Source: a virus. From it: 35,058 nucleotides of DNA. The DNA is taken from positions 1 through 35,058 of IMG/VR virus record IMGVR_UViG_3300030061_000720. One strand, given 5' to 3'. The first letter of the stretch is position 1; each line of letters starts with the position of its first letter. The notes below the pieces were generated by a model. That model had not been told where the DNA came from. It made no database searches and saw only the letters and a program-made list of their open reading frames with translations. A program made the position numbers and the translations under genes. This document shows, one piece after another, positions 1 through 35,058 of the stretch.

Positions 1-98
1 TCAGCAGGAACTGCTTTCCAAGCAGGAACAAGTGCTAATATGACTCCTGTAACAGGAGCTTTAACTTTAGCAGCAGCAACAGCTTCTTATGCAACAGT
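1..98. repeat. Terminal direct repeat, left copy (circular closure)
   Basis: Bases 1-98 are identical to 34960-35057. The reading frame of the capsid gene runs through the join, so this is best explained as the overlap of a circular or circularly permuted genome of about 34,959 bp. It is not a biological repeat inside the gene. The final base of the window (35058, A) differs from its counterpart at 99 (C). Both give a valine codon. Confidence 0.95.
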
Positions 99-627
99 CG
101 GAGGGTTAATCAGCAACGCAGATGTTATCTCATTATTAGATAATGTATTTAATACTGCACCATCTGAATTACAACAAGTACCTGCATCAGAAAAAAGAAT
201 GTTTGTTACACCAAATGTATATAACGCTTGGTATAACTGTTTAACTGCAGTAGCAGTAAATGGAGCAGTTGATTATGGACACTCTGAAGCACAAGTAGGA
301 AAATCAAGATTATTCTACAAAGGAATTGAGGTTGTTCCTATGTATGAGTGGGACACAGCTTTAGCTTTATCGGCAACAGGAGCAGGAATTGACTTATCTG
401 CAGCGTTCACTCAAGCAGGTGCAACAACAACTACTCAAACAACAAATGGTGTTGTTTACACAGCAAAAGCTAACTTATTTATTGGTACAGATGTAGCAAG
501 ACCTGAGAATGAGCTTAAAATGTTCTATGATGAAGTATCAGAGAATATGTATGTAAGAGCAGGATTCACTATGGGCTTCAACTACGGATGGAACTCTTTA
601 GTTAATGGTGCTACCTTAATAGGGTAA
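1..627 (+). CDS. Major capsid protein, C-terminal part (5' end at 34456)
   Basis: This is the 3' part of the major capsid gene. Base 1 is the first base of a codon, and the frame joins exactly to the gene starting at 34456, giving a 376-residue protein across the window ends. The identification rests on context and composition. It follows a ClpP-like prohead protease with a scaffold-like tail, as in HK97-type morphogenesis modules, it has a usual capsid-subunit length, and it is rich in Ala, Thr and Gly. A hairpin terminator follows the stop codon, which fits a highly expressed gene. The first internal ATG, at 40, is not the real start. The capsid shell would be its site of action. No family signature was checked. 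Confidence 0.85.
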   Translation, partial: SAGTAFQAGTSANMTPVTGALTLAAATASYATVGGLISNADVISLLDNVFNTAPSELQQVPASEKRMFVTPNVYNAWYNCLTAVAVNGAVDYGHSEAQVGKSRLFYKGIEVVPMYEWDTALALSATGAGIDLSAAFTQAGATTTTQTTNGVVYTAKANLFIGTDVARPENELKMFYDEVSENMYVRAGFTMGFNYGWNSLVNGATLIG

Positions 628-646
628 TATTTAATAGTAGATGGGG

Positions 647-677
647 AGGGAGCAATCTCTCCCTAAATACTTTTTTT
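647..677 (+). terminator. Intrinsic terminator after the capsid gene
   Basis: AGGGAG (647-652) pairs with CTCCCT (659-664) around a six-base loop. A short A-rich stretch and seven T residues (671-677) follow. It lies between the capsid gene and the first tail-tube-like gene, so it would limit transcription from the capsid into downstream genes. Confidence 0.7.
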
Positions 678-697
678 AACTTTTAAAATAATAAATA

Positions 698-1294
698 ATG
701 GCAATAACAAACGGAATAAATATAGGCTGCGATGACTTACAAGCAGCAGGGGGTATTAGAAATATTCTTATTAGAACTTGGGCTGATGGAGATGTGGTTA
801 CTTATACAAATAGTGCTACTTCTCACTCTATATCTAACATTGTAGACATAGGAGGTTCAACAGCAACTTGGAGAAATTTTGAGTTTAAAAACGAATTACC
901 TTCTCTTACTGTTACTGCAGCTAGAGAAAATGGTTCTACTTCTTACGAGTGTAGTTTAAGCTTTATGATGCCTGAAATGGACACAGCTAAATCTGCCGTA
1001 TTACAGCAACTTATGGACACTTGTATGATGGTAATAGCAATTGGAAACAATGGAAAGAAATATGTTTTAGGTGCAAGCCAAAAGTATATGAATGAAAAGG
1101 CTGAGATAAGAAATCAAACTTATGTTAGTATGACAGGAGCAGAAGGTGCTTCAGGAGCTGCTTATAATGATGATAATGGTTGGACTGTAACGCTAAGCTG
1201 TAAGCAATGGGAAGCTCCTAGATTATTTAGTGGTAGTATAAGCTTGTATACTAATGCAGGCTCAGGAACAGGAACATCTACTACATCATCTTAA
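698..1294 (+). CDS. Tail tube-like structural protein, copy 1
   Basis: A 198-residue protein that is clearly related to the next gene product. Both start MAI-x-[ND]G, share a DLQA-x-GG-x-R block near residue 13, a Y-E-C-[ST]-L-S block in the middle, an EG-x-[ST]-GAA block with T-V-T-L after it, and a PR-x-[FY]-SG-[ST]-I block near the end. The length, beta-rich Thr/Ser/Gly composition and position just after the capsid gene suggest a major tail (tube) protein of a non-contractile tail. This is inference, not a family match. The Ser/Thr/Gly-rich last 15 residues look flexible. The start is the ATG after an A/T-only leader. Confidence 0.6.
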   Translation: MAITNGINIGCDDLQAAGGIRNILIRTWADGDVVTYTNSATSHSISNIVDIGGSTATWRNFEFKNELPSLTVTAARENGSTSYECSLSFMMPEMDTAKSAVLQQLMDTCMMVIAIGNNGKKYVLGASQKYMNEKAEIRNQTYVSMTGAEGASGAAYNDDNGWTVTLSCKQWEAPRLFSGSISLYTNAGSGTGTSTTSS

Positions 1295-1322
1295 TTAATA
1301 ATAATTTAAAAAATAAAATAAT

Positions 1323-1946
1323 ATGGCAATAGCAGATGGAATGGCAATAAATTGTTCAGACTTACAAGCAGTAGGAGGCACAAGATTTATAGCAGTTAGA
1401 GTTCAAACAAATACACAAGAAGTGGCTTTTGATAACTCTCTACATACAATAACTCAAATAGACCAAAGCACAGGAGTTGGTGCTAATTGGGGTGTGTTTG
1501 AAAGTAGAATTGAATCTTCTTCTTTAACTGTTTCAGGGACAAATGAAGGGAAAGAGTTTAGTACTTATGAGTGTACTTTGTCTTGGTTTATACCAGGCCT
1601 TACAACGGCTCAATTTAACGAGCTTTACAGATTTGATGGAGATTGTTTAATGGCAATGGTTATAGATAACAATGATAATCCTTCAGGTACTACAGTTCCT
1701 ACATCAGACCAATCCCACAATAAAGTAATAGGTCTTTCAAATACTTTACCGAATCAAGATACACACGCTAGTGATAGAACTCAGCAATACTGTAGATTAC
1801 AATCGGTAGAAGGAGGTACAGGCGCTGCTTTTTCTGATGAAATTGGAGTTACAGTAACACTTGTTGCTACTCAATATGAAATACCTAGAGCTTATTCAGG
1901 TACTATAACTATTGATAGTGATGGTTTAGGGTTGGTAACTACATAA
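1323..1946 (+). CDS. Tail tube-like structural protein, copy 2
   Basis: A 207-residue paralogue of the preceding protein. It keeps the same conserved blocks in the same order but has a longer central loop (about residues 115-150) containing T-V-P-T-S-D and several Asp/Asn residues. The genes are 28 bases apart, so this is a tandem duplication. It could be a second tube subunit, a decorated tube subunit, or a capsid decoration protein. A strong hairpin follows the gene, so the two copies appear to form a unit closed by the terminators at 647-677 and 1959-2004. The structural role is inferred from position and composition. Confidence 0.6.
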   Translation: MAIADGMAINCSDLQAVGGTRFIAVRVQTNTQEVAFDNSLHTITQIDQSTGVGANWGVFESRIESSSLTVSGTNEGKEFSTYECTLSWFIPGLTTAQFNELYRFDGDCLMAMVIDNNDNPSGTTVPTSDQSHNKVIGLSNTLPNQDTHASDRTQQYCRLQSVEGGTGAAFSDEIGVTVTLVATQYEIPRAYSGTITIDSDGLGLVTT

Positions 1947-1958
1947 TAATTTAGATAA

Positions 1959-2004
1959 AATAAGAGAGTGTTAGTTAATAACACTTTCTTATTAATATCT
2001 TTTT
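1959..2004 (+). terminator. Strong hairpin terminator
   Basis: Bases 1959-1973 pair with 1979-1993 in a 15-bp stem with one G-T wobble and a five-base loop. A T-rich tract ending in five T residues (2000-2004) follows. It separates the tail-tube-like pair from the portal unit. The T run begins about six bases past the stem, so it could also be an RNA-stabilising 3' end or a processing hairpin. Confidence 0.65.
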
Positions 2005-2063
2005 AGTAATGTGCGACTGTAATAAAGAAAGAAGTGTAATTTTGACAAATATATATTTAACTA

Positions 2064-2290
2064 TGGCAGAATACAAAGTAAACAAAAATGTAATTAAAGG
2101 TTTCAGACTTTCAAGTGATGGGAAACAAGGTGTAGATTTTAGAACCGAATTAAGCCAAGCAGATTTAGCTTATGCTTATGAGGAATTGAATATAACAGAT
2201 TGGATAGATAAAATAGAAAAATCAAATGAAAAAAACACTAGCAAGAAAACCAAAGAAAGCTCAAGTAAAGAGAAAAAATCAAAAGACTAA
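2064..2290 (+). CDS. Small protein with lysine-rich tail
   Basis: A 75-residue protein of unknown function. The ATG at 2064 (MAEYKVNKN) is preferred over the one at 2009, because the upstream extension is short and a possible promoter -7 element (TAATTTTG, 2037-2044) lies inside it. The body is mixed charge. The last 25 residues are almost all Lys, Ser, Glu and Thr, and this tail is encoded by the same DNA as the portal N-terminus in another frame. Its position before the portal suggests a head or head-tail role, but I do not recognise a family. Confidence 0.6.
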
Positions 2291-3545
2291 TACTTTTGAA
2301 TTTGGAGTATTTGACCTTACTGTACCACCAAGCATAACTGAAGTAAAAGACCTTAAAACCCTTAATAATGAGTGGGTTCCTTTTGGAGAAGATAATCTTT
2401 TTCCTCAGTATTTAGCAGAACTTAAAAGAAAATCTTCTACTCATAGAAGTGTTTTAGCACAAAAAACTGTATTCACAAGTGGTGCTAAATTTGTTTGTGA
2501 TAACGAATCATTAAGAGATTTTATTGAAGATATTAATGCAGACAAGGAATCCTTAAGAGATGTATTTAAAAAATTAGCAGATGATTACTATACCTTTGGT
2601 AACGCATACCTTGAGTGTGTTATTTATGATGGTGGAGTAAATTTATATCATTTAGATGCTACAACAGTTAGAATGGGTAAAAGCAGAAAAGAAGTTTATG
2701 TAAACCCTGATTGGTGTAAGTATTGGAATCAAGATAAAAAAATAAAAAGACTACCTATATACCCTAGAGTAGCACACAATAAGTTTGTAATGCACTTTAA
2801 GGATTACGAGCCTACATTTAACTTTTACGGACTTCCTGATTATGTAGCAGCACTAGAGCATATCTGTGTTGATTATGAGATAGGAAAATGGAATCACACT
2901 AAATTCTTAAATGGCTTTCAGCCTTCTGCTATTGTTGAGATTAGTGGAGATATGGGAGAGGAAGAAGCTCAGAAAATGGTTCACGAAGCTCAAAAGAAGT
3001 TTGTAGGAGAAGGAAATAATGGTAAGATATTGTTTATAGTAAAGAATGGAGATACATCTCCTGCCAATGTTCAGATTATCAAAGATGACCAAGAGGGTAG
3101 TTGGATTGACTTACAGCAAATTACCGACCAAAATATTATAACTGCTAATAGATGGCAGCCATCACTTTCAGGTATTGTTAGTTCAGGTAAAATGAACAAT
3201 ACAGGAAGTGAGATTAGAATTGCTTATGACTTAGTAATGACTACAGTAATTAGAGATACTTCTGAGTTATTGTTGAATGGAATAAGAACAGTTCTATACA
3301 ATGAAATGGGTTACGACCCTAGTGATTTAAAGATACACTACGACCCACCAATTTCTTATGCTAATGATGTTGATATTAGACAAGTTCTTACTATAAACGA
3401 ACAAAGAGCATTAATTGATGAGGATTTACCTATGTTAGATGATGGAGATATGTTTGTTGCAGACAGAGAGGTTATTGTAGTTGAGAAAGATGAAGATGGA
3501 GATGGGGAGATGGATGAAACAAAGGAAATAACAGTAGAACAATAA
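2226..3545 (+). CDS. Portal protein
   Basis: A 439-residue protein with the features of phage portals. A WVPFGEDNLFPQYL block near residue 50 resembles Bacteroidota phage portals, followed by a helical core (S-T-H-R-S-V-L and later E-I-R-I-A-Y-D-L), and the C-terminus is acidic with an EDEDGDGEMDE-type stretch. The portal is the dodecameric ring at the capsid vertex through which DNA is packaged. The length is normal for a siphovirus portal. The next in-frame Met is more than 100 residues in, so the ATG at 2226 is the likely start, even though it overlaps the upstream gene by 65 bases in another frame. The first 22 residues are very basic. The connector-like gene follows after 3 bases. Confidence 0.82.
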   Translation: MKKTLARKPKKAQVKRKNQKTNTFEFGVFDLTVPPSITEVKDLKTLNNEWVPFGEDNLFPQYLAELKRKSSTHRSVLAQKTVFTSGAKFVCDNESLRDFIEDINADKESLRDVFKKLADDYYTFGNAYLECVIYDGGVNLYHLDATTVRMGKSRKEVYVNPDWCKYWNQDKKIKRLPIYPRVAHNKFVMHFKDYEPTFNFYGLPDYVAALEHICVDYEIGKWNHTKFLNGFQPSAIVEISGDMGEEEAQKMVHEAQKKFVGEGNNGKILFIVKNGDTSPANVQIIKDDQEGSWIDLQQITDQNIITANRWQPSLSGIVSSGKMNNTGSEIRIAYDLVMTTVIRDTSELLLNGIRTVLYNEMGYDPSDLKIHYDPPISYANDVDIRQVLTINEQRALIDEDLPMLDDGDMFVADREVIVVEKDEDGDGEMDETKEITVEQ

Positions 3546-3548
3546 GAT

Positions 3549-4160
3549 ATGGCTAACACTAAACAATATATAACATTAGTTTCTGCAGGAGAGGTAATTG
3601 ACAAAACATTTACTAATAAAAATACAGACCCTACTCTAGTTTCTGAAAACACAATAGTATTGGCTGAGTTAGCACACATAAGACCTTTATTAGGGGATAA
3701 ATTTTATGCAGAACTAAAAAAACAACATAATGATGGCACTTTAACTAATGAAAATCAAGAGTTTATGCAGTATTACTTGGAAGATTGTCTTTCTTGGTTT
3801 GTTAGGTTTGAAGTTGTAAATGACATTATGAGCAATATATCTTCTAGTGGTGTTGTTCACAATACAGATGAGTTTTCAAGAATTATAAGTCAAGACACTT
3901 ACAATGCATTTAAGCAAGATACATATAGAAAGGCAGAAATATTTTCAAGAGATATGATTGATTTTTTAGATTCTTCTGATGAGCAGGGTAATTACCCTAC
4001 ATACGATTCTAACAAGCCAAGGTCTATGAGTGATACCTATAAAAATCACGGAATGATATTCTATGACAGTATATATGGCTATAATGGTATAGATGGGTGT
4101 GTAAGTTGTGGCAATCCTTATCTAAAAGGTAAGTGTAATTGTAATTGTACGGACTGTTAA
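3549..4160 (+). CDS. Head-tail connector-like protein with Cys-rich tail
   Basis: A 203-residue protein that starts three bases after the portal stop. An I-R-P-L-L-G-D-K-F-Y-A-E-L segment near residue 45 and the following helices resemble the small connector-type proteins encoded next to portals in Bacteroidota phages. The name is inferred from that likeness and from position. The final 25 residues hold seven Cys in C-x2-C, C-x-C-x-C and C-x2-C spacing, which could bind a metal or form cross-links in the virion. I cannot tell whether the tail is typical of the family. Confidence 0.6.
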   Translation: MANTKQYITLVSAGEVIDKTFTNKNTDPTLVSENTIVLAELAHIRPLLGDKFYAELKKQHNDGTLTNENQEFMQYYLEDCLSWFVRFEVVNDIMSNISSSGVVHNTDEFSRIISQDTYNAFKQDTYRKAEIFSRDMIDFLDSSDEQGNYPTYDSNKPRSMSDTYKNHGMIFYDSIYGYNGIDGCVSCGNPYLKGKCNCNCTDC

Positions 4161-4173
4161 AATAAAATAATAT

Positions 4174-4827
4174 ATGGCATCAAACGAACATAAAAATCTT
4201 CAAGACCCTAATATACACAATCCTAAGGGTTATGAGGGTGCTTCAAACGAAACTATATTAACTAAAGGTGCAGGTTCAGGTGGTTATCAAAACGGCCCTT
4301 TACAATGGATTCCCAAAGGCTTAATAAAAACCACTACTACTCAGGTTATAGGGTATTCTACAGGTAATGGAGCTACTTATGAGTTTAGAAATAGCTTACA
4401 GGATGGGCAATCTCCATATGAAATAGCAGCTGATTTTGGTTCAGCAACCATAGGGGGAGAGGAGCCGAGAACAATAGCTAGTAATACCCTGTTTAGAACT
4501 GCTAATTATATAGCTCAAGATGATTGTACTTTGGTTAAAATAAGAGGTTGGTATACTACAAATACTAATGCTTTGGCAAGATTAGCAATTTGCAAGGCTT
4601 CTCCTGTTAATATGTCTGTAGACCCTCTAGCACCTGTTGAGTTAGATATTATATCTTTTGCAGGGGATGGTGCATCAGCAGGTAATACTAGGCTTAAGCA
4701 AATTAACGAAACATCATTTACAGAATCATCTATTAGTGTGGGAGATATGGTGTTCCCTATGGTTATGGGAGCAGAAGGGCAGATAATATATTTTAATGTA
4801 ACACTAGAATTTAGTTACGAGAATTAA
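4174..4827 (+). CDS. Putative virion appendage protein
   Basis: A 217-residue protein with an N-terminal block (N-E-H-K-N-L-Q-D, then H-N-P-K-G-Y-E-G-A-S-N-E-T) of a type I associate with appendage or fibre proteins of Bacteroidota phages. The remainder is predicted beta-rich, with many Thr, Gly and Asn residues and an aromatic F-N-V-T-L-E-F-S-Y C-terminus. No signal peptide or membrane segment is visible. It sits between the connector-like gene and the lysis block, consistent with a late virion component such as a fibre, spike or decoration protein. The exact role is unknown. Confidence 0.5.
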   Translation: MASNEHKNLQDPNIHNPKGYEGASNETILTKGAGSGGYQNGPLQWIPKGLIKTTTTQVIGYSTGNGATYEFRNSLQDGQSPYEIAADFGSATIGGEEPRTIASNTLFRTANYIAQDDCTLVKIRGWYTTNTNALARLAICKASPVNMSVDPLAPVELDIISFAGDGASAGNTRLKQINETSFTESSISVGDMVFPMVMGAEGQIIYFNVTLEFSYEN

Positions 4828-4831
4828 CAAA

Positions 4832-4990
4832 ATGAAAAAAATGAAAGATACAACAGAGGTTTTAATTGCAAATGGAGGAGTAATAGGTTTGAGTTTAAGT
4901 GAGTGTAATGAGTATCTTTTATTTATATCAACATCATTAGCAATACTTTTCACTCTTTATAAATTCTATAAGCTATCAAAAAAACAATAA
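4832..4990 (+). CDS. Small single-pass membrane protein (holin-like)
   Basis: A 52-residue protein read directly from the sequence. It has a polar N-terminus, a hydrophobic segment at about residues 25-44 (Y-L-L-F-I-S-T-S-L-A-I-L-F) and a basic end (K-L-S-K-K-Q). It begins five bases after the upstream stop and sits two genes before an M15 peptidase and close to a second small membrane protein. Holin, spanin-like or accessory lysis function is possible from this context. A general membrane protein cannot be excluded. Confidence 0.5.
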   Translation: MKKMKDTTEVLIANGGVIGLSLSECNEYLLFISTSLAILFTLYKFYKLSKKQ

Positions 4991-4991
4991 T

Positions 4992-5114
4992 ATGGCTAAA
5001 ATTACTTTTACTTTTAAGTCAAATTCTAGGAAGAAAAGGAAAGGAGTTCATTCAAAAAATGCTTCAAAAAGTCAAAATGGCTACAAAAAAAAATATAGAG
5101 GTCAGGGAAGATAA
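4992..5114 (+). CDS. Very basic 40-residue peptide
   Basis: A 40-residue Lys/Arg/Ser/Asn-rich peptide starting MAKITFTFKSNSRKKRKG and ending Y-K-K-K-Y-R-G-Q-G-R. The start is one base after the previous stop. I associate short basic peptides with this Y-R-G-Q-G-R ending with tail or lysis regions of Bacteroidota phages, from memory only. It may bind nucleic acid or membrane, or be a virion component. The function is unknown. It overlaps the longest possible upstream extension of the peptidase gene, which supports the later peptidase start at 5140. Confidence 0.55.
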   Translation: MAKITFTFKSNSRKKRKGVHSKNASKSQNGYKKKYRGQGR

Positions 5115-5139
5115 GTGGTATAATGATAGGTTAAGGAAT

Positions 5140-5508
5140 ATGGATATTAAATATTTTAAACTTTCTGAATTTGACTGCCCTACTGATAGTGGCTCAGGAG
5201 AAAATATGTGCCTTTCCTTTTTAACTAAGTTAGATAAGGCTAGAGAGTTAGCAGGTGTTCCTTTTAAAATCACATCAGGATATAGAAGCCCACAGCACAA
5301 CACAAGTATAGGTGGAGCCTTAAATTCTTCACATATGAATGTTCCTTGTAATGCTTGTGATATATCAACTCCTGACAGCCCTACTAGATATAAAGTAATT
5401 AGCTCTCTATTAAAATCAGGTATAAATCGCATTGGTATTGGCAGAAATTTCATACATTGCGACACAGATACAGAAAAAAGCCCAAATGTTATTTGGCATT
5501 ATTATTAA
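5140..5508 (+). CDS. M15-type peptidoglycan peptidase (endolysin)
   Basis: A zinc carboxypeptidase/endopeptidase of the M15 (VanY/D-Ala-D-Ala) type that would cut peptide cross-bridges of the cell wall at lysis. From the ATG at 5140 the protein has 122 residues. The SGYRSPQHN block near residue 46 and the three expected metal ligands are visible: His65 and Asp74 (SSHM...ACDIS) and His106 (F-I-H-C-D). A longer frame reaches back to 5059, but its first 27 residues overlap the preceding gene and do not look like M15 sequence, so 5140 is preferred. No signal peptide is present, so release would need a holin, and two small membrane proteins flank it. Confidence 0.82.
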   Translation: MDIKYFKLSEFDCPTDSGSGENMCLSFLTKLDKARELAGVPFKITSGYRSPQHNTSIGGALNSSHMNVPCNACDISTPDSPTRYKVISSLLKSGINRIGIGRNFIHCDTDTEKSPNVIWHYY

Positions 5509-5523
5509 TTTAAATTAAAAAAA

Positions 5524-5724
5524 ATGAAAAAGTTTTTAGAAAAATTCCTTATTGGACAAATGTTAAAGTCAAAGAAGTTTTGGTACGCTATCAGTTCGGT
5601 GGTTGTTCCTGCTTTAGTTACTTACTTAGGTGTTGATGAGGCAACTGCAAAAGATTTGTATTACTCAATTCTCACACTTATATTAGGTCAGGGAATTGCT
5701 GATATAGCTAAATTAAAAAAATAA
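5524..5724 (+). CDS. Small two-helix membrane protein, probable holin
   Basis: A 66-residue protein with a basic N-terminus and two hydrophobic segments, at about residues 21-36 (Y-A-I-S-S-V-V-V-P-A-L-V-T-Y) and 46-60 (Y-S-I-L-T-L-I-L-G-Q-G). It ends with a Lys-rich tail. The gene lies 15 bases after the endolysin stop and is the last of the lysis block. Size, topology and position fit a holin that would open the inner membrane for the endolysin. No sequence motif defines holins, so this is inference. Confidence 0.6.
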   Translation: MKKFLEKFLIGQMLKSKKFWYAISSVVVPALVTYLGVDEATAKDLYYSILTLILGQGIADIAKLKK

Positions 5725-5727
5725 CAC

Positions 5728-5756
5728 TTGTTGTTTAAAATAATTTACTATCTTTA
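5728..5756 (+). promoter_or_regulatory. Weak promoter candidate
   Basis: TTG (5728-5730), 18 bases, then TATCTTTA (5749-5756), one base off the Bacteroidota -7 element TANNTTTG. It faces the terminator at 5803-5835, so any transcript would be only about 70 bases long unless it reads through. Confidence 0.35.
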
Positions 5757-5802
5757 CAGTCCTTTTATGAGTGTTTTCATTTTGGGATAGTTAGTAGTTA
5801 AG

Positions 5803-5835
5803 AGTGAGAGGTTAATAACTTCTCACTTTTTTTTT
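5803..5835 (+). terminator. Intrinsic terminator after the lysis block
   Basis: AGTGAGAGGTT pairs with AACTTCTCACT across 5803-5827 (about 11 bp, one wobble, three-base loop), followed by nine T residues (5827-5835). It probably ends the transcript that includes the lysis genes. Confidence 0.8.
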
Positions 5836-5866
5836 ACATCACTATGTATTTTTAATAAATTTGAAT

Positions 5867-6952
5867 ATGAAAAAAAATGGAAAAAGATTAAGACTCACAG
5901 TAGATGAGGAAAACTTAATCTATAAACACAGAGCAAATTCAATAGAAAATTTTAACGATAATACAGCATTAGATATGCATCTTGCAGAAAGAGGTATAAA
6001 TAAAAAAGATGTTGTGTCTGTAAAGCATTGGCAATCAGCTAATGGCGATTTAAGATTTTCAATAGTTACAAAAGAAGATTGTGGATTAGATGAGAATCAG
6101 ATATTTGACAATGTAAATAAATTTATAGAGTCTTACTCTCCTGAGTATAAAAAAATTAAAAGAAAAAAAGGTACGCATCTTTTAGTTATAAATCCTGCAG
6201 ATATTCATATAGGAAAATATGCTAATGAACTAGAAACAGGAGAGCATTATGACTGTGAAACTGCTGTTATGAGGGTTTTAGAGGGTGTTCAGGGTCTTAT
6301 AGATAAATCTAAAGGTTTTGATGTAGACAGGGTTCTTTTCTGTATTGGTAATGATGTTCTACATATAGACAATGTATATAACACTACAACCAAAGGAACT
6401 CATCAAGATACAGATGGAAAGTGGTGGGAACATTATGAAATAGCTCTAATGTTATATGTTAGGGTTATAGAAATGTTAAGAGATATAGCACCTGTAGATG
6501 TATTACACTCAATGAGTAATCACGATTACCAAAGTGGTTTTCATTTAGCTCACACATTAAAATCTTGGTTTAGAAAAGCAGATGATGTTCAGTTTGATAT
6601 AAGTGTATCACATAGAAAATACTATCAATATGGTGCAAATTTAATAGGTTTAGAACACGGAGATGGTGCAAAAATGGACAAATTACCACTTTTAATGGCA
6701 CAAGAAAGACCTGAAATGTGGAGTAAAACTAAATTTAGATATTGGTATTTACATCACTTACATCACAAAATAAAACATAAATGGCTAGATGCTAAAGACT
6801 TTATAGGTGTTACTGTAGAATATATGAGAAGCCCATCTGCTGCTGATAGTTGGCACTCAAGAAAAGGTTTTTGTGGCGCATCAAAAGCCTGTGAAGCTTT
6901 TTTACACGACAAAGAAAGTGGACAGGTGGCTAGGCTTACTCACTACTTTTAA
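5867..6952 (+). CDS. Calcineurin-like metallophosphoesterase
   Basis: A 361-residue protein with the metal-binding motifs of calcineurin-type phosphoesterases in order: D-I-H (112-114), G-N-D (161-163), S-N-H-D (217-220), then E-H-G-D (263-266) and an H-L-H-H cluster near 298. The superfamily hydrolyses phosphodiesters or phosphomonoesters, and substrates range from nucleic acids to small molecules. The substrate here is unknown. The first 100 residues are an extra, charged domain. The ATG at 5867 is chosen over a TTG six bases upstream. A possible -7 element (TAAATTTG, 5856-5863) lies immediately before it. The gene sits alone between the lysis terminator and the early-region repeat element, so its timing of expression is unclear. 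Confidence 0.75.
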   Translation: MKKNGKRLRLTVDEENLIYKHRANSIENFNDNTALDMHLAERGINKKDVVSVKHWQSANGDLRFSIVTKEDCGLDENQIFDNVNKFIESYSPEYKKIKRKKGTHLLVINPADIHIGKYANELETGEHYDCETAVMRVLEGVQGLIDKSKGFDVDRVLFCIGNDVLHIDNVYNTTTKGTHQDTDGKWWEHYEIALMLYVRVIEMLRDIAPVDVLHSMSNHDYQSGFHLAHTLKSWFRKADDVQFDISVSHRKYYQYGANLIGLEHGDGAKMDKLPLLMAQERPEMWSKTKFRYWYLHHLHHKIKHKWLDAKDFIGVTVEYMRSPSAADSWHSRKGFCGASKACEAFLHDKESGQVARLTHYF

Positions 6953-6977
6953 ATTAAACCCTTTAATAACCCTTTCT

Positions 6978-7049
6978 ATAGGGTATTCCATACTCTTAAA
7001 GATAAAGATAAAGATAAGGCTAAAGATAAATACTAGGTTAAAGATAAAG
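6978..7049. repeat. Palindrome plus AAAGATAA repeat element, copy A
   Basis: ATAGGGTAT (6978-6986) leads into a small palindrome GTAT-TCC-ATAC (6983-6993). Four bases later come AAAGATAA copies at about 6998, 7004, 7010, 7022 and 7040. The 210-base gap between the phosphoesterase gene and 7164 is otherwise occupied only by a promoter and leader. A matching element lies at 17401-17459. The complement of the repeat, TTATCTTTA, resembles the first half of a DnaA box (TTATC). It could be an origin, an activator site or a partition-like site. Confidence 0.6.
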
Positions 7050-7085
7050 TATTTACATATTATTTATAAAAAACATTGTAAATAT

Positions 7086-7116
7086 TTTGGTAGTTTAAAA
7101 AATTGTTGTATCTTTG
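7086..7116 (+). promoter_or_regulatory. Early promoter P1
   Basis: TTTG (7086-7089), 19 bases, TATCTTTG (7109-7116): an exact fit to the Bacteroidota primary-sigma consensus. The -33 region reads AAATATTTTGGTAG and is shared with the two other early promoters. Transcription would begin near 7123 and drive the genes from 7164 on. Confidence 0.82.
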
Positions 7117-7163
7117 CATAGAATTTACGACTAACTAACTATTAACTAAAACACTTATTACTT

Positions 7164-7379
7164 ATGAATTATGATGATTGGAAATTAAGCAACCCTGTAG
7201 ATGATGGGTTTGGATATAATATGGTAAGCAACTGTTGTGGAGTTTCAGTATGTGAGGAAACAGACATATGCTCTGATTGCAAAGAGCATTGCGACCCTAT
7301 AGAAGATTATGAATACGAAGAAATACAAAGAGAAAGCTATTTAGAAATGATGGCTGATGCTCGTAGAGATGAATACTAA
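7164..7379 (+). CDS. Small Cys-rich early protein
   Basis: A 71-residue acidic protein, the first gene of the first early operon. An N-terminal W-K-L-S-N-P segment is followed by C-C (24-25), C30, and C-x2-C-x3-C (C-S-D-C-K-E-H-C), a likely zinc-binding site. The C-terminus is rich in Glu, Tyr and Arg. As the first product made after infection it could act on host transcription or other host processes, but there is no direct evidence. The leader (CTAACTATTAACTAAAACAC) matches the leader before the peptidase gene at 9827. Confidence 0.65.
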   Translation: MNYDDWKLSNPVDDGFGYNMVSNCCGVSVCEETDICSDCKEHCDPIEDYEYEEIQRESYLEMMADARRDEY

Positions 7380-7401
7380 TTATTAAATAAACTATTTTAA
7401 A

Positions 7402-7692
7402 ATGACAAAAACACAAACGAGTGATATTCTACAACACTTAAAAGATGGTAGAAGGCTAACACAAAAAGAAGCTATAAACGAATATGGTGCATACAGATTA
7501 TCAAGCATCATTCATTCCTTAAGAAAGAAAGGTTACAGGATAGAGTCTAAACAATTAGATGTACCAACTAGGTATAAAAAAACAGATGGGACTACTAGAA
7601 ATGCTAACATTGTTGAATACAAGATGATTAAGGATGATAAAAAAAGCTTTGATTCTAGGCTTAAGAATTTTATGGAATCAATATTACAATAA
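7402..7692 (+). CDS. Winged-helix/HTH protein
   Basis: A 96-residue protein with an N-terminal helix-turn-helix: I-L-Q-H-L-K-D-G-R-R-L-T-Q-K-E-A then G-A-Y-R-L-S-S-I-I-H-S-L-R-K-K-G-Y-R-I. This matches the HTH_39-type domain common in phage early regions. The second half is basic and ends in an amphipathic helix. It probably binds DNA as a regulator of early transcription or replication. Its location 22 bases after the first early gene makes it part of the P1 operon. Confidence 0.72.
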   Translation: MTKTQTSDILQHLKDGRRLTQKEAINEYGAYRLSSIIHSLRKKGYRIESKQLDVPTRYKKTDGTTRNANIVEYKMIKDDKKSFDSRLKNFMESILQ

Positions 7693-7718
7693 CTAATTAT
7701 TAATTAAATTTTTAAAAA

Positions 7719-8144
7719 ATGAAAAAAATGGAAAACACTATTGAAGTAAAAGAAACAAAAGAAGAAACCCTAAAAAGACTATTCCTAGAGAATGGATTAG
7801 TTAAAGAAGATGTTTATAAAGATAAAAGAGGATTTGTAATTATAACAAGAACGGGCATAGATAAGATTGTATCTAAGCAAAACATTACAGTAGCTTATGA
7901 GCCTGTTGTAATGGAGAAAGATTGGGTAGTTATGAGAGCAACTGCTAGTATGAAGGTAGGACACAAAGGAAAAGATGTCAGAAATATGATGAGTTTTGGA
8001 GAAGCATCAGACTCTAATTTAATGGGGGGTGGTAAAAAGTTTCCTGTTGCTATGGCAGAAAAGAGAGCTATGTCAAGAGTTGTTCTTAAGGTAGCAGGAT
8101 TCTATGAGCAAGGAGTATTTGGTCAAGATGAAATTGTAGACTAA
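7719..8144 (+). CDS. Early protein with GEAS / MAEKRA-x-SR motif, possible recombination protein
   Basis: A 141-residue protein of a type found in phage replication regions. Visible blocks are I-T-R-T-G-I-D-K-I (about 47-55), a beta-rich middle, G-E-A-S (about 94-97), and P-V-A-M-A-E-K-R-A-M-S-R-V-V-L-K-V near residue 110. The last block recalls the C-terminal core of single-strand annealing proteins, but the match is only by general layout, and the family remains uncertain. It is next to DnaA-like and SSB-like genes, so a DNA replication or recombination job is likely. The stop overlaps the next start by one base (TAATG). Confidence 0.6.
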   Translation: MKKMENTIEVKETKEETLKRLFLENGLVKEDVYKDKRGFVIITRTGIDKIVSKQNITVAYEPVVMEKDWVVMRATASMKVGHKGKDVRNMMSFGEASDSNLMGGGKKFPVAMAEKRAMSRVVLKVAGFYEQGVFGQDEIVD

Positions 8145-8404
8145 TGGATTGGATGGATGAGGTTCTTGATGGTAAACCATTAGAAGCAGAGTTATGGAAA
8201 CTTGGCTACATTGAGAACCTCTTACACCGAACATCTATATCAGTATCAGAACAGCAAAGAATTATGAGTTCTTTAAATGAGCTTACAGATATAGAGGCTG
8301 ATAAGATACTTAAAAAAATAAAAGAAAATGAAATACATTTAGACCCTAAGCATCAATACGAAGCAATGAGGAAGAATGGAATGTTTAACCCTAAAGATTA
8401 TTAA
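8144..8404 (+). CDS. Hypothetical early protein
   Basis: An 86-residue protein translationally coupled to the upstream gene (TAATG). It is mainly helical, with E-A-D-K-I-L-K-K-I-K-E-N-E in the middle and a conserved-looking C-terminus (D-P-K-H-Q-Y-E-A-M-R-K-N-G-M-F). No domain is recognised. The operon position suggests a role alongside the recombination-like protein or the DNA-binding proteins. Confidence 0.55.
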   Translation: MDWMDEVLDGKPLEAELWKLGYIENLLHRTSISVSEQQRIMSSLNELTDIEADKILKKIKENEIHLDPKHQYEAMRKNGMFNPKDY

Positions 8405-8405
8405 A

Positions 8406-8717
8406 ATGAAAAATGATTATGAAAAAGTAAGAGCCTCAAGAAATGAACTTGAAGCAATCTTGAGAATTAGAGGAATATCTAAACAAAGATTTGGAAGAAT
8501 ATTAAATATTAAAGGCTCAACTATTGAGAAGTATTTAGACAATCCTTATCACTTAAGGTATTATCAAATGCAAAGACTTGCACAATTTCTAAATATAGAT
8601 GTAAAAGATGTTGTAGATATTATAGAGGTTGATTTAAAAGATGAAATAATTGTAGTAGAAGGAGAAGATAATTTTCAAGTAGTTGAATCATTAGTAAAGC
8701 AACAGGATAATGAGTAG
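8406..8717 (+). CDS. XRE/Cro-type helix-turn-helix regulator
   Basis: A 103-residue protein with a Cro/C1-type HTH at about residues 16-65: I-S-K-Q-R-F-G-R-I-L-N, then T-I-E-K-Y-L-D-N, and L-A-Q-F-L-N-I-D-V-K-D-V-V-D-I-I. An acidic C-terminus follows. It probably binds an operator. The palindrome at 9671-9689 is one candidate site, by inference only. The ATG at 8406 follows the upstream stop by one base. The longer frame from 8376 would overlap the upstream gene by about 29 bases and adds no domain sequence. Confidence 0.75.
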   Translation: MKNDYEKVRASRNELEAILRIRGISKQRFGRILNIKGSTIEKYLDNPYHLRYYQMQRLAQFLNIDVKDVVDIIEVDLKDEIIVVEGEDNFQVVESLVKQQDNE

Positions 8718-9171
8718 ATATAAATTAGAATTTACTAAAGAAAGAGATGATAAAATTAAATCAGAAATATGCAGAAGGTATAATTTAGCTTGGTCTGTTA
8801 TAGAAGGAAAAAGCAGAATAAGAAAAGTTATAGATGCAAGAAGGCTTTATTGTGGAATACTAAGAAATATTTTTAGGCTTACATTTCAGGAGATAGGAGA
8901 TATTCTTAATAAAAATCACGCAACAATATTGCACAGTATTACTCAGCACGATACCTTTGTAAGAATATTAAAATCTTATAAAAAAAACTATGAGGAAATA
9001 GAAAGCACTTTAATGATAGATGATAATTATTATATACACGAAGTTATAGAAGTAGAAAGAAAAATGAATGAACTATCAGAAAGGTTAAACGATTTAATAG
9101 AAAAGAAAAACGAATACAAATTAAAAATTAAAAAACAAAAAAATGGCAGACAAGAATTATGTAGCAAGTAG
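8710..9171 (+). CDS. DnaA domain IV-like DNA-binding protein
   Basis: A 153-residue protein whose residues 35-80 resemble the C-terminal DNA-binding domain of the initiator DnaA: V-I-D-A-R-R-L-Y-C-G-I-L-R (40-52), L-T-F-Q-E-I-G-D-I-L (57-66) and N-H-A-T-I-L-H-S-I (69-77), the last equivalent to the D-H-T-T-V-x-H signature. The AAA+ domain of DnaA is absent. A C-terminal coiled coil (about 112-145) could allow dimers. It may recognise phage repeats such as those at 6978-7049 and 17401-17459, acting as an origin-binding protein or as a competitor of host DnaA. It overlaps the XRE gene by 8 bases. Confidence 0.75.
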   Translation: MSRYKLEFTKERDDKIKSEICRRYNLAWSVIEGKSRIRKVIDARRLYCGILRNIFRLTFQEIGDILNKNHATILHSITQHDTFVRILKSYKKNYEEIESTLMIDDNYYIHEVIEVERKMNELSERLNDLIEKKNEYKLKIKKQKNGRQELCSK

Positions 9172-9394
9172 TATCAAAAAGGTAACTACGCAGTATGGAG
9201 AATTATTTAATGCAAGTTTTAAAGTAGATGATTTGCAAAAAATATCTAAAAGAGGTTGGGTAAATATTACAATAGCAGAAAGGAGAGAGCCTTCTGAAAA
9301 AGGAGCAACTCACTATGCTTATGAGAATACTTACGAGCCACCAAAAGAAGTAACAGCAGACAAGGCAAAAGAAGAAGATGATTTGCCGTTTTAA
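9143..9394 (+). CDS. Small SSB-like protein with acidic DDLPF tip
   Basis: An 83-residue protein that overlaps the previous gene by 29 bases. The body is predicted beta-rich (Y-G-E-L-F-N-A-S-F-K-V-D-D-L, then G-W-V-N-I-T-I-A-E-R-R-E and T-H-Y-A-Y-E-N-T-Y). It ends E-E-D-D-L-P-F, nearly the D-D-D-I-P-F tip of bacterial single-stranded DNA-binding proteins that recruits replication and repair enzymes. It is shorter than ordinary SSB, so it may be a minimal phage SSB or an SSB-tip mimic. The function rests on the tip and on the replication neighbourhood. Confidence 0.62.
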   Translation: MADKNYVASSIKKVTTQYGELFNASFKVDDLQKISKRGWVNITIAERREPSEKGATHYAYENTYEPPKEVTADKAKEEDDLPF

Positions 9395-9400
9395 ATAGCA

Positions 9401-9482
9401 TAGGTTGGGGGGTTAGTAATTTAATTAATAACTATCAGCAGTTATACTTTGTGAACGATTACAATTCCCCCCTTCCTTTTTT
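9401..9482 (+). terminator. Branched hairpin, probable terminator of the P1 operon
   Basis: GGGGGG (9407-9412) pairs with CCCCCC (9467-9472). Inside, GTAAT (9416-9420) pairs with ATTAC (9458-9462), and ATAACT (9428-9433) pairs with AGTTAT (9440-9445). Six T residues follow at 9477-9482. This is larger and more structured than a simple terminator. It could be a terminator, an attenuator or a small structured RNA. Confidence 0.6.
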
Positions 9483-9501
9483 ATTAACTTAAATTAAATT
9501 T

Positions 9502-9681
9502 ATGGACACTTATATTCCCTTAAACAGCATCAACTCAGACCTTGACAGGAAAACCTTAAGAGATAGGCTTGATAAGGCAAAAACAGAAAACACTAGACTT
9601 TCACAAAACAATCTTGATTTAAAGCTACAAGTTATAGAATTAAGAAAAAAACTAAATAATATTAAAACAACTACCAAATAA
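9502..9681 (+). CDS. Small coiled-coil protein
   Basis: A 59-residue protein read directly from the sequence. It has strong heptad character from about residue 16 (L-R-D-R-L-D-K-A, then L-K-L-Q-V-I-E-L-R-K-K-L) and many Lys/Asn. It lies between the P1 terminator and promoter P2, so it depends on read-through or an unseen promoter. The stop codon lies inside the 19-bp palindrome at 9671-9689. The function is unknown. Confidence 0.55.
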   Translation: MDTYIPLNSINSDLDRKTLRDRLDKAKTENTRLSQNNLDLKLQVIELRKKLNNIKTTTK

Positions 9682-9689
9682 TTTGGTAG
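9671..9689. promoter_or_regulatory. Perfect 19-bp palindrome over the -33 element (candidate operator)
   Basis: CTACCAAAT-A-ATTTGGTAG has nine-base arms that match perfectly. It covers the -33 element of promoter P2, so a bound dimeric protein would block or tune that promoter. One arm (TTTGGTAG or TTTGGAAG) recurs at the other two early promoters without its mate. Confidence 0.6.
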
Positions 9690-9713
9690 ATTCAAATATT
9701 ATTCGTATCTTTG
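9682..9713 (+). promoter_or_regulatory. Early promoter P2
   Basis: TTTG (9682-9685), 20 bases, TATCTTTG (9706-9713). It drives the operon beginning with the peptidase gene at 9827. The expected start near 9720 leaves a leader of about 105 bases, which contains the structured element at 9724-9790. Confidence 0.82.
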
Positions 9714-9723
9714 TACAGAATTT

Positions 9724-9790
9724 AAGGCAGGGAGTGAGCAAACATTGCACAGCCCTAACAGGTTCAATCGTAAACTGAAGCTCCTTCCTT
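9724..9790 (+). ncRNA. Structured 5' leader of the peptidase operon
   Basis: Bases 9724-9734 pair with 9781-9790 (ten pairs with a one-base bulge and one wobble). Within this lie a hairpin TGaGCAA-aca-TTGCaCA (9735-9751) and a possible hairpin TTCA/TGAA (9763-9779), giving a three-way-junction shape. It could be a cis-regulatory RNA or a binding site for a protein. It matches no riboswitch class I know. Confidence 0.45.
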
Positions 9791-9826
9791 AATTCAACTA
9801 ACTATTAACCAAAACACAAAACGCTT

Positions 9827-10915
9827 ATGAACACACTATTATTAGGTAGGAAAAAATTATTAATGGATATACTATCCGTTCAGACCACAAGTGGTAATGA
9901 ATTTGATATGATAGCTTATATCCACAAATTCTGCAGAGAGAATGTCCCTCAAGCAGAGGTTGTTATTAAAGATAGCAACATATATGTAACTAAAGGAACT
10001 GCAGATGTATATCCTTGTATGGTTGCACATACAGACACAGTTCACGATATACATAAATACTATAAAGTTTTTGATGATGATAATTGCTTATTTGCATTTA
10101 ACTCAGAATTAGGCAAGCAAGTAGGGATAGGTGGAGATGACAAGGTAGGTATATGGCTAGCATTAGAGATGCTTATCAGCAAAGACAATATTAAATGTGC
10201 GTTCTTTCATTCAGAAGAAGTGGGATGTGTAGGAAGTAGAGCTGCAGATATGGATTGGTTTAAAGATGTAGGTTATTGCCTACAAGGCGACAGGAGAGGC
10301 TCTAAGGACTTTGTAAACAATATATCAGGCAAACTATTCAGCAAAGCATTTAGCAAGAGCATAGCCCCTATATTAAAGAAGTATGGTTATGCAGAAACAT
10401 CAGGTGCAATTACAGATGTAGGTCAATTAGCAGAGAATGGTATTGGTGTTTGTGTAGCAAATATGAGTTGTGGTTATTACGCGCCTCATTCAGATGAGGA
10501 AATTGTAGAGTTCTATGATGCAAATAACTGCTTAAATATGGTTGATAAGATAATCAATGAGTTGGGCTGTAATAAGTATGAGTATCAACAGCAAAAGACA
10601 AGTTGGAGTGATTATGATTGGGGGGACTTTAGTGGAGCAGAAAGAAGCTATTGGTATTCTGATTATGGAAGCGACACAGAGGTTATTTGTGATGATGAGG
10701 GTAACGAAGCCTGTTATTATTGTGGCTGTAGCAATCTGTCTGATAGCGAGTTTAAGGGCTATAAGTTTTGCCCTGATTGTAACAGCGATATATTATTAAT
10801 AGATGAATCTTATGATGATGCTGAATATGAAGATATATCAGACAGTTATGATGGCTCAATGAAGCATAAGTCAATAGTAAACAAGTATTTAACTAACTAC
10901 GCAAAAAATAAATAG
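9827..10915 (+). CDS. M20/M28-type zinc aminopeptidase with zinc-ribbon tail
   Basis: A 362-residue protein. Residues 1-245 have the co-catalytic dizinc peptidase layout: H68-x-D70 (V-A-H-T-D), G-G-D104-D-K-V-G, E130-E131 (H-S-E-E-V-G), D155 (Q-G-D-R-R-G) and H221 (A-P-H-S-D-E-E). All metal ligands and the general-base Glu appear present, so it should be active. The fold is closest to peptidase T or aminopeptidase-like M20/M28 enzymes, but it lacks a clear large lid domain. Residues 296-318 form a zinc ribbon (C-Y-Y-C-G-C ... F-C-P-D-C), followed by an acidic region. It is the first gene of the P2 operon. The target is unknown: host or phage peptides, or a modified substrate. Confidence 0.75.
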   Translation: MNTLLLGRKKLLMDILSVQTTSGNEFDMIAYIHKFCRENVPQAEVVIKDSNIYVTKGTADVYPCMVAHTDTVHDIHKYYKVFDDDNCLFAFNSELGKQVGIGGDDKVGIWLALEMLISKDNIKCAFFHSEEVGCVGSRAADMDWFKDVGYCLQGDRRGSKDFVNNISGKLFSKAFSKSIAPILKKYGYAETSGAITDVGQLAENGIGVCVANMSCGYYAPHSDEEIVEFYDANNCLNMVDKIINELGCNKYEYQQQKTSWSDYDWGDFSGAERSYWYSDYGSDTEVICDDEGNEACYYCGCSNLSDSEFKGYKFCPDCNSDILLIDESYDDAEYEDISDSYDGSMKHKSIVNKYLTNYAKNK

Positions 10916-10917
10916 AT

Positions 10918-11109
10918 ATGGATAAAATAGATTTTATGAAGATGTTTCTACAAATGGGTTCAATGACTAATCAAACCGAGCAAGAGGCTCTAGCTTTTCA
11001 AGAGAGGATTGTATTCGCTACTGAAGGAGTAATAAAGCCTGAGGATTGGGATAGCTTACCCTTTGCAGAAAGAAAAGAAAGAATGAATCAACTACTAAAA
11101 CAGATATAA
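10918..11109 (+). CDS. Hypothetical early protein
   Basis: A 63-residue protein rich in Met, Gln and Glu, mostly helical (M-K-M-F-L-Q-M-G near the start, R-K-E-R-M-N-Q-L-L-K-Q near the end). It starts two bases after the peptidase stop and stops two bases before the replication protein gene, so it belongs to the same operon. No motif is recognised. Confidence 0.5.
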   Translation: MDKIDFMKMFLQMGSMTNQTEQEALAFQERIVFATEGVIKPEDWDSLPFAERKERMNQLLKQI

Positions 11110-11111
11110 TT

Positions 11112-11735
11112 ATGGCAAAGAGATTTACAGATACAGATAAATGGAAAAAAGGGTTTATAAGAAACCTTCCTGCAAAGTTTAAGTTATTATGGTTATACAT
11201 ATTAGATGATTGTAATCACGCAGGAATATGGGACACAGACTTTGAGGTTGCTTCAATCAGAATTGGAAGTAAGATAAGTGAGAAAGAAGCAGCTAAAGTT
11301 TTTGCAGAACAAATAAAGATTTTTGATAAAGGTAATAAATGGTTTATACCAAAGTTCATTGACTTTCAGTATGGAACTCTTAATGAGAACTCAAGGCCTC
11401 ATTTGGCTGTAATAAAATTACTAGACAAATATGATGTATATAACATTGAAGGGATTAGTCCTGTAGATGTTGCAGGGTTTGAGAATGAAATAAAGAAGCC
11501 TATCATTAAAAGATTTGCAGAGCCTACTGTAGATGAGGTAGATGCTTATTGTACCGAAAGAAATAATAAGGTAGATAGCGTTAAGTTTCACAACTTTTAC
11601 TCTAGCAATGGGTGGAAGGTAGGAAAGAATAAGATGAAAGACTGGAGAGCTTGTGTTAGAACTTGGGAGGCAAATACACCTAAAGATAAGACAGGAAGGA
11701 AAGAATTATCAAATAAAGATTATAATAAATTTTAA
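11112..11735 (+). CDS. Replisome organiser-like protein
   Basis: A 207-residue protein. The N-terminus (K-W-K-K-G-F, then L-K-L-L-W-L-Y-I-L-D-D-C-N-H-A-G-I-W) is a winged-helix-like DNA-binding segment of the kind seen in Bacteroidota phage replication proteins. The C-terminus (F-Y-S-S-N-G-W-K-V-G-K-N-K-M-K-D-W) resembles the DnaD/DnaT-type motif that contacts helicase loaders. The DnaC-like loader lies two genes downstream. The likely role is to bind the phage origin and bring in the loader and helicase. Length is usual for the group. Confidence 0.7.
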   Translation: MAKRFTDTDKWKKGFIRNLPAKFKLLWLYILDDCNHAGIWDTDFEVASIRIGSKISEKEAAKVFAEQIKIFDKGNKWFIPKFIDFQYGTLNENSRPHLAVIKLLDKYDVYNIEGISPVDVAGFENEIKKPIIKRFAEPTVDEVDAYCTERNNKVDSVKFHNFYSSNGWKVGKNKMKDWRACVRTWEANTPKDKTGRKELSNKDYNKF

Positions 11736-11739
11736 ATAT

Positions 11740-12237
11740 ATGGCTTCAACAAATTTAAGTATGCTAAATAAAACATCAAACAATTCTTTGTCTGATGAGT
11801 GCTACACTCCTAATGAGGGTATATTGCCCTTGCTTAGTGAGATGAGTAAAGACAAGGTTTATTATGATTGTACTAGTGGTATTAGTTCTAATATAGTGGA
11901 TTGCTTTACTTCTAATGGTTATAAATGTATATCAAGCAAAGGAAGGGATTTTTTAAAAGATGAACTTCCTGATGGAATTGATGTTATAATTACTAACCCT
12001 CCTTATTCTAAAAAAGATAAGTTCATTGAAAGGTGCTATGAGTTAAAAAAACCTTTTGCCTTATTACTTCCTGTAAGTTCTTTGCAGGGAATAAAAAGAG
12101 GAGAAATGTTTTCCAAAAATGGAATTGAAATACTAGCATTAAAAAAGAGAATAGATTTCACAGGAAAAGGTAGTCCTCACTTTGGAGTTGCTTGGTTTTG
12201 CAATGGACTACTAAAACAAAAATTAATTTTTAAATAG
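11740..12237 (+). CDS. DNA adenine methyltransferase-like protein
   Basis: A 165-residue protein with the amino-methyltransferase catalytic motif T-N-P-P-Y (85-89), preceded by D-V-I-I, and a degenerate SAM-binding motif (Y-Y-D-C-T-S-G, 41-47). It is about half the length of a typical adenine methyltransferase, and I see no target-recognition domain, so it may act with low specificity or be inactive. It could protect phage DNA from restriction. The ATG at 11740 is chosen because the upstream extension to 11653 overlaps the previous gene and carries no domain sequence. Confidence 0.68.
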   Translation: MASTNLSMLNKTSNNSLSDECYTPNEGILPLLSEMSKDKVYYDCTSGISSNIVDCFTSNGYKCISSKGRDFLKDELPDGIDVIITNPPYSKKDKFIERCYELKKPFALLLPVSSLQGIKRGEMFSKNGIEILALKKRIDFTGKGSPHFGVAWFCNGLLKQKLIFK

Positions 12238-12241
12238 AAAT

Positions 12242-12820
12242 ATGAGAACACTAGAAGAAACATTAAAGAGTGCAACGCACATAAAGATTAGAGGCTATAA
12301 GAGATATTCTTTTGGAACTTATGATGAGTGTATGAAACTGTTTAAGGAAGCCTTTATGCTTGTAGACAGGACTATTACAGAGTATAAGCATCTTCCTGAG
12401 TATGATGAGGTTGTAAGTTGGTTAGCAGACACTAAAGGTAAGGGGTTATTTTTAATAGGGAATTGTGGTAGAGGTAAGTCAGTTATACTTACAGGGGTTC
12501 TGCCATTAATCTTTAACGCTAAGAAGGGTAAGATACTAAAGCCAATAGCATCTAGGAAGCTTCATCAGGTTACTGAATATAAAAGCCCATTCATTGTTAT
12601 AGATGATATAGGTACTGAGGAGATAGTAAACGATTATGGAACTAAGATAGATGCAGTAGAGAACGCTATATTTGAGGCAGAAGATGATTTAAAAATGCTT
12701 TTATTAACATCAAACCTTGACGCTAAATCCATTAAAGAAAGATATGGAGAAAGGATATATGACAGGATTAAAAGGCTGTGTAAGGTTGTGTTTATGAGAG
12801 GAGAAAGCTTAAGAAAATGA
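12242..12820 (+). CDS. DnaC-like AAA+ helicase loader
   Basis: A 192-residue ATPase. The Walker A motif is G-N-C-G-R-G-K-S (73-80), Walker B is F-I-V-I-D-D-I-G (117-124), sensor 1 is L-L-L-T-S-N (153-158), and the Arg-rich Y-G-E-R-I-Y-D-R-I-K-R-L segment (168-179) carries the likely Arg finger and sensor 2 region. This is the DnaC/IstB arrangement: it loads a replicative helicase onto DNA. The phage has no recognisable helicase, so it probably captures the host DnaB. Its stop codon overlaps the start of the next gene (ATGA). Confidence 0.85.
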   Translation: MRTLEETLKSATHIKIRGYKRYSFGTYDECMKLFKEAFMLVDRTITEYKHLPEYDEVVSWLADTKGKGLFLIGNCGRGKSVILTGVLPLIFNAKKGKILKPIASRKLHQVTEYKSPFIVIDDIGTEEIVNDYGTKIDAVENAIFEAEDDLKMLLLTSNLDAKSIKERYGERIYDRIKRLCKVVFMRGESLRK

Positions 12821-12906
12821 AGATATTAACAACGATTTGGGGAATAATTATACTACTATGTGTATTAGAAGCCTATTTTTGTACTAAATTTGCAGATGAT
12901 GAATAA
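12817..12906 (+). CDS. 29-residue membrane peptide
   Basis: A very short gene coupled by ATGA to the helicase loader. Residues 6-21 (I-W-G-I-I-I-L-L-C-V-L-E-A-Y-F) form one hydrophobic segment, followed by C-T-K-F-A-D-D-E. It overlaps the next gene by 11 bases. Phage early membrane peptides of this kind often have unknown host-directed roles. It may also be only a coupling peptide. Confidence 0.5.
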   Translation: MKILTTIWGIIILLCVLEAYFCTKFADDE

Positions 12907-13144
12907 AGCTAAAATAAAATTATTAGCCTTAAGCACTAAAGAAAAGATTAAACTTTTAGACAGGTTAGTAAGTAAAGATTTTCACTCTTATATTATTATA
13001 GCTAATTTATTTGCATCTGAAGATGAGGAAAAAGGAGGGTTGTCAATTAATAAATTAGAAATAGAGTTAAGCAAAAGCATTAAAAGGAAGTATTATTTTA
13101 ATAAAAAAATAAAAAATGAAAACAGTAATATTATTTATAATTAG
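12896..13144 (+). CDS. Hypothetical early protein
   Basis: An 82-residue, mostly helical, Lys/Leu/Ile-rich protein (L-A-L-S-T-K-E-K-I-K-L-L-D-R-L near the start). ATGs at 12896 and 12899 are both possible, and a TTG at 12890 is less likely. The C-terminus is basic and Asn-rich. It overlaps genes at both ends, showing very tight packing of this segment. No family is recognised. Confidence 0.55.
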   Translation: MMNKAKIKLLALSTKEKIKLLDRLVSKDFHSYIIIANLFASEDEEKGGLSINKLEIELSKSIKRKYYFNKKIKNENSNIIYN

Positions 13145-13304
13145 TATATTCACTCTTTATTATATTATTTTAAAAATTGCTTACAGCTTTATATATAGAG
13201 ATAAAAACAAGATTGAGGAGAATATTAAAAAACAAGAAAAACAAGAAAAACATATAACAAGAACAGGGGGATTAGAAAACGATAGATTAAATGAAAGACC
13301 ATAG
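13116..13304 (+). CDS. Small membrane-anchored protein
   Basis: A 62-residue protein with an N-terminal hydrophobic segment (residues 4-24, V-I-L-F-I-I-S-I-F-T-L-Y-Y-I-I-L) and a charged tail full of Lys, Glu and Gln (E-K-Q-E-K-H). It looks like a single-pass anchor with a cytoplasmic coiled tail. It overlaps the upstream gene by 29 bases and the downstream gene by 14. The function is unknown. Confidence 0.55.
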   Translation: MKTVILFIISIFTLYYIILKIAYSFIYRDKNKIEENIKKQEKQEKHITRTGGLENDRLNERP

Positions 13305-13509
13305 AATACCACACTACTACATTGGAAACAATGGATATGAAGCAAGAAAAGTTGTTTCAGGATTTGATTTGTCCTATAATATAGGGACTGCCACTACATA
13401 TTTGCTCCGTAGTGAACGCAAACACGAATCTCCTGTTGAGTGTATTAAAAAAGCTATAGCCCACTTAGAGTTTGAACTAGAAAAGATAGAGGAAGAAAAA
13501 AAGAAATAA
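13291..13509 (+). CDS. DUF3310-type protein
   Basis: A 72-residue protein that matches the DUF3310 pattern found in many phages: an H-Y-Y-x5-Y-E-A start, G-F-D-L-S-Y-N-I-G-T-A-T-T-Y-L-L-R in the middle, and a final helix A-H-L-E-F-E-L-E-K-I. In other phages the domain occurs alone or attached to nucleotide kinase-like proteins, and the function is not established. A link to nucleotide metabolism is possible. It overlaps the membrane protein gene by 14 bases and is followed by another gene after one base. Confidence 0.75.
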   Translation: MKDHRIPHYYIGNNGYEARKVVSGFDLSYNIGTATTYLLRSERKHESPVECIKKAIAHLEFELEKIEEEKKK

Positions 13510-13510
13510 T

Positions 13511-13747
13511 ATGGGATATTTAACACATATAAAAAGAAGTAGTCATTGTGATACTTGCAGATGGATTGTCAAGTATGATAAAGAAGAATTAGTAAGAGAG
13601 GTTAAGTTGGTGTATAATCCTGATGATTATAGTAAGGAAAACGCAAAGAGGTATGGTTATAAAGCTAGAAAGCTTCACACAAGAGAGCAGTTAATAGCTG
13701 CATTAGAATGGGACAAAGTTAAAAGGAATGGGCAGCCCTATTTATAG
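13511..13747 (+). CDS. Hypothetical early protein
   Basis: A 78-residue basic protein. A C-D-T-C pair near residue 13 and the alternating charged segment Y-G-Y-K-A-R-K-L-H-T-R-E-Q are the only marked features. The two Cys are too few for a full zinc site, unless the protein pairs with another. It overlaps the next gene by 20 bases. The function is unknown. Confidence 0.5.
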   Translation: MGYLTHIKRSSHCDTCRWIVKYDKEELVREVKLVYNPDDYSKENAKRYGYKARKLHTREQLIAALEWDKVKRNGQPYL

Positions 13748-13967
13748 GGTTATTGTAGGGTATGGCTATAGAGCTAAAGGCTCGGCAAGACCTTATAGGT
13801 ATGATAAAATAGACACATTTGTATTAACAAATGATGTTGAGATGATAAAAAAAGATAAAAGGCTGATGGAGAAGATATTAAGAAAGTCTAAATCAAGAAA
13901 GAAAGAGTTAGAAATAACATTTAAAAACATCTATATTGAGGGTCAATATGGGGAAACTACTTACTAA
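13728..13967 (+). CDS. Hypothetical basic early protein
   Basis: A 79-residue basic protein (Y-R-V-I-V-G-Y-G-Y-R-A-K-G near the start and a K-S-K-S-R-K-K-E stretch near residue 55) with a predicted alpha/beta mix. It overlaps the preceding gene by 20 bases in a different frame and ends 14 bases before the next. No domain is recognised. Confidence 0.5.
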   Translation: MGSPIYRVIVGYGYRAKGSARPYRYDKIDTFVLTNDVEMIKKDKRLMEKILRKSKSRKKELEITFKNIYIEGQYGETTY

Positions 13968-13981
13968 TTAAAAAAAAGATT

Positions 13982-14212
13982 ATGGAAACTATTTTATTTG
14001 TTTTTGTTGTTTTGTATGCAATTTATTTAAACATAAGAATCAAATCACTTCAAGATGAAACGATTGATTTGGAGTTAGGGTTAATAGAGTTAGATAGAAA
14101 GATGCAAGAAACAGCTAAAGAATTAAGTGAAGATATTAAGGCTTGTTTAAAAACTAAGATAATTGCGAAACCAAGAAGAAGAAGTACAAAGAAGCGTAGT
14201 AAAGTATCTTAA
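13982..14212 (+). CDS. Membrane-anchored coiled-coil protein
   Basis: A 76-residue protein. Residues 4-18 (I-L-F-V-F-V-V-L-Y-A-I-Y-L) form a membrane segment, followed by a helix with heptad spacing (about 22-55) and a very basic end (R-R-R-S-T-K-K-R-S-K). The last 50 bases are shared with the VRR-NUC gene in another frame. It might tether DNA or a nuclease to the membrane. This is speculative. Confidence 0.5.
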   Translation: METILFVFVVLYAIYLNIRIKSLQDETIDLELGLIELDRKMQETAKELSEDIKACLKTKIIAKPRRRSTKKRSKVS

Positions 14213-14558
14213 GATGCGTTACCCTAAGGCTAAGTATTGTGCCTCTTTAGGAGGTATAAGAACATCCTATAAGCAAGCTGTTAAGGCTAAGGCTACAGGG
14301 TATGTAAAAGGATTTCCTGACCTTCAAATCTGTGTCCCTATGGAGAGGGGGGAGCATATAGAGGGGGGTGCCACTCAGGGGGGGGGTGTCTATCACGGAT
14401 TGTTCTTAGAAATAAAGAAGGATAAAAAATCTTATCCAACCAAAGAACAGAAAGAATGGATAGCATACCTCAACGAGCAAGGGTATTGTGCTAGGGTTAC
14501 CAAAGGGTTAGATGAGAGTATAGAAGTAATTGATAACTATTTTAATAAAAAGATATGA
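14163..14558 (+). CDS. VRR-NUC domain nuclease (TTG start)
   Basis: A 131-residue nuclease of the PD-(D/E)xK superfamily. The N-terminal Glu cluster with Q (N-Q-E-E-E-V-Q, 3-9), F-P-D53-L, and E83-I-K85 then Q96-x3-W form the expected active site. The VRR-NUC family cuts branched DNA such as Holliday junctions. The first in-frame ATG (14214) would remove the N-terminal Glu, so translation very probably begins at TTG 14163, which is unusual here. Residues 60-79 form a Gly/Glu-rich insertion encoded by long G runs. Confidence 0.75.
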   Translation: MRNQEEEVQRSVVKYLKMRYPKAKYCASLGGIRTSYKQAVKAKATGYVKGFPDLQICVPMERGEHIEGGATQGGGVYHGLFLEIKKDKKSYPTKEQKEWIAYLNEQGYCARVTKGLDESIEVIDNYFNKKI

Positions 14559-14755
14559 GTATAAATATATACGATAGAAAAGATATGCGAGGTGGAGGTT
14601 ATGCAAAGCGTAAGTTCACTTATGAAGAAGCAGAGAAGGTTAGAGCTGATTACAAGACAGGTAAGTTTACTCAGCATCAGTTGGCATCAATGTATAAGGT
14701 AAGCCAATCTATAATAAATAAGATACTAAGGTTTAAGACCTATGTAAAGGTATAA
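14555..14755 (+). CDS. Small helix-turn-helix protein
   Basis: A 66-residue protein with a resolvase-type HTH in the second half: Y-E-E-A-E-K-V-R-A-D-Y, then F-T-Q-H-Q-L-A-S-M-Y-K-V-S-Q-S-I-I-N-K-I-L. The N-terminus is short and basic with R-G-G-G. It overlaps the nuclease gene by 4 bases and is the last gene of the P2 operon, 28 bases before the terminator. It may act as a late regulator, or in DNA recognition together with the nuclease. It is also placed to help activate late promoters, though this is inference. Confidence 0.68.
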   Translation: MSINIYDRKDMRGGGYAKRKFTYEEAEKVRADYKTGKFTQHQLASMYKVSQSIINKILRFKTYVKV

Positions 14756-14783
14756 AAGAAAGTGTGTTTGTGTTTGTTGAAAG

Positions 14784-14816
14784 AAGTCAAGGAATTAATT
14801 TTTCTTGGCTTTTTTT
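14784..14816 (+). terminator. Intrinsic terminator of the P2 operon
   Basis: GTCAAGGAA (14786-14794) pairs with TTTCTTGGC (14801-14809) with two wobbles, extended by two A-T pairs, then seven T residues (14810-14816). A very T-rich tract continues to about 14870. Confidence 0.78.
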
Positions 14817-14875
14817 ATTTTAATTTTTATTTTTTTTATTTTTTTATTTTTCTTTTTCATTTTCTAATTTCTCCC

Positions 14876-14929
14876 TGAAACTGCTAGGCCTGTTGAAACT
14901 GCTGAGGCTGTTGAAACTGCTAGGCCTGT
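14876..14929. repeat. Three tandem 18-bp repeats
   Basis: Copies at 14876-14893, 14894-14911 and 14912-14929. Copies 1 and 3 are identical (TGAAACTGCTAGGCCTGT), and copy 2 has GAGGCTGT at its end. In one frame they read as a six-residue repeat (E-T-A-R-P-V / E-T-A-E-A-V) without a start codon. Sixteen bases also match the coding DNA at 32977-32992. The stretch from 14817 to 15073 otherwise has no gene: it holds a T-rich tract, these repeats and the iterons. Confidence 0.8.
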
Positions 14930-14990
14930 TGGTAAGGGGGTATAGGCAAAAAAAATGGAATTTTTTCCTCATACTTTTTTTCTTGATGTA

Positions 14991-15077
14991 TGCAAATTAT
15001 TTGTATAAAAGTTATTAACATTCTAATTGTTGATAAATATATTGCAAATTATTTAATATTTTGTTGTAAATTATTTG
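14991..15077. repeat. TGYAAATTATTT iterons upstream of P3
   Basis: Three near-identical 12-base sequences at 14991-15002, 15043-15054 and 15066-15077. The last one covers the -33 element of promoter P3. They could be binding sites of an activator or repressor, or part of an origin. Confidence 0.6.
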
Positions 15078-15104
15078 GAAGTATGGCTTTTCTTTTTATC
15101 TTTG
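15074..15104 (+). promoter_or_regulatory. Early-type promoter P3
   Basis: TTTG (15074-15077), 19 bases, TATCTTTG (15097-15104), with the extended AAATTATTTGGAAG motif of the other early promoters. It drives three unknown genes (15151-16768). A small hairpin (GCCcTA/TAGGC) lies in the leader. Confidence 0.82.
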
Positions 15105-15150
15105 CCAAAGTTATTAATCAATAAAGCCCTACAAAATAGGCATACTAAAA

Positions 15151-15387
15151 ATGAGATATTTTAAAATTACAAACAGAGAAACAAGAAACGCACAAACATT
15201 AACAGAATTAGAATTAACTACATTTTTTAAGAAAAATAGTGTTAGAGATTATGCAATTTCAAACACATTAAGCCCAAAAGATAAGCAAATAAATAATTTT
15301 ATAGATGCAGTTGCTATAAGTTGTTTTGGATTAGCCTTTATCATCTTAATTACTGAAATAGTGAGAGACAATTTCACAATTTTATAA
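15151..15387 (+). CDS. Small membrane protein
   Basis: A 78-residue protein, the first gene of the P3 unit. The N-terminal half is charged and polar (M-R-Y-F-K-I-T-N-R-E-T). A hydrophobic helix covers about residues 51-69 (A-V-A-I-S-C-F-G-L-A-F-I-I-L-I). This suggests a single-pass protein with a cytoplasmic domain. The function is unknown. Being in an accessory unit with its own early promoter and terminator, a host-interaction role (for example superinfection exclusion or anti-defence) is conceivable, but nothing in the sequence demonstrates it. Confidence 0.55.
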   Translation: MRYFKITNRETRNAQTLTELELTTFFKKNSVRDYAISNTLSPKDKQINNFIDAVAISCFGLAFIILITEIVRDNFTIL

Positions 15388-15411
15388 AATTATTAATTTA
15401 AACTATCTAAA

Positions 15412-15579
15412 ATGGAAAAAGAAACACTACAACAAGCCGATAAATATTTTGCACTTTATCAAATTAACACATTTATAAAAGATAATAAAATGTTTTTAAA
15501 TTTAGGAAATATTGAAATTGAAATTAGCAAAAATGAAATAAAAGCAAGAGCAAAACAATATATTAATTTAAAAAAATAA
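15412..15579 (+). CDS. Small hypothetical protein of the P3 unit
   Basis: A 55-residue protein read directly from the sequence, between the membrane protein and the large third gene. It is helical and Lys/Ile/Asn-rich (A-D-K-Y-F-A-L-Y-Q-I-N-T-F-I near the start, K-N-E-I-K-A-R-A-K-Q-Y-I-N-L at the end). No motif is recognised. Confidence 0.5.
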   Translation: MEKETLQQADKYFALYQINTFIKDNKMFLNLGNIEIEISKNEIKARAKQYINLKK

Positions 15580-15601
15580 AAATTCTAAACTACTAAAAAA
15601 A

Positions 15602-16768
15602 ATGGACAACAAAAACACTATACAAAAAGCAATTGATTATCTAGGAATCTATGCTACTAAAAGCGAAAAATTTGCAGACTTTAAATTTATAGGCAAATCA
15701 ATAGACAACCCCTTACAGGTTTCTTATATAAGTCAGAAAAAAATTGATAGTTTGCTAGAATATACAGAAACAAAAATTTTAGGAACAAAGGAACAAAGAC
15801 AAAAACATTTTACATCTACAACAATTTTTAAATTATTGCAAAATATGTTTATTAATGAAGCAGACAGAAGCACTACTATTGCATCAGATATTGATAGACA
15901 ACTTAGAAAAGACTTTTGTAAAGATGCTGATTTATTTACTGAAGATGATGTAAAGGGTTTTTATAGTCAAGAAAATACAAACTATATTTATAACGCTAAC
16001 GGCAGTTGTATGAATAAAAAACCTATTTCTTATTTTGAGATATACGACAATTTTATAAATACAAAGGCTCAAGTAGTAGGTTTAAAAGTTGGAAAATCAG
16101 TAGTTGCTAGAGCAATTTTATGGACAAAAACATTAATTCACAAAAAAGAAGTTGACCAATACGACAAAGACAATAATAAAACTACTTTTCAAGTTGAAAC
16201 ACACAGAGAAAAACAATATTTTTTAGATAGAATTTATATCTCTAAAGAATTCCAGAACAGCAATCAAGAAGAACTGCAAAACAAATTATACAATAAAATT
16301 AAAAGGGCGTTAAAATTAAGGCGTTTAGATTGTTATAGTTTAACACATATAAAACGAATACACACAACCGACAAACTTAATTATTTTAATTCTGCACGAT
16401 ATCCAAATTTTAGTATTCAAATAAAACAAGATACATTTAACGAATTAGAAAATTATCCATATATGGACACTTTCAGATGGGGAAAGGAAACAACAAACAA
16501 CATTTGTTTTGATAATGACGAAGATAATACAGATTATATTTTAGAAGATACTTCTGGAAATTATACAGAAGGTGGCAGTTGTTTTTGTGAGTGTTGCGAC
16601 ACTAATATACACGAAGATGATTCTATATATTCAGAGATTGAAGAAGAAACATTGTGCGAAGATTGTGCAGTATATATAGAAGAAAGGCAAGAGTACTGCC
16701 GAACAGATAACGCAACATACAATAACTATTCAGGCAATTATCATTATCAAAACGATTTAGACTATTAA
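15602..16768 (+). CDS. Conserved-type phage protein of unknown function with Cys-rich tail
   Basis: A 388-residue protein. The middle contains N-G-S-C-M near residue 138, Y-F-E-I-Y-D-N-F, and V-A-R-A-I-L-W-T followed by F-L-D-R-I-Y. This S-C-M / R-A-x-L-W / D-R-I-Y series recurs, in my memory, in unrelated phages as an uncharacterised protein. The C-terminus has a zinc-finger-like cluster (C-F-C-E-C-C ... L-C-E-D-C ... Y-C) and then Tyr/Asn/Asp-rich residues. The wording of codons is even more A-rich than in neighbouring operons, which may indicate separate acquisition. It is the last and main gene of the P3 unit. Confidence 0.55.
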   Translation: MDNKNTIQKAIDYLGIYATKSEKFADFKFIGKSIDNPLQVSYISQKKIDSLLEYTETKILGTKEQRQKHFTSTTIFKLLQNMFINEADRSTTIASDIDRQLRKDFCKDADLFTEDDVKGFYSQENTNYIYNANGSCMNKKPISYFEIYDNFINTKAQVVGLKVGKSVVARAILWTKTLIHKKEVDQYDKDNNKTTFQVETHREKQYFLDRIYISKEFQNSNQEELQNKLYNKIKRALKLRRLDCYSLTHIKRIHTTDKLNYFNSARYPNFSIQIKQDTFNELENYPYMDTFRWGKETTNNICFDNDEDNTDYILEDTSGNYTEGGSCFCECCDTNIHEDDSIYSEIEEETLCEDCAVYIEERQEYCRTDNATYNNYSGNYHYQNDLDY

Positions 16769-16775
16769 AAAAAAA

Positions 16776-16824
16776 CTATTAACCTATTTACTAACTAAAA
16801 AAAACGCCTATGAATTTATACTAA
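16776..16824 (+). other. Early-leader copy without a gene
   Basis: AACTATTAACC ... CTAACTAAAA ... AACGCCTATGAAT resembles the leaders before the genes at 7164 and 9827, including the ATGAA at the end. The frame after the ATG at 16810 stops after four codons (M-N-L-Y). It could be a relic of a lost gene or a tiny leader peptide. Confidence 0.4.
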
Positions 16825-16908
16825 TTTTGACAAAATACCATTAAATGACTACACGATTACATTCTTTTTTATATTGTTTTTGTTTCTTGGTTGCTAATTA
16901 AAAAAATT

Positions 16909-16960
16909 GCAGATAGTTAAAATAAATTAAATAAAATCCTTTTAATTATCTGCTTTTTTT
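16909..16960 (+). terminator. Strong intrinsic terminator of the P3 unit
   Basis: GCAGATAGTTAAAA (16909-16922) pairs with TTTTAATTATCTGC (16940-16953), a 14-bp stem with one wobble and a 17-base loop, followed by seven T residues (16954-16960). Confidence 0.85.
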
Positions 16961-17051
16961 GTTTTTATACGCAAGTTTTACAGAAAAAACTTTTAAAAAA
17001 CTTTTAATTTGTCAGAATTTAAAAAAAAAGATTAAAAAAATATTATTTTTT

Positions 17052-17400
17052 GCTAAATTTAGCGAAAATGGGTAAAAATTCTGCAAAATCCGTAATTTTG
17101 AAAAATGGGTATTCTTAACTATATCTACACCCACATTCTAATTTCAAATCCAATTTCATAATTAAAGTTTCCAAGTTATTTTAGGAGGTAGAAGTTGTAT
17201 AGTAAGTTTTCCAAATTTGAATTTAAACATAATGATTATTTTATTAAGAAGGTTATTAAATATGCTAGTTGCGATATGAGCAACAGTATATTCTATAGGA
17301 AGTAAAGGTATAGGAAAATAATTTAATTATTAAGCAACTTTTGGAAGTAAAAAAAATTATAAAAAAATTTTCAAAATGGAATTAAATCCAATTTCATAAT
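17052..17400. other. Noncoding region with direct repeats before the late region
   Basis: The 780-base gap 16769-17548 has no strong gene. Besides the terminator and leader copy, it holds a perfect palindrome GCTAAA-TTTAGC (17052-17063), AAAATGGGTA twice (near 17065 and 17102), and a 17-base direct repeat AAATCCAATTTCATAAT at 17146-17162 and 17384-17400. The second copy directly abuts the repeat element at 17401. The density of repeats suggests an origin, packaging or regulatory locus. Confidence 0.5.
17195..17305 (+). CDS. Possible 36-residue ORF with a Shine-Dalgarno site
   Basis: An open frame from TTG 17195 to TAA 17303-17305, preceded at five bases by AGGAGGT (17183-17189), the only perfect Shine-Dalgarno sequence I noticed. 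The product is basic and aromatic (Y-S-K-F-S-K-F-E-F-K-H-N-D-Y-F-I-K-K). Bacteroidota use such sites little, and the start is not ATG, so this could be chance or a gene remnant. Confidence 0.25.
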   Translation: MYSKFSKFEFKHNDYFIKKVIKYASCDMSNSIFYRK

Positions 17401-17459
17401 ATAGGGTATTTAAAGGGTATGCTATACCATTAAAGATAAGGAAAAGGATAAAGATAAAG
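17401..17459. repeat. Palindrome plus AAAGATAA repeat element, copy B
   Basis: ATAGGGTAT (17401-17409), a palindrome GGTAT-GCT-ATACC (17416-17428), then after three bases AAAGATAA (17432-17439), a variant AAAGGATAA and another AAAGATAAAG (17450-17459). The order and spacing match copy A at 6978-7049. It stands upstream of the first late gene. Confidence 0.6.
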
Positions 17460-17496
17460 TTATGAATAAAGACAGGTTAATAAAATTTCTTTTAAT

Positions 17497-17530
17497 TTCG
17501 TAGGAAATGATATATATTTTACTTTATTTG
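17497..17530 (+). promoter_or_regulatory. Candidate late promoter L1
   Basis: TTCG (17497-17500), 22 bases, TTTATTTG (17523-17530), 19 bases before the ATG at 17549. The same TTC[GC]-N22-T-rich-TTG arrangement appears at 20561-20594 and 33385-33418. The -7 box is off consensus, so the call depends on this comparison. Confidence 0.4.
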
Positions 17531-17548
17531 TAAAAAAAAGAAAAAGAT

Positions 17549-17947
17549 ATGGCAGGTTACCACCCACCAAAAATGATTACATCTAATGCAGCTCCTGCAA
17601 TTACTTCAGATTTAGCTTATGAAGGACACGGAAAGTGTGGGTGTCAGACTATAGTGTTGTGTGGAGATTTAGAAGATGCTAAAGTATGGTACAAAGCAGA
17701 ATCTACATACAACTCAGGAGTTACAGGTTGTGTGGACACTACAGGTGTTTATAAAATTGTTGCTTTAGAAAACACTAAATTCAGAGGATTAAGAGCGAAA
17801 AATATATCAACATATCAATTAGATGCATTTAAGTTTAGTGTAACAGGCTTTATACTTAAAATAAATAGTGAAATATTAGCTGACTTTGACTATATAGAAA
17901 TACTTAGTGGAACTTTAATGTGTTATAGGGACTGCGAACAATCATAA
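17549..17947 (+). CDS. Hypothetical protein, first late gene
   Basis: A 132-residue protein with a Pro/His start (M-A-G-Y-H-P-P-K-M) and several Cys (G-K-C-G-C-Q-T near 30, G-C-V-D-T, M-C-Y-R-D-C at the end). The second half is predicted beta-rich and shows the sort of composition seen in small virion proteins. It follows late promoter candidate L1 and precedes the terminase genes. The function is unknown. Confidence 0.55.
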   Translation: MAGYHPPKMITSNAAPAITSDLAYEGHGKCGCQTIVLCGDLEDAKVWYKAESTYNSGVTGCVDTTGVYKIVALENTKFRGLRAKNISTYQLDAFKFSVTGFILKINSEILADFDYIEILSGTLMCYRDCEQS

Positions 17948-17971
17948 AATATAAATTAAAAAATAAAAAAT

Positions 17972-18355
17972 ATGCCTTGCGAAGAATGTGAAAATGGTTA
18001 TTATAAATGGGGAAAGACAGGAGAGTGTATGTATGAAACTCTTGAAGATTGTCAATTAGCAAATCAGGGAGAATACTTGGAGGAAACTTTAAAGCCAACC
18101 TATAATCACGAAGAAGATGTTGATTATACTATGACCTTTACTCAAGAACAAATGGAGGAGCTTCATACTAATGGAGAAGTTATTGTTCATGTTGAAGAAG
18201 ATGGGAAAGAAATGGTAATTAAGTTTGTTTACACTCCTGAAGAAGTAGATGCTGAAGAACTAGAAAGAGAGTATGATGAATTAACTGCATCTATGCTTGA
18301 TGATGAGCTAGATGAGTATATAGATAAAATTGCCGACTCTATAAAAAGACTATAA
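17972..18355 (+). CDS. Acidic Cys-rich N-terminal protein
   Basis: A 127-residue protein. The N-terminus (C-E-E-C-E-N-G-Y-Y-K-W-G, then G-E-C-M-Y and D-C) has four Cys that may bind zinc. The remainder is strongly acidic, with repeated Glu/Asp helices (E-E-L-E-R-E-Y-D-E-L). Its stop overlaps the next start by one base. The acidic character could indicate a chaperone or a DNA-mimic role, but there is no direct support. Confidence 0.6.
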   Translation: MPCEECENGYYKWGKTGECMYETLEDCQLANQGEYLEETLKPTYNHEEDVDYTMTFTQEQMEELHTNGEVIVHVEEDGKEMVIKFVYTPEEVDAEELEREYDELTASMLDDELDEYIDKIADSIKRL

Positions 18356-18705
18356 TGGCTGAAACTTATAATGACTATCCTCAGTCTGCAACTAATAATG
18401 CAAAGAGGGCGTTGAAGTGGGTAGATGAAAATGGTTGGGGTTCTTGTGGAACTGATGTAGGCAAAAAAAGAGCCAACCAAATCGCAAATAGAGAAAAACT
18501 TTCTCGTTCAACGATTGCAAGAGTTGCTTCCTTTAAAAGACATCAACAACATAAAGATGTTCCTTATGATGAAGGCTGTGGGGGGCTTATGTGGGATTGT
18601 TGGGGGGGAACTTCTATGATAAATTGGGCAATAAAAAAACTAGAACAAATTGATGGGCTAGATGCTTTAGTTGATGAGTTGGTAAACAGAATTAAAAAAC
18701 TATAA
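18355..18705 (+). CDS. Phage domain protein (NAKRAL...WDxWGG type)
   Basis: A 116-residue protein containing a domain I recall from many phages, often within head-morphogenesis proteins: N-N-A-K-R-A-L-K-W, G-T-D-V-G-K-K-R-A-N-Q-I-A, L-S-R-S-T-I-A-R-V-A-S-F-K-R-H, and M-W-D-C-W-G-G ... W-A-I-K-K-L. The pattern is well kept throughout, and the function of the domain is not known to me. It is coupled to the upstream gene (TAATG) and sits one base before the small terminase gene, so a packaging or head-assembly role is likely. Confidence 0.68.
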   Translation: MAETYNDYPQSATNNAKRALKWVDENGWGSCGTDVGKKRANQIANREKLSRSTIARVASFKRHQQHKDVPYDEGCGGLMWDCWGGTSMINWAIKKLEQIDGLDALVDELVNRIKKL

Positions 18706-18706
18706 T

Positions 18707-19111
18707 ATGAGTGAAGATAAAAGACATAAATTAAGAGAGAGCAATCTCAATAAATTAAATCCTTATAAAAATACTACTGAGAAATATTTTCCAAATGGAG
18801 GTAAAATAAATACAGAAGGAAGAAAGAAAGGGGAAAAAAATAATGTTACTGCTACAAAAATTAGCAGAAATGCTTTAACTTGGGCTTTGGAAGGTCATTC
18901 AACTAAAATCAGAATGGCTTTAGATAAATTATTTGACCAAAACCCTGAAGCCTATATAAATGCAGTTTCAAAACTACTTAACTATACAGTTCCAAAATTA
19001 TCATCTTCTGAAATAAACGATAACACAACTAAGAAAGTAAAGATTGAGTTAAATGATGATGTGAGCATTGAGGAGCTAAGAGCAAAACTTGATGACATTG
19101 AAAACAACTGA
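18707..19111 (+). CDS. terS: Terminase small subunit-like protein
   Basis: A 134-residue protein directly upstream of, and overlapping by 20 bases, the large terminase gene. G-R-K-K-G-E-K-N-N-V-T near residue 37, a helical centre (K-I-R-M-A-L-D-K-L-F), P-E-A-Y-I-N-A-V-S-K-L-L-N-Y-T-V-P-K-L and a charged C-terminal helix match small terminase-type proteins, which recognise phage DNA and start packaging. Position is the main argument, because the small subunit is poorly conserved. Confidence 0.72.
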   Translation: MSEDKRHKLRESNLNKLNPYKNTTEKYFPNGGKINTEGRKKGEKNNVTATKISRNALTWALEGHSTKIRMALDKLFDQNPEAYINAVSKLLNYTVPKLSSSEINDNTTKKVKIELNDDVSIEELRAKLDDIENN

Positions 19112-20549
19112 TGAAGCACTTAGATTTGCGTTAGAGAAAAAATTATGCGAACTATCATTTTATGAATTTTTTCAAAAGGCTTGGCATATCGTTGAACCTT
19201 CTATTGAGCTATCTACTAATTGGCATCATAAATATCTATGTGATATTTTACAAGAAGAAGCCGAAAGAATAATAGCCAATAAACCAAAAACAAAGGATAT
19301 AGTAATAAATATACCCTTTCGTTCCACAAAATCACTTTTAGTTACAGTTATGTTTCCTGTATGGAGTTGGATAAAAAATCCAAAGTTCAGATTCATAACA
19401 GCATCTTATTCTGCAGAACTTTCAATAGAACATTCTACAAGAAGTAGAGATATAATAAATTCAAGTTGGTTTAAAGATAGGTGGGGAGAGTTATTTCATA
19501 TCAAAAAAGACCAAAATCTAAAATCAAGATACGAAAATAACTTTTTAGGAGTAAGGAGAGCAACATCTGTTGGGGGTACAGTTACAGGGCAGGGGGGAGA
19601 TTTCTTAATTGTAGATGACCCTGTTTCTCCTCAACACGCAGCATCAGAAATAGAAAGAGAAAATGCTAATGAGTGGTACAGAACAACATTCTACTCAAGA
19701 TTGAATAATCCATTAACAGGAATCAGAATTGTTATTATGCAAAGAATCCACGATAACGATTTAAGTGGGTTTTTATTGTATGGTCAAGATAGTAGATTGA
19801 AATATCAACATATTTGTATTCCTGCAGAGCTTTCAGATGATGTGAAGCCTAAAAAACTAGAAAGCAATTACGATAAAGATGGATTGTTTTGGACAGACAG
19901 GTTTAGTAAGACAATACTTGATGATTATAAACAAGCTTTAGGTAGCTATGGATATGCAGGACAGCTTATGCAAACTCCAACACCTCTAAACTCAGGAATG
20001 ATAAAAGCTGAGTGGCTTAAAATAGATAAATTCAAAATGATGGATATTGGAGAGAAAACAACAGTAGATTTTGTTATTGACCCTGCATATACATCAAACG
20101 AAAAGAATGACCCTTCAGCATTATTGGCTTATATATTTAAAGACAATAGATGGCAGATAATAGATTGTGTAAATGTATATAAAGAATTTCCTGATTTAGT
20201 GAAGTTCATACCTCAATGGGTGCAGAAAAATGGATATACAAATAGAAGTAGAATATATGTAGAACCAAAGGCATCAGGAAAATCAATAGTTCAAACATTA
20301 CAAAAAGAAACAGGACTGAATGTTAGAGAAGATAAACCACCATCTAAAGATAAGGTTGCTAGAGTGCAAGATATTTCTGCTTCTTTAGAGTCAGGCAGAG
20401 TAAGCTTGCTTAGTGGGAAATGGAACGAGGAGTTTATTCAGCAATTAGTGAAATTTCCATCTGCAAAACACGATGATATGGTTGATTGTTTAGTGATGGC
20501 TGTAAATAAAAATATGTGGAATAGTGCTAAAGTAGTTTATTTTTCTTGA
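19092..20549 (+). CDS. terL: Terminase large subunit
   Basis: A 485-residue packaging motor. An N-terminal ATPase domain has a Walker A-like loop N-I-P-F-R-S-T-K-S (73-81), where the usual Gly before Lys is Thr, and a Walker B F-L-I-V-D-D (171-176). The C-terminal nuclease has D330 (V-I-D-P-A), E391 (V-E-P-K-A-S-G) and D461/D462/D465 (K-H-D-D-M-V-D). It powers DNA entry through the portal and cuts concatemers. The ATG at 19092 is preferred to TTG 19089. The portal is not adjacent, as is usual, but on the other side of the capsid gene. Confidence 0.92.
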   Translation: MTLKTTDEALRFALEKKLCELSFYEFFQKAWHIVEPSIELSTNWHHKYLCDILQEEAERIIANKPKTKDIVINIPFRSTKSLLVTVMFPVWSWIKNPKFRFITASYSAELSIEHSTRSRDIINSSWFKDRWGELFHIKKDQNLKSRYENNFLGVRRATSVGGTVTGQGGDFLIVDDPVSPQHAASEIERENANEWYRTTFYSRLNNPLTGIRIVIMQRIHDNDLSGFLLYGQDSRLKYQHICIPAELSDDVKPKKLESNYDKDGLFWTDRFSKTILDDYKQALGSYGYAGQLMQTPTPLNSGMIKAEWLKIDKFKMMDIGEKTTVDFVIDPAYTSNEKNDPSALLAYIFKDNRWQIIDCVNVYKEFPDLVKFIPQWVQKNGYTNRSRIYVEPKASGKSIVQTLQKETGLNVREDKPPSKDKVARVQDISASLESGRVSLLSGKWNEEFIQQLVKFPSAKHDDMVDCLVMAVNKNMWNSAKVVYFS

Positions 20550-20560
20550 TTTCTAAAAAC

Positions 20561-20594
20561 TTCCAATCTAATAACAAAAAAATTCATATAATTG
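20561..20594 (+). promoter_or_regulatory. Candidate late promoter L2
   Basis: AACTTCC with TTCC at 20561-20564, 22 bases, TATAATTG (20587-20594) followed by CG. It lies in the gap after the large terminase gene and would drive the unknown gene and tail genes from 20616. Confidence 0.42.
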
Positions 20595-20615
20595 CGAAAT
20601 AATAAGAAAATCTTT

Positions 20616-21044
20616 ATGGAAATCAATAGTCTTAACCAATATCACGAAGATATAATGAAAAAATATATCAGTTTTGTGCAAAAGACTGTTTACCTAGCAA
20701 CAGAGGGATTTGAAGCTAGAAAATTTTTAGATTTTAATGAAATATTAGAAAATATTATAATATATAGCAACGCTTTTAACAAAATAGTAAAATCATCTAA
20801 CAAAAGAGCAGAGTGGGCTTATATGACTCCAAATTTAATATTATATTCCTGTATTGGCTTTCTAGCAGGGATTAAAAATGGGAAAAATAATAAGTTTATA
20901 GATGAATTATCTGAAGATTTGTTTGAAAAAGCAGTTGATGTTATGGGAGAAACTACAGACATACTAGAAGATATAAATATACAAGAAAATATTCAAAAAA
21001 AAATACTAACTAATATAAATAAAATTAATGAGCATAACAATTAA
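20616..21044 (+). CDS. Hypothetical late protein
   Basis: A 142-residue, mostly helical protein (Y-H-E-D-I-M-K-K-Y-I-S-F-V near the start and L-Y-S-C-I-G-F-L-A-G-I in the middle). The ATG at 20616 is chosen: an upstream TTG at 20592 lies inside the promoter candidate. The end overlaps the tail chaperone start by 17 bases, so it belongs to the tail operon. No domain is recognised. Confidence 0.55.
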   Translation: MEINSLNQYHEDIMKKYISFVQKTVYLATEGFEARKFLDFNEILENIIIYSNAFNKIVKSSNKRAEWAYMTPNLILYSCIGFLAGIKNGKNNKFIDELSEDLFEKAVDVMGETTDILEDINIQENIQKKILTNINKINEHNN

Positions 21045-21738
21045 TATTAAAAGTCAAAATGTTGATAGAGATGTTGTAATTCCAATTGAATGGAAAGACA
21101 TAACCGTAAAGTATTGGGGGGAATTATCTACAATTATCAAAAAACACTATTCAGATGCAAAGCAAGAGGATAGGAAAAGAGAGGATGAGGCTCACGAATT
21201 ACTTAAAAACAATTTAGTTAGTGAATTTACTAAAGAAATTAAACTTAGCGATGCTCAGACACTTAAGATGAACGCCGATATATTTAGCTATATAACAGGA
21301 TTATCTAAAGAAGAAACATCTTATGTTGATGTTGCAAGTATAAACAAAGTTTTAGAATTGATAAATAAGCTAACCGAAGAATATAAGCCAAAAGGAACTC
21401 GTTCTTTTGATTTTGAAGGAGAAACTTATTACTTTCCATCAGAATTTCTAAGAAAATCAACTTATGGGGATTTTATTGAATCTACTCAGCTTGATATGTA
21501 TATAAAAGATATGGAGAATGGTAGATTTGATGTTCTACCTCAACAAATGGCTATATTGTGTAGGAGATTAGGAGAAGAATATGATGATGATGCTATAGAT
21601 GCTAAGTCAGAAAAGTTTAAAGCACTTACAATGGACATCATTTGGGAGTTCAGTTTTTTTTTGACTCTGCAAACCGAAAAATTAGCGAAACTTACCCCTT
21701 CATATTTGGAGAAACAACAACAAGTACAGGAGCTGTGA
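21028..21738 (+). CDS. Tail assembly chaperone, unshifted form (gpG-like)
   Basis: A 236-residue acidic, helical protein. Position between terminase and tail genes, and the overlapping second frame joined by a slippery sequence, identify it as the short form of a lambda gpG/gpGT-type tail assembly chaperone, which binds the tape measure and tail tube subunits during tail building. The slippery site falls after residue 211, so the two forms share that portion. The sequence itself is poorly conserved, and the identification rests on the frameshift arrangement. Confidence 0.75.
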   Translation: MSITINIKSQNVDRDVVIPIEWKDITVKYWGELSTIIKKHYSDAKQEDRKREDEAHELLKNNLVSEFTKEIKLSDAQTLKMNADIFSYITGLSKEETSYVDVASINKVLELINKLTEEYKPKGTRSFDFEGETYYFPSEFLRKSTYGDFIESTQLDMYIKDMENGRFDVLPQQMAILCRRLGEEYDDDAIDAKSEKFKALTMDIIWEFSFFLTLQTEKLAKLTPSYLEKQQQVQEL

Positions 21739-21965
21739 ACACAAAAGGACTATATAAAACCTATATAAAGCCATTTGGTTGGCTTAACAGCCTTTATATG
21801 CTAGCAGAGAAGCAAGTGTTTAACATAGATGGTAAAAACCCTATAGAAAGCGTTAAAGACACTAATCTGTATAATGTTCTTACATATCTTAGTTGGATAA
21901 CTGCAAAAAACACTTATGAAAATAAAGTACAAGAAAAAATACACAATCCAAACAAAATAATGTAA
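21642..21965 (+). CDS. Tail assembly chaperone, -1 frame extension (gpT-like part)
   Basis: A frame of 107 codons overlapping the end of the chaperone gene. Its own ATG is probably not used. A -1 shift at 21654-21660 would add 101 residues to the first 211 residues of the upstream protein, giving a 312-residue fusion. The extension has a helical, aromatic C-terminal portion (L-T-Y-L-S-W-I-T-A-K-N-T-Y-E-N-K). Its stop codon overlaps the next start (TAATG). Confidence 0.78.
   Translation: MGVQFFFDSANRKISETYPFIFGETTTSTGAVNTKGLYKTYIKPFGWLNSLYMLAEKQVFNIDGKNPIESVKDTNLYNVLTYLSWITAKNTYENKVQEKIHNPNKIM
21654..21660 (+). promoter_or_regulatory. Programmed -1 frameshift site (T TTT TTT)
   Basis: Nine T residues (21654-21662) provide the canonical heptamer T-TTT-TTT with TTT codons in the zero frame at 21655 and 21658. 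The -1 frame then continues open to 21965. I could not identify a downstream stimulatory structure. Confidence 0.78.
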
Positions 21966-23173
21966 TGGCGATAATAAGATTAACAGATGTAGTAGCAACA
22001 ATGAAGGATAAGTGGGTTTATGGAGATAAGTTCTTTGGATATACAGAGGAATTTAACGACAATCATAATACTCAGTACCCTTCTTTATTAATAACCCCTC
22101 CTGATTCGGTATATCCTGAGGTAACACCTAGAAATGGGTGGGAAGAATATTCTTTTGAGGTTTATTTTTCAGATTTATACAACAGAACAGAGCAAGCAAA
22201 TGAAACTATAGAGCAGAGGTGGGACAATCTGCAGGATTTAGCTAATGAATGGCTAGATATGTTCTTGAAATCATATATAGGCAAGCAGGCAGGAAAAACA
22301 ACAATATCATACCTAACAGATGGTAGCTTAACAATAGAAAGAAACAAAGATGTTGCTAATGACCAATTACTTCAGATAAAAATGAACTTTAATTGGAAAG
22401 TATTTAGCAAGTGCTTTACTCCTGTATCTAATTACCCAAATGAAATATCAGATTTGAAGATATGGTTATCTGCAGATAGCAATGTTACCTTTAGTATTCC
22501 AACAAAGAGGGTAAGCGCTTGGGAAGATAGGTCAGGAAACAATAATAATGTATCACAAACAACCAATACTAAACAACCTTTAAGATATACTTTTAAAGGA
22601 GGTTCAAATCCAATAAATATTGGAGATTTTGATAGTAAAACAAGATTTGTATTTGATGAGTCAAAAGAACAACACCTTAAAAGTACAACCCCTCTCAACA
22701 ATCCATTGCCATCAGGTAGTTTTACTGTTTTTATTGCATCTGCTTATAATACCGACCTTACCAACACTCAAGAGTCAGCATTTTGTCTTGAGCCTGCAGC
22801 ATTAAATTTAGGGCAGATAGAACTAGGGCAAAAGGAGTTTGGTACTTATCAGGGCAAAGTTTCGGATGGAACTACTACTATAACTGCTAACACGCTTTCT
22901 GCAAAACAAGAAGCTATAGTAACCTACAAATTAGATGCCGATACTTTTACTCTTTACTTAGATGGTGTATCAGGAACACCAATTACAGATGCAGCTTTTG
23001 ATGCTGCAGCTAAATTTAGTTTTGGTAATTGGTATATCGGAGGGATGCCTAGCGTAGCAACAAGCTTTTTTGATGGTTCAGTAGCAGAGGTAATTGTTTA
23101 TGATAGAGCATTAAATGACACAGAAAGAAATAAAGTAGAAGATTATTTAAACAAGAAATACAAAATATATTAA
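21965..23173 (+). CDS. Tail terminator-like domain fused to a lectin-like domain
   Basis: A 402-residue two-part protein. Residues 1-150 resemble small tail-completion proteins (W-E-E-Y-S-F-E-V-Y-F-S-D, then a beta-rich I-K-M-N-F-N-W-K-V). From about residue 160 there is a concanavalin/LamG-like domain, with L-K-I-W-L-S-A-D, W-E-D-R-S-G-N-N-N-N, Y-I-G-G-M-P and F-D-G-S-V-A-E-V-I-V-Y-D-R-A-L-N-D-T-E-R. Such domains bind sugars, so the virion-attached part may help adsorption. The fusion is inferred from one continuous frame. Confidence 0.65.
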   Translation: MAIIRLTDVVATMKDKWVYGDKFFGYTEEFNDNHNTQYPSLLITPPDSVYPEVTPRNGWEEYSFEVYFSDLYNRTEQANETIEQRWDNLQDLANEWLDMFLKSYIGKQAGKTTISYLTDGSLTIERNKDVANDQLLQIKMNFNWKVFSKCFTPVSNYPNEISDLKIWLSADSNVTFSIPTKRVSAWEDRSGNNNNVSQTTNTKQPLRYTFKGGSNPINIGDFDSKTRFVFDESKEQHLKSTTPLNNPLPSGSFTVFIASAYNTDLTNTQESAFCLEPAALNLGQIELGQKEFGTYQGKVSDGTTTITANTLSAKQEAIVTYKLDADTFTLYLDGVSGTPITDAAFDAAAKFSFGNWYIGGMPSVATSFFDGSVAEVIVYDRALNDTERNKVEDYLNKKYKIY

Positions 23174-23176
23174 GAT

Positions 23177-25006
23177 ATGACAGCATTAAAAACAGGCACA
23201 AGTGTTCAGTTTGGAATAGTTCCAGTATATTCAGGAGCAAGTACTGCCCCATACCCACCAATGCAGAGTATGAATAACAGGTACAGGGGTAATTATTTGA
23301 TTTCAGCAAATCAGCCTATGATTTATCAAATTCAATGGACAGGAACAGGTGTAGATGAAAATTACACTCCTGCAGCTACAGGAGATTTAGTTAATGTGGT
23401 TTTTGAGATATATTCAACAACAGATTATCCAACTCCTGCAGCATTTATTGATTGGGATTTGTTAGGAGAAATTACAAAAAAAAGAGATGTAGTTAATACA
23501 AATATTGTAAACAGCTCGGTTCCTAATGTGCAAAGTTTTACTATAGATATAGCAAATATGGTTGCAGATGAATTGTCATACTCTTTAGTACCTATAGGAA
23601 AAGGCTCTTGGCAAAATCAAGAATATGGTGGATTGAATGGTGGTGGAGCAAAACAAGACAACATAACAGAAACAGTTAGTCCTTATAATGTAAGTAGAAA
23701 TGGAACATACAGAACAATAAGAGTTGATGCTAGACTTGAGGTGCTTGATTCTTCAGGATTAGTAGTAACATCATCAACAGGAGTTACATCAGCATCTGCT
23801 GTAAGAGTAATAAATTCTGTTCCTAATTTTAAAGCAAAGGTATATTCTAATCAAATGTGGATTCTTAATCAATATAATACTTCTGTAAACTCTCAAGGAA
23901 GGGCTTTAACAACTTGCCCCAACTCCACACTTACTACAGTTTTAAACACAGTTAATTATATGAAACCTATTAGTATAGGTGATGAGGCTGAATTTTTGTA
24001 TTTCTTCTGTAGGTACAGTTATACTGCTAGCGATGATACCGATTATTATAATCGTTATGAGGTTTATGGAAAATCTTTTGATAAAAATGGAAGCTTACAA
24101 CACGAATTTGTTTTAGGTTCTGAATGGGAAAACTCTTCAGGTACTACTCAGATTTGTTCAGATATATCTCATAACTTTCAAAAACAAACTACAAATACTT
24201 TTGCACACGCACAACATCAAATGTGTGTTCAAAATGTTTCTCCTACATATATAAATAGCCACGCTTATGTTTCTTATAACGATAATTACCCTTATACAAC
24301 TACTGTAACTCCAATAAACTCTAATACAGGGTGGTACAGAGTTTATGTTAGAGGTTTTTACTATAGTCAGCAATCAACAGCTTGGGAAGATGTAAGACAT
24401 TCAAGTGTTTATTGGTATAAGATGAATGAAGATGGAACAGCAAAATCTTCTTATGAAAATGTTAGATTCCATTGGCTTAACAGTATGGGGGGTATAGATT
24501 CATATACTGCTCGTAGAGATGTTTTAGAATCTATAAGCGTTGAAAGGTCTTTAATGGACACAGCTTTACCAAACAGAAGAATTTTTCAAGATAGAGAGTA
24601 TGAAGATGGTAGTGCAGTCCCTGATAGTGCATATCTATCAGACACTATGAGAGGCTCTAATTATTATAGGGGAGGTAAAGAGGTTTTAAGCTTAAACGCA
24701 AATGTTAATAATGCTGTATATACAGAGCCTTTAAATAAAATAGAAGCAACTTGGCTTAGAGAGATGTTTACATCTCCAAATGTATGGATAGAAACTCCTA
24801 CTGCAGATAGTGATGAGTTGAATTACGCAAGTGATGCTGCTCACTTCTTGACTGCTCAAAACCAATACTTAAGACCTTCAAGAACAGTATATACTCCTGT
24901 AATATTAACTAATACAGAAGTAACATCTTTAAATGAAAAAGAAGGTCTTGTAATGTTTAACATAGAATACACCTTATCACAAGGTGTTTTAACTCAAAGA
25001 AATTAA
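23177..25006 (+). CDS. Large tail/baseplate protein
   Basis: A 609-residue protein, beta-rich with many Thr, Ser, Asn and Tyr and no visible membrane segment. Repeated short turns such as N-G-G-G-A and Y-S-T-T-D-Y suggest a beta-sandwich or tip structure. It starts three bases after the lectin-fusion gene and is followed by another large structural gene after one base. Part of the distal tail or receptor-binding apparatus is the most likely role. No named family was recognised. Confidence 0.62.
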   Translation: MTALKTGTSVQFGIVPVYSGASTAPYPPMQSMNNRYRGNYLISANQPMIYQIQWTGTGVDENYTPAATGDLVNVVFEIYSTTDYPTPAAFIDWDLLGEITKKRDVVNTNIVNSSVPNVQSFTIDIANMVADELSYSLVPIGKGSWQNQEYGGLNGGGAKQDNITETVSPYNVSRNGTYRTIRVDARLEVLDSSGLVVTSSTGVTSASAVRVINSVPNFKAKVYSNQMWILNQYNTSVNSQGRALTTCPNSTLTTVLNTVNYMKPISIGDEAEFLYFFCRYSYTASDDTDYYNRYEVYGKSFDKNGSLQHEFVLGSEWENSSGTTQICSDISHNFQKQTTNTFAHAQHQMCVQNVSPTYINSHAYVSYNDNYPYTTTVTPINSNTGWYRVYVRGFYYSQQSTAWEDVRHSSVYWYKMNEDGTAKSSYENVRFHWLNSMGGIDSYTARRDVLESISVERSLMDTALPNRRIFQDREYEDGSAVPDSAYLSDTMRGSNYYRGGKEVLSLNANVNNAVYTEPLNKIEATWLREMFTSPNVWIETPTADSDELNYASDAAHFLTAQNQYLRPSRTVYTPVILTNTEVTSLNEKEGLVMFNIEYTLSQGVLTQRN

Positions 25007-25007
25007 G

Positions 25008-28000
25008 ATGATTAAACTTGAATTACTAGACTATAAGTATAGAGAAAATAATACAGGTTTTAATAATCAAAGTCTTGTAAATTTTAACAATGTAGACCCT
25101 GCTGTTTCTAGTTCTTATTGGGAAATAGACAATATAGGTCAAATATCTATTGATGGCTCTCAAACATCAACAAAATACATAGCTCCTATTTGTGGTAATT
25201 TAACAGATACAGCTCAGTATGAGGCTGCAATAACTATATCTAATTATAATCACGCTACAGGAAGCTCAAGTAGTGGGGAGGTTGGTATTTCTCAAGTAAT
25301 GACAGATGGTACTTCTGATACTACTTTATTACCATTAAGGAGAACGAGCAATGGGTCGGCATCTATAGCATTTACTTGTGAAGCAAATTCATCACTTAGA
25401 ATATTTGCAACTGCAGATGTTACAGCCACAGTAACGGCAAGATTGATACAAAGAAAATCTATAATGTTTGATGAGAGTGTTATGGGGATTTTAGATGTTG
25501 GAGATTCTGATGACTTTCCTTTAGCAGTTACTTTTTCAATATCTGAGGCTAGAGATTTAACTTCTAGGACAGGAACATACAGCAAGACATTTAAAATACC
25601 TGCTACAAAAAACAACAATAGAGTTTTAAAGCATAGTTACTACGCAGGAAGCAAAATACCAAATAATAATATATCCACAACAAAAAGTGCTAGAATATTA
25701 GTGAACGACAATTTTATTTTGACAGGATTGATTCAAATAACTGCAATAGGAAGTGCCTCAAGCCCTTTATACTATTCTTGTGTTTTTTACGGAAACAATG
25801 TTGATTGGTCGCAATCTTTAGACAATAAACTATTAATGAATTTAGCTGTATTAGGTGGTGCTGATGGTAGTGGTTGGGATAATCTTAATGGCAGAACAGG
25901 AGATGAAGGAATTGGGCTTCAGGTAAACGAGCCTAGTATAACTTCAACTTGGGAGATAGACAATGCAGTTGAAAAAACAAATTCATCAGGGACTACATCA
26001 GCAAACCAACATCCTGTAGTTTATCCTATAGTAGGATATGGAGAGATGAATGAAGGGGGAGAGCCTTATAATATTCAGCTTTTAGAAACTGCTTATGTTG
26101 CTACAGGTGGAGCTTCAGGCAAAATAGGTTATTATGGGTTTTACAACTCAGGGGCTGAATACCCCACTCCAATCCCTAGTTGTGATTGGCGACCTGCTAT
26201 ATTTATTTACGATATAGTTCACGCTGTCTTTACTCAAGAGGGGTATAGTATAGTTTCAAACTTTATTGAAACAGATTTTTTTAAAAAACTATTAATGCTT
26301 TTGCCTAACTTTGTTTATAACAATTCTACTGACAGGGTTAATGATAATAGCATCAGAGGTTCTTATTCTAATTCAGGTGTCCTTGATACAGGTTATTTTG
26401 GAACTTGGTCATTTGTTTCGCATCTTTTATCTGCTTCAACAGACTATTGGCCTGAACATACTTTGAAATTTAATGGAGGAACAAATACTTTTGTAACAAC
26501 ATTAAACTCATCAATATACAATGACTCCACAGGTTTCTTTACTATGACTGAGTATGGCTTTTATGATATAACTTTTGATAATTTTGGAATATGGATTGAT
26601 ACTGTTTGTGGAGGTTCATCAGCATCAGGAGCTGCTACAACAAGAAATGAAGTGCGTTATATTAAAGTAATGTGTGAAGTACAGACTGCAGGTCAAACAA
26701 GTTGGAATAATATAGGTGAAGCTTTTTTCATTCCAACATCAAATGGAGATATTTTTTATTCTTGTCCTGCACCTTCTTATTCTTACAAGCCTCACTCCTT
26801 ACAAGATGCTATACAGATAGAAAGCAGATGGCTTAATAAAAACGATAAGATAAGATTTCGTATGAAAGCTAAGGGAGGACACGGCATGAGTGGTTTGTAT
26901 AGTATAGGTTGGTCTATAGACCTTTATGGGGGTACATCTCCTACAGGCCCATCTCCAAGTGGAAGCTCAGGTAAAAATGCAACTTTATCCATAATGCATC
27001 ACGGAGAGAAAGTGGAGTATGGACAAACTTACGATTTGAAAAATGTTATAGATAATGAAAGTACGCAGCTTGGATTTCTAAAAGGAGTTATACACGCTTT
27101 TAATCTTCAATTTACTACAGATGTAGATAGTAAAATAGTATATATTGAGCCATTTAATGACTTCTTTAAAGATGAGAAGCTTGCTATAGATTGGACTTCT
27201 AAAATAGATTTATCAAAAACTCAAGAAGATAAGTGGGCTAATACAGACCTTAGGAGAGAGATTGTTTTTAAATATAAAACCGATTCAAATGATAAAAAAG
27301 TTGAGCATAGAGGTAATTTATATTGGGATGGAATATTAGATGAATTCCCATATAGGGAATTTCTATCTGATAACCTTGAAGTAGGTACTCAGGTTTACGA
27401 AAATCCTTTTTTTGCAGGTAGCTATAACTCAGGAGATGGAATGACATCAGGATTTGGTTCTTGGGCAGTAGGTAACACTCCGTTCAGGGCTAATTTATGG
27501 GGGTTATGCGAATCAGGTGCTATGCCAACAGCAGGAAGTGGCTGTAGACCTGACAAGGGTTATAGTTTTGTGCCTAGACTTTTAAACTATGTTAAAGATG
27601 ATTGTAATGGGGGGAATTATAGTGGTCATTATTGGGCATCAGTTCAAAATTACAGTGATACCGACACCGAATTAATATATACAGGGAGCAACCCTATACC
27701 TAAAAAATATGAAGTTCTATGTAGAGCTTGTAGTTATGATGACAATACTGATAGTAGCAGCCCTATGAAGCCATTAACTTACGCATCTAAAAATCAAGGA
27801 AGCTATGACTGTTCTACAGGTACTCACTATAGTCAATTTCCATACAAAGGTCTATACCAAACATACTATCAATCAATGGTAGAAATGCAAAAAGCCAACC
27901 CTAGAGTAAAAATAGTTTACTTAAATTTAAAATCAACTGATTTAATTTCTTTAGATTTAAGAAGATTAGTCTATATAGATGGATATTATTATAGAATAAA

Positions 28001-28106
28001 CAGAATAATTGATTACAAACCTAATAGCAATGAAACAACAAAAGTAGAATTAATATATTGGGACATTGTAAAAACTTGGCCTACTAATGCAGTTTTTAAT
28101 AGTTAA
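25008..28106 (+). CDS. Large tail hub/baseplate protein
   Basis: A 1032-residue protein. A block near residue 186 (D-L-T-S-R-T-G-T-Y-S-K-T-F-K-I-P) is one I associate with tail proteins of Bacteroidota phages and could mark a tail-hub domain. The middle is beta-rich with lectin-like aromatic stretches. The C-terminal part contains D-L-R-R-L-V-Y-I-D-G-Y-Y-Y-R-I-N-R, which resembles the C-terminus of Dit/Tal-like baseplate proteins. Adsorption or tail-tip assembly is the inferred function. It is the second largest gene of the window. Confidence 0.65.
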   Translation: MIKLELLDYKYRENNTGFNNQSLVNFNNVDPAVSSSYWEIDNIGQISIDGSQTSTKYIAPICGNLTDTAQYEAAITISNYNHATGSSSSGEVGISQVMTDGTSDTTLLPLRRTSNGSASIAFTCEANSSLRIFATADVTATVTARLIQRKSIMFDESVMGILDVGDSDDFPLAVTFSISEARDLTSRTGTYSKTFKIPATKNNNRVLKHSYYAGSKIPNNNISTTKSARILVNDNFILTGLIQITAIGSASSPLYYSCVFYGNNVDWSQSLDNKLLMNLAVLGGADGSGWDNLNGRTGDEGIGLQVNEPSITSTWEIDNAVEKTNSSGTTSANQHPVVYPIVGYGEMNEGGEPYNIQLLETAYVATGGASGKIGYYGFYNSGAEYPTPIPSCDWRPAIFIYDIVHAVFTQEGYSIVSNFIETDFFKKLLMLLPNFVYNNSTDRVNDNSIRGSYSNSGVLDTGYFGTWSFVSHLLSASTDYWPEHTLKFNGGTNTFVTTLNSSIYNDSTGFFTMTEYGFYDITFDNFGIWIDTVCGGSSASGAATTRNEVRYIKVMCEVQTAGQTSWNNIGEAFFIPTSNGDIFYSCPAPSYSYKPHSLQDAIQIESRWLNKNDKIRFRMKAKGGHGMSGLYSIGWSIDLYGGTSPTGPSPSGSSGKNATLSIMHHGEKVEYGQTYDLKNVIDNESTQLGFLKGVIHAFNLQFTTDVDSKIVYIEPFNDFFKDEKLAIDWTSKIDLSKTQEDKWANTDLRREIVFKYKTDSNDKKVEHRGNLYWDGILDEFPYREFLSDNLEVGTQVYENPFFAGSYNSGDGMTSGFGSWAVGNTPFRANLWGLCESGAMPTAGSGCRPDKGYSFVPRLLNYVKDDCNGGNYSGHYWASVQNYSDTDTELIYTGSNPIPKKYEVLCRACSYDDNTDSSSPMKPLTYASKNQGSYDCSTGTHYSQFPYKGLYQTYYQSMVEMQKANPRVKIVYLNLKSTDLISLDLRRLVYIDGYYYRINRIIDYKPNSNETTKVELIYWDIVKTWPTNAVFNS

Positions 28107-28121
28107 AAATATAAATAAAAA

Positions 28122-28853
28122 ATGAGTAGACAAATAAACGACAATGGAATGCCTCTAGTTAGTGGGTTAGATGTATTTGTTTCTTTTCCTATTTTTGGAA
28201 ATGAAAGGCTATCATACAATAATTCATTTACATCAGATACAATTACAGCAGCAAATATAGAGGGAAGAACATCAGATTATGCTACTGAGGTTGTTGGTGC
28301 AGCAGGATTGCCTAAATTCAAAAAATCAATTTGGTACAGATACTCTACAAATGGTGCTTTTCCTAGTGTAGGAGATAAGATTCCTGCATCAAGCAATAAT
28401 ATTATTAAAATACAAGCTGTAGTGTCTGAATCAGCATCTAGCCATTCGGGCATATTTCAAGAATTGGGTCGTTTAATTCCTGACTATGAGTATAGGATTA
28501 CTATAAATATAGCGCCAACAACAACAGAAGGAACTCTTTCTATTTATACAATTTATAAATCTAAAGTAGAAAACAATCCTTTAACTCAGTCCCATATAAA
28601 AACAGCAACATTAGGAGGTAATGAAATAACAAGTATTATTTGTGATTTTAAAGCCTACTCTACTAGTGATATACTTTTTCTTGATTATTCTTCTGCTTCT
28701 AATGGTAGCTTTGTAAATATATCATCAATTTCAGTAAAAGAAAAGTGCGACTATAGTGCGCCTGTAATAGTAACCTCTCCTTTAACAGGAAGTTCTACAG
28801 TATTAGCAAGACAATATAATTCATCAATACCTCTTGATGAGGGGCAATATTAA
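28122..28853 (+). CDS. Tail accessory protein, possible carbohydrate-binding module
   Basis: A 243-residue beta-rich protein. The centre (Y-R-I-T-I-N-I-A-P-T-T-T-E-G-T-L-S-I-Y) and the segment F-V-N-I-S-S-I-S-V-K-E-K near the end are typical of jelly-roll carbohydrate-binding modules. It sits between the hub-like protein and the gp10-like protein. A receptor-binding or tip-accessory role is plausible. This is inferred from fold-like pattern only. Confidence 0.5.
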   Translation: MSRQINDNGMPLVSGLDVFVSFPIFGNERLSYNNSFTSDTITAANIEGRTSDYATEVVGAAGLPKFKKSIWYRYSTNGAFPSVGDKIPASSNNIIKIQAVVSESASSHSGIFQELGRLIPDYEYRITINIAPTTTEGTLSIYTIYKSKVENNPLTQSHIKTATLGGNEITSIICDFKAYSTSDILFLDYSSASNGSFVNISSISVKEKCDYSAPVIVTSPLTGSSTVLARQYNSSIPLDEGQY

Positions 28854-28858
28854 TAGTT

Positions 28859-29377
28859 ATGGCTAAAGAGTTGCAAATAATAAGAGATGAACTTCACAAG
28901 GTGGGTAGGACATATATTAAAGCCCTACAGCAAGAGCTTGAGTTTCAAGACCATATAGCCTCAGGAAACTTAGCAGAAAGTTTTTTTACAAGGGTTCATA
29001 AAGCTAGAGGGAGTTTGATTTTGGATGTTATGAATAACACTCCATATATGTGGATTGTAAATAATGGCTCCTCTCCATTTGAGCCTAAATATGAAGATAT
29101 TGCAAGATGGGTTGAGGAGAAAAGATTTAGCTTTGAGAATAAAAAACATAAGCATAATGTAGTGGCTCATATAGTTAGTGAGATAGCATCAAGTGGACTT
29201 CCAACTCCTATGGGTAAATTAGTAGCATCAAGAAGAAGGTTTTTTATAGAAGTAGCGTTTCAGATGGCTAATTCATCAGGATTAGAAGAAGAAATGGCAA
29301 GAAGCATTAGAGAGCAGATAGACAAAGAGATAGGAGAGGTAGGGAAAAGTAAAGCAATACAATTAACAATAGGATAA
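28859..29377 (+). CDS. HK97 gp10-like tail completion protein
   Basis: A 172-residue, largely helical protein with S-G-N-L-A-E-S-F near residue 35, P-Y-M-W-I-V-N-N-G-S-S-P and E-D-I-A-R-W-V-E-E-K in the middle, and a helical C-terminus. The pattern of a basic N-terminal helix, S-G-x-L and Y-x-W-x-V-x-x-G matches the HK97 gp10/neck-protein family, which caps or connects the tail. Its place directly before the tape measure is unusual, because it normally stands before the tail tube. Confidence 0.65.
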   Translation: MAKELQIIRDELHKVGRTYIKALQQELEFQDHIASGNLAESFFTRVHKARGSLILDVMNNTPYMWIVNNGSSPFEPKYEDIARWVEEKRFSFENKKHKHNVVAHIVSEIASSGLPTPMGKLVASRRRFFIEVAFQMANSSGLEEEMARSIREQIDKEIGEVGKSKAIQLTIG

Positions 29378-29388
29378 ATTAAACATAT

Positions 29389-32300
29389 ATGGCATTAAAT
29401 AGTAAAGTAGCAATAGAGGTAGAAATCAAGAATATTAAAAAAATTGCTGACTTAAAAAAAGAGTTAAAAGACTTAAGAAAAGAGCAGAAAGAAGCTGAAA
29501 AGTATGCTAAATCAGGTAAATTCACTTCAAAAGAGCAAGAAAAAGGATATAAAGCTAACGCTAAAGCAATAAAGCAAAAATCTAAAGCTCTTAGAGATTA
29601 CAATAAAGATTTAGCAGGTGCCACTAAAGCAACAAAAGCAACCACAAAAGCTAATAATGGTATGGCAAAGCAGTTTATTAAAGGTGCTGCTGCTATAGGT
29701 ATTGTAGTTGGTGCTTTTAGAGCTGTAAGTAGGGTTGTAAGTTCGGTAGTAAGTGTATTCACAGAATTTGAATTTGTAATGGCTAAGGTAAATGCAGTTT
29801 CAGGAGCTACAGAATCAGAATTTAAAGGACTGACTAAAACTGCTGAAGAATTGGGTAGAACAACATTCTTTACTGCTACACAGGTTGGGGAGCTTATGTT
29901 AAACTTCTCTAAGCTAGGATTTAGTGCTAGAGAAATACAGAACGCAGTAGGGCCAACACTAGCTTTAGCTACTGCAACAGGAAGTGATTTAGCTAGAAGT
30001 GCCACAGTAGCAGGAGCAGCAGTAAGAGGTTTTGGATTAGATGCTAGTGAAACTGAGAGAGTGGTTGATGTAATGGCTGTATCTTTTGCAAATTCTGCAA
30101 TGGATATTGAAAAATGGCAAACTTCTATGACAAAGGTTGCTCCTATTGCTAAGGCAGCAGGATTCTCTATTGAAGATACTGCAGCTATAATGTCAAAGCT
30201 TACAGATGCAGGTATTGAGGCTTCTATTGCAGGTACATCTTTAAGAAACATATTACTTAAAATGCAAGACCCATCATCAGAACTTACAGCAGCGTTTGGA
30301 ACTACTATTCACTCTTTAGATGAGTTAGTTCCTGCTATGAAAAAATTCTCTGAGGAAGGAGGAAGTATGGCTGATGTTATGGAAGTTGTTGATTTAAGAC
30401 AGGCTGCTGCTTTTGAGCAAATGCTTAGTTCGGCTGATGCCACATTAGAGTTAAGAGATAAATTATTAGAGGCAAATGGAGAGGCAGCTAGAATGGCTAA
30501 AGTAATTGGAGATACATTGCAAGGTTCATTTTTAAAGTTTACTTCTGCTATGCAGGGATTCTCTATAGCTTTAATGAAGGATTTTGTAGCAGGATTTAAA
30601 AGTGCTATTGATAGGGTTACTAGATTTACAACTTTCTTAACTAAAAATAGTGAAGCAATATCTTCTGCTATAAAAGCTATAGTGAAAATTGCTAAATGGA
30701 TTGGTATTTACAAAATAGCAGTAGCTTCAATAGTGCCGATTCAGAGGGGGTGGAATTTTCTCGTAAAAAGCTATACTGCAGCTAGTGTTACTGCTACTAC
30801 TGCAACCTTTACATTTGCAGGAGCAATAAGGACTCTGAAACTAGCTTGGCAATCTCTTTTAGGCTCTACAGGTATAGGTTTAGCAGTAGTTGCTCTTACT
30901 GAAATAGCTTCATCCTTTATATTTAGCTCTGATAAAGCAGATGAAGCAGCAGCATCTACAGAAGGATATAATAGTGAATTAGAAAATACTATTGATTTAG
31001 AAACTAGACTTGCAGGTATTAAAGATGGTGTTAATGCTATAATGAATAAGCGATTTGCTCAAACAGTTAAACAAGGAGAAGAAGATAAAGCTATAATAGA
31101 AAAAGAAATAGCATTAAGAAAAAGCCTTTATTTTGGCTCTTTAAAGGGTATTAATACGCTTAATTCTGCAGAAAGAAAAGAACACTTAGATGGAATCAAA
31201 AGACTAGAAACAAGGTTAAAATTAGAAGAAAGGAATATTAATGAAATAAAAAAGAAAAATTGGGAAAAAGCTCAACAAGAAAAAGATTTAATTACTATTC
31301 AAGAAACAGCCTTAAAAAATGCTCAGGAAATAGTAACTACAAATGAAGAAGATTTAATTGCTAAAAATAAATTAATCCAATCAATAGAAAAAGAAATATC
31401 TAGGCTAAAAGAATTAGGGTTAGAACAAAAAAAGGTCAAAAAAGAAAAAGAAAAAGATAACACTCTTGCTTGGGCTAAAGTTGATGTAATGAAAGAGGTT
31501 TTAGCAGGAAATAAAAGCCTAGAAGATGCAGAGAGAGAGTTGAGGGATATGGCTATAGCTAGGGCGAAAGCAGAATTAGATGCTATACCTCCAACTATTA
31601 TGAATGGCAACCTTCGTTTAGAACTTGAGCAAAAAATTATTGACCTCAAGATGAAAAACAGAAAAGAAACTGAGAAGGGAGCAAAATCTGATGCAAAATC
31701 TCTCAAGCAGGGGGTTAAAGCTTATTCGGATTTAGGTAGTGCATTGCAAGAGGTTGCAGGAGAAAACGAAGCTTTAAATGGTGTTAGAAAAGCAGGAGAA
31801 GCTATAACAAAAGCTGCTGCAATAGCAGAATCTCTTTTAAATTTACAGAAAGCAATAGCAGTTGTTACTGAAGGAAAATTAACAATAGCAACATTATTAG
31901 GAGCAAAAGCTACAGCAGCAAGTACAGTAGCTACAGGAGCAGACACAGTAGTTACAGGAGCTAGCTTAGGTGTAGATGCTTCTAAGGCCGTTTTAAGTAG
32001 TGGTAAAATGTTGCCTTGGCCTATAAATCTTATAGCATTTGCAGCAACTATAGTTCTTATCAAAAAAATAATGGGTATGTTTGAAGATGGAGGAATAATA
32101 TCTGATGGTAAGAAATTTGCAGATGGAGGAATGGTACACGGCCCTAGCCACGCAAATGGAGGTGTAAAGTTTGCAGTAGGTGGCAGAGTTAATGAACTAG
32201 AAGGTGGAGAGGCTGTAATTAATAAAAGAAGTACAGCAATGTTTAGAAATCAACTTTCTGAAATCAATCAGGCAGGTGGTGGTGTTAAGTTTGCTGATGG

Positions 32301-32466
32301 TGGATTGTTAAGTTCTCCTCAATTTACTGAGTCTCAGTTTAATGCAAACAATCAATCTCAAATGCTAGGAGCAATGGGAGGAACTAGAAAGGTAGTGGTT
32401 GTAGAATCTGATATAACAGACAGTCAATCAACAGTTAGTGTTATACAGGCTAATGCAACATTTTAA
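29389..32466 (+). CDS. Tail tape measure protein
   Basis: A 1025-residue protein. An N-terminal coiled coil (about 10-80) is followed by a hydrophobic segment near 95-125 and then a TP901-type tape-measure core (about 140-330), including T-A-E-E-L-G-R-T-T-F-F-T-A-T-Q-V and T-A-A-I-M-S-K-L-T-D-A-G-I-E. Hydrophobic segments near 440, 490 and 875-890 could form a channel during DNA injection. A second charged coiled coil covers about 570-720. The end is Gly-rich with repeated K-F-A-D-G-G-type motifs. It sets tail length. It is the longest span in the tail block and lies about 7.4 kb after the chaperone gene. Confidence 0.9.
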   Translation: MALNSKVAIEVEIKNIKKIADLKKELKDLRKEQKEAEKYAKSGKFTSKEQEKGYKANAKAIKQKSKALRDYNKDLAGATKATKATTKANNGMAKQFIKGAAAIGIVVGAFRAVSRVVSSVVSVFTEFEFVMAKVNAVSGATESEFKGLTKTAEELGRTTFFTATQVGELMLNFSKLGFSAREIQNAVGPTLALATATGSDLARSATVAGAAVRGFGLDASETERVVDVMAVSFANSAMDIEKWQTSMTKVAPIAKAAGFSIEDTAAIMSKLTDAGIEASIAGTSLRNILLKMQDPSSELTAAFGTTIHSLDELVPAMKKFSEEGGSMADVMEVVDLRQAAAFEQMLSSADATLELRDKLLEANGEAARMAKVIGDTLQGSFLKFTSAMQGFSIALMKDFVAGFKSAIDRVTRFTTFLTKNSEAISSAIKAIVKIAKWIGIYKIAVASIVPIQRGWNFLVKSYTAASVTATTATFTFAGAIRTLKLAWQSLLGSTGIGLAVVALTEIASSFIFSSDKADEAAASTEGYNSELENTIDLETRLAGIKDGVNAIMNKRFAQTVKQGEEDKAIIEKEIALRKSLYFGSLKGINTLNSAERKEHLDGIKRLETRLKLEERNINEIKKKNWEKAQQEKDLITIQETALKNAQEIVTTNEEDLIAKNKLIQSIEKEISRLKELGLEQKKVKKEKEKDNTLAWAKVDVMKEVLAGNKSLEDAERELRDMAIARAKAELDAIPPTIMNGNLRLELEQKIIDLKMKNRKETEKGAKSDAKSLKQGVKAYSDLGSALQEVAGENEALNGVRKAGEAITKAAAIAESLLNLQKAIAVVTEGKLTIATLLGAKATAASTVATGADTVVTGASLGVDASKAVLSSGKMLPWPINLIAFAATIVLIKKIMGMFEDGGIISDGKKFADGGMVHGPSHANGGVKFAVGGRVNELEGGEAVINKRSTAMFRNQLSEINQAGGGVKFADGGLLSSPQFTESQFNANNQSQMLGAMGGTRKVVVVESDITDSQSTVSVIQANATF

Positions 32467-32486
32467 TAACTAAAAAATTTAAACAA

Positions 32487-32687
32487 ATGTTTGTTGATAA
32501 AAAAGTAAAGAAAGATAGATTAGATACCTGTAAAAAGTGCGACTTTTACAGAAACTTTTTAATGTTAAAATATCCTAAGTGGGACAGGGGAGCAAGATGT
32601 GCAAAATGCACTTGCTTTATAGATGCTAAAGCAACTCTAACTAAAGAGTTCTTTGGAGAGTGTCCTGCAGGTAAGTGGAAAGAGTAA
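32487..32687 (+). CDS. Small Cys-rich (zinc-binding-like) protein
   Basis: A 66-residue protein with C-x2-C (C-K-K-C), C-A-K-C-T-C, and C-P-A-G-K-W at the end. The arrangement resembles small zinc-binding proteins encoded near tape measures of Bacteroidota phages, by memory. It is 20 bases after the tape measure stop. A structural or assembly-factor role is likely, but unproven. Confidence 0.6.
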   Translation: MFVDKKVKKDRLDTCKKCDFYRNFLMLKYPKWDRGARCAKCTCFIDAKATLTKEFFGECPAGKWKE

Positions 32688-32704
32688 TAACTAAACTTTA
32701 TAAT

Positions 32705-33046
32705 ATGCAAAATCAATTTGATGTAGTCCTGTCTAAACTGACAGAAGATGAAAAGAATGAAATCGTAACACAAAAGAAAGTGAACCTCAGCGATATGAAT
32801 GGCAAGAATATGTATAATGGTCATTCTCTAAATTATTTCTTTAATATGTGGCACAGACACTTTCCTAGTATAAGACAAAGCAAAACCTGTAAGGGCTGTA
32901 GAGATGGTGTTGTTAAGTTCTATCACGGACTTGCTGATTTAATATCTGAACAAAGAAACTTAGCTAAAGCTGCTGTGCCTGTTGAAACTGCTATAGAAAA
33001 AAAACCTATAAAGGCAAAAGCTAAAAAAACTAAATCTAAAAAATAA
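32705..33046 (+). CDS. Hypothetical protein with Lys/Ala-rich tail
   Basis: A 113-residue protein. The ATG at 32705 is chosen over 32675, which overlaps the previous gene. The middle holds W-H-R-H-F-P-S-I-R and C-K-G-C, and the last 25 residues are Lys/Ala-rich (K-A-K-A-K-K-T-K-S-K-K). DNA encoding A-V-P-V-E-T-A matches the 18-bp repeats near 14.9 kb over 16 bases. The basic tail could contact DNA. No family is recognised. Confidence 0.55.
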   Translation: MQNQFDVVLSKLTEDEKNEIVTQKKVNLSDMNGKNMYNGHSLNYFFNMWHRHFPSIRQSKTCKGCRDGVVKFYHGLADLISEQRNLAKAAVPVETAIEKKPIKAKAKKTKSKK

Positions 33047-33047
33047 T

Positions 33048-33368
33048 ATGGCTAAAAGACAAAACGACATTGAGGTTGTTGAGGAGTATTTAGAAATATT
33101 AAACCAAGAGGTTTCTTTAAGATTTGGGGAGGCTACTTCAAAAGATACAATTAGGCATTTAATAGAAAAAGGTATAATAACGCCTAAAGTTTTAAGAAAT
33201 TATATGATAATATATGATTTTGATACTATTTTAAAGTTTAACGAGGGCAACAGAACTCATACTTTTATGGATTTATCTATTAAATATCACATATCAGAAA
33301 GACAGGCACAAACCATAGTTTATAAGGAGAGAAAGAAGCTAGAAATATCATCTAATATAACTTTTTAA
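33048..33368 (+). CDS. Helix-turn-helix-like protein
   Basis: A 106-residue protein. The C-terminal third (F-M-D-L-S-I-K-Y-H-I-S-E-R-Q-A-Q-T-I-V-Y-K-E-R-K-K) resembles a sigma/Mor-type helix-turn-helix. The N-terminus contains acidic helices. It could be a late regulator or a packaging-related DNA-binding protein. It follows the previous gene after one base and precedes late promoter candidate L3, which it might recognise. Confidence 0.6.
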   Translation: MAKRQNDIEVVEEYLEILNQEVSLRFGEATSKDTIRHLIEKGIITPKVLRNYMIIYDFDTILKFNEGNRTHTFMDLSIKYHISERQAQTIVYKERKKLEISSNITF

Positions 33369-33384
33369 AATTTATTCCTAAAAC

Positions 33385-33418
33385 TTCGCAAAACTTTAAT
33401 ATGTAAAATATATTTTTG
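33385..33418 (+). promoter_or_regulatory. Candidate late promoter L3
   Basis: AACTTCG with TTCG at 33385-33388, 22 bases, TATTTTTG (33411-33418) followed by CG. The -7 box fits TANNTTTG exactly. It stands only five bases before the protease ATG, so the transcript would be nearly leaderless if it is real. Confidence 0.45.
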
Positions 33419-33423
33419 CGCTT

Positions 33424-34434
33424 ATGAAGAAAAATTGGTACAACATAAGTGGAAAAGCATCAGATGGTATAGCTGATATTTACATATTTGATGAGATAGG
33501 TGCTTACGGATTAAATGCACAATCGTTTATTGATGAAATTAAGCCATTTAAAAATGCTGCTCTTAACATACACATTAACTGTGTAGGTGGAGATGTTTTT
33601 GATGGAATGGCTATTTATAATGTAATCAAAAAAAGAACTGCACGAACTACAGTTTACATTGAAGGTATAGCTGCAAGTATGGGTAGTGTTATTGCTTTAG
33701 CTGCAGATACTGTAGTTATGGCTGAAAACTCTCTATTTATGATTCACAACGCTTGGGGTGGAGCAATGGGAGAGGCTAAAGAAATGAAAAAAACAGCAAA
33801 ACTTTTAGATAAGATAAGTGGAGAGATTGCTGATATATATGTTAAAAAGACAAACTTACCTTATAGTAAGGTAGAGGAAATGATGGATGAAGAAACTTGG
33901 TTAAATGCTGATGAAGCATACGAGCTAGGCTTTATAGATTCTATCTCGGATGCTATAAAAGTAGCAGCCAAATATGATGTTTCTAAGTTCAAAAATATTA
34001 CAAACGAAGAAATGTCTAATAAACTAAGTGTTAATTTAAAAAGTAAAAAAATGACTGATGAGTTAAAAGCTTGGTTTAATGGTAAAGTTGAAGATATTAT
34101 CGCAAGAGTAAAAAGTGAATCATCTGACAACGAGGCTGTTGAATCAACGGAGGTAAGTGAAATAACTATAGCTGATGAAGCTGAGATTTTAAATAAGTTC
34201 TCAGATTTTGAAGCTGAAGCTATTGAGCTTAATGGGTCTATTGCTGAATTAGAAGGAGAAAAAATCACTCTTACTGAAGAAGTAGAAAGACTAAGCGCTT
34301 TATTAAGTAAAGCAGAAGCAAAAGGGACAGACATTTCTACAGAAGGCGACCCTGCAGTAGTAAAAAATGAGGTAGAAAAGAAAGAAGATGCGTTTTGGAA
34401 CGGATTAGTAGCTAAAATGAATCATAATAATTAA
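33424..34434 (+). CDS. ClpP-like prohead protease fused to scaffold-like region
   Basis: A 336-residue protein. Residues 1-180 form a ClpP-like serine protease: G-I-A-A-S85-M-G-S is the nucleophile motif, M-I-H108-N the His, and E-E157-T-W-L replaces the usual Asp (Glu is common in phage versions), followed by A-Y-E-L-G-F-I-D. Residues 200-330 are acidic and coiled-coil (N-G-S-I-A-E-L-E-G-E-K-I-T-L), suited to act as an internal scaffold. The protease would remove the scaffold during head maturation. It lies directly before the capsid gene, as expected, and the N-terminus supports the ATG at 33424. Confidence 0.85.
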   Translation: MKKNWYNISGKASDGIADIYIFDEIGAYGLNAQSFIDEIKPFKNAALNIHINCVGGDVFDGMAIYNVIKKRTARTTVYIEGIAASMGSVIALAADTVVMAENSLFMIHNAWGGAMGEAKEMKKTAKLLDKISGEIADIYVKKTNLPYSKVEEMMDEETWLNADEAYELGFIDSISDAIKVAAKYDVSKFKNITNEEMSNKLSVNLKSKKMTDELKAWFNGKVEDIIARVKSESSDNEAVESTEVSEITIADEAEILNKFSDFEAEAIELNGSIAELEGEKITLTEEVERLSALLSKAEAKGTDISTEGDPAVVKNEVEKKEDAFWNGLVAKMNHNN

Positions 34435-34455
34435 TTAATTTAAAAAAGAAAAAAA

Positions 34456-35058
34456 ATGGCAAATGTAGCAGCAAATAGTATTGGAACTGCATATAACGGA
34501 ACCTATGCTAGTAAAATCTTATTAGAGCCTATGTTTACTTCAGATGATATTATGAGAAATTATACTATCTATCCTTCAGTAAAATATAAGCAAAACATTA
34601 CAATGGCACCTGCTTTAAGGGGTATCACAGCAGTACATGATGGATGTGGAGTAGAAAATACTTGCAACCCTGCAGGATTCAGCGTAACGCAAAAAGTATT
34701 ACACGCACACAATGTGTCTGTAAAGCAAACTCAATGTTGGGAAGAATTTCACGATGAAGTTATTGTAGAGTCTTACAGAAACGGAATCAATATGCCTGAC
34801 TTAACAGGAACACAATTAGCAGAAGTAATCATTAACAGAGTAAGAGCAGGTGTTGCTAGCGATATGGTTAGAAATATGTGGTTTGGAGAAGCTACTATTT
34901 CAGCATCTTCTCCTGATTGTTCTTATCAATCAATGGGTAATGGATTATTCCACCACCTATCAGCAGGAACTGCTTTCCAAGCAGGAACAAGTGCTAATAT
35001 GACTCCTGTAACAGGAGCTTTAACTTTAGCAGCAGCAACAGCTTCTTATGCAACAGTA
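34456..35058 (+). CDS. Major capsid protein, N-terminal part (continues at base 1)
   Basis: The start of the major capsid gene. It begins 21 bases after the protease stop with an A-rich leader, and the frame is open to the end of the window. From 34960 on it repeats bases 1-98, so it continues to 627 and gives 376 residues in all. The N-terminus (M-A-N-V-A-A-N-S-I-G-T-A-Y) and several segments such as V-S-V-K-Q-T-Q-C-W-E-E-F look capsid-like in position. The family assignment rests on gene order after the ClpP-like protease. As a highly expressed protein, it should be the main virion component. Confidence 0.85.
   Translation, partial: MANVAANSIGTAYNGTYASKILLEPMFTSDDIMRNYTIYPSVKYKQNITMAPALRGITAVHDGCGVENTCNPAGFSVTQKVLHAHNVSVKQTQCWEEFHDEVIVESYRNGINMPDLTGTQLAEVIINRVRAGVASDMVRNMWFGEATISASSPDCSYQSMGNGLFHHLSAGTAFQAGTSANMTPVTGALTLAAATASYATV
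34960..35057. repeat. Terminal direct repeat, right copy (circular closure)
   Basis: Identical to bases 1-98, within the major capsid gene. See the left copy. The base after it (35058, A versus C at 99) is the only difference seen, and it is a synonymous change in a valine codon. Confidence 0.95.

Follow-up and report, generated by a model that had tools for sequence, protein, structure and literature searches.

Two described phage replication origins offer the closest points of comparison for the locus reported here. Bacillus phage SPP1 has two origins, oriL and oriR, which lie about 13 kb apart and consist of direct repeats and an AT-rich unwinding element; they are similar in organisation, oriL lying within gene 38 and oriR outside it, and are bound by gp38, with gp39 as the helicase loader (PMC6316719). 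The phage lambda origin consists of 19-bp inverted repeats and about 40 bp of A+T-rich DNA inside gene O (PMC5043065). The window analysed here, IMG/VR virus record IMGVR_UViG_3300030061_000720 (positions 1-35,058, the whole stretch of 35,058 bases), carries two copies, A and B, of an element that combines phased half-sites, a palindrome and tandem hexamers. These copies are very probably the two replication origins of the phage, bound by the replisome-organiser-like product of 11112-11735 and not by its DnaA-like protein.

The record has an identical 98-base terminal repeat (positions 1-98 = 34960-35057), a probable assembly overlap, so that it very likely represents a complete, circularly assembled phage genome. 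The + strand carries all of the main genes, with the late (structural) genes running from 17549 through the genome end and on to 6952, and the early genes occupying 7164-16768. A motif scan placed Bacteroidetes-type promoters (TTTG ... TATCTTTG) at about 7085, 9682 and 15074, and the cultured nearest relatives of the terminase include Croceibacter, Chryseobacterium and Cellulophaga phages (37-44% identity); the host is presumably a marine member of the Bacteroidetes.

Both copies are built on the half-site AAGGGTW, repeated at centre-to-centre distances of 11 or 12 bp (Table 1). In copy A the triplet centres fall at 6960, 6971, 6982 and 6994 (spacing 11/11/12 bp) and in copy B at 17405, 17416 and 17428 (11/12 bp); the last two half-sites of each copy form a 19-bp palindrome (AAGGGTA-N5-TACCCTT type), which is followed in both by tandem hexamers, AAAGAT and variants. 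Copy A contains ATAGGGTAT-TCC-ATAC, then AAAGATAAAGATAAAGATAAGGCTAAAGATAAA, and copy B, in order, ATAGGGTAT, AAGGGTATGCTATACC and AAAGATAAGGAAAAGGATAAAGATAAA. The original prediction of a duplicated palindrome and repeat element at 6978-7049 and ~17.4 kb proved real: 41 of 52 bases are equal in an ungapped comparison (copy A 6977-7028 against copy B from 17411), compared with a best value of 33 of 52 in 200 simulated first-order Markov genomes, and blastn with copy A as the query returned copy B (E = 2.9e-6). Its start for copy A, however, was set too late, as two further ACCCTTT half-sites (centres 6960 and 6971) belong to the element. The predicted placement, ahead of the first operon of early genes and ahead of the first of the late genes, was also correct: copy A lies between the exonuclease gene (the last late gene, stop 6952) and the early promoter, and copy B follows the early operon and precedes the first late gene, which starts at 17549. 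Genome-wide, AAAGATAA showed a strand bias, with 15 sites on the + strand, seven of them within A and B, and one on the - strand. Beside the half-sites lies an A+T-rich tract, the copy A hexamers having 22.6% G+C and the DNA beyond them 13.6-18.6% (13.6% for 7050-7108) compared with 32.4% for the genome, and these hexamers are a candidate unwinding element. GC skew, which had been suggested as a check, does not change sign at either 7.0 or 17.4 kb.

Table 1. Coordinates of the two element copies, the adjoining promoters and the proteins considered as their binders or partners.
Feature	Position	Strand	Basis or content
Copy A, whole element	about 6957-7049	+	Sequence
Copy A half-site array	6957..6997	+	ACCCTTT, ACCCTTT, TAGGGTAT, ATACTCTT; arrows <- <- -> <-
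Copy A hexamer repeats, AAAGAT-like, period 6	6998..7049	+	Tandem repeat detection, composition
Early promoter, Bacteroidetes-type, TTTTGG ... TATCTTTG, downstream of copy A	7085..7116	+	Motif scan
Cro/C1-type HTH protein, rival binder	8376..8717	+	Differs between element classes in this clade
DnaA domain IV-like protein, not the cognate binder	8710..9171	+	Pfam Bac_DnaA_C, E = 1.2e-12
Replisome-organiser-like protein, 207 aa, proposed binder of A and B	11112..11735	+	Class tracking, C-part match, in-gene homologues
DnaC-like helicase loader, proposed organiser partner	12242..12820	+	PHROG match
Copy B, whole element	17402-17459	+	Sequence
Copy B half-site array	17402..17431	+	TAGGGTAT, AAGGGTAT, ATACCATT; arrows -> -> <-; alignment of 22 sequences
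Copy B hexamer repeats	17432..17459	+	Sequence, tandem repeat detection, alignment
Late-promoter-like block, conserved, ending TTTATTTGT	17474..17531	+	Alignment; between copy B and the 17549 gene

Relatives were gathered by scanning IMG/VR with the terminase, exonuclease, DnaA-like protein, HTH protein and organiser as queries, which gave more than 200 related loci from partial collections; many of these overlap as parts of one and the same contig, and kinship inflates the counts. Two classes of element were found among them: class 1 has AAGGGTA half-sites and AAAGAT hexamers, and class 2 (L094, L104, L107, L109, L141-L144, L167 and L168) has AAGGGTT half-sites and TAGTAA hexamers. The expectation that relatives would carry the same element at the same junction was upheld, with conservation strong enough that the prediction does not fail on this ground. 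Copy A is present in nearly all relatives, directly after the exonuclease gene and ahead of the early promoter, which is itself kept in nearly all of them. Among 77 distinct A junctions, 67 had an element recognised by pattern (60 in the window orientation and seven inverted) and five had one recognised by eye (L085, L095, L179, L219 and L238), while none was found at the remaining five (L048, L050, L053, L061 and L150). Between palindrome and early promoter lie 78 to 144 bp, depending on the relative, and inversion of the entire element is seen at seven distinct class-1 A junctions and in the class-2 locus L168; together, the inversions and the variable distance argue for a duplex cis site that is independent of promoter geometry. 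In 121 distinct elements of relatives, an extra triplet lies exactly 11 bp upstream of the GGG of the palindrome in 75 and exactly 22 bp upstream of it in 58, and triplets displaced by one base number just 0-3, a near-exact phasing which would place the half-sites on about the same face of the helix.

Copy B was aligned in the window and 21 relatives, in each directly upstream of the late promoter-like block. It is missing, with the late block kept, in L021/L022, L127 and L040, and copy A is present in L127 and in the L040 genome (its A in L237). The A and B copies of L225 share a lineage-specific hexamer start. Both copies are of class 2 in the two genomes with both ends readable (L094+L195 and L167+L196), and copy B of L043/L197 is also of class 2; the joint switching of A and B suggests that both follow one shared factor.

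Two other roles for these sequences were considered and rejected. Copy A as an RNA hairpin leader or terminator was set aside because the element is inverted in several relatives and the palindrome has no T-run behind it, and an Rfam search of the element gave no match. A small peptide from ATG 17462 at copy B would be short, is variable among relatives and is lost in L063.

Several further features were observed in the vicinity. Just upstream of copy B, a conserved non-coding stretch (17147-17401), flanked by direct repeats ATCCAATTTCATAAT, contains a strongly conserved hairpin (GTTGC-GATATGA-GCAAC within a longer stem), with both-side changes in 4 of 14 predicted pairs; it is kept even in distant relatives without copy B, had no match in Rfam and is a candidate structured RNA. 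In the late promoter-like block, 17495-17531 (TTTCGTAGG ... TTTATTTGT) has a -7-like box with an upstream box about 27 bp off, compared with a box spacing of 23 bp in the early promoter, and the block may need an activator. A 20-bp perfect palindrome, AAAGGGTTAGCTAACCCTTT, lies upstream of a peptidase-like gene, in the second early promoter region, in L018 (at 1521) and L021 (at 1537). In many relatives (L003-L071) the contig stops close to copy B, 1-2.5 kb ahead of the terminase.

The protein that follows the two classes was sought gene by gene, using genes represented by six or more class-2 sequences, and a clean gap between classes appeared in only two of those compared, the HTH protein (at most 68% identity between classes, at least 77% within class 2) and the organiser (at most 64% and at least 81%, respectively). 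The class difference in the organiser sits in its N-domain, the C-domain being shuffled between classes, and in L048, L050, L053 and L061 an unrelated N-domain has been swapped in, the C-domain kept and the element lost. Element and organiser N-domain agreed in 52 of the 52 distinct loci in which the A junction and organiser were both readable (45 type-1 N-domains with AAAGAT, three type-2 with TAGTAA and four unrelated N-domains with no element), a contrast that rests on seven phylogenetically non-independent loci, the three type-2 and the four swapped. Sites specific to an initiator should evolve with it, and the full concordance, together with an independent replicate in the in-gene elements described below, conforms to this pattern. 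On these comparisons, the element changes in step with the N-terminal domain of the 11112-11735 product. Alignment of the window gene and its homologues also showed the organiser gene to be a mosaic, in which N- and C-domains recombine.

The organiser N-domain covers about residues 1-107 and has a predicted H-H-H-b-b order of secondary structure. The structure model of the protein was poor (mean pLDDT 55), so that the description of the N-domain as winged-helix-like depends on predicted secondary structure. The C-domain resembles phage replication-initiation proteins and matches a Porphyromonas phage replication initiation protein; searches of Pfam and NCBIfam gave no family naming the organiser. 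A helicase loader is encoded near the initiator in this genome and was detected in only part of the relatives and distant loci.

When bacterial genomes were scanned with an alignment of the organiser, three distant homologues were recovered, to which later searches added more. In each of the first three, the part of the organiser gene that directly follows the N-domain holds G-tract half-sites, either palindromic or repeated, and then TAAAGA/TAAGGA hexamers. An element of this kind also lies in the organiser gene of the cultured Pseudanabaena phage Pan5, in which no window-like half-sites, strict hexamer pattern or repeats upstream of that gene were found. In total, phased half-sites and hexamers occur in the gene, some 36-120 bp past the N-domain, in about 27 distant N-domain homologues (a count set by a hand-chosen threshold, with L251 and L252 borderline), which come from bacterial genomes (as probable prophages), from uncultured phages and from phage Pan5; a typical element is AAGCCCCTTACAAGCCCCTTACAAGGAGCTAAAGATAAAGATATGG. 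The in-gene 11-bp repeats occur in both orientations and encode different peptides (KPLTSPLQGA and KGLARGLQGA); as this period is not a multiple of the codon, and as the peptides differ with orientation, selection on the protein does not explain the repeat, which was most likely selected as DNA. Three homologues with type-2-like N-domains (L255, L259 and L261) have in-gene hexamers of the TAGTAA/TGGTAA class (L255: ACCCTTAGCCAACCCTTACTTAAGAGTTATAGTAATAGTAATAG), giving 3 of 4 compared with 0 of 24 among the other homologues with hexamers (Fisher p = 0.001, in a post hoc, hand-classified comparison).

These distant loci also bear on the proposal that A and B are operators of the HTH protein 8376-8717, through which early and late promoters would be switched. 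A promoter does lie downstream of each copy, a dimeric HTH protein would suit the 19-bp palindrome, and the protein separates the element classes through changes that fall in the HTH itself, so that it is a possible second binder in this clade. An operator should nevertheless be accompanied by its regulator wherever it occurs, and no HTH homologue was detected in the 36 or so distant N-domain loci, about 27 of which have the element, which lowers the standing of this proposal; a location inside a gene would also be odd for an operator, the orientation of the element and its distance from the promoter both vary, a diverged HTH homologue persists in genomes without the element, and the hexamers are left unexplained. 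We therefore regard the operator proposal as unlikely, and the 'master regulatory site' of the original prediction likewise fits worse than a pair of origins, given the variable promoter distance and the inversion of the element in several relatives.

Much less probable again is the notion that the in-gene hexamers merely encode a charged linker (KDKDK), that their likeness to A and B is coincidental, and that A and B have some other role, such as packaging or recombination. The in-gene hexamers do encode Lys-Asp linkers, but the half-sites next to them have an 11-bp period that runs out of step with the codons, and they occur in either orientation, encoding different peptides; moreover, A and B have the same hexamers although they are non-coding in relatives, and class-2 hexamers recur in the gene alongside class-2-like N-domains.

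That A and B are DnaA-box-like sites for the DnaA domain IV-like protein at 8710, the partner named in the original prediction, is scarcely credible, for although this protein has a genuine Bac_DnaA_C domain and the reverse complement of the hexamer begins TTATC, the match of TTATCTTTA to the DnaA box TTATCCACA is largely confined to the first five bases, a motif scan for DnaA boxes (TTATNCACA) gave no TTWTNCACA match at A or B, the gene is absent and the element normal in L120, L123, L124, L126-L128, L147-L149 and others, the protein stays window-like (70-81% identity) in the class-2 loci L094, L167 and L168, it does not separate the classes (nearest neighbour pure in 3 of 7), and a protein of this type occurs in just two distant loci. 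Genomes with class-1 elements may have a window-type DnaA-like protein, one of a 30-43% type or, in its place, an unrelated small protein, and class-2 elements likewise occur alongside several DnaA-like types. The slot after the HTH gene may hold a window-type DnaA-IV, a diverged DnaA-IV or an unrelated small protein (MTEEG...). The 'replication origin pair' that the original prediction had offered thus stands as the best-supported reading, and its link to a DnaA box and the 8710 protein finds no support.

If A and B are the origins, the organiser N-domain would bind the 19-bp palindrome together with the half-sites in their helical phase, and the bound protein would bend the DNA and help to open the adjacent A+T-rich hexamer tract, after which the organiser C-domain and the DnaC-like loader would recruit the replicative helicase. 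The promoters adjoining each copy may aid activation, as transcription does at the lambda origin. Copy A would be the principal origin, because it is kept in every readable relative with this N-domain, and copy B an additional and dispensable one, with oriR of SPP1 as a parallel. We infer binding, melting and initiation, and the roles of copy B and of transcription, from the sequence, and the steps to helicase loading by analogy. Sites and an A+T-rich tract within the initiator gene are the design of the lambda origin and of SPP1 oriL, and on this basis A and B may be read as an origin that has moved out of the organiser gene and is now present twice; we infer the outward direction from unrooted comparisons.

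More tentatively, and as a joint reading that is possible but less secure than the paired origins themselves, these elements may represent a previously undescribed family of phage origins, in which 11-bp-phased half-sites and period-6 repeats are combined with a new initiator N-domain, which lie within the gene in phages and prophages of several phyla and have moved out and been duplicated in one marine clade, where they bracket the early genes, and whose period-6 repeats would be recognised by an initiator of non-AAA+ type as a specific signal for melting or as a single-strand signal, as suggested by the change of repeat class along with the N-domain. A literature search for this organiser and origin returned only SPP1, lambda and unrelated systems, which, with its partial coverage, is weak evidence of novelty. 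The origins of uncultured phages are hard to recognise, and here an initiator domain and its putative origin could be matched by co-variation in many genomes and at two locations, in the gene and outside it. This co-variation would give a sequence rule by which origins could be located in phages of marine Bacteroidetes and in prophages related to them. The existence of two element classes supplies ready pairs for studies of how an initiator selects its origin, and the two-copy layout adds to SPP1 another natural example in which the function of a second origin can be examined.

Compared with the DnaA boxes and DnaA-trios of bacterial oriC, the elements are alike in having double-stranded sites beside short repeats of period 3 or 6, and the class-2 repeat TAGTAATAG reads as DnaA-trio-like triplets. 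In contrast to oriC, A and B have no DnaA box, the class-1 AAAGAT hexamers fall outside the DnaA-trio motif, and the DnaA-like protein of the phage has no AAA+ domain and does not track the element. The likeness to the lambda origin lies in 19-bp inverted-repeat sites that adjoin 40-50 bp or so of A+T-rich DNA, with nearby transcription that is possibly activating (PMC5043065), and the distant homologues also carry the element inside the initiator gene. However, lambda has four full iterons in a single-copy origin, whereas here 11-bp-spaced half-sites include one full palindrome and are followed by tandem hexamers; no sequence relation is claimed. With SPP1, the window shares a layout of two similarly built origins, putative in the window, which are separated by about 10-13 kb of a circular genome (PMC6316719, PMC3485210), each comprising repeats and an A+T-rich tract, one near the early genes and the other at the late region, with a replisome organiser and a helicase loader encoded. 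Gene 38 contains oriL, whereas A and B both lie outside the organiser gene, and the half-site sequence, the 11-bp array with hexamers and the organiser N-domain have no known kinship with gp38 and its sites. Within the window's own clade, A and B are built alike and switch class together, and B is lost in some relatives.
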